NCBI GenBank assembly: GCA_903939115.1
Contig: CAJAFV010000071.1
Span: forward strand, 124,001 to 188,000
Source: an uncultured Geobacteraceae bacterium
GTDB taxonomy: Bacteria > Desulfobacterota > Desulfuromonadia > Geobacterales > Pseudopelobacteraceae
Length of the DNA stretch: 64,000 bases
Direction of reading: 5' to 3'
Part shown: piece by piece, positions 1-64,000 of the stretch
How the letters are laid out: the number at the start of each line of letters is the position of its first letter
Position numbering within the stretch: the first letter of the stretch is position 1
The notes under the pieces: generated by a model
What the model was told of the DNA's origin: nothing
The model's database searches: none
What the model saw: the letters and a program-made list of their open reading frames with translations, nothing else
Translations under genes and position numbers: made by a program

Positions 1-149
1 GCGGAGCGGACAAGACGCTCCAGACCCCTGCTCTGCCTCAGGATGCTCCGGATTCTCATGTCGCTGCAGCCGCTAAACAGTTGGACGTCATTTCTAGCCA
101 GATCGGCCTGGTTCAGGACTCTATAAGCAGTGCTGTGATAAAGGGCTGA
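1..149 (+). CDS. C-terminal end of an unidentified protein, truncated by the window edge
   Basis: An open frame (codons from base 3) runs in from the window edge and stops at TGA 147-149, giving about 48 residues ending in QLDVISSQIGLVQDSISS-AVIKG. It ends 5 bp before flbT and so probably belongs to the same flagellar operon. The tail does not match the usual flagellin, FlaG or CsrA C-termini that I know, so I give no function. The residues are mostly small and polar with a likely amphipathic helix. Confidence 0.5.
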   Translation, partial: GADKTLQTPALPQDAPDSHVAAAAKQLDVISSQIGLVQDSISSAVIKG

Positions 150-154
150 AGGTA

Positions 155-553
155 ATGCCACTCGTACTGACGTTAAAGCCGGGAGAGCGGGTAATTATGG
201 CCGGGGCCGTGATCAAGAACGGATCTTCAGTTGCCCATCTGCAGATAGAAAACCAGGTGACCCTTCTCAGGGAGAAGGATATTCTGACGGAAGGCGAGGC
301 CACGTCTCCGTGTAAAAAAATTTACCTCGCCGTTCAACTGATGTATATTGGCGATGGCTTGACAGCCGAGCTTGCCCAGGTTTACTGGGATCTGGTTCGG
401 GATGTACTTGCTGCTGCTCCGAGTACAAATGACTTGATTTCAGAGATAAGCGCGTATATTGTCGACTCTGATTTTTATCCGGCCCTTAAGGTGGCCAAAA
501 AACTGATTTCCTACGAAGAGGAGCTTATACGTCATGTCTCAAAACTCGGTTAA
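155..553 (+). CDS. flbT: FlbT family flagellar regulator
   Basis: A 132-residue protein with the FlbT-type start (PLVLTLKPGERVIMAGAVI) and the later stretch around LYLAVQLMYIG-like residues typical of the family. In Caulobacter, FlbT binds the 5' region of flagellin mRNA and couples flagellin translation to hook assembly; that role is known for alphaproteobacteria and only inferred here. The gene follows the partial upstream frame by 5 bp and overlaps flaF by 20 bp, so the two are probably translationally coupled. An AAGG lies very close to the ATG. Confidence 0.82.
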   Translation: MPLVLTLKPGERVIMAGAVIKNGSSVAHLQIENQVTLLREKDILTEGEATSPCKKIYLAVQLMYIGDGLTAELAQVYWDLVRDVLAAAPSTNDLISEISAYIVDSDFYPALKVAKKLISYEEELIRHVSKLG

Positions 554-914
554 TGCCTATACAGTCCAGCAGAAAGAAAATTTAAGTGGAAGGGAGCTGG
601 AAGCTTCCGTGCTCTCCCGGGCTGGTCTGATGCTGAAGAGCGTCAAGGATAACTGGGGCGCACCCGATAGAGATCAGAAGCTGTTGGAGGCGGTGAAATT
701 CAATCAAAAAGTCTGGAGTTTTTTCCAGGCGGAGCTGTCAGACCCGGAAAACCCGCTCCCTAAAAATCTGCGCGAAGACATACTTAATCTCAGTATCTTT
801 ATCGACAAGCGCCTGTTTGAAGTTATGGCTTATCCGGATCCAGAAAAACTGGCTATCGTCATTGATATCGATTTCAATATTGCTGCCGGTTTGAGGACAA
901 CGCCCGTACAGTGA
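534..914 (+). CDS. flaF: FlaF family flagellar regulator
   Basis: A 126-residue protein of the FlaF family, starting inside the flbT 3' end with a GAGGAG ribosome site about 12 bases upstream. Family features are the N-terminal NAYTVQQKENLSGRELEASV segment region, the central LLEAVKFNQKVWSFF and LREDILNLSIFIDKR segments. In alphaproteobacteria FlaF promotes flagellin translation or secretion, opposing FlbT. The pairing with flbT supports the call. A hairpin terminator follows at 935-972. Confidence 0.82.
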   Translation: MSQNSVNAYTVQQKENLSGRELEASVLSRAGLMLKSVKDNWGAPDRDQKLLEAVKFNQKVWSFFQAELSDPENPLPKNLREDILNLSIFIDKRLFEVMAYPDPEKLAIVIDIDFNIAAGLRTTPVQ

Positions 915-934
915 ACTCGGCAGACATCGTTATG

Positions 935-972
935 AAAAAAAATCCTTTGGGTCTGACTCAAAGGATTTTTTT
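935..972. terminator. Bidirectional rho-independent terminator between flaF and the glycosyltransferase gene
   Basis: Eight A residues, the stem TCCTTTG (943-949), a short loop, CAAAGGA (959-965), then seven T residues. The hairpin can terminate in both directions. On the minus strand it encodes the last codons and stop of the TPR-glycosyltransferase gene, so that mRNA ends almost at its stop codon. Confidence 0.9.
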
Positions 973-2361
973 ATTGCTGCGCGAAAATGTTTCAAGGGCT
1001 GATTGCATGCTGGTAATAACGTTACCCCAATCTCCAGGCTGCTTTTGTCGAAAAATTCGCGTGAGCGGGTACCATGGTGAGTCATTGCGCTCAAGCAGCC
1101 AACGCCAATCAGGGGCAAACGGGAGCATTAGATACACCTTTTTGCCGATCGCTCCGGCCAGGTGGGCAACTGCCGTATCAATAGTTATCACAAGGTCAAG
1201 CTGTTCAATCAGGGCAGCGGTGTCGGCAAAGTCATCAATCTGACCGGTAAGATCTGCCAAGTCCATACCGGATGGAGGAGAGTTCCCTTGTTGGGCTCCA
1301 TCTTCCAGTTGCAGAGAGAAAAAGGTGACGTTGTTGATGGAGGCCAGAGGGGCAAGCTCAGCCAAACGACAGGATCTGAGCGGATCGGGGAAACTCTTGC
1401 CGACCCAGACGAGTCCGACTCGAATGTCCGCCGGATAAGCGGACATGAGCGCTGACCATTTCAGGCGCTGTTCTGTGGTCGCCCAAAGGTATGGATACAT
1501 TGACGGAATATTCTTAAGGGTCGTGCCAAAAATACCGGGCAATGTGAGCAGCGGAGCCTGACAGCTGAATGGAGGAAGAGCTGCTCCGAAAGGGACGACG
1601 TGCCAAACGCCAGGCACGGTCTGGAAGAGTCGCACGAGTTGGGGGTGACATTCGATGATAACTGTTCCACCACGCTCCGCAACCAGCGGGGCATAGCGCA
1701 CAAACTGGATGGCATCGCCGAAACCCTGCTCGGCATGCAGCAGGATGATTTTTCCTTCAAGCAGAGAGCCGTCCCAAAGCGGAATATCGGTATGACGGCA
1801 TGGTGAGGTGAAATCTGGCTTTCGCCAGCGCCATTCGTACTCCTGCCACCCTTCCACATACTGTCCCTGCAGCAGCAGGTTCAAGGCGAGATTCCAATGG
1901 GCTGCGGCAAACGCGGGATCAAGCAGGATTGCCTTACGACACTCGGCTTCTGCTGCAGAAATCTTCCCGAGCGCCTGCAGGGCCGTGGCACGAGCAGCGA
2001 GAGGAACAGCAGATGTTGTCAGAATGGCTGCTGCCCGGGAAAAACAGTCGGCCGCCTCAGCGAAACGACCGAGAGCCAGTAGAGAATTTCCCAGATTGTT
2101 GTGTGTTTCACCGATATCAGGTGCGCTGCCGAGAGCCTTCCGATAACTGGCAACAGCCTCTGCATAGCGCCCCAGATCGTGCAGAGCCGCACCGGCATGC
2201 AGGTGGAGTATCGCATTTGACGGATCAAGATCCAAAGCGGCCTGGAAACGTGCCAGTGCCTCTTGGGGTTTCCCGGCCTGCAAAAATGTGGAGCCATCCC
2301 TGAACAGCTGTTGCATCTGATCGCTCCGCAGATTTAACTGATGATTGAATTGCTGTTTCAT
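958..2361 (-). CDS. TPR protein with C-terminal glycosyltransferase (GT9-like) domain
   Basis: A 467-residue soluble protein. Residues about 15-190 are tandem TPR repeats (for example GKPQEALARFQAALDLDPSN, GRYAEAVASYRKALGSAP). Residues about 200-450 resemble the heptosyltransferase-like GT-B domain found in many TPR fusions, with LLHAEQGFGDAIQFVRYAP and a late TIDTAVAHLAGAIGKK segment where the sugar nucleotide site normally lies. Such proteins often sit in flagellar loci and may glycosylate flagellin; that is inference. It starts 12 bp after threonine ammonia-lyase and is probably co-transcribed with it. It converges on flaF and shares its terminator. Confidence 0.8.
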   Translation of the reverse strand: MKQQFNHQLNLRSDQMQQLFRDGSTFLQAGKPQEALARFQAALDLDPSNAILHLHAGAALHDLGRYAEAVASYRKALGSAPDIGETHNNLGNSLLALGRFAEAADCFSRAAAILTTSAVPLAARATALQALGKISAAEAECRKAILLDPAFAAAHWNLALNLLLQGQYVEGWQEYEWRWRKPDFTSPCRHTDIPLWDGSLLEGKIILLHAEQGFGDAIQFVRYAPLVAERGGTVIIECHPQLVRLFQTVPGVWHVVPFGAALPPFSCQAPLLTLPGIFGTTLKNIPSMYPYLWATTEQRLKWSALMSAYPADIRVGLVWVGKSFPDPLRSCRLAELAPLASINNVTFFSLQLEDGAQQGNSPPSGMDLADLTGQIDDFADTAALIEQLDLVITIDTAVAHLAGAIGKKVYLMLPFAPDWRWLLERNDSPWYPLTRIFRQKQPGDWGNVITSMQSALETFSRSNKKIL

Positions 2362-2373
2362 ATAACGCGACCG

Positions 2374-3579
2374 CTACACAACCGTCAGGCTGTAGCCCCT
2401 GCTCTTCAGGTACCCGACAATCTCCTTGATATGCTCATAGCCGCGTGTCTCAAGCTCCAAAGAGACATCCGTTCTGCCGATCGCCAGAGATTTCGAGCGG
2501 CGGTCATGGGTAATGTGAAAAATATTGGCGCGAGTGGCGGCGATATTATCAGCAAGAGTCGCCAGAGCGCCAGGATGGTCATCAAGTTCTACGATCAGCT
2601 TGAGATAGCGGCCTCCGGCAATCAGTCCCCGTTCCACTACCTGCGCGATCGTTTTGACATCAATGTTTCCTCCGGACAACAGGCAGACGGTTTTGCCTTC
2701 AAGATTTGGTACCCGGCGATTCAATGCCGCCGCTAACGTAACCGCTCCCGCCCCTTCGACCAGCATTTTGGTTTTCTCCAGCAGCGACACAATCGCCAGA
2801 GCAATATCCTCTTCTTCCACCTGGATAATTTCATCGACTAATGCGCAGATGACCGGCACCGTGCGTATTCCTGGCAATTTGACGGCGATGCCGTCCGCCA
2901 GTGTGACATGAACCGGCTGCTCGGTCGGTTTCCCTGCTGCAAAGGAGGCGGACATTGAGGGGGCGGCTGTTGATTCAACACCAATTATCCGCACATGCGG
3001 GGCTCGTTCCCTGAGCGCAGACGCCATACCGGCAATCAAGCCGCCGCCACCGACCGGTATGATAATGTTGCGTACGTCAGAGAGTTCTTCCAGTATCTCC
3101 AGAGCAATAGTACCCTGCCCTGCCATGACCAATTCGTCATCAAAAGGATGAACGAACAGAGCGCCACTTTCGTGTTGGGCAGCTATTGCCGCTGAACATG
3201 CTTCATCAAAATTGCGCCCGGTTAATATAACTTCGGCACCGTAGTCGCGGGTGGCCTGAACTTTTTGTGGCGGTGTTATCTCCGGCATATACACGGTGGC
3301 GGCAACGCTGAGGAGGTCAGCAGAAAAAGCGACCCCCTGGGCATGATTGCCCGCCGATGCGGTAATAACGCCTCGCTCCAGTTTTTCTCGAGGCTGAGAG
3401 GTCATAAAGTTAAGCGCACCTCTGATTTTGAAAGAGCCGGTTCGCTGCAGGTTTTCACACTTGAAATAGAGCGGTATTCCCAACTGCTCGCTGTAATAAT
3501 GCGAATACATCAGTTCGCTGCGCCGGACCCGCTTGCGGAGACGGTCATACGCATCAGAAATAAGGGTGGTAAGCTGCAT
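2374..3579 (-). CDS. ilvA: Threonine ammonia-lyase (threonine dehydratase) with ACT domain
   Basis: A 401-residue PLP enzyme that deaminates L-threonine to 2-oxobutyrate, the entry to isoleucine synthesis. The PLP lysine is in SFKIRGA (Lys51), and the phosphate-binding glycine loop is PVGGGGLIAG. A C-terminal ACT domain (about residues 325-401, LKLIVELDDHPGALATL) indicates allosteric control. The length is that of the short single-ACT form (TdcB/IlvA2-like), not the 510-residue IlvA with two regulatory modules, so a catabolic role is possible. It is divergent from trxB and followed closely by the TPR-glycosyltransferase gene. Confidence 0.92.
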   Translation of the reverse strand: MQLTTLISDAYDRLRKRVRRSELMYSHYYSEQLGIPLYFKCENLQRTGSFKIRGALNFMTSQPREKLERGVITASAGNHAQGVAFSADLLSVAATVYMPEITPPQKVQATRDYGAEVILTGRNFDEACSAAIAAQHESGALFVHPFDDELVMAGQGTIALEILEELSDVRNIIIPVGGGGLIAGMASALRERAPHVRIIGVESTAAPSMSASFAAGKPTEQPVHVTLADGIAVKLPGIRTVPVICALVDEIIQVEEEDIALAIVSLLEKTKMLVEGAGAVTLAAALNRRVPNLEGKTVCLLSGGNIDVKTIAQVVERGLIAGGRYLKLIVELDDHPGALATLADNIAATRANIFHITHDRRSKSLAIGRTDVSLELETRGYEHIKEIVGYLKSRGYSLTVV

Positions 3580-3603
3580 GTCGATGCTCTCCTTGCAAAA
3601 TAA

Positions 3604-4653
<1,050 letters not shown>

Positions 4654-4655
4654 TT

Positions 4656-4847
4656 ATGGCGGTTGTTGCGCAAGCGCCGAATGATTTGGAAAAACTTCTT
4701 GCCGACGTACAACGTACGATCCGTGAGAATGATCTGTTCATTCGCTCCCTGAAGAAAGAGGCCGTTGATTCAGATACTGCGGATATCGATGAAGAAAACT
4801 CTGGTGATAGTAGTGCGGATGACACCGAGGATTACGAGGAACTATAG
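4656..4847 (+). CDS. Small acidic protein downstream of trxB, function unknown
   Basis: A 63-residue protein. The N-terminal half is helical (NDLEKLLADVQRTIREND) and the C-terminal half is very acidic (DIDEENSGDSSADDTEDYEE). It starts 2 bp after the trxB stop, with GGGGCG as a possible ribosome site inside the trxB end, and is followed by a strong hairpin, so trxB and this gene form a two-gene unit. I do not recognise a family. The acidic tail suggests a basic partner or metal binding, which is speculative. Confidence 0.6.
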   Translation: MAVVAQAPNDLEKLLADVQRTIRENDLFIRSLKKEAVDSDTADIDEENSGDSSADDTEDYEEL

Positions 4848-4870
4848 CAATTGTTATGTAGAGTTTCACT

Positions 4871-4916
4871 GAACAGCAAAGGCCCCGATCAGAAGTGATC
4901 GGGGCCTTTGCTGTTC
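4871..4916. terminator. Perfect 21-bp inverted repeat terminator between convergent genes
   Basis: Arms 4871-4891 and 4896-4916 are exact reverse complements around a GAAG loop, with the core AAAGGCCCCGATCA. There is no long T run beyond the stem, but the arms end in AGCAAAG/CTTTGCT. It lies between the trxB unit and the convergent cytochrome gene and can serve both strands. Confidence 0.8.
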
Positions 4917-4940
4917 ATCTCGCAGAGAATATGCCTGCGG

Positions 4941-6473
4941 TCAGTGTTTCTTTTTCTCGCCGCCGGTAACATCAATTCCGGCAGGTGCGTGGCAGTCACT
5001 GCAGATGGTTATCTTCATCTCATCGCCGATATCGACAGGATGGACGAAATCCTTAATCTGAGTCCCCTTGGGGATGTTTTCCTGTGTCTGACTCAGTACG
5101 CTGTGACACAGGTTGCAATCCTTGGAGATAACCTTGCCTGCAGCATCCTTGTGCTTCCCGTCGTGGCAGCGGAAACAACCTGGAAAGTAAAAGTGTCCCA
5201 TATGTGACGGATAGGCGCTCCAGACGACCTTCATCTTAGGGAAGAAATTTCTGGAGTAAATACGCTGTACCTCTTCAGACGCCTGCTTGATTGATGCCGC
5301 TTTGGCGGTGACCAAAGCGGGGTAATTCTTTGCGTAATATTCCTGCAGTCCCTTGTCGATAGCAGCAACAGCTTCTTCGTTGTCCTTGTATGGCATTTCC
5401 AATAGCTCACTGCTGATCTTCTTCAGGAACGGGAGAGTCGGGTCAAGCCGCTTTGCTTCAAAGCCATGGTCCAACTCGTCGCTCGGGGGGTTATAGGAAT
5501 GAGCCGGTCTGTTGTGACAGTCGATACAATCCATGACTCGTCTTTCAAGCTTTGCGATTTCTTCTTTTGTAATCGGTTTCTCCGTGCTTGTATACTCCTC
5601 TAGGGTGCCGTCACTTTTCTTGAACGAAACATACGGAATATTCATGCGTTTCTCATCGGTCGCGACGTAGGAAACTTCCTTGCCTATATGCCAATGGATT
5701 CCGGAAGTGTTGGGTGCTCCGGGCGTGCCTCCGATTTTAATCAGCATCTGCAATTCGCGCCTGGAGTTTTCCTCATTGGGGGCGTTATGAGAAAAGATCT
5801 TAAAGCGTGACGTAATAAATTTTTCCGGCCAGTGACAGCGTTCGCAGGTTCCTCGTGCCGGTCGCAGATTGTGAACGGGAGTAGGAATCGGAGTCGGGAA
5901 AGTTCCGGTCAGGATCGAATAGAGCTGCCGGGTCCCGTTAATCTTGGCTTTAACGTAATAATCGAGGCCGGATCCGACATGGCACTCAACGCAGCGGACC
6001 CGTGCGTGTGGAGAACTCTGCCAGGCAACATGTTCAGGTTCCATCGGAACGTGGCAGACTTCGCCGCAGAACGCAGTGGATTCGGTAAATTCAAATCCTT
6101 TGATCGTTGCCACACCGATAACCGCGAAAAAGATAACCGTTACGAGAGCAAAAAATGCGGTCAGGCGGAGCTTGCTCGGATCATTGAAATCCAGGCGCGG
6201 CAGCGGCGGCAGCTCTACGTTTGGATTTCTGCGATGCTTGGAACGTGTTCGCCACGCACCAAAATAGGTCAGCACGCCGCCGAATAATATGCCGCCAGGC
6301 AAGATGAAAAACGTAACTATTTCCAGATACGGATTTTCAAAACCCCTGAATGCCTGCAGCGCCAGGAACAGCACAATGACTACTGCGGAGATCGCAGAAG
6401 TGAGCATCCCCAGTAAGCTGATGATGTTCATGTAGTATTTTTCAGCAGATACTTTTCTTTTTACCGGTTCCAT
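4941..6473 (-). CDS. imcH: NapC/NirT-type inner-membrane multihaem cytochrome c, ImcH-like
   Basis: A 510-residue cytochrome. Three hydrophobic segments (about 16-40, 50-73, 103-123) precede a periplasmic haem domain. Haem sites seen are CVECH 161, CERCH 210, CIDCH 316, CFRCH 433, CNLCH 453 and CSDCH 491, plus CGEVCH at 136-141, a CX3CH site; total seven. This layout resembles ImcH of Geobacter sulfurreducens, which passes menaquinol electrons to the periplasm when the terminal acceptor has a high redox potential. The function is inferred from architecture. AGGAG lies before the ATG. It is single-gene and convergent with the trxB unit. The alternative is another NapC/NirT paralogue. Confidence 0.78.
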   Translation of the reverse strand: MEPVKRKVSAEKYYMNIISLLGMLTSAISAVVIVLFLALQAFRGFENPYLEIVTFFILPGGILFGGVLTYFGAWRTRSKHRRNPNVELPPLPRLDFNDPSKLRLTAFFALVTVIFFAVIGVATIKGFEFTESTAFCGEVCHVPMEPEHVAWQSSPHARVRCVECHVGSGLDYYVKAKINGTRQLYSILTGTFPTPIPTPVHNLRPARGTCERCHWPEKFITSRFKIFSHNAPNEENSRRELQMLIKIGGTPGAPNTSGIHWHIGKEVSYVATDEKRMNIPYVSFKKSDGTLEEYTSTEKPITKEEIAKLERRVMDCIDCHNRPAHSYNPPSDELDHGFEAKRLDPTLPFLKKISSELLEMPYKDNEEAVAAIDKGLQEYYAKNYPALVTAKAASIKQASEEVQRIYSRNFFPKMKVVWSAYPSHMGHFYFPGCFRCHDGKHKDAAGKVISKDCNLCHSVLSQTQENIPKGTQIKDFVHPVDIGDEMKITICSDCHAPAGIDVTGGEKKKH

Positions 6474-6739
6474 ACAATTTCTCCTCGGTTACTGGTCATA
6501 TACGCCTGTAAAACAGTGCAATTTTTTTGCGACTATAGGAACAATACGTATTTAAAACGCTCCTGAATAGCATGAATGCAGCAAATAATGCAAACAAAAA
6601 TCGATTCTTCGGCTGAAACCAGAATGTTCGGGTCGTTTCTCGTGTTTTAGCAGCCGGCTGTGCGGGCAATCTACCTGTTGACAAAAACTGTTGACGTGAC
6701 TATTTTAAACGCTGTTATATTTACGATTGCAGGGGGTGA
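6474..6739. other. Intergenic region between divergent cytochrome and DUF2339-like genes
   Basis: About 266 bases, AT-rich, holding the promoters of two divergent genes. A sigma-70 candidate for the plus strand is listed separately. I found no good promoter motif for the minus strand and no stable hairpin. A short frame at 6496-6684 has no ribosome site or recognisable product and was not annotated. Confidence 0.5.
6678..6706 (+). promoter_or_regulatory. Sigma-70-type promoter candidate for the DUF2339-like gene
   Basis: TTGACA (6678-6683) is followed 17 bases later by TATTTT (6701-6706). A second TTGACG at 6691 gives an alternative with less ideal spacing. The ATG at 6740 has GGGGGTGA as a ribosome site. 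Confidence 0.5.
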
Positions 6740-8542
6740 ATGATGACGCAGCCAGAATTAAGCACAGAAGATCGGGAGAAAGAGCTGACGGCCAGACTGA
6801 AGGCGATGGAGTTGCAGATGGAGAGGTTGAGCGCCCGCCTTGGCGAAGAAGCTTCCGCCGGTTCTCGTGCCGGTGCCGCAGTTTCAGCAGAAGAAAATAA
6901 TTACCCGCCTGAGGACATTGCTGATGTTTCTGAAGAGGTTCTGAACTGGGCAAGTCGTAACGCCCTTTTACCGCGCCTGGCGACGCTCTGCTTTTTGATG
7001 GTTGTAGCCCTGATTCTTCGCACCATAACTGACAGCGGCGTAATTGATAAACTTATCGGTTCTGGCATAGGCATGGGCTATGCGGCCATCCTGATGTTTG
7101 CAGGATGGTACAAATACAGAGAAAACAGTTTACTCGCCCCCATTATTGCGGCCACCGGTGCGATACTGATGTCGGCCATCGTGGTTGATACTCATACACA
7201 CTTTAATGCTCTTCCGGTGGTTCCCGCGTATCTGACACTGATAGCCACCGGGATCTGCATGGCGCTGATAAGTCGCCAGTTCAACGCTTTTACCCCTGTT
7301 TCGGTTGGAATCCTTGGGATGTGTTTTGCCGGGGCAGCCATGGATTATCCGCATCCCTTTTTTCCTTATCTTGCGCTGGTGCTTTTTACCGCGAACCTGC
7401 TTGGGTATTTTGCCTCGCAACTGAAGCGTTGCACCTGGCTGCGATGGTCGGCACTTTTTGTCACCATCATCATGTTACAGTTATGGCAGGCCCAGATCGT
7501 AACGGCATTGAAGCAAAACAGAACAACTCCTGAAATGGCAATTTCCTGGTTTCTGCCGGTTGTTGCTGTATTTGCGATCACCTACATGGCTCTGGCTCTG
7601 TTCGGTATAATTCGGAGAGGATCTGAGAAGCTCTCCAAATACATTACGAGCCTTCCCACAATCAATGCGTTATGGGCGTATACTGCGGCGAGCTATGTGT
7701 TGGACGCGCAAGGCGGGAACCTCCCGTTACTGGGCATCATAGGTACTTTGGCTGCAATCAGCTATTTTGGCGCCACATTCTGGCTTGCCAGACGCAATCT
7801 TGAAGGTGCACCTGGAAGTAGTGCTTTTACCTTGGGCGGTGGCGCACTTCTGGCACTGTCCCTGCCGGCAGCATTCGGTTCGTTTGTTCTATCACTGCCG
7901 GTAATCTCTATCGTAGCCATTTTAATGGCTTATATGTCCAGAGTCTGGGGTAGCGGACATTTGAGGCTGACTACCTATCTGTTTCATCTCTACAGTTGCA
8001 TCGCTCTTGCCGTTTTGATGAGCGGCACTACTCCCGGTTCTCTGGGTGCCATAAACATCCTCCCGTCCGGTTTGTTGGCATTCAGCATAATATACCAGTA
8101 CTTGTGGTGTCGCCGGTGCCCACCATCCAGCGACTATGCTTTTTTTGACAGCTTTGACCCGCATGATCGAAGCGCTGTTATGCTGTTGCTGGCCGGACTG
8201 CTCAGCGGATTTTTCATGATGCGGTGTGCTATCTACCAGGCTATGCAGCTGTTTTACGTATCAATGCCGCCGGACGCCTTTAGATGTGCTCAATCGGTAC
8301 TTGTCAATACGGCCGCGATAATCTTGATTGTACTGGCGTATCTGCGCCATGACAAAGAGATCAGAAACGTTGCGATACTCGTTACTGTCATAGGTGGAGT
8401 CAAGGTGTTTGCCTACGATCTGCTCGGTGGGACTCATGGCTTATCACTGGTTTTCAGTGTATTCTCATTCGGTGTTGCAGCAGCTGTAGAGTCTGTTGCG
8501 CTTGGTAAATGGACGAAAAAGCAGTTGAAGAGTGCGCCATGA
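6740..8542 (+). CDS. DUF2339-like polytopic membrane protein
   Basis: A 600-residue protein. The N-terminal ~55 residues are a charged coiled coil (EKELTARLKAMELQMERLSARL), followed by around 17 or more hydrophobic segments to the C-terminus. Short charged loops and the absence of catalytic motifs resemble the DUF2339 predicted membrane proteins, whose role is unknown. Coding starts at ATG 6740 (a second ATG follows directly at 6743). It is monocistronic, with a hairpin 7 bp past the stop. Confidence 0.65.
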   Translation: MMTQPELSTEDREKELTARLKAMELQMERLSARLGEEASAGSRAGAAVSAEENNYPPEDIADVSEEVLNWASRNALLPRLATLCFLMVVALILRTITDSGVIDKLIGSGIGMGYAAILMFAGWYKYRENSLLAPIIAATGAILMSAIVVDTHTHFNALPVVPAYLTLIATGICMALISRQFNAFTPVSVGILGMCFAGAAMDYPHPFFPYLALVLFTANLLGYFASQLKRCTWLRWSALFVTIIMLQLWQAQIVTALKQNRTTPEMAISWFLPVVAVFAITYMALALFGIIRRGSEKLSKYITSLPTINALWAYTAASYVLDAQGGNLPLLGIIGTLAAISYFGATFWLARRNLEGAPGSSAFTLGGGALLALSLPAAFGSFVLSLPVISIVAILMAYMSRVWGSGHLRLTTYLFHLYSCIALAVLMSGTTPGSLGAINILPSGLLAFSIIYQYLWCRRCPPSSDYAFFDSFDPHDRSAVMLLLAGLLSGFFMMRCAIYQAMQLFYVSMPPDAFRCAQSVLVNTAAIILIVLAYLRHDKEIRNVAILVTVIGGVKVFAYDLLGGTHGLSLVFSVFSFGVAAAVESVALGKWTKKQLKSAP

Positions 8543-8548
8543 AAAACA

Positions 8549-8581
8549 GTATGCCCACCTGATTAAGCCGGGTGGGCATAC
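8549..8581. terminator. Terminator hairpin between the DUF2339-like gene and gltD
   Basis: GTATGCCCACC (8549-8559) and GGTGGGCATAC (8571-8581) form an 11-bp perfect stem with an 11-base loop, flanked by A-rich and T-rich sequence. It lies between convergent genes and probably serves both. Confidence 0.82.
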
Positions 8582-8625
8582 TTCTGCTTATTATAAAGAT
8601 GGGTTAAATTGTCTTCTAAGAGTCC

Positions 8626-10107
8626 TTACGGCAGTTCGCTGCTCCCCATCAAAAACCTGTCACACTCACGGGCCGCCCCGCGCCCCTCGTTAAAAGCCCA
8701 TACCACCAGACTCTGGCCGCGACGGCAGTCACCTGCGGCAAAGACACCCGGAATGCTGGTGCTGTACTTTTCGAACTCTGCTTTGATATTGCTGCGCGGG
8801 TCCCGTTCCAAACCGAGCGAATCGATCAAAGGTTGCTCCGGCCCGAGGAAGCCCATCGCCAGCAGCACCAACTGGGCGGAACGCACCTGCTCCGAACCCG
8901 GAACCGGCTGCGGCACAAACTGTCCCTTTTCATTTTTCTGCCACGCGACTTCAACGGTATGAACCGCCGTAACGGCCCCGTTTGCATCTCCCTCAAAGCT
9001 GGTCGCTGTTGTCAGGTAGACACGCGGATCAGCGCCAAATTTCGCCGCCGCCTCTTCCTGCCCATAATCCACTTTGTGGGTTTTAGGCCATTCCGGCCAG
9101 GGATTATCCGCCGCACGCTGGTCCGGAGAGCGGGGCATGATTTCCAGCTGAACGACACTTTTGCAGCCATGGCGGAGTGAAGTGCCGACACAGTCCGTAC
9201 CGGTATCTCCGCCACCGATGATGATAACATCCTTCCCTTTTGCGGAGATAAAATCATCATTCCCGCTCAACAGAGCCTTGGTGTTAGCAGTCAAAAACTC
9301 CATGGCGAAATGAATTCCGTTGAGGTCGCGACCTTTAATCGGCAGATCGCGCGGCAGGGTTGCCCCGGTCGTTACGACAACGGCATCAAAGTTGCTGCGC
9401 AGTTTTGCCGTTGGATAGGCATCCCCCCCTATTTCAGTATTACATACAAAGCTGATCCCCTCGGATTCCATCAGTTTGATGCGGCGCAGCAGGACCTCAC
9501 GCTTATCAAGTTTCATGTTGGGGATGCCGTACATCAGCAGACCGCCCGGCAGATCGGCCCGCTCGAAAACCGTTACACTGTGGCCGGCTTTGTTGAGTTG
9601 CGCAGCGGCGGAGAGACCGGCAGGACCGGAACCGACCACGGCAACTTTTTTGCCGGTGGAGATGGCGGGGATGGCGGGAGCGATCCACCCCTCTTCAAAG
9701 CCGCGTTCAACAATGCTGACTTCGATGTTTTTTATCGTCACTGCCGGATCGATCATGCCGAGTGTACAGGAACCCTCGCAGGGGGCCGGGCAGACCCGTC
9801 CGGTAAACTCGGGGAAATTATTGGTTTTAAGCAGTCGGTCAAGCGCCTGATGCCAATGATTGCGATAGATCAGGTCATTCCACTCCGGAATCAGATTGTT
9901 GATCGGACAACCGCTCGCCATGCCGCTGATCAGCACACCGCTGTGACAGAATGGCACGCCGCAATCCATACAACGGGCACCCTGACTGCGCAGAACTTCG
10001 TCCGGCATATGCAGATGAAACTCGTTCCAGTCGTTTATACGCTCAAGAGGCGCCCGGTCGGCCGGCACTTCGCGCTTATATTCCATGAATCCAGTTGTTT
10101 TTCCCAT
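8626..10107 (-). CDS. gltD: Glutamate synthase (NADPH) small subunit
   Basis: A 493-residue flavoprotein that feeds NADPH electrons to the large subunit GltB. The N-terminal ferredoxin-like cysteine region includes [10 protein letters not shown] and later CPAPCEGSC, expected to bind [4Fe-4S] clusters. FAD-binding [15 protein letters not shown] follows at about residue 155, then the NADPH-binding [13 protein letters not shown]. The C-terminal [18 protein letters not shown] completes the FAD site. The length matches the family. It lies downstream of gltB, separated by a 134-bp palindromic repeat spacer. Confidence 0.95.
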
Positions 10108-10130
10108 GATTGTTTCCTATTAAGATGTAA

Positions 10131-10240
10131 TCCCCTCTCCATAAGGGAGAGGGTTAGGGTGAGGGGAAAATGTTGGAACATTCAGTGCCGCCATCCCCTC
10201 ATCCGGCCTTCGGCCACCTTCTCCCACAGGGAGAAGGGTT
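10131..10240. repeat. Palindromic repeat element (REP/BIME-like) in the gltB-gltD spacer
   Basis: The spacer is almost filled by GC-rich foldbacks: CCCTCTCC-ATAA-GGGAGAGGG, then GGGTGAGGGG, and 30 bases later CCCCTCATCC, the GGCC-TTC-GGCC mini-hairpin and CTTCTCCC-ACA-GGGAGAAGG. The same two modules, in the other order, lie inside uvrB (62662-62770). On the reverse strand the 35-bp module from 10131-10165 differs from the uvrB copy at only two positions by eye. In the gltBD mRNA this could act as a stabiliser or partial terminator lowering gltD expression, which is inference. Confidence 0.85.
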
Positions 10241-10241
10241 A

Positions 10242-13200
10242 TCAATGCCCTCCGCTGTGTGAATTTTCCTCAAATGCCGCGGCAAGCGCATCATCACCGC
10301 TCAGTCCGGCCGCCTTTGCCCGTTCAAGGGCCTGCAGCACCCGCTTGTAATCCAGCGGCATGACCTTTACAAACTGATTAAGAACATTCTCCCAGTTGAT
10401 CAGCATCATCGTTGCCCGGGAGCTTCCGGTGCATTCGGCATGTTTTTCTATCATCGCTTTGACTATTGCAGCGTCAGAATTATCAAGCGCCTCCAGTTCG
10501 ACCAGTTCCGTATTGCATCGGGAAGCAAAATCGTTCTGTTCATCAAGTACATATGCAACACCGCCACTCATCCCGGCCGCAAAGTTGCGCCCGGTCTGGC
10601 CAAGAATTACCACGACCCCGCCGGTCATATACTCACAGCCATGATCGCCGATTCCCTCAACGACCGCGTTGGCGCCCGAGTTGCGGACACAGAAGCGTTC
10701 GCCTGCCATGCCGCGAATGTATGCAGTTCCACCCGTAGCGCCGTAGAAGGCAACATTGCCGGCGATGATGTTCTCTTCAGCCTTGAAGGTTGACCCGGCA
10801 GGCGGGTAGACAACGATTGAGCCGCCACTTAAGCCTTTACCCAGATAATCGTTCGCGTCGCCCGATAGTTTGAGGGTTATGCCGCACGGGATGAATGCCC
10901 CGAAGCTCTGGCCGGCAGAGCCGTTGAAGGTAAGACTGACCGTATCTTCGGGCAGTCCTTTGGCGCCATGATGACGGGTGATTTCGTTACCGAGAATTGT
11001 CCCGACTACGCGATCGACATTGGTAATCAGCAGCTCCGCGCTGACTTTTTCACCACGCTCGATGGCTGGCTGGCAAAGATCGAGAAGTTTGGTCATGTCG
11101 ATTGATTTCTCCAAGCCATGATCCTGCTGCTCCGTGTTGTAGCGCTCTACATTCAGCCCGACTTTCGGCTGATGCAGTATGTTTGAGAAATCCAGCCCCT
11201 GCGCTTTCCAGTGGTCAATCGCCTTGTTGGCCTCCAGCACATCGCAACGGCCGACCATTTCGTTCAGGGTGCGGAATCCGAGCAGTGCCATAATTTCGCG
11301 CAGCTCCTCCGCGACAAACCGCATGAAATTTACAACGTACTCCGGTTTCCCACTGAAATTTTTGCGCAGTTCAGGATCCTGCGTCGCCACACCGGTCGGG
11401 CAGGTATTGCTTTGGCAGACACGCATCATAACGCACCCCAGAGTTACAAGCGGAGCGGTGGCAAAACCGAACTCCTCGGCACCCAGCAGTGCGGCAATAG
11501 CGACATCGCGACCGGTCTTCAGCTGACCGTCAGCTTCAATGATGATGCGGCTCCGAAGATTGTTCAACAACAGCGTCTGATGCGTTTCAGCGAGGCCAAG
11601 CTCCCAGGGGAGGCCGGCATGTTTGATGCTGGAGATCGGCGATGCGCCGGTACCGCCATCGTAGCCGCTGATCAGAACGACGTCTGCGTGGGCTTTGGCA
11701 ACACCTGCGGCAATTGTGCCGACACCGACTTCAGACACCAGTTTGACGCTGATGCGGGCCCGGCGGTTGGCATTTTTAAGATCGTGGATCAGCTCGGCCA
11801 GATCCTCGATGGAGTAGATATCGTGGTGCGGTGGTGGCGACACCAGACCGACTCCAGGCGTCGTGTGACGGGTCTTGGCTATCCAGGGATAGACCTTGTG
11901 ACCCGGCAGTTCGCCCCCCTCACCAGGTATGGCACCCTGAGCCATCTTGATCTGCAGTTCACCGGCATTGGTCAGGTAATCACTGGTGACGCCGAAGCGT
12001 CCTGAAGCAACCTGCTTGATGACGCTGTTTTTTGAATCCCCCTGTTCGTTGGTCCAGGTGAAACGCTCCGGGTCCTCGCCACCTTCACCGGTGTTGGATC
12101 TTCCCCCGATGCGGTTCATGGCGATAGCCAGAGCCTCGTGGGCTTCTTTACTGATTGAACCGTAGGACATGGCCCCGGTCTTGAAACGCTTCATGATGCC
12201 TTCAACCGGCTCGACCTCATCAAGCGGCACGGAAGGCATATTGTCCTTAAAGTTAAGGAGGCCCCGCAGCGTATAATGACGGGTACTCTGGTCGTCAATT
12301 AATGAGGAAAAGACTTTGAACTCACGATAATCGTCAGTACGGACCGCTTTCTGGAGTGAGGTAATCGTCAGCGGGTTGTACTGATGCTCTTCGCCGTCTT
12401 TGCGCCACTGATAGACCCCGCCCGGCGCAAGCGTCACTTCTGCGGCTACCCGCGAAGGATAGGCACGTGCGTGACGTTCCATCAGCTCACGGGCGATTCC
12501 GTCAATGTCGGTACCGCCGATGCGTGATGGTGTCCAGGTGAAATAGCGGTCAACGACTGACTGATGCAGGCCAAGCGCCTCGAAAATCTGGGCGCCGCGA
12601 TAACTCTGAACAGTGGAAATCCCCATCTTGGCCATGGTTTTAACGACACCCTTGATTGCTGCCTTGATGAAGTTTTTAACCGCTTGCTTGTGATCAATAT
12701 CCGTCAGAAGTCCTTGAAGAATCATGTCATCCAGAGATTCAAAAGCCAGATACGGGTTAATGGCATTGACACCGTACCCGAGCAGCACGGCAAAATGGTG
12801 CACTTCGCGCGGTTCCCCCGATTCCAGGATCAGTGAAACCAGCGTGCGGGTACCACTATTTACCAGGTGGTGATGCAGGCCGGAAACGGCAAGAAGCGCC
12901 GGAACAGCGGCATTGTTCTGGTCTACGCCGCGATCAGAAAGCACGAGGATGTTGCTGCCGGCTTCAACCGCCACGTCGGCTGCCGCAAAAAGCGCCTCCA
13001 ACCCCCTCTCCATGCCTGCTGCACCTCGCGTCACAGGAAAGAGAAGCGATAACGTTGCCGCTTTGAATCCCGGGCTGTCAATCTGACGCAGTTTTTCCAG
13101 CTCCTGGTTGCAGAGAAGCGGATTCTGGAGTTTGATCCTCCGGGCGTTGCTTGCAGTCGGCTCCAGCAGGTTACCTTCTGAACCGATCAGCGTGATGGTC

Positions 13201-14822
13201 GAGGTGACTATCTCTTCACGAATCGGGTCGATGGGAGGATTCGTGACTTGGGCGAACAGCTGCTTGAAATAATTATATAACAGCTGATTCTGGTTCGAGA
13301 GAACTGCCAGAGGGGTATCGGTGCCCATAGAGCCGAGCGGCTGAATGCCGTCTCGCGCCATCGGCCCCAGGACGACGCGCTGATCCTCGAACGTGTAGCC
13401 AAAGGCCTGCTGACGCTGGGTCAGAGTGCTCTGGTCGGGGAGCGGCATGTCGGACGTGTACGGCAGATCCTCCAACAGAATATAGTTCTCTTTCAGCCAC
13501 TGGCCGTACGGGTTGGCAGCCGCCAGCTCCTGCTTGATCTCTTCGTCCGGAACTATGCGTCCCTGCTCGGTGTCCACCAGGAACATCTGCCCCGGCTGGA
13601 GTCGCCCCTTGCGCAGGATGCGCTCCGGCTCGATCTGCAGAACGCCGGCCTCTGATGCCATAATGACCAGATCATCAGTGGTAATGTAATACCGTGAAGG
13701 GCGCAGGCCGTTGCGGTCAAGAACCGCTCCGATACTACGGCCATCAGTAAAGGCGATTGCAGCAGGCCCATCCCACGGTGCAATCAGGCAGGAGTGGTAT
13801 TCATAAAAAGCCCGCTTCGCTTCGCTCATGGTGGCGTGGTTTTCCCATGGCTCCGGTACCATCATCATGATGGCGTGCGGCAGAGAGCGGCCGCTCATAA
13901 CGAGCAGTTCCAGGCAGTTATCGAACATGCCTGAATCAGAGCCGTTTGTATTGATTATCGGTAAAACCTTCTTGATGTCATCGCCGAACAGCTCGCTGGT
14001 AATATGATTCTGGCGGGCATTCATCCAGTTGACGTTGCCGCGCAGCGTATTGATTTCGCCGTTATGTGCGAGGTAATGGTACGGGTGGGCGCGGTCCCAG
14101 CTGGGAAAGGTATTGGTGGAGAAGCGGGAATGAACCAGGGCAATCGCGCTTTCCACTGTGGTGTCACGCAGCTCTGGAAAGTACTGGTCTACCTGCACCG
14201 GCATGAGCATGCCTTTGTAGATTATCGTTCTGGTGGAGAGACTGCAGACATACCAGTGTTCGTCAACGGCGGCACGCCTGATCTCGTTGGTTGCCCGCTG
14301 ATTAATGATATAGAGCTTGCGATTGAAGGCCTGCTCGTCAACGCAGTCAAGCGGACGCTTGAGGAACAGCTGTCGCACCATAGGCTCCCCTTCCCATGCG
14401 GTATTGCCCAGAGAAGAGTTGTCGGTCGGCACATTGCGCCAGCCGAGCAGTTCCACGCCTTCATCAACCAGTATTTTTTCCAGAATATGCCGGGCGGCGT
14501 TACGTTCGGTCGCTTTTGGCGAGGTAAAAAGCATCCCGACACCGTAGTGGTACGGCTCTGGCAGTACAATGCCAAGAGGTGCGCAGACCGAACGAAGGAA
14601 GCTGTCAGGCATCTGCAAGAGAATTCCGGCACCGTCTCCGGTATTCGGTTCGCATCCACAGGCACCGCGATGATCAAGATTGACAAGAATCTCAAGAGCC
14701 TGGCTGACTATCTCATGGGACTTCTTGCCTTTAATGTTTACAACAAATCCGACGCCGCAGGCATCATGTTCGAATTGCGGATCGTAAAGTCCCTGCTTTG
14801 CTGGTGGCTGGTTGTTTTTCAT
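10242..14822 (-). CDS. gltB: Glutamate synthase (NADPH) large subunit
   Basis: A 1526-residue enzyme that converts glutamine and 2-oxoglutarate to two glutamates. The glutaminase cysteine is Cys22 in [10 protein letters not shown]; the preceding 21 residues are the expected propeptide. Glutaminase is about 22-430, the central domain about 470-770, the FMN/synthase domain about 830-1200, with the [3Fe-4S] cysteines in [17 protein letters not shown], and the C-terminal GXG-rich beta-helix from about 1270. The length is normal. A sigma-54-type promoter lies 77-92 bp upstream, suggesting nitrogen control. gltD follows after the repeat spacer. Confidence 0.97.
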
Positions 14823-14898
14823 GTGGGGTAACCTTTACCTGATATATATTTCAGAAAGTCTGTTTTATGTACGCCAGGTACGCGCGGATGTTCTTATT

Positions 14899-14914
14899 AG
14901 CAGGGAGTGTGCCA
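14899..14914 (-). promoter_or_regulatory. Sigma-54-type promoter for gltB
   Basis: On the minus strand the sequence reads TGGCACACTCCCTGCT, with the required GG and GC exactly ten bases apart and close to the TGGCACG-N4-TTGCA consensus. Transcription would start near 14887, giving a leader of about 65 nt before gltB. Confidence 0.75.
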
Positions 14915-15250
14915 TACTATAAAAGCAGACATGCGCCGCCCTGTTTATCAGTGAATATTGGCTAGTTATAAAATTCTCCCTCATATCTATAACAGGAGGT
15001 TGTAGCAGTGGTCACAGGGCATTGAGTATTTTTGTAACACCATTGAGTACACTAGTTAGAGAGCGCTATCTCCCCGGGTCTACGCCCAAAAGTTGAACTC
15101 AGTCGACAAGCCAACTCAATTTCCAATACGACAACTCTATTATGTATAAAAACGACTCACCTCTAGCGGATAGACCTCGGGCATTTACTGCTCAATCGAG
15201 GTGTCTGGGTTGTAAGTGATTAATACGTGGGCGCATGCCTATTATTTTAA

Positions 15251-16708
<1,458 letters not shown>

Positions 16709-16731
16709 TTTTCAGCGGCTGCATGCACTAT

Positions 16732-16767
16732 ACAAAAAAAGCCCGGCATTTGCTGGGCTTTTTTTGT
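16732..16767. terminator. Bidirectional terminator between gdhA and the 3-hydroxybutyrate dehydrogenase gene
   Basis: ACAAAAAAAGCCC is followed by a short loop and GGGCTTTTTTTGT. The GC stem carries seven A on one side and seven T on the other, so it works on both strands. Confidence 0.93.
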
Positions 16768-16786
16768 GCCTGGAGACTTCAAATTA

Positions 16787-17569
16787 TCATTGCGCCGTCC
16801 ACCCGCCATCAATCGGTATCGCCGTACCGGTGATCTGGTCAGCGCCTGGTGAGCAGAGAAACAGGGCCAGTTGGCCGAGCTGTCCAATTGAGACAAACTG
16901 CTGCGACGGCTGTTTCTCCGCCAGCATACTGCGGCCACCGGCTTCGATATCCACTCCGAGAGCCTCGGCACGTGCCACTATCTGAGGCTCGATCAGCTCT
17001 GTGCGGGTCCAGCCGGGACAGATGGCGTTGCTGGTGATGCCGGAACCGGCCGTTTCCAGGGCAACAACCTTCGTCAGTCCGATCAGTCCATGTTTGGCAG
17101 CAACATACGCCGCTTTATTGGCTGATGCCACCAGGCCGTGCACCGAGGCGATATTAATGATCCTTCCCCAGCCGCTCCGCCGCATCTGTGGAACCGTGTG
17201 GTGGATCGTATAAAAACTGGATGAAAGGTTTATGGCAATGATTGCCGCCCAACGATCTGGGGGAAACTCCTCGACCGGTGCGGTATGCTGGATTCCGGCA
17301 TTGTTCACCAGAATGTCAACAGTGCCGAACGCTGCCGCCGTTGTTTCCACCAGGGAAGAAATTTCGTCCGGCCGGGTCATATCGGCGCCGTGGAATCGGG
17401 CGGTAATGCCGAACTCCGTTTCCAACGCCACACGAGTCGCTTCAATTTTTTCCGGATCGCCAAGACCATTCATCATAATGTTGCAACCCTGACCTGCCAG
17501 CGTACGGGCGATGCCGAGGCCAATTCCGCTGGTAGAGCCGGTTATAAGTGCACTTTTCCCTTTGAGCAT
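16787..17569 (-). CDS. 3-hydroxybutyrate dehydrogenase (SDR family)
   Basis: A 260-residue NAD-dependent dehydrogenase converting D-3-hydroxybutyrate to acetoacetate. It has TGSTSGIG (10-17), NNAG (89-92), Asn114 and the catalytic Ser142, Tyr155 and Lys159. Family-specific segments include AGIQHTAPVEEFP, NIASVHGLVAS and NAICPGWTRTELIEPQI, which match bacterial BdhA closely. The ATG at 17569 is chosen because GGAGGAA precedes it; 31 more codons upstream overlap the scoB end and look non-coding. It is the last gene of the usp-liv-sco operon, 14 bp after scoB. Confidence 0.9.
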   Translation of the reverse strand: MLKGKSALITGSTSGIGLGIARTLAGQGCNIMMNGLGDPEKIEATRVALETEFGITARFHGADMTRPDEISSLVETTAAAFGTVDILVNNAGIQHTAPVEEFPPDRWAAIIAINLSSSFYTIHHTVPQMRRSGWGRIINIASVHGLVASANKAAYVAAKHGLIGLTKVVALETAGSGITSNAICPGWTRTELIEPQIVARAEALGVDIEAGGRSMLAEKQPSQQFVSIGQLGQLALFLCSPGADQITGTAIPIDGGWTAQ

Positions 17570-17583
17570 GTCCAGTTCCTCCG

Positions 17584-18216
17584 TTACAGAATAATCAGCT
17601 GCGGTTCCGTACAGGCCTGAATATCTGCCGGAGAATATCCGGGAGCGGTCTCGACAAGACACAAGCCATCAGGGGTAACATCAAGTACGGCGCGGTCGGT
17701 GATGATCCGGTTGATCACCCCCTTGCCGGTCAAAGGGAGGGTGCAGCTGTTAAGTATTTTAGACTCCCCCAGCTTGTTGCAATGCTCCATCAACACTACA
17801 ATTCGCTTGGCTCCGTGTACCAGATCCATGGCGCCACCCATCCCCTTAACCATTTTGCCGGGAATCACCCAATTGGCCAGATCGCCGGTGGCGGAGGCTT
17901 CCATCCCTCCCAGAATAGCCAGATCAATATGCCCGCCCCGAATCATCGCGAACGATTCGGCGCTGCTGAAGGTGCTTGAGCCCGGAATCATGGTAATAGT
18001 TTCCTTGCCGGCGTTGATCAGGTCGGGATCAAGTTCGTCCTCGGCCGGATAGGGACCGATACCGAGCAGGCCGTTCTCTGACTGGAGCACTACCGTTTTT
18101 CCCGCTGGAATGTAGTTTGCCACCAGAGTCGGCATACCGATCCCCAGATTGACATAATAGCCGTCTTCTATCTCCTGAGCGGCCCTTTGAGCCATCTCTT
18201 CACGAGTTAATGCCAT
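17584..18216 (-). CDS. scoB: 3-oxoacid CoA-transferase subunit B
   Basis: A 210-residue beta subunit. The catalytic glutamate is Glu47 in [11 protein letters not shown], which forms the covalent acyl-CoA intermediate. It has the N-terminal [16 protein letters not shown] and the [22 protein letters not shown] segment of the family. With ScoA it activates acetoacetate, usually with succinyl-CoA as donor. It lies 26 bp after scoA and before the 3-hydroxybutyrate dehydrogenase gene, which supports acetoacetate as substrate. A donor other than succinyl-CoA cannot be excluded. Confidence 0.93.
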
Positions 18217-18242
18217 GGTAACTCCTTCTCTGTCCTGGTTTT

Positions 18243-18935
18243 CTATTTCCGAACGGTGCGGCGCTCGATCCGCTTTTCGTGCCCTGTACAGGCGATGATG
18301 CGCTGCACGTAAACGCTGGGAGTATGAATCTGATCCGGGTCAAGCTCGCCGGTTTCGACAAGCTCTTCAACTTCGGCAATGGTAATCCGTCCGGCGGCGG
18401 CCATCATCGGGTTGAAGTTGCGGGCGGTCTTGCGATAGACCAGATTGCCGAAACGATCACCTTTCCATGCCTTGACAATGGCAAAATCGGCTCTCAAGCC
18501 GGTTTCCAGCAGATACTCTTTAGCGCCGAATATCCTGGTTTCGCGCCCGTCGGCAATCGGCGTACCGACTCCGGCCGGGGTATAAAAGGCCGGGATACCG
18601 GCTCCTCCGGCCCTGATCCGCTCCGCCAGCGTACCTTGCGGCACCAGCTCGACTTCCAGCTCGCCGGCCAGGTATTGGCGCTCGAACTCTTTATTCTCCC
18701 CAACGTACGAGGAGACCATTTTCCTGATCTGCCTGTTCTGAAGGAGAATGCCCAGTCCCCACTCATCGACGCCGCAGTTATTGGAAATGACCGTCAGGTT
18801 GCGAACCCCATTCTCCCGCAATCCCTGAATAAGTTTTTCGGGAATGCCGACCAGGCCGAAACCGCCAGCCATGATGCTGGCACCGTCACTGATCCCTTCC
18901 AATGCTTCTTGAATTGTTGTGCAGACGACTGCCAT
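18243..18935 (-). CDS. scoA: 3-oxoacid CoA-transferase subunit A
   Basis: A 230-residue alpha subunit with the CoA-transferase family glycine motif ([15 protein letters not shown]) near residue 23, [17 protein letters not shown], and the [15 protein letters not shown] segment. The length is normal. It follows livM by 18 bp, with AGGAG before the ATG, linking transport and CoA activation in one transcript. Confidence 0.93.
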
Positions 18936-18953
18936 ATGGGATCTCCTTGTTTT

Positions 18954-19895
18954 TTACAGCGACTTCTTCAGTAATCGGCCCAACTCCCCGACAAAGCCCC
19001 GCCGGAAGAGCAGGACGCAGACCACGAAAGTAACCCCGATGATAACGGTTATCCAGGAGCCGACCGAACTCAGCTCAGACTGGAGTGTCACTACCGTGAA
19101 CGCCCCGACCAGTGGACCGAGTACCGTACCGACTCCACCGAGGAGAGTCATCAGAACCACCTCCCCGGAGGTGTGCCAACTGACGTCAGTCAAGGAGGCA
19201 AGCTGGAATACCAGCGACTTCATCGACCCGGCCATTCCTGCCAGTGCCGCCGAAATAACAAACGCCATCAGCTTGAACCGCTCTACCTTGTAGCCGAGTG
19301 ATACCGCACGTGGTTCGTTCTCGCGGATCGCCTTCAGGACCTGACCGAAAGGTGAATTAATCGTCCGGTAGATGACCCAGAAGCCGAGACAGAAGAGGAC
19401 AAAAATAAAGTAGTAGAGGTTAAGCGCAACCGGATTACCGCCTATAGAATACGTTTGGCCCAGATCTATAATCCCGAACAGATTGCCGCGCGGGATGCCC
19501 TGCAGCCCGTCCTCACCACCGGTGAATGGCGCTTTGAGGGCGATGAAATAGACAATCTGCGCCAGGGCCAACGTGACCATGGCAAAGTAGATTCCCTGCC
19601 GCCGGATCGCCAGACTGCCGACCAGATAGCCGAGCAGAGCGGCGAAGAGAGTCCCTCCCAGAACCCCCAGTTCAGGGGTCAGGCCGCTGGTCTTGACCAG
19701 GTAGCCGGTGATATACGAGGCGCCGCCAAAAAAAGCGGCATGGCCGAAAGAGAGCAGCCCGGTATAGCCGAGCAGCAGGTTGAAGGCGCTGGCGAATAGT
19801 GCAAAGCAGAGCAGTTTCATCATGAACACCGGATACACGATGAACGGCGCCACCAGACCAAGAGCGATAAGAGCTATCCAGAGAATCTTGCTCAT
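18954..19895 (-). CDS. livM: Branched-chain-type ABC transporter permease (LivM family)
   Basis: A 313-residue inner-membrane permease with about nine hydrophobic segments. Family features include LLGYTGLLSFGHAAFFGGASYI near residue 42 and the cytoplasmic loop region INSPFGQVLKAIRENEPRA that docks on the ATPases. Its start abuts the livH stop (TGAATG), suggesting translational coupling. Given the downstream sco and dehydrogenase genes, the substrate may be a short-chain hydroxy- or ketoacid rather than leucine, which is inference. Confidence 0.9.
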   Translation of the reverse strand: MSKILWIALIALGLVAPFIVYPVFMMKLLCFALFASAFNLLLGYTGLLSFGHAAFFGGASYITGYLVKTSGLTPELGVLGGTLFAALLGYLVGSLAIRRQGIYFAMVTLALAQIVYFIALKAPFTGGEDGLQGIPRGNLFGIIDLGQTYSIGGNPVALNLYYFIFVLFCLGFWVIYRTINSPFGQVLKAIRENEPRAVSLGYKVERFKLMAFVISAALAGMAGSMKSLVFQLASLTDVSWHTSGEVVLMTLLGGVGTVLGPLVGAFTVVTLQSELSSVGSWITVIIGVTFVVCVLLFRRGFVGELGRLLKKSL

Positions 19896-20801
19896 TCAGG
19901 ACTCCCTGCCGAACAGTCCTGCCGGCTTGACCAGGAGCACAACCACCATGATGAGGAAGATAACCGTGCTGGAGGCGGGGGCATAGACAACCTTGGTGAA
20001 CCCCTCCACCATACCGAGCAGAAGGCCGGTAACGATTGAGCCCATGATCGAACCCATGCCGCCGATAACGACCACGGCAAAAACGGTGATAATCATCTCC
20101 GATCCCATAACCGGACTGACCGAATAGATCGGTGCGGCCAACACCCCGGCAAACGCCGCCAGAGCAACACCATAGCCGTAGGTCAGAGTTATCATCAGCG
20201 GCACATTGACGCCGAACGCTTTTACCAGTTCAGGATTCTCGGTGCCGGCACGAAGGAACGAACCGAGTTTTGTCCGTTCAATAACGAACCAGGTGCCGAA
20301 ACAGACCACCAGGGAGATACAAATCACCCAGAGGCGGTATTTCGGAAACATCATAAAGCCGAGATTGACCGCGCCATTGAGAATTTCCGGCTTTGCTTCG
20401 TAGGGGTCCCCTGACACATTGAAAAAATTGGTAAAGACCCCTTGAATAATGAGGGCGAGTCCAAAGGTGAGCAGCAGGCCGTACAAGTGGTCAAACTTGT
20501 ACAGCCTGCTAAGCATGGTTTTTTCTATCACGATACCTACTGCCCCTACCACCAGCGGGGCAACGATCAGCGCCGCCCAGTAATTGAGGTGGAAATCCGG
20601 CATGCCGATCAGTGGCCCGAGCGACGTGAAGCCGAGCAGCGCCACATAGGCACCCAGCATATAGAGTGCCCCGTGAGCGAAGTTGACAATGTTCAGGAGG
20701 CCGAAAATAACCGCCAGGCCAAGACTCAAGATGGCATAGAAGACGCCGTTATTGAGCCCCAGCATAACCTGCGACATGACCGTCTGAAATGATAGTTCCA
20801 T
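19896..20801 (-). CDS. livH: Branched-chain-type ABC transporter permease (LivH family)
   Basis: A 301-residue permease. It has the LivH signature GLAVIFGLLNIVNFAHGALYMLGAY near residue 33 and the docking loop RAGTENPELVKAFGVNV. The ATG at 20801 follows AAGGAG with 6-base spacing; 12 codons upstream (to 20837) are open but lack a ribosome site. It lies 57 bp after the binding-protein gene. Confidence 0.9.
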   Translation of the reverse strand: MELSFQTVMSQVMLGLNNGVFYAILSLGLAVIFGLLNIVNFAHGALYMLGAYVALLGFTSLGPLIGMPDFHLNYWAALIVAPLVVGAVGIVIEKTMLSRLYKFDHLYGLLLTFGLALIIQGVFTNFFNVSGDPYEAKPEILNGAVNLGFMMFPKYRLWVICISLVVCFGTWFVIERTKLGSFLRAGTENPELVKAFGVNVPLMITLTYGYGVALAAFAGVLAAPIYSVSPVMGSEMIITVFAVVVIGGMGSIMGSIVTGLLLGMVEGFTKVVYAPASSTVIFLIMVVVLLVKPAGLFGRES

Positions 20802-20858
20802 GACCAGCTCCTTATTCTGACTTCTACCAGGGTGCAATCAAATGATAGCGACTTGGTA

Positions 20859-22082
20859 TTACTTCTTAACCTGTGAACAGGTGCTCTCGGAGAGCGGCAT
20901 AAAGGCCTCGGCGGGGGAGACCGTTTTGACTATCTTGAGCAGATCCCATTCGCCTTTAGAATCAGCAGGTTTCTTCACTTCCATCAGGTACATATCGTGC
21001 ACCATCCGTCCGTCAGCCCTTATCTTGCCGTTCACGGCAAAGAAATCGGAGATATCCATCGACTTGAGCTTCGCCATGACCTCATCAGGATCATCGGTTC
21101 CGGCCGCTTTAATCGCTTTAAGGTAGTTCATCGTTGCGGAATAAGCTCCGGCCTGGTCCATGGTCGGCATCGCCTTGTGGATGGCGAAAAAACGCTTGGC
21201 AAAGTCGCGGGTAGCCTTGTCCCGGTCCCAGTAAAATCCTGAAGTGAACTGCATGCCCTGGGCGACTTTCAGGCCGAGGCTTTTTATGTCGGTATCAAAG
21301 ATCAGTAACCCGACCAGTGTCTGCCCTTTTTTGTCAATGCCGAACTCCCGTGCCTGTTTGATTGCGTTGGTGGTATCACCGCCGGCATTGGCCAGGCCGA
21401 TTATCTGCGCGCCGGATGATTGAGCCTGAAGCAGATAGGATGAAAAATCTGCTGTGGAGAGTGGGTGACGTACTGATCCGAGTATCTTGCCCCCCCCCGC
21501 TTTGACGAATTTGGTGGTATTCTCTTCCAGAGAATGACCAAAGGCGTAGTCGGCGGTTAAGAAGAACCAGCTCTTGCCGCCGTTCTGAACAACGGCCTGT
21601 CCGGTAACCTTGCCGAGTGCGTAGGTATCATAGACATAATGGATGCTATACGGGGTACACGCCTTATTGGTCAGTTCGGTACTGGCTGCGCCGGTGTTCA
21701 TCGTGATCCGTTTCTTTTCTCCGCCGAGTTTCTGCACCGCCAGCGCACAGCCGGAGTTCAGTAAGCCGGTGATCATATCGACTTTTTCATTGTCAAACCA
21801 CTCGCGAGCCTTCGCTGAGGCGATGTCGGCCTTGTTTTGATGATCAGCGCCGATGACCTGAATCGGTTTACCGAGAACCGTGCCGCCAAAATCCTTGACC
21901 GCCATCTCCACGCCCACCTGAGTACCTTTGCCGCCAAGGGTGGAATAGACCCCGGACATATCGGTCAGAACCCCGATTTTGACGACATTGTCAGAAATGC
22001 CCTTGGCTGCTGCACCGGCCATGCCACTTGTCATCGCCACTACAGCAACCGACAGTGCTACTTTTGAAAACAGATTTTTCAT
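20859..22082 (-). CDS. livK: Periplasmic substrate-binding protein of the branched-chain-type ABC transporter (LivK family)
   Basis: A 407-residue type I periplasmic binding protein. A Sec signal peptide is clear (MKNLFSK, a hydrophobic core, then GMAGAAA). The mature start reads KIGVLTDMSGVYSTLGGKGTQVGVEMAVKDFGG, as in Peripla_BP_6 proteins. The ATG at 22082 follows AAGGAG; 11 codons upstream lack one. The protein is longer than LivJ/LivK of enteric bacteria and resembles binders of varied organic acids, so the substrate cannot be read from sequence alone. Confidence 0.88.
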   Translation of the reverse strand: MKNLFSKVALSVAVVAMTSGMAGAAAKGISDNVVKIGVLTDMSGVYSTLGGKGTQVGVEMAVKDFGGTVLGKPIQVIGADHQNKADIASAKAREWFDNEKVDMITGLLNSGCALAVQKLGGEKKRITMNTGAASTELTNKACTPYSIHYVYDTYALGKVTGQAVVQNGGKSWFFLTADYAFGHSLEENTTKFVKAGGGKILGSVRHPLSTADFSSYLLQAQSSGAQIIGLANAGGDTTNAIKQAREFGIDKKGQTLVGLLIFDTDIKSLGLKVAQGMQFTSGFYWDRDKATRDFAKRFFAIHKAMPTMDQAGAYSATMNYLKAIKAAGTDDPDEVMAKLKSMDISDFFAVNGKIRADGRMVHDMYLMEVKKPADSKGEWDLLKIVKTVSPAEAFMPLSESTCSQVKK

Positions 22083-22111
22083 GCGTGTACTCCTTTCAGT
22101 TTGTATACCTG

Positions 22112-22828
22112 TCACACGCCCAGGTATCGGTTAAGTTTCTCTCTGCTGGCACCAAGTTCACTCCGTGTAATCATTTCAGCTATTGAACCGTGATCGATCA
22201 CATAATGCCGATCGGCAAGGTCGGCGGCAAAATGGAAATTCTGTTCGACCAGAATGATGGTAAAGCCCTTTTCCTTCAACTGCGCGATAAGCTGTCCAAG
22301 GGTCTGGACAATGATTGGTGCCAGGCCTTCGGTGATTTCGTCCAGCAGCAGCAGTTTTGCCCCGGTACGCAGGATCCGCGCCATCGCGAGCATCTGCTGC
22401 TCGCCCCCCGAAAGCCGCGTCCCCATGCTGCCCCGCCGCTCAAGCAGATTGGGGAACATGGCGTAAATCTCAGACAGGGACATACCCCCCTCTTTTACCA
22501 CCGGTGGCAGCAGCAGATTCTCCTCAACGGTCAGGCTGGAAAAAATACCCCGCTCCTCCGGGCAGTACCCGAGGCCGAGGTGGGCGATTTTGTGCGTTGC
22601 CATCTTGATGGTTTCAACACCATTGACTGTGATAGAGCCGCTGCGGCGTCCAACGAGGCCGATGATCGACTTGAGGATCGTGGTTCGCCCAGCGCCGTTT
22701 CTCCCCAGCAGGGTGACAACCTCTCCCTCTCCGACAGTCAGGTCGATGCCATGAAGAATGTGAGATTCACCATAATAGGCGTGCAGGTCGCTTATACGCA
22801 GCATCTCTCTCTGTACTGTTTCAGGCAT
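22112..22828 (-). CDS. livF: Branched-chain-type ABC transporter ATPase (LivF family), Walker A Arg variant
   Basis: A 238-residue ATPase. Signature LSGGEQQML and Walker B LLLLDEITEGLAP are normal. The P-loop reads GRNGAGRTT, with Arg48 where the lysine normally sits; the codon is CGA. Arg at this place occurs in some LivF-type proteins as I recall, so activity may be retained. The ATG at 22828 overlaps the livG end by 8 bp; an alternative in-frame Met (MLRISDL) is nine residues on. It lies between livG and livK. Confidence 0.9.
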   Translation of the reverse strand: MPETVQREMLRISDLHAYYGESHILHGIDLTVGEGEVVTLLGRNGAGRTTILKSIIGLVGRRSGSITVNGVETIKMATHKIAHLGLGYCPEERGIFSSLTVEENLLLPPVVKEGGMSLSEIYAMFPNLLERRGSMGTRLSGGEQQMLAMARILRTGAKLLLLDEITEGLAPIIVQTLGQLIAQLKEKGFTIILVEQNFHFAADLADRHYVIDHGSIAEMITRSELGASREKLNRYLGV

Positions 22829-23573
22829 GTGCACTCCCCATATATGCTTCAAGCACCAGCGGATCCTTCGAAACCTCCGCGTATGGCCCCTCCGCAAGAA
22901 TGGCTCCCCGCTGCAGCACGGTTATCCGGTCCGCCAGCGTTGCCACCACCTTCAGGTTGTGTTCGACCATCAAAATTGTGCGGTTGGCGGATACTTTTTT
23001 CACCAGAGCGGTTATTTTGTCGACATCCTCGACTCCCATCCCCTGGGTCGGTTCATCCAGAAGCATCAGCTCGGGATCCAGTGCCAGCGTGGTGGCTATT
23101 TCCAATGCCCGCTTGCGCCCGTATGCCAGTTCGCCGGTGATCTCTTCGGCATAATCGGCCAGGCCGACATCCTCGAGCAGTCCCATGGCCTGACCATCCA
23201 GCTGCTGCAGGATGGCGTCGGATTTCCAAAAATGGTAGGAGATTCCCAGTTTGCGCTGCAGTGCCAGTCGCACATTCTCCCGTGGAGTCAGGTTCGGAAA
23301 GACCGCTGATATCTGAAATGAGCGTACAATTCCGCGCAGGGCGATGTCTGCCGGTTTTTCACTCGTGATGTCAGCACCGTTGAAATGGATGCTGCCGGAG
23401 GTCGGCGTAAGAAATTTGGTAAGAAGGTTGAATACGGTGGTCTTCCCGGCACCATTCGGCCCGATCAGGGCATGAATATGTCCGCGCTGAATCTGCAGGT
23501 TTACTGCAGCAACGGCAGTAAACCCCTTGAATTCCTTTGATAGATTGTTTGTTGTCAGGATGTGGTCCATCAT
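22821..23573 (-). CDS. livG: Branched-chain-type ABC transporter ATPase (LivG family)
   Basis: A 250-residue ATPase with a canonical Walker A (GPNGAGKTT), Walker B LMLLDEPTQGM and the LivG-type C-terminal helix ending. The signature reads ELAYGRKRALEIA, a LivG-type replacement of LSGGQ. It begins 16 bp after the usp stop. Together with livF, livK, livH and livM it makes a complete importer. Confidence 0.92.
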   Translation of the reverse strand: MMDHILTTNNLSKEFKGFTAVAAVNLQIQRGHIHALIGPNGAGKTTVFNLLTKFLTPTSGSIHFNGADITSEKPADIALRGIVRSFQISAVFPNLTPRENVRLALQRKLGISYHFWKSDAILQQLDGQAMGLLEDVGLADYAEEITGELAYGRKRALEIATTLALDPELMLLDEPTQGMGVEDVDKITALVKKVSANRTILMVEHNLKVVATLADRITVLQRGAILAEGPYAEVSKDPLVLEAYMGSAHA

Positions 23574-23589
23574 CTGTTCTGCTCCTGTA

Positions 23590-24384
23590 CTAATGTGACA
23601 TCAAAACGGGTATGGTCATCTCCCGGAGAATCTGACCGGCAACCGTACCAAGCCGCGAGCCTCTGCGTAATCCGGGGGAATGTGCGCCCATCACCAGCAG
23701 ATCGTACCCGCCGTCGCACGCCCGATTCAGCAGGCTGTCTGCCAGAGAGGCGGAGGTTTCCGGCTGCCGCTCCAGGCGGGCCTGGATGCCGTGGCTCTGC
23801 AGATGGTCAAGCACCTCTTCCCATCGATCCTGACCTGACTCTTCCCCTGAGGAGACGGCCAGCAGCGTCACCTTTTCCGCCCGCTGCAGGATCGGCACGG
23901 CATCATGCAGCGCACGAGCGGCCTCCCGGCCATTCCTCCAGGCGACCAGTGCGTGCGTGCCGACGGTATTGAAAGTCCCCGCGGCAGGAATGATCAGCAC
24001 CGGTCGACCGCCACCCGCCACCAGATGCTCGATGAAGCCGTCGGCGCGTGCGGTACGGTGCGATTCCTGGCCAACAACAACCAGATCGCTGCAGTGCGCT
24101 GCGCTGACAAGCAGTTCTCGCACCCCCACTCCTACCACGCGTGACTCGATGCACCGGTGCCGCGCCTCAATGCCAGCTGCCGCTGCTTTTGTCGACAGTA
24201 GCGCTCCGACTGCCGCAACGCTCTCTTCGGTATGCAGATAATGCGGCTGATAGTAATCAAACGTCACAAGGGAAAGTCCCATCACCCGTGCGCCTAGACC
24301 CTGAGCCAATGCCAGGGCGGCATCAATCCTCTGTTCACAGGCTGAAGAGCTGTCCAGGTGCAGAAGAATGTCTTTGATACTCAT
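23590..24384 (-). CDS. Universal stress protein (UspA family), first gene of the operon
   Basis: A 264-residue protein with two UspA-like halves. The second half carries the ATP-binding-like motif GAHSPGLRRGSRLGTVAGQIL (G-2X-G-9X-G-S/T type) and ends ILREMTIPVLMSH, typical of the family. The ATG at 24384 follows TTGGAG; a GTG two codons upstream is less likely. It leads the liv-sco-dehydrogenase operon and is 37 bp from the sigma-54-type element. Its role is probably a stress or energy-state response tied to this pathway, which is inference. Confidence 0.88.
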   Translation of the reverse strand: MSIKDILLHLDSSSACEQRIDAALALAQGLGARVMGLSLVTFDYYQPHYLHTEESVAAVGALLSTKAAAAGIEARHRCIESRVVGVGVRELLVSAAHCSDLVVVGQESHRTARADGFIEHLVAGGGRPVLIIPAAGTFNTVGTHALVAWRNGREAARALHDAVPILQRAEKVTLLAVSSGEESGQDRWEEVLDHLQSHGIQARLERQPETSASLADSLLNRACDGGYDLLVMGAHSPGLRRGSRLGTVAGQILREMTIPVLMSH

Positions 24385-24420
24385 GGCCACTCCAAATAAA
24401 ACAGATTTCTAAAAATATTT

Positions 24421-24436
24421 AGCAATTGTCGTGCCG
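24421..24436 (-). promoter_or_regulatory. Sigma-54-type promoter of the usp-liv-sco operon
   Basis: On the minus strand the element reads CGGCACGACAATTGCT: GG and GC exactly ten bases apart and matching TGGCACG-N4-TTGC at all but the first base. The predicted start is near 24410, about 25 bases before the usp ATG. Confidence 0.82.
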
Positions 24437-24541
24437 CGATTGAGTGGATTCACAATTATGTTTTTAAGATGCTGTTTTTATTATATTATAACTGTGTATG
24501 CTAAAAATAACAGGGTAATTAGACGCGCTCCCACATCCGAA

Positions 24542-24561
24542 TATTCCAAGAAACTGGAATA
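24542..24561. promoter_or_regulatory. Inverted repeat TATTCCA-N6-TGGAATA, possible activator site
   Basis: Perfect 7-bp arms about 106-125 bases upstream of the sigma-54-type element. The half-site TGGAAT is shared with the palindromes at 24648-24685, but here the arms are in the opposite order. Confidence 0.45.
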
Positions 24562-24647
24562 AATCTCCGTTCGGTGACTCGATATCCTTGGCGCGGAGGA
24601 GGCAAAGCTATTTTAACTGTCTTAATTTAAAGGGTAATCGTGGTAGG

Positions 24648-24685
24648 CCTGGAATTAATTCCACAATTGTGGAATTAATTCCAGG
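24648..24685. promoter_or_regulatory. 38-bp perfect palindrome made of two tandem TGGAATTAATTCCA sites
   Basis: The stretch is its own reverse complement with no loop. It contains two copies of the 14-bp palindrome TGGAATTAATTCCA (24650-24663 and 24670-24683), centres 20 bp apart, about two helical turns. It lies about 210-265 bp upstream of the sigma-54-type promoter, where enhancer sites usually are. It could also act as a terminator for the SDR gene, but lacks GC-rich arms. Confidence 0.7.
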
Positions 24686-24703
24686 AATTGGGAATGGATT
24701 TTC

Positions 24704-25522
24704 TTAACTGACCGGTTTGCGGGCGGCGGCGGTTCCGAGATACTCGCTCATACCGCCGCAGCTGTTCTGGGACCAGCCGCCATCTACCGGTAATATCGTT
24801 CCGGTGATGAAGCTCCCGAGTGCGGAAGCCAGAAACAGGCAGGCGTGTCCGACGTCCTCAGGGGTGCCAAGTCTTCCGAGCGGCACACTCCGTGCGACCA
24901 TTTTTCTGATATTTTTATCAGGGGCAAGACGGGCCATTCCCTCGGTACCGTCTATCGGACCGGGCACTACCGAGTTGACACGGACCCCGACAGCCCCCCA
25001 CTCAAGCGCCAGCGTCCGTGTGACCATGTCGACACCCGCTTTGGCGGCGCAGACGTGAACCTGCGCTTTCATCGGAATGAAGGCCTGCGGAGCGGAGATA
25101 TTGATCACGCTCGCCCCCGGTTTCCTGAGGAGCGGGTACACAGCCTTCATCACATGAAAGGTGCCGCGCAGATCAATATCGACCACCGACTTGAAGGCAT
25201 TCCCGCTCAGGTCATTGGCAAGGGCAGGGAAATTTCCGGCGGCACCTGACACGACAACATCAAAAGCCCCGAACCGTCCATGCACCAGCTGCAAGCCCGC
25301 TTCCAGCGCTTCAAGCTCGCGAACGTCCGCAACAAACCCCATGGCATCCACTCCGAGCTGTTGGAGCCGTTTTACCGTATCATCCACCTTTTCCTGTTTT
25401 CGACTGGCAACAGCCACCTTTGCACCATGGGCAGCGAACAGCTCCGCTATCCCCCGATTAATTCCGCTCGTACCGCCGATGACAACTACCACCTTACCGC
25501 TGAAATCCAGAGTGATCGCCAT
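24704..25522 (-). CDS. SDR oxidoreductase resembling 2,4-dienoyl-CoA reductase (DECR2-like)
   Basis: A 272-residue short-chain dehydrogenase. The segments SGAAGNFPALANDLSGNAFKSVVDID, QVHVCAAKAGVDMVTRTLALEWG (in part) and VPGPIDGTEGMARL follow the peroxisomal DECR2 pattern. The usual catalytic tyrosine is absent (Val157 four residues before Lys161), which is also normal for DECR. Expected role: NADPH reduction of unsaturated acyl-CoAs. It is 39 bp downstream of the sigma-54 activator gene on the same strand and probably co-transcribed. A generic acyl-CoA-related reductase is the alternative. Confidence 0.75.
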   Translation of the reverse strand: MAITLDFSGKVVVVIGGTSGINRGIAELFAAHGAKVAVASRKQEKVDDTVKRLQQLGVDAMGFVADVRELEALEAGLQLVHGRFGAFDVVVSGAAGNFPALANDLSGNAFKSVVDIDLRGTFHVMKAVYPLLRKPGASVINISAPQAFIPMKAQVHVCAAKAGVDMVTRTLALEWGAVGVRVNSVVPGPIDGTEGMARLAPDKNIRKMVARSVPLGRLGTPEDVGHACLFLASALGSFITGTILPVDGGWSQNSCGGMSEYLGTAAARKPVS

Positions 25523-25561
25523 GCCTGCCTCCTGTCATTTAAAATTGGTGTTACATGAATA

Positions 25562-26992
25562 TCACACACCGATATCGTACAGATTAGCCTTTGCGTACAA
25601 GGATGATTTGCTGATGCCGAGCTTAGCCGCCGCAGCCTGCTTATCCCCTTTTTCCTCACGGATGGCGGTCCGGATCGCCTCCTCTTCAGCCAGGCGGGTG
25701 ATAAACTTCAGACTGCGCCTGTTTTCCTGTGATGACGAAGTGCCAATGCCTTTGACCACCGCTCCGGGGATATCATTGCGAGAAATAGTCGGGCCGACTT
25801 TTACATAGAGAGCCTGCTCAAGGACATTACGCAGTTCACGCACATTGCCTGGCCAGTCATATTCCTTTAGTATCTCCGCGACATCCGGTTCGACCCCTTC
25901 AACCGGAATTCCGGTCTCCCGTTCCAGTTGGCGGAGGTGGAACTGAATCAGCAGCGGAATGTCATCCCGGCGACTCCGGAGCGGCGGGATATCGAGCATT
26001 ACCACATTGAGGCGATAGTACAGATCATGACGGAACATGCCGCTCTTGACCAATGTTTCCAAATCATGATTGGATGCGGCAATTATGCGGACATCAACCG
26101 CTTCCGACGCCTCGGCGCCGACCGGTTCGATCTCCTTTTCCTGCAGCACCCGCAGCAGCTTGACCTGCATTGTCAGAGGGAGCTCACTGATTTCATCCAG
26201 AAAGATCGTTCCCTTGTCGGCCAGGGCAAACTTCCCCTTTTTCCCCTTTTTCTGCGCTCCGGTAAAGGCACCCTCCCGATAGCCGAACAGCTCTGATTCA
26301 AAGAGGGTCTCCGGAATGGCGGCACAGTTGACTTTAATAAAAGGGCCAAGTTTTCGGGCACTTTCGTTATGGATCGAGTGGGCAAAGAGCTCCTTGCCAG
26401 TGCCGCTTTCCCCCTTCAGCAGCACGGTTGTAGTGCTTTTTGCGACCTTTCGGCCGAGCTCTTTGACCCATTCCAGCTCTTTGCTGATACCGACAATATG
26501 GTTGAAGGAATATTTGGCGCTCAGATGATTGCTGAGCTCGCTTTTGTAGAACTCCAGCTCGCTCTTGAGCTTCTTGAAGTTCTCGGTAATGGAGAAGAGG
26601 TCCTCAATATTCTGAAACATCACTTTGCCGAGCACCGCCACCACTTTGCCGTTTTCAAAAATCGGTATCCGGCTGCAGATCATCTCATGCCCCTTGATCT
26701 TCTGTAGCTGGGCAATCTCGGCAACACCGCTTTTGGCGACCAGGTGCATACGGGTATTTTCGATCACCTCGGTGACATGCTTTCCGATCAGCTTGTCGAT
26801 GGTTGTCTCAAGAAAAACGGCATAGGCTTTGTTGATCTTCAGGATATACCCGTCAGCGTCAGTGATAAGCAGACCTTCGTACGCATGCCCCAGGGCATCC
26901 TCCAGCATGGTCTGCCCCTTTTCGGCCAGTTCGGCACGCTTCGCTAGGGACCGCAACAGGGAATGAACCCATCCCTCTTTATGTATGATCAT
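25562..26992 (-). CDS. PAS-domain sigma-54-dependent transcriptional activator
   Basis: A 476-residue activator. An N-terminal PAS domain (about 30-130, AYEGLLITDADGYILKINKAY in part) is followed by an AAA+ domain with Walker A GESGTGKE (194-201), the sigma-54-contacting GAFTGA (241-246) and Walker B TIFLDE. The C-terminus is a Fis-type helix-turn-helix (KQAAAAKLGISKSSLYAK). The ATG at 26992 follows GGAGG; a GTG 17 codons upstream lacks a ribosome site. Its position beside the sigma-54 promoter at 24421 makes it the likely activator of the usp-liv-sco operon, with PAS sensing a metabolite (inference). Confidence 0.92.
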   Translation of the reverse strand: MIIHKEGWVHSLLRSLAKRAELAEKGQTMLEDALGHAYEGLLITDADGYILKINKAYAVFLETTIDKLIGKHVTEVIENTRMHLVAKSGVAEIAQLQKIKGHEMICSRIPIFENGKVVAVLGKVMFQNIEDLFSITENFKKLKSELEFYKSELSNHLSAKYSFNHIVGISKELEWVKELGRKVAKSTTTVLLKGESGTGKELFAHSIHNESARKLGPFIKVNCAAIPETLFESELFGYREGAFTGAQKKGKKGKFALADKGTIFLDEISELPLTMQVKLLRVLQEKEIEPVGAEASEAVDVRIIAASNHDLETLVKSGMFRHDLYYRLNVVMLDIPPLRSRRDDIPLLIQFHLRQLERETGIPVEGVEPDVAEILKEYDWPGNVRELRNVLEQALYVKVGPTISRNDIPGAVVKGIGTSSSQENRRSLKFITRLAEEEAIRTAIREEKGDKQAAAAKLGISKSSLYAKANLYDIGV

Positions 26993-27175
26993 CGATTCCT
27001 CCGCCTTCTGCCGTATCCGGTCAGGTTTAATAGAATTGCCCACCGGGTGACACTTTGTACAACCTCGTTACGGTGAATGCAACTTTTTCGGTCATTGTTC
27101 ATAAGGTGCATGACGAGTGAATATTTCGTCCGCTTTCCGCTTGACGCAATTGAGGCAAGCGGCTACAACTTCATG

Positions 27176-29434
27176 ATGAATCTTCTCACCAATCTCAACC
27201 CCCCCCAGAAAGAAGCCGTGCTGCACGGCGAGGGACCGATGCTTATTCTGGCCGGCGCCGGTTCGGGCAAAACCCGCGTCATCACCAACCGGATCGCCTA
27301 CCTGATCCGTGAACGGGGCGTGCGCCCCTGGAATATTCTGGCGGTGACCTTCACCAACAAAGCGGCAAAGGAGATGGCCGAGCGTGTCGCCAAGCTGCTT
27401 GGCGGTGGCGATGTCCCGCAGATATCAACCTTTCACGCCGCCTGCGGCCGTATCCTCCGCCGCGATATTCACCAGCTCGGTTTTCAATCATCTTTTGCAA
27501 TTTATGACGACCGCGACAGCGACCGCCTGCTGAAGGATGTCATCGCCGGGATGGATCTGGATGAAAAGCGTTTTGCGGTTAAAGCGGTCTCCGGGCGGAT
27601 CGATGACTTCAAAAACCGCGGCCTCTTTCCGGAGGATATCGGCTCCGTTCCTCCCGGTGATGTCTACACCCGGAAGGTCGTTGAAATCTACGCCGCTTAT
27701 CAGGAACGCCTCAAAAAATGCAACGCCCTCGACTTCGGAGACATGATGATTCAGGTCGTGCGGCTTCTGAAGCGTTTTCCTGACGTCTGCAGAGAGTACC
27801 AGGAGCGGTTTCAGTGGTTGCTGGTGGACGAATACCAGGATACCAACCCGGTGCAGTACGATCTGATCCGCCTGCTGGCGGGAGAACGTAAAAACCTCTG
27901 CGTCGTCGGGGACGACGACCAGTCGATATACTCCTGGCGCGGAGCCGACATCCGCAACATTCTTGAATTCGAAAAGGACTTTCCCAGGGTCAAAATCATC
28001 CGTCTGGAGCAGAACTACCGTTCCACCTCCACCATCCTGGCCGCGGCCGGTGCGGTCGTCAAACAGAACTTCGGCCGCAAGGGCAAAACATTGTGGACCG
28101 AAAATCCGGCTGGCGAGAAGATTCGCTATGAGCGGGTTGAGTCAGACCGCGAAGAAGCTGCTTTTGTCAGTCGCGAGATCGGTCAGCTGAGAAACGGCGG
28201 GAACCCTCTGGATGAGATTGCTGTTTTCTATCGCACCAATGCCCAGTCGCGGCTGATTGAGGAGGCGCTTGTCGGAAGTGCGCTCCCCTACCATATCGTT
28301 GGCGGCGTCCGTTTCTACTCCCGTCTGGAGGTCAAGGACATTCTCGCCTATCTTCGGGTGCTGGATAATCCGGCCGATGAGGTGTCACTCAAACGGATCA
28401 TCAATGTCCCGGCGCGCGGCATCGGCAATACAACGGTGGATAAGATTTCACTCCAGGCTTTCCAGCGGGGAGGCACTTTTTTTGACGCTCTGCAGGATGC
28501 CACCCGTGATGGACTGTTAAGCGCTTCGCCGCGCGGCAAAATCGCTGCCTTTGTGGCACTGCTGGACGGTTTTCGCACTGCCGCCGCCAGCAGCAGCCTT
28601 GCGGAACTGACCCGGTCGGTCATGCAGGGGAGCGGCTATCTGGACCGGCTGAAAAACAGTCGCGACGAGGACGCTGCCGAACGGCTGGAGAACCTTGAAC
28701 AACTTCTGGCCGCGATTGAAGAATTCAGCGAGAAGAACCCCGAGTCGGGGCTGTCCGAATTTCTCGAACAGGTTTCACTGGTTTCCGATCTTGAGCAGGG
28801 GGAGGTCGGCCAGCCATCGGTAACCCTTATGACGCTGCACGCCGCCAAGGGGCTTGAGTTCAAAGCCGTCTTCATGGTCGGCATGGAGGAGCGGCTCTTT
28901 CCTCATGTCCGTTCCCTCGATGACCTGGACGGCATGGAGGAGGAACGGCGACTCTGCTACGTCGGCATGACCCGGGCGCGCGAGCGGCTCTATCTGCTGA
29001 ATGCCCGCCGGAGATACCTGTTTGGCCAGGAGCAGCATAACCAGGTCTCACGGTTTTTAAAGGATATTCCTGCTGAATTACTGGATGATTCGGGGGGTGG
29101 TAATAATTATCGCAGGGGTGAGGCGGCGCCTCGCCCGGATTTCAGGCATAGTCAGCCTGCGGATCGGGCGATCCTGCGGGTCGCCCCTATGGAGGCCGCC
29201 TCCCACAACCTTGCTTCTGCCGTTTCTTATTCCGATGATATCGAAACGATCCCGGAACCATCCGAAGAGCAGGATGGCATCTCTATCGGCATGAAAGTGC
29301 GCCACGGCAAGTTCGGCGTCGGCACTATCAGGAAAATCGAAGGAGAAGACGAGGGGCAGAAAGTGGTGGTCTGGTTTAACTCGGTCGGGCCGAAAAAACT
29401 ATTGCTGCGGTTCGCAGGGCTGGAACGGGCATAG
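27176..29434 (+). CDS. UvrD/PcrA-type superfamily 1 DNA helicase
   Basis: A 752-residue 3'-5' helicase of DNA repair. Motif I is AGAGSGKTR, motif II LLVDEYQDTNPVQ, motif III VGDDDQSIYSWRGA, with VTLMTLHAAKGLEF and CYVGMTRARERLYL later. The C-terminal GMKVRHGKFGVGTI is the PcrA/UvrD tail that contacts RNA polymerase in PcrA. Start: MNLLTNLNPPQ fits the family; an upstream frame from 27077 is open but unlike the family, and no strong ribosome site is seen, so the start is uncertain. Divergent from the activator gene. Confidence 0.92.
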   Translation: MNLLTNLNPPQKEAVLHGEGPMLILAGAGSGKTRVITNRIAYLIRERGVRPWNILAVTFTNKAAKEMAERVAKLLGGGDVPQISTFHAACGRILRRDIHQLGFQSSFAIYDDRDSDRLLKDVIAGMDLDEKRFAVKAVSGRIDDFKNRGLFPEDIGSVPPGDVYTRKVVEIYAAYQERLKKCNALDFGDMMIQVVRLLKRFPDVCREYQERFQWLLVDEYQDTNPVQYDLIRLLAGERKNLCVVGDDDQSIYSWRGADIRNILEFEKDFPRVKIIRLEQNYRSTSTILAAAGAVVKQNFGRKGKTLWTENPAGEKIRYERVESDREEAAFVSREIGQLRNGGNPLDEIAVFYRTNAQSRLIEEALVGSALPYHIVGGVRFYSRLEVKDILAYLRVLDNPADEVSLKRIINVPARGIGNTTVDKISLQAFQRGGTFFDALQDATRDGLLSASPRGKIAAFVALLDGFRTAAASSSLAELTRSVMQGSGYLDRLKNSRDEDAAERLENLEQLLAAIEEFSEKNPESGLSEFLEQVSLVSDLEQGEVGQPSVTLMTLHAAKGLEFKAVFMVGMEERLFPHVRSLDDLDGMEEERRLCYVGMTRARERLYLLNARRRYLFGQEQHNQVSRFLKDIPAELLDDSGGGNNYRRGEAAPRPDFRHSQPADRAILRVAPMEAASHNLASAVSYSDDIETIPEPSEEQDGISIGMKVRHGKFGVGTIRKIEGEDEGQKVVVWFNSVGPKKLLLRFAGLERA

Positions 29435-29497
29435 ATGCCATATAGTGTAAAAAACCAGCGATTTAAAGTATAAAGGTATTTCACCGATGAGCATGCA

Positions 29498-30880
29498 ATG
29501 AACGATATTCTCTCTTTTTACTTCGACGGGGCAGTAATCCAGGCCACCAAAGTGCGGATTACCGGTGATTCGGGCCTGGTCACGGATGCCAAATCGTTTC
29601 CGCTTGACGAATTAGACGGCTATCTCGCAGAGTGCAGGGAGAAAACCTGTGTTGTCTGCTGCAATCCCCCTTTTTTCTATCAGGACATCATACACCTTCC
29701 TCCCTCTGCTGAAAAACTCTATGGCAAACTCGTCCGGAGCGAGGTCCAGAATGCTCATCCCGATTTAACATCGTTCAGCATTTTTCACTGCACCATCGGA
29801 GAGTCAACGATAGAGTCAAAGCTGTATAGTAAAATTGCAGCGTTCAGCTATCCGGACGAATTTATTGCCCCGCTGCTCCAGGCTGTAAATCGCTACGGCA
29901 TCACTATCTCACATAGTTACCCGGCCCCCATCGCCATCTTCAGGCTGGCACTTACGGCGTGCGACAGCGACAGTGACCAGGCGCGCATATGTATGGCAAC
30001 CCTGCCGGGAGAGAAGCTGCTTCTCGTATGCGAAAACAACGAACTGGCATTTATCAGAAAAATACCCTCGCTCTCCAGCGTCATGCTTTCTGAAGATGCA
30101 CAGAATATCAATATGACTGTCGACTACTGTCTGCAGACGCTGCGGGTCCGCCCATTTGAAGCGACCATACTCAACATGGATGAATTGTCCGAGGACCTTT
30201 CTTCTCTTGTCTCCGTCCCCTTGCGGTCTATGTTGCTTCCTCAACTGCGGGATCTCCCTCCCTATATGATACAGGAGTATCTGGCTCCGATTGCGGCCGC
30301 CCTGCATTCGGTGAAGTCACCTCGCATCGGGAACATCCTGCCGTCAGACTATGCAGCCTTTTGCAAACACAAGAAGCTTCTCTCGGTAACTGCGAAACTC
30401 ATATTTGCTTTAGTCCTTTTGCTTGGCGGCTATCTGGTGAAGGAATTAATGACCATTTCCGAGCTGAAGAGTAAAATCGGCAGGGTACGCATTGAATTAA
30501 GCGGGGCGGCAAACGAGCTGGCAACCTTCCGTACGCTTGATGAGGAGGTGAGCCGCCTCAAACAGCCACTCGATGTTGTCAACAAGCATACTATTTCGTT
30601 AAATCCGGCGGCAGCGCTGGCAGCCTTGGCACTTCCTGTCTCAGAGGAGTATGTGATCAAGGGGGCAACCGTTCAGAGCGGCGCTAACGGCCTCGATGTT
30701 CAGCTACAGGGAGTCATAAACGCTTCAATATACAGTGATACCCAGGCGTTGTACGAGAGCCTTGTTGCCAAAATCGCGAAGCTGCCCGGATATTCGGTGG
30801 TCTCCAGCACTATTGATATTCGCCAGAAAACGTTCAGCATCCAGGCCCGCTACAACAGCGGAGGTAAACCAGTCAAATGA
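29498..30880 (+). CDS. MSHA-type pilus biogenesis protein, MshI-like (PilM/PilN-like fusion)
   Basis: A 460-residue protein. The first ~280 residues look like a divergent PilM-type actin-like domain. A single membrane segment (about 293-313, AKLIFALVLLLGGYLVKEL) is followed by a coiled coil and a PilN/GspL-like periplasmic domain (about 360-455). It would be part of the inner-membrane alignment platform for the pilus motor. It overlaps the next gene by ATGA and leads the pilus operon. Confidence 0.65.
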   Translation: MNDILSFYFDGAVIQATKVRITGDSGLVTDAKSFPLDELDGYLAECREKTCVVCCNPPFFYQDIIHLPPSAEKLYGKLVRSEVQNAHPDLTSFSIFHCTIGESTIESKLYSKIAAFSYPDEFIAPLLQAVNRYGITISHSYPAPIAIFRLALTACDSDSDQARICMATLPGEKLLLVCENNELAFIRKIPSLSSVMLSEDAQNINMTVDYCLQTLRVRPFEATILNMDELSEDLSSLVSVPLRSMLLPQLRDLPPYMIQEYLAPIAAALHSVKSPRIGNILPSDYAAFCKHKKLLSVTAKLIFALVLLLGGYLVKELMTISELKSKIGRVRIELSGAANELATFRTLDEEVSRLKQPLDVVNKHTISLNPAAALAALALPVSEEYVIKGATVQSGANGLDVQLQGVINASIYSDTQALYESLVAKIAKLPGYSVVSSTIDIRQKTFSIQARYNSGGKPVK

Positions 30881-31419
30881 GCAACGGATACGAAAGCCGC
30901 CTGAAGGCCATTGCCCGTTTATTTTACATAGCGGCCGCTCTGCTGCTTGCGGTGGGCATTTTCCTTGTGAGCCAGATGAGAAGTCGCAGCATACTGGAAA
31001 AGACCTTGATGGAGGTCACCCGCGCGCAGGAGGGCCTCACCCGGGTCAAGGCGTCCATCGCAAACCGGCGTCAGACTCTGGCGGCAATCAAATCGCACCT
31101 TGATCAGGATGCCAACAAAAGCTCTCCGGAGATGGTTCTGTACCGGAAGTTTGATGAGCTCAAATCCCGCCTCAACGCGGATGATATCACTATGGCAGCC
31201 CTTGAGAAAAAAGGTGGTGAGGCTTCGCTGCAATTCACGCTCACCTTCAACAACCCGGAGTACAACACCCTGCTCAATACGGTAAGCAGCCTTCATGGGA
31301 GCGCATTTCCGATGACTCCGGTCAGTGCTGTCGCCGTTACGCAGTCTGACAAGGGCTTGGGTGGGGTGACATACAAAATAACCGGCAAAATCATTACCAG
31401 CGACAAGGTAAAGCCATGA
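30877..31419 (+). CDS. MSHA-type pilus biogenesis protein, MshJ/PilO-like
   Basis: A 180-residue bitopic protein: one membrane segment (about 14-33, LFYIAAALLLAVGIFLV), a coiled coil (about 40-75) and a small periplasmic domain. Size and position between the MshI- and MshK-like genes match MshJ/PilO. It overlaps both neighbours by ATGA, so the genes are translationally coupled. Confidence 0.65.
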   Translation: MSNGYESRLKAIARLFYIAAALLLAVGIFLVSQMRSRSILEKTLMEVTRAQEGLTRVKASIANRRQTLAAIKSHLDQDANKSSPEMVLYRKFDELKSRLNADDITMAALEKKGGEASLQFTLTFNNPEYNTLLNTVSSLHGSAFPMTPVSAVAVTQSDKGLGGVTYKITGKIITSDKVKP

Positions 31420-31904
31420 CCGCACGCAATACAATTCCAACCATGTTGTTGATACTGTTTCTGGCCATCGCCATTCCGTCAGGGCTCTATCTCAGAAAGA
31501 TACCCGCACCGGCGATTACCCCTGTCGAAGCTGAGGTGGCTAAATTCACAAGTCAGCCGGTGGATATGTCACTCCCGCAGCCCCCGGTTGTTTTTTCCGG
31601 GCTGGTATGTCCGGTAACAGCGCCGCACGTAAAACCGGAGACAGTACTCGGGGAAAAACCGACCGGACCGGCCGTTGCGCTCCCTGCCGCAACCAAAAGT
31701 GTCAAGCCTGTCCCGCCGCTTTCTTTGGGTAGCCTCCCGGTTGTTTCCATGATATCTTATGACGGCGCGACGAGAACGGCTATAGTCGGCAACAGGGTTG
31801 TGACGGAAGGATCGGAGCTTGGCGGGGGCAAAATAGTGAAAATCGAGGAAAACAGAGTGCTGATGCGCAAAGCCGGGAAGAATATATGGTTGACCATAGA
31901 ATGA
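31416..31904 (+). CDS. MSHA-type pilus biogenesis protein, MshK/PilP-like
   Basis: A 162-residue protein with an N-terminal membrane anchor (MLLILFLAIAIPSGLYL), a proline-rich linker and a C-terminal domain (about 110-162: SMISYDGATRTAIVGNRVV, then EGSELGGGKIVKIEENRVL) of the GspC/PilP type, which links platform and secretin. It is directly before the secretin gene with ATGA overlap. Confidence 0.65.
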   Translation: MTARNTIPTMLLILFLAIAIPSGLYLRKIPAPAITPVEAEVAKFTSQPVDMSLPQPPVVFSGLVCPVTAPHVKPETVLGEKPTGPAVALPAATKSVKPVPPLSLGSLPVVSMISYDGATRTAIVGNRVVTEGSELGGGKIVKIEENRVLMRKAGKNIWLTIE

Positions 31905-33490
31905 GAAGCATGGCGACCGTTATTATGAGACGGGTACTCCCGATTCTCGTCGCGCTGGCACTATCGGCCTGTGCGACAAACAGCCATAACACAAAGGGCG
32001 ATGAACGCCTCATCAAGGAGGGAGTCCCGCGGACACCGGAATGGAAAGTTGAGCCGAAGGAACCGGCTAACGAGTTGCAGCCGCCGGCTTTTGTTTCGAT
32101 GCCGGAGGACATTATACCGTTCAAGACCAAGATCGTTAACATCGTCGTCAGAAACAGCCCGCTCAGAGATGTCCTCTATATTATCGCCGACGCCAGCGGC
32201 TTGAATCTCCTGACCGACAGGGATGTGCCGCTCGACCTGCCGATGACGTTGTCACTCAGGAATGCAACCGCCGAGGAGGCTCTGAAAACGGTAGTCGCGA
32301 GCGCCGACTGTTTTTTCTCCATCACCAACAACGTCATCAAAGTCGAATCAGTCGGGACCCGGATATTCGAGCTTGGACACCCGGCCCTGATAAACTCCTA
32401 TACCATGGACGTCGGCGGCAACATTTCCGGTGCCGGCATGAGCGGATCGGTCAAATTAGGCGGCAGAGCCGACGACAAAGCGCAGGATTTCTGGGGATCC
32501 CTGGAAACCTCGCTAAACAGCATTTTTGACAAAAAAGATACGCCGGCGGCTCAGCCTTCTGCAACGCCTGGTGATGTCACCGCAAAACCGGTTACCCGTT
32601 CCGGCAGTGGTCCTACGCAGCAGAGCATCACCATCAACCGTCTCACCGGGACCATTATGGTCACGGCTTCCCGGAAAAATATTGAAAAAATCGAGCGTTA
32701 TCTGGACAGTGTCCGGAAGGTTCTCAACCGTCAGGTCATGATCGAGGCGCGGATTCTCGAAGTCACCCTGAAAGATGAAATGAATTTCGGCATCGACTGG
32801 GCCTACGTTGACAGTTCGTTAAATGCAGGTTTCGGCACTCTGAACAGAGTCACCGACATAGGTGACGCCATCGCTACGGCTGTCGGATCCTCAAAATTCC
32901 GGGTAGGGGTTTCAAAGGCTCATTTCCAGGGGCTCTTGACGGCGCTGAAGACACAGGGGGAGATCAAAACTCTTTCCAATCCGAAGATCAATGTCATGAA
33001 CGGACACCCCTCCATCCTGACCGTCGGCACGAACACCAGCTTCATCTCCAAAGTGACCACCACTACTGTCGCGACACCTGCGGGGAATTCAATAAGTTTT
33101 GCACCGGAAACCTCCAGCGTGCTCTCCGGCATGATCATCGGTATCGTGCCGTTCATCTCTGAGAAGGGCGACATTTCTCTCAACATAACCCCGATAACGT
33201 CCGATCTGCTCAGACTGCAGGATAAGACGTTCGGTACTGCCGGCAATCAGGTGACTATCACGATCCCGACCGTGGCACTGCGGGAGATGACCACTACGGT
33301 CAAGATGCGTGACGGCCAGATGGTCATAATCGGCGGACTGATTTCAAAGAGCAATTCGTCAACTGAAGAAAAAGTCCCGATTCTCGGTGACTTGCCTTAT
33401 CTCGGCAAACTCTTTACCAGAATAAGCACTCTTGAATCGCGGTCGGAGTTGGTACTGCTGCTGCAACCTCACATTGTTGATAATGACTGA
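31901..33490 (+). CDS. mshL: Secretin of the MSHA-type pilus (MshL-like), lipoprotein
   Basis: A 529-residue outer-membrane secretin. A lipoprotein signal ends in LSAC. An N-terminal STN/N0-type domain (about 60-145, VVRNSPLRDVLYIIADASGLNLL in part) precedes the N1-type domain and the secretin core (about 300-525), with the GGLISKSNSSTEEKVPILGDLPYLGKLF region and a final LVLLLQPHIV typical of the family. The start at 31901 uses the ATGA overlap with the previous gene. It forms the channel through which the pilus exits. Confidence 0.88.
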   Translation: MRSMATVIMRRVLPILVALALSACATNSHNTKGDERLIKEGVPRTPEWKVEPKEPANELQPPAFVSMPEDIIPFKTKIVNIVVRNSPLRDVLYIIADASGLNLLTDRDVPLDLPMTLSLRNATAEEALKTVVASADCFFSITNNVIKVESVGTRIFELGHPALINSYTMDVGGNISGAGMSGSVKLGGRADDKAQDFWGSLETSLNSIFDKKDTPAAQPSATPGDVTAKPVTRSGSGPTQQSITINRLTGTIMVTASRKNIEKIERYLDSVRKVLNRQVMIEARILEVTLKDEMNFGIDWAYVDSSLNAGFGTLNRVTDIGDAIATAVGSSKFRVGVSKAHFQGLLTALKTQGEIKTLSNPKINVMNGHPSILTVGTNTSFISKVTTTTVATPAGNSISFAPETSSVLSGMIIGIVPFISEKGDISLNITPITSDLLRLQDKTFGTAGNQVTITIPTVALREMTTTVKMRDGQMVIIGGLISKSNSSTEEKVPILGDLPYLGKLFTRISTLESRSELVLLLQPHIVDND

Positions 33491-33511
33491 AGCACGTCGA
33501 CATCAAGGCAG

Positions 33512-35173
33512 GTGAACCGCGTGTTACTTGCTCTCAAAAACCTGGGTGACCTTCTCGTCGAAAGCGGGAAGATCAGTGAGAAACAGCTTAGAATCGCCCT
33601 CATCCAGCAGCGGGTGACCGGCACCATTCTGGGTGAAACACTCATATCGCTCGGTTTCCTGACGTCCCAGGAGTTTGCCCAGACAATCGCTCTGCAGTCC
33701 GGCCTCGAATATCTCGATCTCCATACGTTTACCTTGTCAGATCAGGCTCTCCGCCTCATTCCCAAAGAAACTGCGCAAAAAAACGGCTACATCCCTCTGG
33801 ATTTCGAAGATGGCATCCTCTCCATCGGAATCATGACTCCCAGTAACGTAGTGGCCGTTGACAATGTGCTCCGCCTGACCGGGAAACCGCCAAAGGTGTA
33901 TCTCGTCGATCAGGAGGCATACGGTGATATTTTTGAGCGGGCGTATTTCTTCTCAAAAAACTCCGTGCAGCAGCGGCTGGAGGAGTTTGCCGCGACGCTC
34001 AAGAATGGCGAGGCCATACCGGGTGCCATCGTACCGGAACTGACCGAACTACTCCTTATGGACGGCATTCTGAAAATGGCGTCGGATATCCATATGACGC
34101 CATCGGATGAGGTGCTGCACGTCTTTTACCGCATTGACGGCGTCCTTACATACGGGCACTGTCTCCCCAAAATCATCCATACGTTACTCGCCTCGCGCCT
34201 CAAGATCATGGCGGAGCTTGATATCACCGAACAGCGGCTTCCCCAGGACGGGGCTTTTACGCTGGCGTTTCTGAAAAAGAAATACGACCTGCGTATTTCT
34301 ACGGCACCTTCCATCTACGGCGAGAATATCGTCATGAGGGTTCTTTCCACCAATGGTGCCCTCAAGCATATTTCCACTCTGGGGATCAACGAAGGGCTGG
34401 TCGACTCATTGCGGGACCTTTTCAACAAGTCGCATGGCATCTTACTGATCACCGGACCGACCGGGAGCGGCAAGACGACGACCTTGTACTCCTGCCTTCG
34501 AGAGATCGATCTTCTGGAGAAAAATGTTATCACTATTGAGGATCCGGTCGAATATCATCTGAACTTTGTCCGCCAGACCGAGGTTAACGAAAAATCCGGC
34601 TATACCTTTGCTTCCTCCGCCAGAACCTTCATGCGTCAGGATCCGGACGTCATGCTGCTTGGCGAGATCCGGGACAAGGAAACGGCCCAGATCGCCATCC
34701 GCGGCTCCATAACCGGCCATCTGCTCCTTTCCACTCTCCATGCGACTAATGCCGTCGCCTCGATCCCCCGCCTGCTGGAACTCGGAATGGACAAGCTGCT
34801 GCTCTCCTCGACCCTGTTGGCGGTCCTGGCTCAGCGTTTGGTGCGCAAGATCTGCCACTACTGCAAGGAGGAGTACGAACTCACCGAAAAGGAACGGAAA
34901 GTTTTCCACAACGCGGGAATGGAAGCCACCAGAGCCTGGCGCGGCACCGGCTGCAGCAGATGCGGTAACGGCGGCTATGCCGGCCGGAGCTCCATCGCCG
35001 AGATCATGGTCATGAATACTGAACTTCAGGAGCTTATCTACGCCGGCGCCTCCATGGAAGCGATCTTTCAGGCGGCGCAGCGGGGAGGGATGGTGCCGCT
35101 GTTCACGGAAGGTCTCAATCAGGTTATCGCCGGTCATACCACCCTTCAAGAGGTTCAAAGGGTGGTGGGATGA
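33512..35173 (+). CDS. mshE: Type II/IV pilus assembly ATPase (MshE-like, GspE family)
   Basis: A 553-residue ATPase that drives pilus extension. N-terminal GspE-N/MshEN-like domain (about 1-150), Walker A GPTGSGKTT (315-323), Asp box around IEDPVEYH, Walker B MLLGEIRD, His box STLHATNA, and the tetracysteine zinc site CHYC...CSRC. MshE of Vibrio binds c-di-GMP through its N-terminal domain; the motif here was not verified. The start is uncertain: GTG at 33512, or GTG at 33521 with better ribosome-site spacing. Confidence 0.9.
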   Translation: MNRVLLALKNLGDLLVESGKISEKQLRIALIQQRVTGTILGETLISLGFLTSQEFAQTIALQSGLEYLDLHTFTLSDQALRLIPKETAQKNGYIPLDFEDGILSIGIMTPSNVVAVDNVLRLTGKPPKVYLVDQEAYGDIFERAYFFSKNSVQQRLEEFAATLKNGEAIPGAIVPELTELLLMDGILKMASDIHMTPSDEVLHVFYRIDGVLTYGHCLPKIIHTLLASRLKIMAELDITEQRLPQDGAFTLAFLKKKYDLRISTAPSIYGENIVMRVLSTNGALKHISTLGINEGLVDSLRDLFNKSHGILLITGPTGSGKTTTLYSCLREIDLLEKNVITIEDPVEYHLNFVRQTEVNEKSGYTFASSARTFMRQDPDVMLLGEIRDKETAQIAIRGSITGHLLLSTLHATNAVASIPRLLELGMDKLLLSSTLLAVLAQRLVRKICHYCKEEYELTEKERKVFHNAGMEATRAWRGTGCSRCGNGGYAGRSSIAEIMVMNTELQELIYAGASMEAIFQAAQRGGMVPLFTEGLNQVIAGHTTLQEVQRVVG

Positions 35174-36387
35174 AAATATACTCCTACCAGGCCACCGACT
35201 ACTCCGGAAAAGTCATCAAGGGAAGTATCGCCTCCGAAACCGCTGAGACCGCATCCCGGGATTTGGGCGCCAAAGGGTTTTATATCATTTCGATCAAGGA
35301 GACCGCCGGCCAGCTTGCCCTCATCAAAAGATCCGTTCTGGAGTCGCAGATCAAACGTGCCGACATCATCGAATTCACCGGTAATTTTTCAATCATGCTG
35401 AAAGCCGGCGTGCCGATCATCATCTGCCTGGACGATATAATCTCATCAACAGCCAATATTTCTTTTAAACCGATCCTGAGGGATATCCAGCAGCGGCTTG
35501 AGAGCGGCAGCACGGTGTCATCGGCCCTGGAGGCCCAGGGGAAGCTCTTTCCGGAGATCATCAAGACGCTGGTTGCCGTTGGGGAAGAGACCGGGCGTCT
35601 CGATGAGAGTTTACGTGAGGCGACGGAACATCTGCAGAGGATGGAAAATCTGAAGGGGGCGATCAAGAAAGCCCTGATGTATCCAACATTTGCCTTCATC
35701 GCAACCATCGGTGCCCTTGTGTTCTGGATGCTGTTTGTTATTCCGAGTATGACCGGAACGCTGAAAGGGATGGGGGTCAAGCTTCCTGCCCTGACGCTGC
35801 TGCTGATAAACTCCAGCAGCATGTTTCAGGCGCACTGGAAACTTATCCCGGCTGTGTGTATCGTGATACCGCTGGCCTTCTCGCTCGCGGACAAAGTCCC
35901 CGCAATCCGGTACCTGCGTGACCGGACGCTGATACGGATCCCCTTGCTGGAGGTCATCATTTTCAACAAGCTGCTGGCTACGTTTGCTGAACAGTTCAGA
36001 ATGCTGATCTCGGCAGGAATCCCGATGAGAAGGCTCTTTGATCTGATCGTGCCGGCGATGGGGAACGAATATTTCCGTGTTCATATCCTCAAAGCCAAGG
36101 AAAGCGTTCTCAACGGCAACCCGATTTCCGAATCGCTCGAACAGGAAAAGATCCTCCCCCCGCTCGTCATCAGCAAGATTCGCATCGGCGAAACGAGCGG
36201 AACCCTTGACAAACAGTTAGATTTTCTGGCTAAGTACTACACGAAAAAACTGGACGATGCCACCGAGAACCTGGGCAAGATCATCGAACCGATCGTCATG
36301 ACAGTAATCGGCGGAATGTTTGCTATTATCATCATGGGATTGCTGCTCCCAATTTACGATCTTGTCTCCAAAGTCGGGAAGTCATAG
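35170..36387 (+). CDS. mshG: Pilus assembly platform protein (MshG-like, GspF/PilC family)
   Basis: A 405-residue inner-membrane protein with two homologous GspF domains (about 65-185 and 270-390) and three membrane segments (about 165-190, 215-240, 370-395). It starts MKIYSYQATDYSGKVIKGSI, typical of the family. It would be turned by the ATPase to extract pilins. ATGA overlap with the upstream gene. Confidence 0.9.
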   Translation: MKIYSYQATDYSGKVIKGSIASETAETASRDLGAKGFYIISIKETAGQLALIKRSVLESQIKRADIIEFTGNFSIMLKAGVPIIICLDDIISSTANISFKPILRDIQQRLESGSTVSSALEAQGKLFPEIIKTLVAVGEETGRLDESLREATEHLQRMENLKGAIKKALMYPTFAFIATIGALVFWMLFVIPSMTGTLKGMGVKLPALTLLLINSSSMFQAHWKLIPAVCIVIPLAFSLADKVPAIRYLRDRTLIRIPLLEVIIFNKLLATFAEQFRMLISAGIPMRRLFDLIVPAMGNEYFRVHILKAKESVLNGNPISESLEQEKILPPLVISKIRIGETSGTLDKQLDFLAKYYTKKLDDATENLGKIIEPIVMTVIGGMFAIIIMGLLLPIYDLVSKVGKS

Positions 36388-36403
36388 GAGGTTCTGACAA
36401 CGT

Positions 36404-38173
36404 ATGTCAACGGATTATCTTTCTTTTTTTAATCTCAACGATGACCCGTTCCGCCTTACGCCGGATACCGCTTATTTTTATAATTCTCCCGCCCATGCCA
36501 CGGCACTGCTCTCCATCGAATACTGCGTTACGCAGAAGGAGGGGTTCTGCATCCTGACCGGCGAACCTGGCACCGGCAAGACGACCATCATCAGGCTTTT
36601 CACTGAAAAATGGAAAGATCGCGCCGAAATTGCCCTGATCATGACTCCGCGCCTCTCACCGGACGAATTTTTCCGTGCTATTCTGGATGATTTCAAAATC
36701 CCGCTCAGTCCGAGCAAAAATGACATGTTGAAAGCCTTCCGAGGTTTTCTCCTTACCCACGCGGCTAACGACAAACGGGTTGCCATTATCGTTGACGAGG
36801 CCCAGGAGCTCCCCGGCGCTACTCTGGAAGAGCTCCGCCTGCTCTCCAACCTTGAGACGGAAAAAGAGAAACTGCTCCAGATAATTTTGATCGGGCAACC
36901 GGAACTGCGCACCAAGCTGCTCAGTGAACCACTCCGCCAGCTTAACCAGCGTATTACCGTGCGCGTCCAGCTAAAGCCGCTTACCGAGGCAGAGACGTCG
37001 GATTATATCAACACCAGGCTGATCAAAGGGGGCAACAGCTCACTGCTGTTTAACCAGAAGGCGAAAGATCTCATTTATAGCCTCTCCGGTGGAATCCCCC
37101 GCACGATCAATCTGCTCGCCTCGCGGGGACTTATGTCCGCCTTTCTTGATGGCAGCAAAGAGGTCTTTGACACGCATGTGCACAAGGGGGCCGCAGATGT
37201 CATGGAGCCGCTCGCCTCAAACAGCTCGCCCAAGTCGACCGCAGCTAGAGAGCAGCGTCAAAAAAGTGTGGCTGCAGCTACAGTTCCCGGCACAGGAACA
37301 TCGGCTCTGCGCAGCAAAAGCTTCATATTTGCAGCATGCCTGGCCCTTGCCGCAGCAACGGGAGGTGCCATCTATTTCTTTGGCCTTATTCCTCTGTTCA
37401 CGCCGGGAGTCGTTACCACCGAAATTGCGCAACCCAAGCCGGTGGCCGCGCGAATCTCCTCGGCCCGCATGGCGATTACCAGTAGTTCGCATGTTGCTGT
37501 TAAACCGGCAGTTGCACCGGCAGTGTCTCCACCTCCGGTAAAAAAAACAATTGAGCTGTCTGCAGAAGATTCGCTGCAATCGGCCGCTAGCTCTTTCAAT
37601 GCCCTGGCACAGGTGTGGCGCCTTGCTCCGGCGGCAAAACTTGACAAAGCAGATATTCTCCCGGAGAAATTCCTCGAAGAGATGGCCGCCGCCAAAGGGA
37701 TGCAGCTTTTTTACTTTTACGGGACCCTTGATCGACTGCTCTACCTCGGCTACCCTGCCATAATTGTCAAAGGGATTTCCCCGGCCGGTAAAGAGATCTA
37801 CACCGCGCTTACCAAGGCTTCCGGCACTGTCTTTACCGTGTCTGCTTCTACTGGCGCAGCCACCACACTATCCCGTAAAGAGCTTGAGGGTATCTGGCAC
37901 GGAAAGGCCCTCATTCTCTGGAAAAACCACAACATGATCCCGCCGCAGATTACCCTCGGAACACGGGGCAGTGAGATAGTGGCGCTGCAGAAGCTGCTCG
38001 CTCATGCAGGAACATCCGGCGGTAAAAGTGGTGCCTTTGATCAGAAAACGGAACGGGCACTCAAATCGTTCCAAAATGTAAGGGGCCTTATAGCCACTGG
38101 GCAGCCCGACCCGCAGACCCTGCTGCACCTGTACAAAGAATCAACCAGCTTGTACCGCCCTAAACTGAAGTGA
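36404..38173 (+). CDS. AAA+ ATPase with peptidoglycan-binding domain (MshM/ExeA-like)
   Basis: A 589-residue protein. An AAA+ domain (about 1-270) carries Walker A GEPGTGKTT and Walker B IIVDEAQEL. A membrane segment follows (about 306-328), then a linker and a domain at about 400-500. A C-terminal PG_binding_1 domain (about 520-580) has GTRGSEIVALQKLLA and GAFDQKTERALKSFQ. This is the ExeA/GspA plan rather than short Vibrio MshM. It probably helps set the secretin into the cell wall. It has AGGAGG before the ATG. Confidence 0.85.
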   Translation: MSTDYLSFFNLNDDPFRLTPDTAYFYNSPAHATALLSIEYCVTQKEGFCILTGEPGTGKTTIIRLFTEKWKDRAEIALIMTPRLSPDEFFRAILDDFKIPLSPSKNDMLKAFRGFLLTHAANDKRVAIIVDEAQELPGATLEELRLLSNLETEKEKLLQIILIGQPELRTKLLSEPLRQLNQRITVRVQLKPLTEAETSDYINTRLIKGGNSSLLFNQKAKDLIYSLSGGIPRTINLLASRGLMSAFLDGSKEVFDTHVHKGAADVMEPLASNSSPKSTAAREQRQKSVAAATVPGTGTSALRSKSFIFAACLALAAATGGAIYFFGLIPLFTPGVVTTEIAQPKPVAARISSARMAITSSSHVAVKPAVAPAVSPPPVKKTIELSAEDSLQSAASSFNALAQVWRLAPAAKLDKADILPEKFLEEMAAAKGMQLFYFYGTLDRLLYLGYPAIIVKGISPAGKEIYTALTKASGTVFTVSASTGAATTLSRKELEGIWHGKALILWKNHNMIPPQITLGTRGSEIVALQKLLAHAGTSGGKSGAFDQKTERALKSFQNVRGLIATGQPDPQTLLHLYKESTSLYRPKLK

Positions 38174-38209
38174 ATCAGGGAATTAAATGATCACGTATCG
38201 GTACACAAC

Positions 38210-39274
38210 ATGAGTCTTCTGGCGGATCTTCTGTCGAAGAAAAACAGTTCCTCACCATCCGGCGGGAAGGATATTCCTCCTACCCTCAGCCGTGCCCATG
38301 ATATTACAGCTAAAGTCCCTATCATTAAAAACCGATATGTACTCGTAGCGGCACTTTCAGTGGCTTCTGTTACCGTCGGAGTGCTCGCCATGACTCAATT
38401 CGGGCGGTTGACCACGCTGCTGGCAAAAAAGCCGGCTCCCGTCGTGACGCCTGCCAGGCCGCCAGCAACCGTCGTACCGATACTCCCGCTGCCTCAGGCG
38501 GCAGCAGTACCACCAGCAGCGCCACAGGTAGTAGAACCAGAAAAACCGGTTATTTCTGCGCCAGTGAAGAAAACTGCAAAAAAGAAACAGGTAAGACACC
38601 AGCCATCCGCACGAACCGCTGCTGTCCCGAGGCTGGCAGCAGTTCCGCCGATACAGAGAACAATACCGGCTCCGACCGCCGCCGGGTCGACGCCAATTGG
38701 CAAATTAGAGTCAGGAAAACGGGACGCGCTCCTCTATGCAGCCCGCTCAGCCGAACAGGCTTCCGATTGGCGTCTGGCGCTCGCCAACTATCGCAAGGCG
38801 CAGAAGATCGATCCTGACAATTTTGTCATCATGAACAATGCCGCTGCCGCTCTCAACAACCTCGGTATGTTTGATGACGGAGCCAAAGAGGCAAAGCGAG
38901 CACTGCAGAAGAGACCGGATTATGTGCCGGCGATGATAAATGCGGCAATAGCGTATTCATCAAAGGGGGAGAGCCAGGAAGCACTGCGGCTCTTTTCAGA
39001 GGCTGCAATCGCCGATCCCGGCAACAGAAGCCTGATTATCAATCTCGGCATCCTGCAGGAGCGCACCGGTAAGTTGGACGATGCACAGGTTACCTACCGC
39101 CCGTTGGCCGATGACAGCGATCCGCTGGCCCTGCAAGGGATGGCCCGGGTGTATGAGCGCAAGGGGAACAAAGGGGAGGCGGTCAGGACCTACCGGCAGA
39201 TAATGGCGTTGCCGAGTGCAAGCCCGGCGCTAAAAAGAGAGGTCAAAGCGAAGTTACTGCATCTGGAGGAGTAA
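38210..39274 (+). CDS. TPR protein, MshN-like
   Basis: A 354-residue protein: a short cytoplasmic start, a membrane segment (about 43-62, YVLVAALSVASVTVGVLAM), a long proline/alanine-rich linker (about 75-165) and periplasmic TPR repeats (about 175-350, for example DWRLALANYRKAQKIDPDN). Order and plan match MshN of MSHA loci. No good ribosome site is visible before the ATG. A promoter for the pilin cluster follows. Confidence 0.7.
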   Translation: MSLLADLLSKKNSSSPSGGKDIPPTLSRAHDITAKVPIIKNRYVLVAALSVASVTVGVLAMTQFGRLTTLLAKKPAPVVTPARPPATVVPILPLPQAAAVPPAAPQVVEPEKPVISAPVKKTAKKKQVRHQPSARTAAVPRLAAVPPIQRTIPAPTAAGSTPIGKLESGKRDALLYAARSAEQASDWRLALANYRKAQKIDPDNFVIMNNAAAALNNLGMFDDGAKEAKRALQKRPDYVPAMINAAIAYSSKGESQEALRLFSEAAIADPGNRSLIINLGILQERTGKLDDAQVTYRPLADDSDPLALQGMARVYERKGNKGEAVRTYRQIMALPSASPALKREVKAKLLHLEE

Positions 39275-39310
39275 AAATTACACTCAAGTACCTATATTAT
39301 TTATATTTTC

Positions 39311-39339
39311 TTGACTGACAAACATTTACATAGTATAGA
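39311..39339 (+). promoter_or_regulatory. Sigma-70-type promoter candidate for the first prepilin gene
   Basis: TTGACT (39311-39316) is 17 bases from TATAGA (39334-39339), in an AT-rich gap between mshN and the prepilin. No GG-N10-GC pair is present, so pilin expression here is probably not sigma-54 driven. Transcription from near 39346 would give a 46-base leader. Confidence 0.55.
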
Positions 39340-39391
39340 CGTAAGAAATCCTCAATTTTAATGCTATTTCAAACATAAAAAGGAGCTGAAA

Positions 39392-40114
39392 ATGGAACCC
39401 ATGGACGCACTGAAAAAACCTGGTATCATGGCAAAACTCAGAAACAGCAAAGGCTTCTCGCTGATTGAAATGGCAATTGTGCTGGTGATCATCGGTATTA
39501 TTATCGCTGCTATTATCAAGGGCCAAGATTTGATTCTAAATGCAAGAGCAAAACAACTCGTCGCCACGGCGAATGCCTGGAAAATTGCGGTAATCGCCTA
39601 TCAGGATCGTACTGGTAATTTCCCTGGAGATAGTGGCAGAAACGGTCTCATTGGCGATACAGAAACCAGTGCACAAACCGCGATAGTGGATATGGAAACT
39701 GCTAATATGTCCAATATTCCAGCGAATCCAATACTAATTGGCGGTAATGCCTTCTGGTTCTATTTGGGTAACGCAACCGCTGTGGGAGGTCAACCGGTAA
39801 ATGTTATGGTTATTTGTAAGACGGTAGACTGTGCAGCAGCTACAGTACTTACCACAGATGAATTGGAGTTGTTCAAGGCTGTTGATACTAATCTTGATGG
39901 TGCCGCAGGTGACGGAGTAGGTAACTTTAGATCTACGACAAAAGTAGGATATAATGTTGCTGCCGTTACTCCTTCGGCAGTAGGAGGTAGGGCAGATGGC
40001 TATGTTACTGGTGGCGTTGCTGTAACAATACCTACCTTACCCACTGGTAGCACGCTGTGGACGGTTACAGCAAATAGTGTAGCCGCTATTTGGGCATTCG
40101 ACAAACCATTCTAA
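39392..40114 (+). CDS. Type IV prepilin-like protein (MshA/MshB-type), likely major or major-like pilin
   Basis: A 240-residue prepilin. Cleavage after Gly21 gives a mature start FSLIEMAIVLVIIGIIIAA with Glu at +5, the typical class III signal. The C-terminal domain is low in cysteine (two close cysteines, ICKTVDC). AAGGAG lies before the ATG. It has its own promoter and terminator, as expected for an abundant pilin. The region is more AT-rich than the upstream operon. Confidence 0.82.
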   Translation: MEPMDALKKPGIMAKLRNSKGFSLIEMAIVLVIIGIIIAAIIKGQDLILNARAKQLVATANAWKIAVIAYQDRTGNFPGDSGRNGLIGDTETSAQTAIVDMETANMSNIPANPILIGGNAFWFYLGNATAVGGQPVNVMVICKTVDCAAATVLTTDELELFKAVDTNLDGAAGDGVGNFRSTTKVGYNVAAVTPSAVGGRADGYVTGGVAVTIPTLPTGSTLWTVTANSVAAIWAFDKPF

Positions 40115-40135
40115 TTCGCTTGATATATGTTTTTC

Positions 40136-40171
40136 ACAAAGGGGGTGGCTTGAAAAAGCTCCTCCTTTTGT
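40136..40171. terminator. Terminator hairpin after the prepilin gene
   Basis: ACAAAGGGGGTGGCTT pairs imperfectly with AAGCTCCTCCTTTTGT around a GAAA loop, followed by TTTG. It lies 22 bp past the prepilin stop. Two mismatches and the A/T flanks still leave a stable stem. Confidence 0.7.
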
Positions 40172-40175
40172 TTGA

Positions 40176-40243
40176 GTCAAAGAGTGACGCTGTTATCTAG
40201 AACCAAAGAGAACCAAAGAGAGGACAAAGAGGGACGTTGTTTG
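40176..40243. repeat. REP-like repeats upstream of the RAYT gene
   Basis: One degenerate copy (GTCAAAGAGTGACGCTGTT, 40176-40194) and one closer copy (40222-40243, GGACAAAGAGGGACGTTG then TTTG). The latter is nearly the reverse complement of the two copies behind the gene (41281-41332). Between them is a tandem AACCAAAGAG (40201-40220). Confidence 0.7.
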
Positions 40244-40289
40244 CTCTTTTGCTATTGACTCATCTTCTCCTTATTGATACTGTCCAGTC

Positions 40290-41279
40290 ATGCCACGTTT
40301 AGCAAGACTTGACATATCCGGTCTCCTCCAGCACGTTATCGTACGCGGGATTGAACGTCGCGATATTTTCAATGACGATAACGACAGGCAGCTATTTATC
40401 GACCGCTTCTCCAAACTTCTCTCTGAAACAGGCATTCAGTGTTATGCTTGGGCGCTTTTATCCAATCATTTTCACCTGTTATTAATGCCAAAATCCACCC
40501 CCCTGTCATACTTCATGCGCAGGCTCCTTACCGGATATGCACTATCATTTAACCGACGTAACAAACGCTCCGGCCATTTATTCCAAAATCGGTACAAATC
40601 AATAGTCTGCGAAGAGGAACCTTATCTGCTTGAGCTAGTCAGATACATTCACCTGAATCCGCTGCGAGCAGGAATGGTCGCAAACCTGGATGAACTTGAT
40701 AATTATAAATGGACTGGGCATGCCGTGCTGATGGGCAAAATAACGATTGAAACACAGAATACGACTGCCATCCTTGAGCGCTTTGGTGCTACTACCGGTC
40801 AAGCACGATTGAATTATCGTCAATTTATCTCTGATGGAATTTCGGCTGGCAATCGTGATGATCTTGTCGGTGGTGGCCTTAAACGCAGTCAGGGAGAACG
40901 ACCTGCCAACGAATATGAAAGCTACGATGAGCGGATTCTGGGGTGTGGCGATTTCGTTGATAGTATGAAATTGGATTCCGATCTGCGTGATAAGATGAAA
41001 AGCGCCATAACTCTTGAGAAACTCTTGAATATTGTCTCCAACGTAATGAATCTCGATTCTGATTCCGTGAGAAGACCCAGTAAAAGCCGATTTCCGGCGA
41101 CTGCTCGCGGAATAATATGCCAAATGGCAATATTTGAACTTGGTTACACAGGAAAAGAGGTCGGTTCACTCCTACACCTTAAAGCAAGTGGTGTCAGCCT
41201 GGCATCAAGGCGCGGCGAGAAGGCACTAAAGGCGGATCCAGAACTATTAAAAAGCATTTTGCTTGAAATATCAAAATAA
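40290..41279 (+). CDS. REP-associated tyrosine transposase (RAYT, Y1_Tnp family)
   Basis: A 329-residue protein. The Y1 transposase core has MPRLARLDISGLLQHVIVRG at the start, the metal-binding HFHLL (SNHFHLLLMPK), and a candidate catalytic Tyr in the LLTGYALSFNRR helix. A C-terminal ~70-residue domain resembles a DnaA-type helix-turn-helix (TARGIICQMAIFELGYTGKEVG region), common in deltaproteobacterial RAYTs. It carries no downstream cargo. The flanking inverted REP-like repeats support a RAYT-REP unit. It sits between prepilin genes, with no clear ribosome site. Confidence 0.88.
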   Translation: MPRLARLDISGLLQHVIVRGIERRDIFNDDNDRQLFIDRFSKLLSETGIQCYAWALLSNHFHLLLMPKSTPLSYFMRRLLTGYALSFNRRNKRSGHLFQNRYKSIVCEEEPYLLELVRYIHLNPLRAGMVANLDELDNYKWTGHAVLMGKITIETQNTTAILERFGATTGQARLNYRQFISDGISAGNRDDLVGGGLKRSQGERPANEYESYDERILGCGDFVDSMKLDSDLRDKMKSAITLEKLLNIVSNVMNLDSDSVRRPSKSRFPATARGIICQMAIFELGYTGKEVGSLLHLKASGVSLASRRGEKALKADPELLKSILLEISK

Positions 41280-41280
41280 C

Positions 41281-41332
41281 AAACAACGTCCCTCTTGTCC
41301 CAAAAATAACAAACAACGTCCTTCTTGTCCCA
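41281..41332. repeat. Two tandem REP-like repeats downstream of the RAYT gene
   Basis: A 22-bp unit (CAAACAACGTCCCTCTTG then TCCC) is repeated once at a 30-bp period with one base change (CCCTC to CCTTC). The unit is nearly the reverse complement of 40222-40243. The first copy starts two bases after the transposase stop. Confidence 0.85.
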
Positions 41333-41387
41333 CTCTTTTCCCAATAGCTCCCTTTGTTTATCTCGCTTATTGTGGTATTAAATCTCC

Positions 41388-42335
41388 ATGCGAACGTACG
41401 ACAACCATAGAGGCTTCACCCTCATCGAACTCTCCATCGTACTGGTGATCATCGGTATGCTGGTCGGTCTCGGGGCAAACCTGATCGGGCCCCTGACTAC
41501 TTTTGTCAAGGTACGGGAAACCAAAGATATTATGGATGCCGACCTTCAAGCCATTGTTAGTTGGGCTTCTTCGAGAAATATGCTCCCTAATACAGGAGCG
41601 ACAGAAACGGGCTTTAAGCAAGTTGCAAAATCCTATCAGGATGCCTGGAATCAAGACTTTATATACTTGTATGACGGCAATCTGTCCCCGGCTGCTTCCC
41701 CCACTAAAGATACTATCTGTGGTCGGCGCTCTACTTTCCTAACCCTCATTACCAACTCTGGCTCAATAAGCAATGTGGCTTTTGCCTTGTCAAGCCGCGC
41801 TGATAATACCGCCTTCAAAAGTACTCTAAGTGGCTCGATAATAACTACTTCCGTCGGTATTACGGAGGCAAAAACACTCGACGCTAGTGCTACGAATGGC
41901 GATATAATCCGCTGGGTCACTCTGGATGAACTGCGCAGCAAGATCGGCTGCCAGGGTGCACCGCTGAAGATTTTGAATAATGAGTTGCCTTCTGCAAAAG
42001 TTGGCGATCCTTATAACGCAACATTAGCGGCCGATGGCGGAGTTTTGCCCTATAGTTGGTGCATCGAGGCGGCAACTGCAACGCCTCTCCCCACAAATCT
42101 TGTTTTTAGCTCAACCATTCCACCGCTACCGCTTCAAACAACAGCCAGTAGTTGTACTGGCTTGGTAGAGACTAATTGGGGGATTGTAACAACTCTTTCA
42201 ATTTCCGGCATACCGAGTGCTGGTACACAGAATTCATACAGTTTTACCGTATATGTTCGTGACAATAATGACGCTACAGCCTCAAACGACAATATAGCCC
42301 AGAAGACGTTTGTACTGACCGTCAATCCGCAATAA
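41388..42335 (+). CDS. Type IV prepilin-like protein with Ig-like C-terminal domain
   Basis: A 315-residue prepilin. A short leader ends in Gly9, and the mature protein starts FTLIELSIVLVIIGMLVG with Glu at +5. From about residue 195 a C-terminal domain looks like a putative Ig domain (KILNNELPSAKVGDPYNATLAADGG..., with PLPTNLVF and ISGIPSAGTQNSYSFTVYV). Such domains often serve adhesion. A cysteine pair is likely (GCQ and WCIE). It follows the RAYT unit by 55 bp. Confidence 0.8.
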   Translation: MRTYDNHRGFTLIELSIVLVIIGMLVGLGANLIGPLTTFVKVRETKDIMDADLQAIVSWASSRNMLPNTGATETGFKQVAKSYQDAWNQDFIYLYDGNLSPAASPTKDTICGRRSTFLTLITNSGSISNVAFALSSRADNTAFKSTLSGSIITTSVGITEAKTLDASATNGDIIRWVTLDELRSKIGCQGAPLKILNNELPSAKVGDPYNATLAADGGVLPYSWCIEAATATPLPTNLVFSSTIPPLPLQTTASSCTGLVETNWGIVTTLSISGIPSAGTQNSYSFTVYVRDNNDATASNDNIAQKTFVLTVNPQ

Positions 42336-42345
42336 ACAGCTCCAT

Positions 42346-42361
42346 TGAGTAAATTTACTCA
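42346..42361. promoter_or_regulatory. 16-bp palindrome TGAGTAAATTTACTCA before the minor prepilin gene
   Basis: An exact palindrome, followed by a further half-site GTTGAGTAAA at 42364-42373. It sits 11 bp past the previous stop and about 50 bp before the next start. It may be an operator or a weak processing hairpin. Confidence 0.4.
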
Positions 42362-42413
42362 GTCGTTGAGTAAAATCAGTTAAACTTTGAATTATAAATG
42401 ATATAAGCATGTT

Positions 42414-43289
42414 ATGAGCCACTGTCTTCAGCTAAAAAAATCCCGAAAACTGAATTTTCCCAGCCTAAGAGCGAGCGTCAGGTATTGCTCTTCTTTAACC
42501 CTGTTTCGCAACCAGCGCGGTGTTGCCCTGCTGTATCTAATCATTTTTTTTACCCTGTTGGGTGTGCTGGTCAGTGCAGGGGTCAGAATGTTTGGCTCTA
42601 CGGTAAATCTGACTAAAGTTACTGACACCAAAACCGAGTTGGAGCGGGATGTTCGGGTGATTACGGCCTGGGCGGTGAAGAACGGGCGACTGCCTACTTT
42701 TGAGGAATATTCCACCACTGTTTTCGGGACAAAACCTAAAGATGCCTGGGGTAAGTCAGTACTCTTTACATATTACAGCAGCCTGACAAAGACCACCACC
42801 GGTGGGCTCTGCGGCCGAACCAACTCGTCCATCACCTACAATGGGCAGGATGTGGCCTTTCTGCTGTTAAGCGGTGGCGACGACATGGGTATAAGTTCTA
42901 GCCCCAATACCAACGGCTTTTTTAACGGCACACTGTCTGGACTTCAGGCGGAGGATCTGTATCGAGTTGTTACACTGGCTGAACTGAAGGCTCAAGCTGG
43001 CTGTGCCGGTTCAACGCAAGGGATTCTTAAAATATTGAACAACGAGCTTCCGGGTGCCTGCAAGCGCCGGAACTACTCGGCGACTATCTTTGCAGACGGC
43101 GGAGTGGCACCCTACGCGAGGTATTCAACCTCCGGGCTGCCAGTCGGCATATCCAATTCAGGAGCGTCTATATTCGGTACTTCAACCACGGCGACAAAAA
43201 GCTACACTATCGGCGTTACTGTGGTTGATTCAGTTGCCAATACGGTAAAAAGATCCTTTGTGTTCAAGCTCATGACTTCCTGCAATTAG
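42414..43289 (+). CDS. Prepilin-like minor pilin lacking Glu+5 (GspK/PilX type)
   Basis: A 291-residue protein with a long 36-residue basic leader ending in Gly36, followed by VALLYLIIFFTLLGVLVSAG. The residue at +5 is Tyr, not Glu, as in GspK/PilX-type tip initiators. The C-terminal part repeats the plan of the preceding gene, with LKILNNELP, then Y-SATIFADGGVAPY, suggesting a shared Ig-like module of common origin. It ends 6 bp from the convergent MATE gene. Confidence 0.72.
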   Translation: MSHCLQLKKSRKLNFPSLRASVRYCSSLTLFRNQRGVALLYLIIFFTLLGVLVSAGVRMFGSTVNLTKVTDTKTELERDVRVITAWAVKNGRLPTFEEYSTTVFGTKPKDAWGKSVLFTYYSSLTKTTTGGLCGRTNSSITYNGQDVAFLLLSGGDDMGISSSPNTNGFFNGTLSGLQAEDLYRVVTLAELKAQAGCAGSTQGILKILNNELPGACKRRNYSATIFADGGVAPYARYSTSGLPVGISNSGASIFGTSTTATKSYTIGVTVVDSVANTVKRSFVFKLMTSCN

Positions 43290-43295
43290 GTCCGG

Positions 43296-44642
43296 TTACA
43301 GCACCACTCCATGCAGATCCCGCCGATAATAGCGCCACGCAAAAGCCACCCCCCGGAAATACCAGTCAATCAGGAATACCGCCCAGATCGCGTAGAGTGA
43401 CAGATGGAGCCAACTTGACGCAACCCACGACAGCGTCACCCGTATCCCCCACATGGCAATCAGCGTGACAATGAAGACATAAAAGGTATCGCCGGTGCCG
43501 CGCAGACTGCCGGCATACACGAACGCTATGGCAAGCGGTATCTGAGCGAATGCCACCATTTTCAAAAAAACGCTCCCCTTTTCAATCACGTCCGGATCCT
43601 GACTAAAAAGTCCGATCAGAAACTGCGGGGCGAAGAAAAAGATGAGCGCCATGGCCGTCATCACGCCAATCGCCAGCCGTAGCGCCTCATTGTGACTGAT
43701 CCGGGCGCGGCGGATCTTGCCGGCACCGAGCGATTGCCCCATCAGCGTTGCTGCAGCTATGCCCATGCCGGCTCCCGGCATGAACGAGAGCGATTCAATC
43801 GAAAGGCCGATCTGATGAGCGGCGTATGCAGTCGTACCGTAGGCGATAATGAAACTAGAGTAGAACAGCTGACCGCTCTGTTGGGCGACACGTTCCAGTG
43901 CGACGGGCCAGCCGATTTTCCAGATTCTCCCGAACAGCCCGAAATCGGGACGGCTGACAGTAATGTAGCGCTTGCGCATGGCCTGAAACAGCAGGTAGGC
44001 GAAACCGACAAACTCGGAGCTGTTGATGGCGATTGCCGCCCCTTTGACCCCTAGCGCCGGCATGCCGAGTTTACCGTAGATCAGTGGCCAGGCCAGCAGC
44101 ACATGCAGGATGTTGACCACAATAATGGCCTCCATCGGGGTGCGGGTATCGCCGGCACCATGCATGATTGCGGAAAGCACATTCAGGCCGGTCGTCCAGA
44201 TCATCCAGAGAAACACCAGCCGGATATACTCGGCAGCCAACCCTTGAACATCCGGCCCCGCCCCCATCAAACGGGCAATATTTCCGCCCCATTGCGAGCC
44301 GGCCAGCGAGCAGACGACCGTCATGGCCAAGCCCGCCAGACATGCCACATACGCCGCTCGCCCCGCATCTTCACGCCGTCCCGCACCCCACAGATGCGAG
44401 ATCACAACGGTCACTCCGGTAGAAAGACCCCAGAAAACCGTCATCGTGGTGACCATTAACAGCTGCCCCAGGCCGGTGGCAGCGATCGCGGAAGCCCCAA
44501 GACCTCCGGTTAGAAAGACGTCGACAATCGAGACCAGGCGCTGAAAAAGCGAGGAGAGCAGAACCGGGAGGGAGAGACGAAGAACATTGCGGCGAATTGA
44601 GACCGGTTTTGTTGAATGTGGCCGTAAAAACGGAAAAAGCAT
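43296..44642 (-). CDS. MATE family multidrug/cation antiporter
   Basis: A 448-residue membrane protein of about 12 membrane segments. It has MATE-type halves: LSLPVLLSSLFQRLVSIVDVFLTGGLGASAIAATGLG (residues about 23-60) and, in the second half, GWPVALERVAQQSGQLFYSS. It would export cationic compounds by H+ or Na+ antiport. Unrelated to the pilus and flagellar genes on either side. No strong ribosome site is seen before the ATG at 44642. Confidence 0.88.
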   Translation of the reverse strand: MLFPFLRPHSTKPVSIRRNVLRLSLPVLLSSLFQRLVSIVDVFLTGGLGASAIAATGLGQLLMVTTMTVFWGLSTGVTVVISHLWGAGRREDAGRAAYVACLAGLAMTVVCSLAGSQWGGNIARLMGAGPDVQGLAAEYIRLVFLWMIWTTGLNVLSAIMHGAGDTRTPMEAIIVVNILHVLLAWPLIYGKLGMPALGVKGAAIAINSSEFVGFAYLLFQAMRKRYITVSRPDFGLFGRIWKIGWPVALERVAQQSGQLFYSSFIIAYGTTAYAAHQIGLSIESLSFMPGAGMGIAAATLMGQSLGAGKIRRARISHNEALRLAIGVMTAMALIFFFAPQFLIGLFSQDPDVIEKGSVFLKMVAFAQIPLAIAFVYAGSLRGTGDTFYVFIVTLIAMWGIRVTLSWVASSWLHLSLYAIWAVFLIDWYFRGVAFAWRYYRRDLHGVVL

Positions 44643-44682
44643 GGGTTCTTTCGATAGACAGGTATATATGTCAGGTCTCAGG

Positions 44683-44714
44683 CAAAAAGAACGGGACTCC
44701 TTGCAGAGCCCCGT
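44683..44714 (-). terminator. Terminator of the flagellar operon after flgL
   Basis: On the minus strand ACGGGGCTC, a short loop, GAGTCCCGT and TTCTTTTTG. The stem starts about 30 bp past the flgL stop. Confidence 0.82.
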
Positions 44715-44744
44715 CCAAAACGTGCCGGCTGATAGTCACTTTTA

Positions 44745-45833
44745 CTACAGGTAATTCAATAATGACATCTGAGACAGCTTGGCGGTGGCTGCCAGTGACG
44801 CCTCTAATGCCGTCTTCTCAGCATTGAGCTGCACACCCAGCTTGATCATATCCACTTCCTGAATGTTGCCGACAATAGTGGTGAGCGTGTTTTTATTGGC
44901 CACATTCAACTTGGACATGTTGTCGACTCTGGTCATACGGGAAAGGTTTGTATTGAGGGCATTGAATATCTGTTTTGATGCCGGATCCAGGGACTGTGTT
45001 GCAGTGGCTAACGCTGCGGGGTCACTGGGGGTCGTGGAATCACCAACGGCTGCTATCAGGTTATCGAACATCTGCAGGATATTGGTGTTTCCGTAGCTTG
45101 GGTTCGTTCCACTGCCAAGCAAGAGCCGGTCACCAGTAACGCTGATGGTCTGGGGAGTGTTGCTGGCAATCTCAACCTGTCGCTCGGTACCATCGCCGGC
45201 ATAAAAATTGAGCGACGAAGCCGTTGCTCCGGCAGTAGCCGAATTACTGAGCAGGACGGTAGAAGGCGGCGTAATGGAGGTAATAACCGTACCAATCGGA
45301 ATCCCTGTACCCGACACCTGCATACCGGCTGCCAGGCCGGTTACATCTATGTTGCCTACATTTGCTGCGCCACTGGTCAGGTCACCTGATTTTTGTTGAA
45401 ACGGCGGCACAAGGTTGTTCGCCCCACCGAATATAAACTGGTCACCATACTGGGTATTAGCCATGTCGATAAGCTGTTTTTTCAGGTCGACAAGCCGGTT
45501 GTGTGCGTTCTGGCGTCCAGTAGGGTCTGTACTGCCGTTGGTCAAAGTGTTCATAAGCGACTTGGTCTGGTTCATGACATCGTTCATGCCGCTTAAAGCC
45601 GTATTGTTAAACTCCATCCACGATTTAGTTTTTATAATATTGGTGCTATACTGATCAAAAGCCTTCATTTTATCGCCTAAGTCAAGCAGTAAGCGGCTGG
45701 AGACAGGGTTGTCACTTGGTCGGTTGATGTTTAGGCCTGATGTTAAAGCTTCCATAAGCTTGTCAGAACGGTTACGTCCCTGCTGGATATTATATAAAGA
45801 GGTATTTGCAGACATATTTGCTGTTACTCGCAT
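44745..45833 (-). CDS. flgL: Flagellar hook-associated protein 3 (hook-filament junction)
   Basis: A 362-residue flagellin-like protein. The N-terminal MRVTANMSANTSLYNIQQGR and C-terminal coiled ends, ending in LSQMSLLNYL, are family-like, with GDQFIFGG at about 130-137. A ~60-residue insertion (about 151-210), with VTGLAAGMQVSGTGIPIGT followed by an LLSNSAT-type strand, is not part of ordinary FlgL. The ATG at 45833 follows AAGGAG; an extension upstream overlaps nothing useful. Last gene of the flagellar operon. Confidence 0.9.
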   Translation of the reverse strand: MRVTANMSANTSLYNIQQGRNRSDKLMEALTSGLNINRPSDNPVSSRLLLDLGDKMKAFDQYSTNIIKTKSWMEFNNTALSGMNDVMNQTKSLMNTLTNGSTDPTGRQNAHNRLVDLKKQLIDMANTQYGDQFIFGGANNLVPPFQQKSGDLTSGAANVGNIDVTGLAAGMQVSGTGIPIGTVITSITPPSTVLLSNSATAGATASSLNFYAGDGTERQVEIASNTPQTISVTGDRLLLGSGTNPSYGNTNILQMFDNLIAAVGDSTTPSDPAALATATQSLDPASKQIFNALNTNLSRMTRVDNMSKLNVANKNTLTTIVGNIQEVDMIKLGVQLNAEKTALEASLAATAKLSQMSLLNYL

Positions 45834-45856
45834 AGTTGCTCCTTCATGTACGCTTA

Positions 45857-47245
45857 CTAGCGTATCATCCCAAGAACTGTATCCATCATTGCGGTTGCTG
45901 TTGTAATGAGTTGGGCACATGCCTGATAGGAACGCTGATACATGATCAGATTGGTTAATTCCTCGTCAAGTGACACCCCGGAATTTGACTCCCGCAAGGT
46001 GTTCAGCTGCTTGCTGAAGGCCTCATCTTGAGACACTGTTGTTTTGCTTGAAGCCACATCCAGACCGACCCCACTCGCCAGTCCATCCCAGGCACCGTTG
46101 AAAGTAAGGGTGCCGCCGGTCATGAGTTTCTGGTTCTGAAGGCTTGCAATCTTTTGGGCATTGCCATTATCGCCAGTTAAAATGGCACTTGATGACGCCG
46201 CTATTAGCGAAGTGTCGTTGGCAATCGCTGAATTAAGGTTAAAGGTGGCAGCGTTAGTGGCTGCCGGATCAAACAGGGCTATTCCCTGCGTACCTTTAAG
46301 GTCGTATCCCAGCTTGTGCTGCGTGTTAACCTGGGTAGTCATCGTTGTTGCAAGATCATTTAACTGTTTCTGGTATCCGGGAATGATCGTGTCTCTCAAG
46401 GCAAGAATTGCCCCGAGATTTCCGGTTGTCGGCGTTACCGTCGCGAGAGTACCCCCGGCGGGGGTCAATTGGACCGCAAAACTGTTTGGATCTGTCTTGT
46501 CGAGGGAGAATGCTCCGGCCGTTGCGCCCGTAACCAAGGCCCCCCCACTGTCGGCAAATTTTATATCGGTCGTGCCGTCACTGTTTTCCGTAAACGTGAT
46601 ACCGATCTGGGTGGAGAGGTTCCGTACTAACAGATCCCGCTGATCTCTGATCTCATTGGCATTGCCGGCTACCAGCTCAGTTGTTCTGATCTGGCTGTTC
46701 AATTGGGCAATATTGGTGAGTGTGGCATTGATGCTGTCAACCACCGGTACCAGTGAGGAATTTTGCATAGAGACGGTATCGCTTAATGTTTTGCTGACCA
46801 TGTGAAAATTATCGGCCAATGTTTGCGCAGTGGTTATAACAGCCTGCCGTTCTGTCGTTCCGGTCGGATTGATCGTCAAATCCTGCCAGGAAGCAAAGAA
46901 ACTGGATATTGCAGCCCCGGTGCCGTCGTTCTGAATCTCGTTGAATGCCGGTTCTATCTGCTGAAGCACCGTGGATTTGGTCGTATCATAACCGAGAGTC
47001 GTTTCGGAGTTGACCATTTGCTGCTGCAGTAAGCCATCGTAGTAGCGTTCAACAGTGGAAATTTTAACTCCGGTCCCGAGGGGAAAGCCGTTCGCGGTAG
47101 TCGGTGGCGCTGATTCCAGAATGGCTCTTTGACGTGAATAGCCGGGAGTATTGACATTGGAGATATTTTCTCCAGTCACCTCTGTCGCGACACGGTAAAC
47201 ATTGAGACCGTTCTTGCCGATCTCCATTGCGGCACTCAGTCCCAT
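45857..47245 (-). CDS. flgK: Flagellar hook-associated protein 1
   Basis: A 462-residue protein, first junction protein between hook and filament. It starts MGLSAAMEIGKNGLNVYRVAT, and NISNVNTPGYSRQRAIL is the conserved N-terminal flagellar rod/hook motif. The C-terminus (LIMYQRSYQACAQLITTATAMMDTVLGMI) is standard. GGAGG lies 7 bases before the ATG. Directly follows the FlgN-like gene. Confidence 0.95.
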   Translation of the reverse strand: MGLSAAMEIGKNGLNVYRVATEVTGENISNVNTPGYSRQRAILESAPPTTANGFPLGTGVKISTVERYYDGLLQQQMVNSETTLGYDTTKSTVLQQIEPAFNEIQNDGTGAAISSFFASWQDLTINPTGTTERQAVITTAQTLADNFHMVSKTLSDTVSMQNSSLVPVVDSINATLTNIAQLNSQIRTTELVAGNANEIRDQRDLLVRNLSTQIGITFTENSDGTTDIKFADSGGALVTGATAGAFSLDKTDPNSFAVQLTPAGGTLATVTPTTGNLGAILALRDTIIPGYQKQLNDLATTMTTQVNTQHKLGYDLKGTQGIALFDPAATNAATFNLNSAIANDTSLIAASSSAILTGDNGNAQKIASLQNQKLMTGGTLTFNGAWDGLASGVGLDVASSKTTVSQDEAFSKQLNTLRESNSGVSLDEELTNLIMYQRSYQACAQLITTATAMMDTVLGMIR

Positions 47246-47246
47246 C

Positions 47247-47732
47247 TCAGGCCTCCCTGTTGATTAAAACCGCACTGGATGGGCGTTGCTGGTAGCTGCC
47301 GGAAGCGCCATAGGTGCTGTTTTGATTGATGATGCGGGCTATAAAATCAAGCGATTTGCCAATCGATGCCGCAAAACGCTCCGCAATCGAGTAATTGAGG
47401 GAAAGTAGTTCCTTGATCTGACCGGCAGTTGCGTTCAACTCGTCATATAATCGAACGATATCGCAGTTGCCCTTGTGACCAAGTTTACTATTCAACTCTC
47501 CTAAAGTCGCCTCTGATGAAAGTCCTTCCCGAGAAGCGACCTCCTGAATAGTTTTTTTAAGAATCGGCCCATGGGCCGCGATACGCGCAGAAAGATCATT
47601 TTTCTGGGCATTAATTTCGGCCATAGCGTCCACATGGACCTCGGAAAGTTCATGTGTCTCACGCTTCAGCAGGGTATGGAGCTCTTCCTGTAATTTTAAC
47701 TGCTGCGTAAGGGCAACTACCAAATGTTTCAT
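47247..47732 (-). CDS. flgN: FlgN-like chaperone for FlgK and FlgL
   Basis: A 161-residue, largely helical protein. Position directly before flgK (1 bp apart) and the heptad-rich N-terminus (LTQQLKLQEELHTLLKRET) match FlgN, the cytoplasmic chaperone for the hook-filament junction proteins. Sequence identity to FlgN is always low, so the call rests mainly on context. Confidence 0.72.
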   Translation of the reverse strand: MKHLVVALTQQLKLQEELHTLLKRETHELSEVHVDAMAEINAQKNDLSARIAAHGPILKKTIQEVASREGLSSEATLGELNSKLGHKGNCDIVRLYDELNATAGQIKELLSLNYSIAERFAASIGKSLDFIARIINQNSTYGASGSYQQRPSSAVLINREA

Positions 47733-47769
47733 AATACATCCGATCTAACCAGGGACTAAAAACTAAAAT

Positions 47770-48147
47770 CTATTCTTTCGTATCAACGGTCCGTACTATT
47801 TTTTTGCTTTCCTGACGAATTATATCTTTTTCAATCAATTTTGCGAGCCCCAAGCCACCGCCCCGTTTTACTGAAGCATCGGCGTACTGCTGATCAAGCA
47901 TCGAACGGTAGACCTCATCGCCGTGGCCGCCGCCGGTCAACGTGTCTTTCCCGACGGTGGAGCGCATTGATTTCATCATCATGCCAACGAACAGTCCTTC
48001 AAAATCCTGCGACACTTTTTTTGCCAGTTGACGCTGTTTTTCAGTCAATCCGGAACTTACGTCTGTCGCTGTGCGCTTTAGCAGGCGCGCTTTATCCGCC
48101 GCGCCTGCTGACGCATCCGGGGTTATGGTGGTAATTTTCATATCCAT
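47770..48147 (-). CDS. flgJ: Rod-binding protein (FlgJ N-terminal domain only)
   Basis: A 125-residue protein equivalent to the rod-cap half of FlgJ, with VSQDFEGLFVGMMMKSMRSTV and LTGGGHGDEVYRSMLDQQYA conserved. The C-terminal muramidase domain of enteric FlgJ is absent, as in many deltaproteobacteria; a separate enzyme must cut peptidoglycan. It sits 38 bp after flgI. Ribosome site weak. Confidence 0.88.
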   Translation of the reverse strand: MDMKITTITPDASAGAADKARLLKRTATDVSSGLTEKQRQLAKKVSQDFEGLFVGMMMKSMRSTVGKDTLTGGGHGDEVYRSMLDQQYADASVKRGGGLGLAKLIEKDIIRQESKKIVRTVDTKE

Positions 48148-48185
48148 GATGTTCTTATCGTCCCGGGCCGCATTTTTGTTAAGGG

Positions 48186-49286
48186 CTAAATTATGGAAAG
48201 TTCCGCCTGCAGTGCTCCTGCGGACTTTACTGCCTGGATTATGCTGATCAGGTCACGCGGTGTTACCCCCAGCAGATTGAGCGCCCGCACAACGTCTCCG
48301 ATGCTTGCACCTTCCTGCAGCACCATCAGGCGCCGGGTTTCCTCTTCCACCTTCAATTCAGTCTGAGGAACGACCTTCGTTTCGCCGGTCTTACTGAGTG
48401 GAGCCGGCTGTGATACCTGCGGTGTCTCTTTGATAACCAGCGACAGGCTGCCGTGAGTCACCGCCACCGTCGATATGCGCACGTTTTCGCCCATAACAAT
48501 TGTCCCGGTACGTTCGTTCAACACAACTTTGGCCTGCGCATCCGGTATAACCTCAAGCCTTTCCAGGGCGGCCACAAACTCAACCGCGCGGTTCGCGTAC
48601 GCTTCCGGAATAGTCAAGGTCACCGAACCAGGGTCTTTGCTGACGGCTACGGGACTTTTGAATTTGTCATTCACTACCGCAACGATACGTGACGCTGTCG
48701 TAAAATCAGCATCATGTAAATTCAGATTTAGCACCGATTTTCCCGTCAGAGTATTGGGAAGTTCCCGTTCCACCAGGGCTCCGTTCGGGATCCGTCCAGC
48801 CGTTGGATGATTTTTCTGGGCCGTAGCGCCCTGACCACCAAATGCAAATGAGTTGGTAAGGATCGATCCTTGGGCGACAGCGTATATCTGGTTGTCAGCA
48901 CCTTTCAACGGGGCCATGATCAGCGTGCCGCCGGCAATGCTTTTGGCATCACCGAGAGACGATACAAGTGCATCTACCCGATTGCCCTGTTTCGCGAATG
49001 GGGGGAGAGTTACTGTCACCATGACGGCGGCAACGTTTTTAGTCTTGATGGTATTAGCGGAGGTGGTAATCCCCATCCGTTCCAGCATATTCACCACGGA
49101 CTGGATCTGGAACTTGGTCTGATCGCTATCCCCGGTACTGTTCAAGCCGACAACAAGGCCGTAACCCATCAACTGGTTGTCCCGAATACCTTCAAACGAC
49201 GCCAGATCCTTGATACGAATTGCGTGTGCGCTGGTGGTAATTAAAATAATCAGCGCACTCAGTATGACAGAAACAGCACTCTTCAT
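48186..49286 (-). CDS. flgI: Flagellar P-ring protein
   Basis: A ~366-residue periplasmic ring protein. It has a Sec signal (KSAVSVILSALIILITTSAHA) and conserved RIKDLASFEGIRDNQLMGYGLVVGL (in two parts), plus the GVTPRDLISIIQAVKSAGALQAEL end. The ATG at 49286 has AAAGGATGA upstream; the ATG two codons before it at 49292 touches the same site. Located 33 bp after flgH. Confidence 0.95.
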   Translation of the reverse strand: MKSAVSVILSALIILITTSAHAIRIKDLASFEGIRDNQLMGYGLVVGLNSTGDSDQTKFQIQSVVNMLERMGITTSANTIKTKNVAAVMVTVTLPPFAKQGNRVDALVSSLGDAKSIAGGTLIMAPLKGADNQIYAVAQGSILTNSFAFGGQGATAQKNHPTAGRIPNGALVERELPNTLTGKSVLNLNLHDADFTTASRIVAVVNDKFKSPVAVSKDPGSVTLTIPEAYANRAVEFVAALERLEVIPDAQAKVVLNERTGTIVMGENVRISTVAVTHGSLSLVIKETPQVSQPAPLSKTGETKVVPQTELKVEEETRRLMVLQEGASIGDVVRALNLLGVTPRDLISIIQAVKSAGALQAELSII

Positions 49287-49325
49287 ATTCATCCTTTGTT
49301 TGCCGGGTCAACTCCGGCAGCTCTG

Positions 49326-50000
49326 TCAGAATGGCCAGATTTTATTAAAGATCCCCATCAGCCAGCCAGGACTCTGTTGGTCAGAGATGATGCCCCTCCC
49401 TGAATAACTGATACGCGCATCGGCCACATAGATCGAATTTACCGTATTATCCGGTGAAATATCGCGTGTGCGTACAACCCCTTCCAGCACGATGATCTGA
49501 TCTTCATCGTTAACTTTGATGTTGCGCCGTCCCTCAATCATCAGGTTTCCATTCGCCTGTACATCCATTACCCGCGCCGTTATGGTCGCATTCAAATTTT
49601 CTTGACGTGACGTGTTGCCGGCACCATTGAATGATGAGCCGGAACTTGCTTTAATAAGAGAAGCCAGGTCTGCAAAATTATTTTTTGCAAATGAGGATGT
49701 CTCCAGGCCCAGAAGATTTGTAATCCCTGCATTCACCGAACTGTCTCGTGACGTCCCGGTTTTTGCTGCTTTGGAAGCGCTGGCAGTCTCAGAAATCACA
49801 ATGGTGAGGGTGTCTCCTCTGCGGCGTGCCTTCATATCTTCAGTCAGACTGGCTGAGGTTGATTGCCAGATAGAGCCGCTTGAATAATCTGCCGCAGGCC
49901 GCTGCGTTATGTCTTCGAATCCGGCAGTTTTGATGTCGGTTTTTTCGACGGCGCATCCGGCTAGAAGCAGGATAAACAGGGGTAAAAGTGCGTATCTCAT
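49326..50000 (-). CDS. flgH: Flagellar L-ring protein (lipoprotein)
   Basis: A 224-residue outer-membrane lipoprotein forming the L-ring. The signal ends in LLLAGC. Conserved GSIWQ near residue 42, RRGDTLTIVISETASASKAA and the C-terminal VRTRDISPDNTVNSIYVADARISYSG region. GAAGGA lies before the ATG. It follows flgA in the operon. Confidence 0.94.
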   Translation of the reverse strand: MRYALLPLFILLLAGCAVEKTDIKTAGFEDITQRPAADYSSGSIWQSTSASLTEDMKARRRGDTLTIVISETASASKAAKTGTSRDSSVNAGITNLLGLETSSFAKNNFADLASLIKASSGSSFNGAGNTSRQENLNATITARVMDVQANGNLMIEGRRNIKVNDEDQIIVLEGVVRTRDISPDNTVNSIYVADARISYSGRGIISDQQSPGWLMGIFNKIWPF

Positions 50001-50025
50001 TGATTTTCCTTCTTTCCCGGTATGC

Positions 50026-50739
50026 TCAAAAAGCTACCTGAACGGTAGACCCGTCAATGACTTTGGCCGGTATTTCCTTGAGAGAAGTCAGGTTCTGGAC
50101 TCGAATTATATCTCCCGCGGCTCCGGAACTGTGGGCCTTTCCTGATACAGATATTTTAATCACCCCGTTTTCGGCAACTATCGTAACCATCTGGCCGCTT
50201 TTAATCAGGGGGACTCTTTCAATCTGATCTGCGCGAACCGGTTGATTCGCCCGAAGGGTTGCACGAGCCTTTTTACCGGCTACTTCATCAATCGACCGGA
50301 TGCCAAGATGGGAGTTCTGCGTGAGCTCCCGTTTCTGCAGGGCCAGGTCATCAGCCGTTATGACGGTGCCATGTTCTATCTGACGCACGGTGACAACTGT
50401 ATCGGCCAGCGCCTCCACATCGATGCGCACTGGAATGTTACGCAGCACCCGCTCTTTCTGACGGGCCAAAACCGTAATCGTTATACTTCCCCATCCTTCC
50501 CACTTTTGCGGGGCGACAACTTCATAGTCAATGACGCCGTCCGGAAGCTTTAAAGAATCAGAGATCGATATCCGGCGGAGGTGAACATCCCATCCCATCG
50601 CTGCAGTGCGGGTCGTTACGAATGCAGTGACAGCATCCCGGACCTCCTGGTCCCGATCAACAGCTGAGAGGGCCGAGCGTGGGGTAAAGGCTGTCAAAAG
50701 CAAAAACAGTAAAAAGACTGGGAACTGTAAGTATTTCAT
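50026..50739 (-). CDS. flgA: Flagellar basal-body P-ring assembly chaperone
   Basis: A 237-residue exported protein with an N-terminal signal (FPVFLLFLLLTAFTPRSA) and the SAF-type domain near the C-terminus (ITADDLALQKRELT, ANQPVRADQIERVPLIKSG). It helps FlgI form the P-ring. Placed between flgG and flgH, which supports the call. Confidence 0.9.
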   Translation of the reverse strand: MKYLQFPVFLLFLLLTAFTPRSALSAVDRDQEVRDAVTAFVTTRTAAMGWDVHLRRISISDSLKLPDGVIDYEVVAPQKWEGWGSITITVLARQKERVLRNIPVRIDVEALADTVVTVRQIEHGTVITADDLALQKRELTQNSHLGIRSIDEVAGKKARATLRANQPVRADQIERVPLIKSGQMVTIVAENGVIKISVSGKAHSSGAAGDIIRVQNLTSLKEIPAKVIDGSTVQVAF

Positions 50740-50757
50740 GGTGAGTCAGGTCTACTC

Positions 50758-51546
50758 CTATCGTTTCAGGTTATTGGCTGTCTGCAGCATCTCATCCGAG
50801 GTAGTAACCGCCTTCGAGTTGACCTCGTAGGCACGTTGACCGACGATCATGTTGACCATCTCCTCTGCAACGCTAACGTTACTCATCTCAAGAAATCCCT
50901 GACCGGTCGTGCCAAGACCATCCTGCCCTGGAGTGCCGGTCGTTGCGGCTCCGGAGGCATCCGTCGCAAGATATATATTTTTCCCTTGGCTGTAGAGGCC
51001 AGGAGCATTCGGAAACGACGCCAACTGGATATTGCCTATGATAGTTGCGGCGCTCTGGCCAGCGGTCTGCACAGAAACGGTGCCGTCACTGCCGATATTA
51101 ATCTTGGTGGCCGTGCTTGGTATCGTTATTGATGGAGACATCGGATTACCATCGGAAGTGACGATCTGCCCGGTGCTGTCGCGCTTGAAAGCACCGGCCC
51201 TGGAATAGCCGACGGTACCATCGGGGAGAGTAATCTGAAAAAAGCCGTGGCCTTCGATTGCGATATCAAGTTCGTTGCCGGTCTGGGTAAAATCTCCCTC
51301 TGTGAATATTTTTGTAACGGCAGCCAGGCGACTACCCAAACCTATCTGGATTCCGGTCGGGACCTGGGTGGTGTTTGTGGCCGGGGAACCGGTTGTTTTT
51401 AGATTCTGGTACATAAGATCCTGAAAATCTGCCCGGCTCCGCTTGAAGCCGGTTGTATTAACGTTCGCCAGGTTGTTGGCAATAACGTCAATGCTCTTCT
51501 GTTGTGCCTGCATGCCGGATGCGGCAGTAAAAAGCGAACGAATCAT
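50758..51546 (-). CDS. flgG: Flagellar distal rod protein
   Basis: A 262-residue rod protein. The N-terminus [36 protein letters not shown] (in part) is diagnostic of FlgG, as is the C-terminal [26 protein letters not shown] lies before the ATG. It follows flgF by 30 bp. Confidence 0.96.
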
Positions 51547-51576
51547 GATAGAGCTCCTTTTATTGAATAGTTAAAA

Positions 51577-52335
51577 CTAGCCGACCCTGCCCAGGTCATT
51601 GGCCGCCTTTGCGGCAATATCATCGAATCCTCTTATAACTTTGGAGCACGCTTCAAAGTAACGGTTAGCCTCGATCATCTGTACCATTTCAGAAATACTG
51701 TCGACGTTTGAGCCCTCGGTATATCCCTGCTGGATCTGCGCCGTTCCAGGCTGAGGTTTCGTCTGTGGATCGGAGGGGACAAACAGTGAAGTACCGCTCT
51801 TTGTCAGAGTATACGGCTTTTTAAAGTCTACTACGGAAATGGTGCCTGATGGGGCATCGTCAACCATCACGTTTCCTTTGTTATCGATTTCAACCCGGTT
51901 TCCCTTGATCTTTATTGGCGCAGCATTACCCTTGTTATCCTTTTCGATTCCCTGCACCGGATAGCCATCCATTGTAACCAGAGTGCCGTCGGTAGAGGTG
52001 CGAAAATTACCCTGCCGTGTATACGCGGTTCCTTCCGGAGTCGTAACGGCAAAGAAACCGTCACCATCAAGCGCAAGATCAAGTGGATTGCCACTCTGAC
52101 TGGTCGGCCCGCTGGAATAGTCAATGTAGATATTTTCCTTCTGCAGGATAGGATCTGCGGTCATTCCCTGAGGAACGGCGGGCGGGGTAACGTTTCCCGC
52201 CAGTAACCCTTCAAAAGTCATTTTATCTTTTTTATATCCGGGGGTATTGATATTAGCCAGATTATTGCTGATCACATCCAGCTTGCGCATGGCGGCCAGA
52301 CTTCCCGATACAGCAGGGTATATTCCACTATTCAT
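51577..52335 (-). CDS. flgF: Flagellar proximal rod protein
   Basis: A 252-residue protein with MNSGIYPAVSGSLAAMRKLDV and NNLANINTPGYKKDKMTFEG, the FlgF/FlgG-type start, and EMVQMIEANRYFEACSKVI at the end. Shorter and more divergent than FlgG, as FlgF usually is. GGGGAG precedes the ATG. It follows fliA by 14 bp. Confidence 0.92.
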   Translation of the reverse strand: MNSGIYPAVSGSLAAMRKLDVISNNLANINTPGYKKDKMTFEGLLAGNVTPPAVPQGMTADPILQKENIYIDYSSGPTSQSGNPLDLALDGDGFFAVTTPEGTAYTRQGNFRTSTDGTLVTMDGYPVQGIEKDNKGNAAPIKIKGNRVEIDNKGNVMVDDAPSGTISVVDFKKPYTLTKSGTSLFVPSDPQTKPQPGTAQIQQGYTEGSNVDSISEMVQMIEANRYFEACSKVIRGFDDIAAKAANDLGRVG

Positions 52336-52349
52336 ATCTGCTCCCCATG

Positions 52350-53129
52350 TTAGTTTTTGTGCAGCCTGAGTCGTGAACGCAACCTGACCATCGCCTGGCT
52401 GATGATCTGTGAAATGCGGGATTCAGTCAGCCCAAGCAATTCGCCAATTTCTTTAAGATTTAAATCCTCGTTATAATAAAGCGTTACCGCCTGGCGCTCT
52501 TTCTCCGGCAGCGAATCAATGGCCTGCCCAAGCGCCTCCGCCAACTGCATGGTCATGACCTGCTGCTGCGGACTTTTCGCATCGGTTTCACACAGCACGT
52601 CCGCCAGACAGAGTGGGCTGCCGTCATCCCCTTCCCAACTGTCATCCAGGCTGATAAAGGTAAATACGTGCACGTCGTCAAGCAGCTCATAATAGTCATC
52701 GAGGCTTATCTGCAGGGCGCTGGCGACCTCTTCACTCGTCGGATGGCGGCCAAGGAGATGCTCAAGCTGCCGCAGTTCGCGTTCCAAACGTTTGTATTTG
52801 TCCCGCATAGATCTGCTGAGCACATCATATGAACGGAGCTCGTCCAGAATTGTCCCGCGGACATGCTGTTCGGCAAATGTTTTAAAGAGCACACCCCTGG
52901 TTGAGTCAAAGCGGTCGGCTGCATTTATCAAGCCAATCATGGCTGCACTCATCAGGTCCTGCAAGTCAAGGTGTGGCGGAAGTTTAGACGCCATTCTCCC
53001 GACCAGATAGCGCACCAAAGGAATATGGTCAACGATCAGCGCCTCGCGTTCCTTGTCCTGACGTCTGTCTGTCACAATCTCAAACTGTTTCTGACGCCTG
53101 TCTTTAACGTGTATGTCATCCACAGCCAT
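52350..53129 (-). CDS. fliA: RNA polymerase sigma factor for flagellar operons (sigma-28)
   Basis: A 259-residue sigma factor. It has region 2 (LVRYLVGRMASKLPPHLDLQDLMSAAMIGL, in parts), region 3 and a region 4 helix-turn-helix (LNLKEIGELLGLTESRISQI). The length matches FliA. It controls late flagellar genes. No flgM (anti-sigma factor) gene is found in this operon. It follows flhG by 3 bp. Confidence 0.95.
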   Translation of the reverse strand: MAVDDIHVKDRRQKQFEIVTDRRQDKEREALIVDHIPLVRYLVGRMASKLPPHLDLQDLMSAAMIGLINAADRFDSTRGVLFKTFAEQHVRGTILDELRSYDVLSRSMRDKYKRLERELRQLEHLLGRHPTSEEVASALQISLDDYYELLDDVHVFTFISLDDSWEGDDGSPLCLADVLCETDAKSPQQQVMTMQLAEALGQAIDSLPEKERQAVTLYYNEDLNLKEIGELLGLTESRISQIISQAMVRLRSRLRLHKN

Positions 53130-53132
53130 ATT

Positions 53133-54059
53133 CTACGGGGCTCCCTGGCAATCCATCATGCGTCGGAAAAAAAACTGAATGTTCCCCTTAACCCTATTCT
53201 GACGTTTGTTTTCAATAACCCGTTTGGCAATAGTATTGAAGCATTGGGAAGCTTCTGAATCGGGAAAAAGTTCCGTGACGGCTTTTTGACGCTTAACGGC
53301 ATCAACTACTTTTTCGTCCTTGACCACGCAGCCGAGGTAATCAAGCGAAATGTCCAAAAAGCGACCGGCAACGTTAGCCAGTTTCCGAAAAACCTCCAGC
53401 GCATCCTCACTGTCCTTGGCCATATTGACCAGCACCTTGAAATGATGCTCTGAGTAGCGCGTTGCCAGGAGTTTGATCAACGCATAGGCATCGGTAATTG
53501 AGGTTGGTTCCGGCGTGACCACGACAAAAATCTCCTGGGCGGCAACAGTAAAGTAGGTAACATTTTCTGATATGCCCGCTTCAGTATCCACGATCAGGAT
53601 GTCGAACTGCTCTTCCAGCATATCCAGTTCATCCAGCAGCTTCAGCTTTTCATGCTGCCCCAGGCTGGTCAACTCCTGAACTCCGGAGCCTGCCGGGATA
53701 ATTTTGATGCCGGCGGGCCCGTCAATCAGGATGTCAATAATACTTTTATTGCCATTCAAAACATCATTGAGGTTGTAAACGGGTGAGAGTCCTAACAGGA
53801 CATCCAGATTCCCAAGTCCCAGATCCGCATCAATAAGCAGCACTTTCTTTCCTTGGGCTGAAAGGGCTATAGCAAGATTTGAAACGACATTGCTCTTGCC
53901 GACGCCACCCTTGCCGCTGGTGACGGAAATTACCCGGATACCCTGCTGATCAGCCAAGCCGGCTGTTGAAGTGAAATCGCTCTTTTGGTTGTTTTTTGCT
54001 GTGCGAGCCATCTGACGAAGAGTGTCAGCCTGGTCGCCCGTCCCTGGTGCGGTGCTCAT
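53133..54059 (-). CDS. flhG: Flagellum number/placement ATPase (MinD/ParA family)
   Basis: A 308-residue ATPase that limits flagellar number with FlhF. The N-terminal DQADTLR (9-15) is the motif that stimulates FlhF GTPase. The deviant Walker A is SGKGGVGKSN, with LLIDADLGLGN after it. ATGA overlap with flhF shows coupling. Confidence 0.94.
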   Translation of the reverse strand: MSTAPGTGDQADTLRQMARTAKNNQKSDFTSTAGLADQQGIRVISVTSGKGGVGKSNVVSNLAIALSAQGKKVLLIDADLGLGNLDVLLGLSPVYNLNDVLNGNKSIIDILIDGPAGIKIIPAGSGVQELTSLGQHEKLKLLDELDMLEEQFDILIVDTEAGISENVTYFTVAAQEIFVVVTPEPTSITDAYALIKLLATRYSEHHFKVLVNMAKDSEDALEVFRKLANVAGRFLDISLDYLGCVVKDEKVVDAVKRQKAVTELFPDSEASQCFNTIAKRVIENKRQNRVKGNIQFFFRRMMDCQGAP

Positions 54060-55390
54060 TCTGCCCCCTCACGAAAAATCATATCTGCTAGTTTAGCCGG
54101 TGTCGCTATTTCGATATCTTCAGGAACACGCTGGCCGGTGGTAAAATAAGCTATCTGCAAATTATCCTTCATCAACAGGTTAACCATGTTGCCAAAACTT
54201 TCACATTCATCAATTTTTGTGAACACTACTTTGCTTACTTGAAAAATCCGGAACCGGTTTAAAATCTCTTCCAGTTCACGATCTTTCGTCGTGGCTGAAA
54301 GGCAGAGGTACACCTCCATCTGAATTTTATCCTCCAGGAAATTCTTCATTTCATCGAGCTTTTCCTTGTCTTTGTGGCTGCGGCCGGCGGTATCGATAAA
54401 AATCAGATCACACGCCGAATGCTTTTCAACAGCCTTTTCAAGCTCCTTGGGGGTAGAGGCCACTTCCAGCGGGATTCCCATAATTCGAGAGTAGGTTTTA
54501 AGCTGCTCAACCGCCCCCACTCTGAAAATATCCATGGTAATCAGTGCAACCTTGTTACCGCGATTGAGGGCGTACATAGCCGCCAACTTCGCAGTTGTCG
54601 TGGTTTTTCCAACGCCGGTCGGGCCGACCAGCGCGATGATACGGGGAGAGTTCTTTTTCAGTTTGAGCGTGCCGGCGAATTTAATCAGGCGCCCGAGTGT
54701 CTCGCTGAGACGGCCCTTGACGGTCTGGTTGCCACTCTGCAGAGGCAGTGTGTTGAGTGTATCAACGATCGTCCTGATCAGTTCGGTAGAAACGCCGCTG
54801 TATGCCAACTCTCGTGCTAGAGGAGAATCGTCCGGGAGAAGATCCGCCCCCGATTGTGCGGCCAGCGGGCTCTCAACAGTTATTGTCGGCCACTGGACAT
54901 CCTTGGTGCCCCCCTCCTGGCTTTTTGCCAGTGTCGCGAGGAGCAGTTTCTTGATCTCCTCGAGATCGGAGCGGGGAATGTTTTTGAGATTTATGCCCCC
55001 ATCCTGCTGTTCAGCTGTCTCCACTCCCTCGGCAGCTTTAGCCTCCGCCCGCGCTTCCTCTTCACGCCGGGTGAGTGATTCAACCTTTTCGCGGAGATCT
55101 TTCAGCTCCCGCGCCAAGGGGGCAAGCATTGAACTTTCCATCTCCTCCCGTGCAGTCCGTTCGCGCGGCGGGGCTTCACGGGTCACGACCGGAGCGGACT
55201 GTGGTGGCGCCGGTTTACGAACCGGATCGATCGCCGCCGTCACCCGGTAAACCTGCTTGCTGAAAAAACCAAGAAAACCGCCGGTCTGCTCTTTCTTTGT
55301 CGAAAGAATCATGGCATCCGGCCCGAGTTCCGCCTTTACCATGCGCAATGCTTCCGGCATACTTGCCGCTTGAAATGTTTTAACCAGCAT
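54056..55390 (-). CDS. flhF: Flagellar placement SRP-type GTPase
   Basis: A 444-residue GTPase of the SRP54/FtsY family. It has an N-terminal basic/variable domain, then the NG domain: GPTGVGKTTTTAKLAA, DTAGRSHKDK and FTKIDECESFGN. It directs the first flagellar parts to the pole. It overlaps flhA's end by 11 bp and flhG's start by 4 bp. Confidence 0.95.
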   Translation of the reverse strand: MLVKTFQAASMPEALRMVKAELGPDAMILSTKKEQTGGFLGFFSKQVYRVTAAIDPVRKPAPPQSAPVVTREAPPRERTAREEMESSMLAPLARELKDLREKVESLTRREEEARAEAKAAEGVETAEQQDGGINLKNIPRSDLEEIKKLLLATLAKSQEGGTKDVQWPTITVESPLAAQSGADLLPDDSPLARELAYSGVSTELIRTIVDTLNTLPLQSGNQTVKGRLSETLGRLIKFAGTLKLKKNSPRIIALVGPTGVGKTTTTAKLAAMYALNRGNKVALITMDIFRVGAVEQLKTYSRIMGIPLEVASTPKELEKAVEKHSACDLIFIDTAGRSHKDKEKLDEMKNFLEDKIQMEVYLCLSATTKDRELEEILNRFRIFQVSKVVFTKIDECESFGNMVNLLMKDNLQIAYFTTGQRVPEDIEIATPAKLADMIFREGAE

Positions 55391-57464
55391 TGAAACTTAC
55401 CACCCCGAGAGACTGGATTTTTACATTTTGTGGGATTTCATTATGCGACAGCACCGCCATGTGCGGCACAAAGCGCTCGATTAATTTCCTGACGTGACGC
55501 CGGATCGACGGAGAGGCCAACAGTAGCGGCTGTGCACCGCTGGAGCCGAACCGTTCCGACATGCTGCGGACAGATGCTATTATCTGCTGTGCTGCCGCAG
55601 GTTCTATCGCCAGATAACTACCCTGATCAGACGGCTGGATCGCTTCGGCAATCATATCCTCAATTTCCCGATCAATCGTAACCAGGAAAAGAGTCTCATC
55701 CTCCAGCTTATACTGATCGACAATAAATCGGCCCAACCCCTGCCGCACGAATTCCGTCAATACATCGGGGTCTTTGGTCAGGGAGGCGTAGTCCGCCAGG
55801 CTCTCCAGAATAGTCCGCATATCGCGTATTGACACACCCTCTTTGAGCAGATTTTTGACCACTCTCAGTACGGTTCCAAGGTTAAGCAGGTTTGGTATAA
55901 GCTCATCCACAACCTTCGGAGCAGTGACGGCGACATTGTCAAGCAGCTGCTGCATCTCCTGGCGTCCGACCAGCTCATGCGAGTAGCGTTTGATAATTTC
56001 GCTGATATGGGTGGCAACTACCGTTGTACTGTCAACGACAGTGTATCCGTTGATCTGTGCCTGATCACGGTCCTCGCTCCGGATCCAGACCGCCGGCAGA
56101 CCGAATACCGGTTCTTTGGTGGTCATGCCGGGCAAGTTGGCCGTAACTCCGCCGGAATCCATGGCTAAATACTGGCCGGTCAGCTCGCTGCCACCCACCC
56201 GCGCGCCGCGAATCAACAGGTTATATTCATACGGTTTCAGTTGCAGATTGTCGTGGATATGGATCGGCGGAACGACGAAGCCCATCTTCTGTGCGGTTTG
56301 ACGGCGAATAGAGCGGATACGCTCCAGCAGTTCGCCATTTTGAGCGGCGTCAACCATCGGCACCAGGCCATAGCCTACCTCCAGTTCCAGAACATCCAGT
56401 GGTCGGATATTTGACGCCTGATCTATGGATTCCTCACCAGCGGTTATTTCAGCCAGCGCCGTCTCTTCAACAACCTCTGCCTTCTCTCTCGCCATTTTTC
56501 CGACTAAAAAAGTAACCCCCGAGAGTAATAGGAAAGCAAAGTGCGGTAGCCCGGGAATAAGTGCGAACAAAAACATGACACCGGAGGAAACAAAAAAGGC
56601 CTTCGGATAATTCAGGAACTGCCCGGTGAGCTCCTGTCCAAAACTGTTTTCATCTGCAGAGCGGGTGACCAGGATACCTGCGGCGGTCGAGATTACCAGA
56701 GCCGGAATCTGGGCTACGAGGCCCTCTCCGATAGTCAGCAGTGTATAGTTGGAGAGCGCGTTCATGAGCGGCATCCCCTGTTGCCATACGCCGATGATCA
56801 AGCCGCCGAAGATATTTATCAAGACGATCATGATGCCCGCGACGGCGTCTCCGCGCACAAACTTGCTGGCTCCGTCCATGGAGCCGTAAAAATCGGCCTC
56901 GCGGGATATTTTCAGGCGTCGCCTTTTTGCCTCTTTGTCGGTAAGCAGGCCGGCGGAAAGGTCGGCATCGATCGCCATCTGCTTGCCCGGCATGGCATCA
57001 AGGGTGAAACGGGCGGCAACCTCGGCAACGCGCCCGGCGCCTTTTGTAATTACCACAAAGTTTATAATTACCAAAATCAGGAACAACACCGCGCCGACGA
57101 TGTAATTTCCGCCGACGACGAACTGTCCGAAAGCCTTGATAACAGCACCCGCCGATTCGGCACCTTCACTTCCGTGCAACAGAATCAGGCGGGTTGAGGC
57201 AATATTCAGTGCCAGGCGGAAGAGTGTTGTGACCAGAAGCACGGAGGGGAAAACTGAAAAATCAAGCGGCTGTACTGTATAGAGACAAATCAGCAGAATT
57301 GACAGGGATATCGTAATATTGGCGGCCAGAAAGATGTCGAGAACAAATGCCGGCAGAGGAATTATCATCAGCGCAAGGATCCCGATCAATCCAAGGGCGA
57401 CATAGATGTCTGAGTTTTTGCGGAATCCGCGTAACTCTATTGCTTCCACTGTGTCATTTGCCAT
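55380..57464 (-). CDS. flhA: Flagellar type III export gate protein
   Basis: A 694-residue export gate component with eight N-terminal membrane segments (to about residue 310) and a large cytoplasmic domain. The FHIPEP region includes FTLDAMPGKQMAIDADLSAGL. The start is taken at the ATG 57464 because the sigma-54-type promoter predicts transcription near 57506; an in-frame ATG at 57521 lies inside that promoter. The ribosome site is weak. First gene of the flagellar operon running to flgL. Confidence 0.94.
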   Translation of the reverse strand: MANDTVEAIELRGFRKNSDIYVALGLIGILALMIIPLPAFVLDIFLAANITISLSILLICLYTVQPLDFSVFPSVLLVTTLFRLALNIASTRLILLHGSEGAESAGAVIKAFGQFVVGGNYIVGAVLFLILVIINFVVITKGAGRVAEVAARFTLDAMPGKQMAIDADLSAGLLTDKEAKRRRLKISREADFYGSMDGASKFVRGDAVAGIMIVLINIFGGLIIGVWQQGMPLMNALSNYTLLTIGEGLVAQIPALVISTAAGILVTRSADENSFGQELTGQFLNYPKAFFVSSGVMFLFALIPGLPHFAFLLLSGVTFLVGKMAREKAEVVEETALAEITAGEESIDQASNIRPLDVLELEVGYGLVPMVDAAQNGELLERIRSIRRQTAQKMGFVVPPIHIHDNLQLKPYEYNLLIRGARVGGSELTGQYLAMDSGGVTANLPGMTTKEPVFGLPAVWIRSEDRDQAQINGYTVVDSTTVVATHISEIIKRYSHELVGRQEMQQLLDNVAVTAPKVVDELIPNLLNLGTVLRVVKNLLKEGVSIRDMRTILESLADYASLTKDPDVLTEFVRQGLGRFIVDQYKLEDETLFLVTIDREIEDMIAEAIQPSDQGSYLAIEPAAAQQIIASVRSMSERFGSSGAQPLLLASPSIRRHVRKLIERFVPHMAVLSHNEIPQNVKIQSLGVVSFNAG

Positions 57465-57516
57465 GAAGATGTATCTGTCAACCGCCTTGTTGCGTGTAGT
57501 ATAGACCGGACTTTTA

Positions 57517-57532
57517 TGCATTTTCCGTGCCG
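57517..57532 (-). promoter_or_regulatory. Sigma-54-type promoter of the flhA flagellar operon
   Basis: Minus strand CGGCACGGAAAATGCA: GG and GC ten bases apart, with GGCACG matching the -24 consensus. Transcription would begin near 57506. Confidence 0.75.
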
Positions 57533-57642
57533 CCAGAGCCCGTGAACCCTGCGTTCGCCACGACAGCAGTAAGGGGTGATTCCTTCGACAGTATGGCCGC
57601 TACTGCACTTAATGCCATCGGAAGAACATACACTCAAAGGGT

Positions 57643-57673
57643 GTCAAACTATTGAATGTGTCAAAATATTGAC
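57643..57673. promoter_or_regulatory. Tandem GTCAA-N4-TTGA dyads upstream of flhA, possible activator sites
   Basis: GTCAAACTATTGAA (57643-57656) and GTCAAAATATTGAC (57660-57673) repeat at 17 bp; the second is a perfect GTCAA/TTGAC dyad. They lie 110-155 bp upstream of the sigma-54-type promoter, a usual enhancer distance. Confidence 0.5.
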
Positions 57674-57775
57674 CACATGTGCAGCAAAAGAGTCATTACT
57701 AGCTCAATAATGTGACTTTTCAATTGTGCAACTTGGTCTGATGCATATATCGGGATGCAGCGATATAAAACCGAC

Positions 57776-58915
57776 TTAATACGGCATGCCGCTTCTCATC
57801 CGTTTCTGAATCATATCATGGAGCTGCTCGTCAACGTTTTCAGCCGTAATTCCAGACTGCCTGCAGATTTCTTCCACCTGTTTCCTGCTGCCGGGCCTCT
57901 CCATATCACTCATCTGTACAAAATGTCCTGAGCGTTTACCAACCTGAAAGATGGCCCGATCATGTGGCGGCAGATCGATAAAATTTTTCAGAATTGCCAT
58001 CAGCCTCAATTTATCATCCGGAAGGGTACCGTCGATCTCCTGCAGCAGGTTATACGAATGATCACTCCTGACTCTACTGGTTATGCCGTCGAGCCGTTCG
58101 AGCAAAAGCAGTATCTCCTCTGCCTGGACGACATCCGAAGTCCATTGATAGCGGTAAACATCGCTGCCGGCGAAAAGGTTTACGGAGTCCATCAGATGCA
58201 GTGTCCTGAAGCGGATAAAGTCCGGGTTGATGCGATTGAGAGCATCCGCTGTTTCAATGGCATGCTCCCGGGAAAATTCACGCCCCCCGATCCCGGTTAA
58301 CACATATTCCGATAATTCTATCCCGGCAGTTTTCGCTTTCAGTCCCGCAGTGATATGAATATCCTTCGAAGCCCCCTTGCTGATCATCTGCAGAATCGCA
58401 TCTGACGCGGTTTCCATGCCGATATGAATCCGGTTCAGCCCGGATGCCGCGATCTCCGCCAACTGGGCGTCACTTATGCGGGCGACGCTCTCCGAGCGGG
58501 CATATGAGGTAATCCGTTCCACCTGAGGGAAACGCATTTTGATATGGCGCAGGATTGCTATAAGGTTTTCGGGCCTGATAACAAGGCTGTCGGCATCCTG
58601 CAGAAAGATCGACTGCATCCCCTCTGCCAGCCAATTGCGAGCCGCAGCGAAGGCTGTCCACTCAGACGGTGAAAGATTCTCAGTCGGCTCAACACGGGAG
58701 TCGAGACCTCCCTGCAGTTGTGTCGTGAAGCGATGAACAGTATCTATATCCGCAATGACGTCTGCCACCGGACGGAGAGAAAATTTCTGTTTTTTGTAGA
58801 CAGAACAAAAGGTACAGCGGTTCCAGGGGCAGTTGCGGGTCACGCGAAGCAGCAGACTGGCGGCTTCACTGGGCGGTCTGATCGGTCCCTGTTCGAATCC
58901 CTGGTATGATTGCAT
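57776..58915 (-). CDS. Radical SAM protein, function unknown
   Basis: A 379-residue radical SAM enzyme. The cluster motif reads CPWNRCTFC, that is CX4CX2C, a spacing found in a subfamily with similar RxCPWNRCTFCSVYK starts. A core of SPEWTAFAAARNW-like helices follows, with QDADSLVI and HIGMETASDAIL, which is the SAM-binding side. The C-terminal part is helical. The ATG at 58915 lies 9 bases after AAGGAG; a TTG nine bases upstream directly abuts it. Its substrate is unknown and it is divergent from ssb. Confidence 0.85.
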   Translation of the reverse strand: MQSYQGFEQGPIRPPSEAASLLLRVTRNCPWNRCTFCSVYKKQKFSLRPVADVIADIDTVHRFTTQLQGGLDSRVEPTENLSPSEWTAFAAARNWLAEGMQSIFLQDADSLVIRPENLIAILRHIKMRFPQVERITSYARSESVARISDAQLAEIAASGLNRIHIGMETASDAILQMISKGASKDIHITAGLKAKTAGIELSEYVLTGIGGREFSREHAIETADALNRINPDFIRFRTLHLMDSVNLFAGSDVYRYQWTSDVVQAEEILLLLERLDGITSRVRSDHSYNLLQEIDGTLPDDKLRLMAILKNFIDLPPHDRAIFQVGKRSGHFVQMSDMERPGSRKQVEEICRQSGITAENVDEQLHDMIQKRMRSGMPY

Positions 58916-59009
58916 GGCAGACAACTCCTTTCGCTGAAATCAGAATAACCGGCCAACTCTATCAGGTTTAGGAATTGACAGCATCCATTTTCTGATCTGT
59001 TTTTTGCTG

Positions 59010-59038
59010 TTGAGAAAGCGCTCCTTCTGAGGTATTGT
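59010..59038 (+). promoter_or_regulatory. Sigma-70-type promoter candidate for ssb
   Basis: TTGAGA (59010-59015) and TATTGT (59033-59038) with 17-base spacing. A 9-bp inverted repeat (GAACTGTTT / AAACAGTTC, 59058-59078) lies just downstream in the leader. Confidence 0.45.
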
Positions 59039-59057
59039 TCTCCCTCCGAAAAATTAA

Positions 59058-59078
59058 GAACTGTTTTGGAAACAGTTC
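59058..59078. promoter_or_regulatory. Inverted repeat in the ssb leader
   Basis: GAACTGTTT-TGG-AAACAGTTC, a perfect 9-bp stem with a 3-base loop, about 40 bases before the ssb ATG. It could be an operator or a leader hairpin. Confidence 0.5.
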
Positions 59079-59116
59079 CGTAATTATTTCATCATAACAG
59101 GACAAGGAGTCACATC

Positions 59117-59551
59117 ATGGCCAGTCTCAACAAAGTAATGCTTATAGGAAATCTGGGCAAGGACCCTGAAGTACGTCACACCGCATCAGGCACGGCGGTA
59201 GCTACATTCTCAATCGCTACCAGCGAACGCTTCAAGAACAAACAGACCAATGAATGGGAAAAAAAGACCGAGTGGCATAATATTGTCCTGTGGGATAAGC
59301 AGGCAACACTGGCCGGTCAATATTTGACCAAGGGAAGCACTATCTACATCGAGGGGAGACTGCAAACCCGCAAGTGGCAGGATAAAAACGGGAATGACCG
59401 TTATACGACCGAAATTGTCGGCAACTCTTTGGAGTTTTTGTCCACGAAAGGCGAAGGTTCTCGCAGTGGCGGCGGAGATTCCGGAAATGAATCCACCGGT
59501 TCTTCTTTCAATGAGGAACCTCCTTTCCAGGATGACGACATCCCATTTTAG
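59117..59551 (+). CDS. ssb: Single-stranded DNA-binding protein
   Basis: A 144-residue SSB: OB-fold to about residue 105 ([20 protein letters not shown] at the start), a glycine/serine-rich linker and the acidic tip ending in FQDDDIPF that recruits repair proteins. GACAAGGAG lies before the ATG. The gene is followed by an ABC exporter gene whose start is unusual. Confidence 0.97.
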
Positions 59552-59574
59552 TCGGACCCTTTTAGGAAATACTT

Positions 59575-61356
59575 ATTAAAGATCTTGTCCTACTCATTCC
59601 CTACCTGACAGCGCTTCGCTGGCGATATGCTGGCGGTGCGCTGTTCCTTCTTCTTACCAACGCCTTTGCGCTGTTAATACCCTGGTTCATGAAACTGGCG
59701 GTGGAGGCGTTACAGCATCCAATGGAGGCCCGTTACTCGCCATCCACATGCGCCCTGATCATCTCACTCCTGGCGATCCTGCACTGCATCACCCGTATTT
59801 TTTCCCGAACACTCACCCTGAATGCTGCCAGGATTATTGAATTTCGCATCCGTAACGACCTGTTCCAGCGACTGACCAAGCTTGACCTCAGCTATTTTTC
59901 CAGCAGTCGCAGCGGAGACATCATCTCCCGATTTTCCAATGACCTGACCAACGTCCGGATGTTGACCGGCTTTGGCTGCATGAGTGCAATTAACACCGTA
60001 TTGATTTACAGCGCTGCCGTAACAATGATGATCAGGATTCACCCCTGGCTCACAATCTGGGCAATTCTCCCGTTCCCGATCATGATCCTGATTATTAAAA
60101 AAGTCAGCCATCGACTCTTCCACCGGTCTCTTCAGGCACAGGAGGAGCTGGCGCATCTTTCAAGTCAGGCCGAGGAAACAGTCTCAGCCGTGCGGCTGAT
60201 AAAATCCTACTGTCGGGAAGAGTATTTTCAGGGCGAATTCGGTAAAACCGCCGAGCGCTACCTTAAGCACAACCTGCGGCTTGCCCGACTGCGGGGTCTT
60301 GTCATCCCGGTCATGGCGGCCGCAACCGGATCCGGAACCCTTGTCGTTTTGTTTATGGGCGGCAGGCTGGTAATTTCAAACAGCATAACTCTGGGTGATT
60401 TTGTTGCTTTCAGCGGTTACCTGGCGATGCTTGTCTGGCCGACAGCGGTAATGGGGTGGATTCTGACTCTGGCGCAGCGGGGAGCTGCCTCCATGTCTCG
60501 ATTGGCAGGAATACTGGGCGCCGAATCGACCGTTGTTGACCAGCCCGATGCAGAGCCGATCGACTCCTTTCATTCGGGCATTGAAGCACACGACCTCAGT
60601 TTCAGCTATGGTGATACAAAGATTATCAACGGGATCTCTTTTCATATTCAGGCCGGCGAAACGCTGGGAATAACCGGAGATGTCGGGAGCGGAAAGACAA
60701 CCTTGCTGCGTCTGATCGCGCGACTTCTTCCGATCTCCGACGGAATGCTGTGTGTTGACGGGCGGGATATTAACAGCATAACAACTACCTCCCTGCGCCG
60801 ACTGATCGGCTACGTGCCGCAAGAGACCTTTCTGTTTTCGCGAACCGTTGCCGATAATATCGGCTATGGAATTACGGGAGAACACGCTGAGGATGCTGTC
60901 GTAAGAGCGGCAGGTCAGGCCGGTTTTCTTGATGATGTAGAAGCATTCCCAGCAAAATTTGAGACGCAGGTGGGTGAAAAGGGTGTAACTCTTTCCGGCG
61001 GCCAGAAACAGCGGCTTGCGATCGCCCGCGCCGTTGTCGGAAATCCACCAATTCTGCTGCTCGATGATCCGCTTTCTGCGGTTGACGCAGGGCGCGAAGA
61101 AGAAATCCTCAACGAGCTCGGAAAATTTTATAGCGGACGGACCGTGCTGATTGTCTCACAGAGAGTTTCTGCCTTCCGCGACTGCGACAGGATTATTGTT
61201 CTGAAAGAGGGGGCTATTGCCGAGCAAGGTGCCCCTGCTGAACTGCTTCTGCAGGGTGGCCTGTATGCCGAATTATGTTCCAGGCAGATGAATGCGCCGG
61301 GCACCTTTTTATCGCCTGAAAATCCATCGCAATCTCCGGTATTTTCAGCACCATAA
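59575..61356 (+). CDS. ABC exporter half with degenerate nucleotide site; non-canonical start inferred
   Basis: A half-exporter of about 593 residues. Homology to exporter N-termini (LIPYLTALRWRYAGG, then LLLTNAFALLIPWFM) is encoded upstream of the first ATG at 59689, so the true start must lie in 59566-59688. No ATG, GTG or TTG exists in frame there; ATT at 59575, 7 bases after TAGGA, is the best candidate. NBD: Walker A GDVGSGKTT, LSGGQKQR, Walker B LLLDDPLS (Asp for Glu) and switch SQRVSA (Gln for His). These two changes mark the degenerate half of heterodimeric exporters; no partner is adjacent. Confidence 0.82.
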   Translation: MKDLVLLIPYLTALRWRYAGGALFLLLTNAFALLIPWFMKLAVEALQHPMEARYSPSTCALIISLLAILHCITRIFSRTLTLNAARIIEFRIRNDLFQRLTKLDLSYFSSSRSGDIISRFSNDLTNVRMLTGFGCMSAINTVLIYSAAVTMMIRIHPWLTIWAILPFPIMILIIKKVSHRLFHRSLQAQEELAHLSSQAEETVSAVRLIKSYCREEYFQGEFGKTAERYLKHNLRLARLRGLVIPVMAAATGSGTLVVLFMGGRLVISNSITLGDFVAFSGYLAMLVWPTAVMGWILTLAQRGAASMSRLAGILGAESTVVDQPDAEPIDSFHSGIEAHDLSFSYGDTKIINGISFHIQAGETLGITGDVGSGKTTLLRLIARLLPISDGMLCVDGRDINSITTTSLRRLIGYVPQETFLFSRTVADNIGYGITGEHAEDAVVRAAGQAGFLDDVEAFPAKFETQVGEKGVTLSGGQKQRLAIARAVVGNPPILLLDDPLSAVDAGREEEILNELGKFYSGRTVLIVSQRVSAFRDCDRIIVLKEGAIAEQGAPAELLLQGGLYAELCSRQMNAPGTFLSPENPSQSPVFSAP

Positions 61357-61373
61357 CTTCTCAGTGAGTTCGT

Positions 61374-63491
61374 ATGTCCCTTTTCAATATAACAACCGAA
61401 TATACACCGCGCGGCGATCAACCACTGGCCATCAAAGAGCTGGTCGAGGGGATCGAGCGCGGTGACCGCCACCAGACGCTACTCGGGGTAACCGGATCCG
61501 GCAAGACATTCACTGTTGCCAATGTCATAGCCCAGACTTCGCGGCCAGCCTTGGTACTGGCTCCCAACAAGACGCTGGCGGCCCAGCTCTATGGCGAATT
61601 CAAGGAGCTTTTCCCGGATAACGCCGTTGAATACTTTGTCTCATACTACGATTATTACCAGCCTGAAGCCTACATTCCGACCAGCGATACCTTTATTGAA
61701 AAAGATTCTGCCATCAACGACGAAATAGACAAGATGCGCCATTCAGCGACGCGCAGTCTGCTGACACGGCGTGATGTCATTATTGTGGCTTCGGTCTCCT
61801 GTATTTACGGTATCGGTTCACCCGATGCGTATCAGTCGATGCACATTTTCTTCCATCAAGGGGATGATTACGGACGTGACGAACTTCTCAAAAAACTGAT
61901 CGAGATTCAGTATGAGCGTAATGACATGGATTTCCATCGTGGCACGTTCCGGGTGCGTGGGGATGTGATCGAAATTTTCCCGGCCTATGATAATGATCGT
62001 GCGCTCAGAATAGAATTTTTTGGTGACGAAGTTGAAGCCATTAGCGAAATAGATCCGCTGCGCGGCGCGGTGCTGCAGAAACTATCGAAATGCTCCATCT
62101 ATCCGGCCTCCCATTACGTTTCCACCCGTGAAACACTGGAACGTGCGGTTGAGCAGATCCGCGTCGATCTGGCTGAGCGGATCTCTTATTTCCGTTCACA
62201 AAACATGCTGCTGGAAGAACAGCGCATCGAGCAGCGAACCTTCTACGATATAGAGATGATGGAGGAGATGGGGTTCTGTCACGGCATCGAAAATTATTCG
62301 CGCTATTTCGATGGCCGTCAACCGGGGGAGGCGCCGTATACACTGATTGATTACTTCCCGGATGACTTTGTTCTGTTCGTCGATGAATCGCATATCACCA
62401 TTCCTCAGACCGGTGCCATGTACCGTGGTGACCGTTCGCGTAAAGAAACGCTGGTCAACTATGGCTTCCGTCTGCCAGCTGCGCTCGACAACCGGCCGCT
62501 CAATTTCCAGGAGTTCCAGACTCGTATCCGCCAGGCCGTCTATGTTTCGGCGACTCCCGCCGATTATGAACTTGAGGCGAGTGGCGGTGTTTTTGTCGAG
62601 CAGGTTATACGCCCGACCGGGCTGGTTGATCCGGTTATAGAGGTGCGGCCGGTGACGGCATCCCCTCACCCTAGCCCTCTCCCTAATGGAGAGGGGACAG
62701 AAGAATCCCTCGCCCTTAGGACCCAAAAGGCGGGCCTAAAGGAGAGGGTGGCCGAAGGCCGGGTGAGGGGACATTTTGGCCAGGTCGACGACCTCCTCCA
62801 TGAAGTGCGTGAAACCGTGGCCCGCGGTGAGCGTGTGCTGGTGACGACCTTAACCAAGCGAATGGCCGAAGAGTTGACCAACTATTATCGTGAACTGGGG
62901 GTACGGATAAAATACCTCCATTCAGACATTGTTACCATCGAGCGGATGCAGATCATTCGGGACCTCCGCATGGGGGAATTCGACGTGCTGGTCGGGATTA
63001 ACCTGCTGCGGGAGGGGCTTGATCTGCCGGAGGTTTCTCTGGTCGCCATTCTTGACGCCGACAAGGAGGGATTTCTCCGTTCCCAGCGTTCCCTGATCCA
63101 GACCTGCGGCCGTGCCGCCCGTAATATCAATGGCCGGGTGCTGATGTACGGTGACAACATCACCCGCTCCATGCAGGCCTGTATCGATGAGACCGGCCGC
63201 CGCAGGGTTAAGCAGCTTGAGTATAACGAAGAACACGGCATAACTCCCGAAACAGTGAAGAAGGGGTTGCGGAGCATTCTGGAGTCGATCGAGGAGAAGG
63301 ATTATGTCACGCAACCGGCAGGAGTGGCCGAAGCGGGCGAAGAATATCTGGCGCCAAAAGAGATTCCAAAACTGGTGAAGAAGCTCCGGAAAGAGATGCT
63401 GGCGGCAGCCAAGGATTTGAATTTTGAGAAAGCGGCAGTTTTGCGCGACCGGGTGAAAAAACTCGAAACGTTAGAACTGGCGCTGCGATGA
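61374..63491 (+). CDS. uvrB: Excinuclease ABC subunit B with in-frame repeat insertion
   Basis: A 705-residue UvrB (family about 660-670). It has Walker A GVTGSGKT (38-45), the damage-probing beta-hairpin ([11 protein letters not shown], from about 92), IEVRPV near residue 422-427, [13 protein letters not shown], the helicase motifs ([21 protein letters not shown]) and a C-terminal UVR domain. About 40 residues (about 429-469) rich in Pro, Gly and charged residues are inserted between IEVRPVT and QVDDLL. They are encoded by a palindromic repeat element (62662-62770). The insertion is in frame and contains no stop. Partner of UvrA/UvrC in nucleotide excision repair. Confidence 0.96.
62662..62770. 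repeat. Palindromic repeat element inside uvrB
   Basis: A 109-bp foldback bounded by CCCCTCACCC (62662-62671) and GGGTGAGGGG (62761-62770), with an inner CCCTCTCC-CTAAT-GGAGAGGGG hairpin and a GGCC-GAA-GGCC mini-hairpin. The modules also occur in the gltB-gltD spacer (10131-10240). It is translated as part of UvrB. Confidence 0.9.
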
Positions 63492-64000
63492 GGGGGCTGT
63501 CGCCGGAACAATTCACAGAGAGCTATCACCGCAACAACTCTCTCGACACGTCCGTTCTCCAGCAATTTCATGACATCATTTATTCATATTATCACGCCAA
63601 CCCCCGCCCGATGCCGTGGCGCGAGACCGATGACCCGTACCGGATTCTTGTCTCGGAAATCATGCTGCAACAGACCCAGGTGGAGCGGGTAAAGATCAAA
63701 TATGCTGAATTCCTGACCGCCTTCCCGACCGTGTATGAACTGGCCACTGCACCGTTGTCAAATGTGCTGCAGGTCTGGCAGGGTTTGGGCTACAACCGCC
63801 GCGCAATTTTTCTGAAGCGCTGCTCTGAAGAGATCGTCTCCTTCTACGGCGGGCACTTTCCTCGATCGGTTGCAGAGCTGCAATCGCTGCCGGGCATCGG
63901 CCCCTATACGGCGCGGGCTGTCGCGGCATTTGCATTCGGCATTGCCGAGCCGCTCATTGAGACCAACATCCGCACGGTATTCATCCATTTTTTCTTTCAT
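63488..64000 (+). CDS. MutY-like adenine glycosylase / HhH-GPD DNA glycosylase, truncated at the window end
   Basis: The 5' 171 codons of an HhH-GPD glycosylase. The ATG overlaps the uvrB TGA (ATGA). Seen are [24 protein letters not shown] (in parts), [11 protein letters not shown], and the helix-hairpin-helix [18 protein letters not shown]. The following segment reads [16 protein letters not shown]. Where E. coli MutY has the catalytic Asp in LDGNVKRV, this has Glu (IETNIRTV), so the specificity could differ. The iron-sulfur cluster region would lie beyond the window. Translational coupling to uvrB links two repair functions. Confidence 0.85.

Follow-up and report, generated by a model that had tools for sequence, protein, structure and literature searches.

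An in-frame palindromic repeat in uvrB of an uncultured Geobacteraceae bacterium, at a site that holds other repeats in related genomes

The uvrB gene described here raises the question of how a conserved protein comes to carry some 40 residues encoded by a palindromic repeat, and whether the site that holds them has held other repeats. The gene lies in a stretch of 64,000 nucleotides from an uncultured Geobacteraceae bacterium (assembly GCA_903939115.1, contig CAJAFV010000071.1, positions 124,001 to 188,000 of the forward strand), which we call the window and whose own positions are used below. A sequence-only reading of this DNA had proposed that a foldback element was inserted in frame into uvrB and translated. 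The features concerned are as follows.

61374..63491, plus strand: uvrB, 705 aa, a single intact frame through the insert (ORF, NCBIfam, alignment)
62658..62777, plus strand: in-frame insert of 40 residues (429-468) without counterpart in 31 aligned UvrBs
62661..62771, no strand assigned: palindromic element of 111 bp, inverted end to inverted end (repeat match, fold)
62661..62671, plus strand: left inverted end, TCCCCTCACCC
62761..62771, plus strand: right inverted end, GGGTGAGGGGA
62675..62695, plus strand: inner hairpin with an 8-bp stem (predicted single-strand fold)
10131..10224, minus strand: second window copy of the family, in the gltB-gltD spacer

The uvrB product matches two NCBIfam UvrB equivalog profiles, and when it was aligned with 31 other UvrBs drawn from 80 bacteria-wide loci, the only residues peculiar to the window protein were 429-468 and the last residue, 705. 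The proposed addition of about 40 residues at 62658..62777 is thus exact. The frame is kept without a stop, also as proposed: only the used frame of the insert is open, and the other five hold one to three stops each. Open in-frame insertion is not the default outcome for such DNA, because just 29 of the 108 frames of 18 other copies lack a stop, and only 5 of the 18 have a matched length that is a multiple of three. The insert point corresponds to the junction between residues 428 and 429 of the solved UvrB 9gy7 and between 427 and 429 of 2fdc, and in an AlphaFold model of window UvrB alone (mean pLDDT 83.9) it falls after a predicted strand (421-425) and before a predicted helix (468-483), with residues 429-467 below 50, so that the insert is predicted to form a disordered loop. 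Elsewhere in the protein, 159 of the 160 columns invariant among the 31 other UvrBs are retained, and dN/dS outside the loop is 0.012-0.117 over eight pairs, including 0.017 for the window genome (G000) against its sister G008, so that purifying selection on the rest of the gene is strong. Judged by these substitutions, window UvrB looks functional despite the insert, and from selection and the model together we infer that the protein tolerates it.

The inserted DNA is indeed a palindrome, although the size first given for it, 109 bp, falls short of the 111 bp measured across the inverted repeats. Its ends, TCCCCTCACCC and GGGTGAGGGGA, are 11-bp perfect inverted repeats, and its single-strand DNA fold (-33.9 kcal/mol, z -4.3) was equalled by none of 200 shuffles. 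The copy that had been noticed in the gltB-gltD spacer is present at 10131-10224, flanked by gltD (8626-10107) and gltB (10242-14822); it and the uvrB copy match as two halves, at 94-95%, and differ between the halves. Across the whole genome the window-type repeat gave 57 BLAST matches, merging into 37 places (35 fetched stretches and the two in the window), which is a lower bound, as scoring covered 40 of the 48 first-look candidates and some copies are situated at the ends of contigs. At five of the 37 places the copy is clearly internal to a recognised gene and in frame (uvrB, uvrA, rlmN, purL and cobB), and the rest are intergenic, at gene ends or within short frames. The expectation that copies would be found genome-wide, inside genes as well, was therefore borne out, with at least 37 places and in-frame copies in four genes besides uvrB. 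At four loci of the window genome (L148, L154, L168 and L171) the repeat lies at or just before apparent gene N-termini, where it may form untranslated leaders or N-terminal extensions.

We compared the site across genomes by the length of its loop, defined as the stretch between RPTGLxDP and QVDDL in UvrB. The loop is 9 aa long in all 73 outsiders parsed, namely 62 from the bacteria-wide set of 80 and all 11 order relatives, and these proteins lack the 40 residues, as the earlier reading had anticipated for related UvrBs. Seven of the unparsed bacteria-wide loci are without an insert by eye, as are 10 of the 11 others, the remaining one not having been viewed, and UvrB match lengths in families f3 and f4 of the same order fit a 9-aa loop among the matches listed. 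The genus of the window genome was sampled with 39 genomes, 38 of which gave a UvrB match and 37 a parsed loop (the window included). Every one of these 37 loops is longer than that of the outsiders, at 14-61 aa, and 14 reach at least 22 aa. In 14 of the 37 the site is occupied by palindromes, which belong to several families, or by what decay has left of them, and the other 23 have a short extension above the 9-aa norm. Because genus loops exceed 9 aa even where no repeat remains (14-16 aa), the site had been altered before the present element arrived. Related genera show the same mixture of palindromes, remnants and short extensions. In family f2 of the same order the loops are 20-27 aa in 4 of 4, and in other f1 genera 18 of 20 fetched stretches, chosen partly for odd length, were parsed and gave loops of 12-68 aa; six more f1 genomes (G111, G124, G125, G134, G135 and G136) look to have 9 aa, as judged by match length. 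Over f1 and f2 together, 25 of 59 parsed rows have loops of at least 22 aa; for 17 of these 25 the inverted arms were reached by at most 7 of 200 shuffles, and the other eight were unremarkable.

The occupants are not all of one kind (types and scars were assigned by eye, and the genomes compared come from separate species and are in many cases fragmented drafts). The window type is found in the window genome, in G018 and, with two elements combined, in G108; a type ended by AAATCCCCC...GGGGGATTT in G013, G105, G106, G122 and G123; and a CCCTCCCCC...GGGGGAGAG type in G008, G024, G012 and G058 and, decayed, in G019. Single other types are held by G010, G032 and G037 (17-bp stem). The copy-number searches, which covered the window, G013 and G008 types, found all three families to be multicopy: the window type has its 57 matches in its own genome, the G013 type 36 in G013, and the G008 type 9 in G008, 34 in G024 and 35 in G012. 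For each tested occupant, dispersed copies thus exist in the same genome or in that of a sister, with many matches at 78-97%. The loop of G108 (L351), 68 aa in total and in frame, seemingly combines two palindromic elements.

On a UvrB tree built without the loop, in which 18 of 61 inner branches are drawn open and no single branch sets off the outgroup, G008 is the sister of the window genome (support 98/87), and the two form a 100/100 clade with G024 and with G031, whose 16-aa loop we read as a scar. The occupants of G008 and G024 are one family, 95% identical, and that of the window genome is 43-53% identical to theirs, at a UvrB dN of about 0.01 between the genomes. Occupant labels required 23 changes on the tree against a shuffled mean of 25.7, a number as low being reached in 6 of 200 shuffles, and they therefore carry little history, which points to fast turnover. 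At least one gain nevertheless looks old, because G013, G105 and G123, which belong to three genera, share an alignable middle between the hairpins (24/34 and 19/34 identical in two pairs, reached by none of 10000 shuffles, and 15/34 in the third, reached by 167 of 10000). In G008, outer GGCAAAT...ATTT ends of the G013 type enclose the core of another family, and G029 and G059 retain only GGGGGGATTTCCGT(C/T)GGC, the 3' end of an element that is whole in G105. These mixed ends and end remnants suggest that a resident element has repeatedly undergone exchange and deletion.

Synonymous differences, given as insert against uvrB flank, were 3/31 against 47% for G008-G024, 7.5/30 against 63% for G008-G012, 8.5/29.8 against 62% for G024-G012, 5.5/34.5 against 48% for G105-G123, 11.7/33.5 against 52% for G013-G105, 9.2/34 against 57% for G013-G123 and 4/16.8 against 32% for G011-G025 (P 0.34). 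The insert is thus below the flank at synonymous sites in six of the seven pairs at P<=0.05, which is not what free neutral drift after one old gain predicts. The near flanks of the G008-G024 pair show nothing unusual (84-85%, where the loop has 95%), and a long tract of recombination is therefore not the reason. The low divergence of the inserts could stem from constraint, from homogenisation with other copies or from recent arrival.

We consider it likely that the window insert represents a palindromic element that is translated and fills a slot long in use in UvrB, the occupants of which have been exchanged, partly deleted and kept in frame. A first element would have entered the UvrB loop before the split of these genera, and the short extensions would be scars of lost elements. 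If the loop is irrelevant to folding, in-frame occupants would be tolerated as a disordered excursion; later, they would be swapped for other repeat families or partly deleted, with selection retaining in-frame outcomes only. Old ends around a new core would imply that exchange probably proceeds through recombination or through insertion into the resident palindrome. The present occupant of the window lineage most likely arrived after the split from the sister, which holds another family. Against exchange stands the fact that no swap was seen between close strains, all of the compared genomes being separate species. G000 is without the GGCAAAT end, so that its swap was no clean core exchange, and a genomic copy in G012 (L244) with a similar AAAAT left flank makes the argument from the chimaera weaker.

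Much of the same evidence would be expected if the site were an insertion hotspot, a permissive or preferred target into which whole elements have transposed separately, with losses in between and no exchange within a resident. That one site holds unrelated families, that their labels are nearly unclustered on the UvrB tree, that repeat-free 27-nt loops occur in many species between occupied ones and that inserts look younger at synonymous sites than the species splits all fit separate arrivals. We hold this to be possible but rather unlikely, as the outer ends of one family surround the core of another and the alignable middles in three genera point to a single old gain of that family. No target-site duplication was obvious by eye in the flanks of 13 copies, and no UvrB-type element was found beside a transposase at the 13 of 34 matches inspected (the window match and 12 other loci), in a search for tyrosine Y1_Tnp transposases only. 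The window match is a Y1 transposase gene of 329 aa at 40290-41279, with an imperfect inverted repeat at 40215-40250 / 41303-41338 (36 nt, 81%), that sits between two genes whose N-termini look pilin-like to the eye; its neighbourhood had no UvrB-type element.

Other proteins also have loops that are occupied by palindromes. In surveys of 30 loci each, with inserts classed by eye, 29 could be parsed for UvrA, 13 for Mfd, 21 for RNase R, 27 for RlmN and 28 for PurL. UvrA has palindromes at the same site in 9 of 29 genomes, of three types, one of which, present in seven relatives, starts GTAGGGGC; the window genome has an in-frame copy of its own family in this loop (L170 1773-1803), which holds other types in relatives. 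Same-site occupation is clear in 4 of 13 Mfd proteins and partial in one more, and was found in 6 of 21 RNase R proteins, 4 of 27 RlmN proteins and 2 of 28 PurL proteins, the last two with one type each. In-frame copies in further genes were also found in G024, G012, G010 and G008, and those in HypF, RNase R, polA and mfd lie at matching places in two species each. In all, 17 distinct genes have clear internal inserts. Four serve nucleotide excision repair (uvrB, uvrA, mfd and polA), and the others are rlmN, purL, cobB, a hybrid histidine kinase, hypF, RNase R, nuoL, murB, an AMP-binding enzyme, a ketoacyl synthase, an N6/N4 methylase, a FabA-like protein and the L229 protein, which has no NCBIfam match. 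This count leaves out N-terminal copies and copies between fused frames (L148, L154, L168, L171, L217, L395, L401 and L404), as well as short or spurious-looking spanning frames and opposite-strand frames of the same copies. Without uvrB the repair share is 3/16, with P 1.5e-6 to 9.7e-4 on three assumed, not measured, backgrounds; the sample is small, only conserved genes are recognisable in it, and the repair category had been named earlier (PMC3733652). The frequency of occupation in RNase R is close to that in Mfd (6/21 against 4-5/13), which speaks against a repair-only rule. For these reasons, small sample and RNase R, we rejected a special role of repair genes as an established fact.

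These observations bear on whether the insert has been selected, its peptide or its hairpin (in DNA or mRNA) being useful to UvrB or to its expression. Synonymous divergence below that of the flanks in six of seven pairs (P<=0.05) would fit such use, and so would the recurrence of DNA-repair genes as targets, reported for REPs of other bacteria in PMC3733652. We think it improbable, given that sequence, length and family vary by species, that many species have a short extension only, that the non-repair RNase R gene is occupied about as often as mfd and that homogenisation or recent gain accounts equally for the low divergence. A broader conjecture, to which we give similarly low credence, is that certain loops of conserved proteins, chiefly those of nucleotide excision repair (UvrB, UvrA, Mfd and DNA polymerase I), serve as docking slots that are maintained for palindromic DNA, which would be kept, exchanged and constrained at the nucleotide level, either because the hairpin within the repair gene feeds back on repair or on the expression of these genes or because repair proteins help to move the elements.

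It is very doubtful that one ancestral insert diverged by mutation into apparent families, as has been argued for Rickettsia RPE-4, -6 and -7. Every parsed genus member has a loop longer than those of outsiders, and some ends are common to several families, both of which a single old insert would account for, but the three tested occupants each have dispersed counterparts in the same or a sister genome, of which many match at 78-97%, and sisters at a UvrB dN of about 0.01 hold occupants just 43-53% identical. The multicopy occupants and the labels on the tree led us to reject divergence of a single insert as a full explanation. That the repeat was mis-assembled, or that uvrB has decayed, is scarcely credible even in a draft of 99 contigs with some repeat copies at contig ends, since the insert lies well within a 215-kb contig, two independent genomes, G018 and G108, have related in-frame occupants at this site, and the invariant residues (159 of 160) and dN/dS (0.017) have been maintained; we rejected a pseudogene or artefact on these grounds.

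The likeness to Rickettsia palindromic elements (RPEs) suggested by the first reading holds in that the element is a multicopy palindrome found in frame within several unrelated conserved genes, here in a loop predicted to be exposed. According to PMC3767692, RPEs are short multicopy palindromes in frame in conserved housekeeping genes, in solvent-exposed parts of the proteins. In window UvrB the encoded stretch is exposed and the fold intact in prediction only (pLDDT <50 at 429-467), and the window element occurs in other bacteria and is likened to RPEs by description. Two findings extend or oppose the first reading: the genus loops are already long without a repeat, and several unrelated families share the site. 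The same source describes different RPE groups in orthologues of one gene, with excinuclease subunit C among the genes, and for the RPE-4/-6/-7 loci its authors favour one common diverged insert while keeping hotspots possible. The UvrB site differs from those loci in that it is shared, in several genera, by unrelated families (three shown to be multicopy), and in its scars and apparent chimaera. Whether palindromes at one gene site diverged from a single insert or arrived separately is a question that PMC3767692 leaves open for Rickettsia, and because the occupants here are unrelated, three families are multicopy and sisters differ, it becomes testable through close strains.

REPs tagged with GTAG or CGTC are reported in PMC3733652 to lie in frame in uvrA, R. 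conorii uvrB, polA, recBCD and others; its authors doubt that repair genes are accidental targets, and they describe REPs in genes of the same category at different sites, except in recB of two Xanthomonas. The window element differs in having neither tag at its ends, TCCCCTCACCC and GGGTGAGGGGA, whereas the UvrA type of seven relatives does start with GTAGGGGC. Multicopy sequences inside genes have been noted in G. bemidjiensis, and another in G. metallireducens (PMC2996986, PMC2700814); we compared them by description, and no exchange at one site is described in the accessible parts of those reports. MITEs and RPEs are reviewed in PMC10969869 and PMC2229807, the first of which describes Chunjie, a MITE of Geobacter uraniireducens with full copies of 178-235 bp. 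Like Chunjie and other MITEs, the window element is small and dispersed and has terminal inverted repeats, its 11-bp perfect ends, but on this comparison by description it measures 111 bp. Earlier publications, then, already cover repeats in frame within genes of Geobacter, repair genes containing REPs and differing RPE groups per gene; what is new is that unrelated multicopy families have been exchanged at a single codon site in several genera, together with scars and an apparent chimaera. We found no account of unrelated repeat families exchanged at one UvrB site in the accessible parts of the open-licence literature.

With other repeats or short scars in relatives at the identical position, the UvrB loop appears to have long served as a parking place for palindromic elements. 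UvrB, UvrA, Mfd and RNase R form a natural variant series of where proteins accept long foreign loops, and the same series shows how non-coding repeats turn into protein. In RlmN, a repeat-derived insert (L165 1362-2567) is common to the window genome, G028, G016 and G009, and many further species of the genus have a long acidic loop there. In-frame palindromes in polA (L232, L403) and mfd (L237, L402) lie at matching places in G024 and G008. A 28-residue palindrome-derived peptide in the hybrid histidine kinase is identical in the window genome and G024 (L406 1389-1470, L228 962-1042), despite a dS of 0.77 between the uvrB genes of these two genomes.
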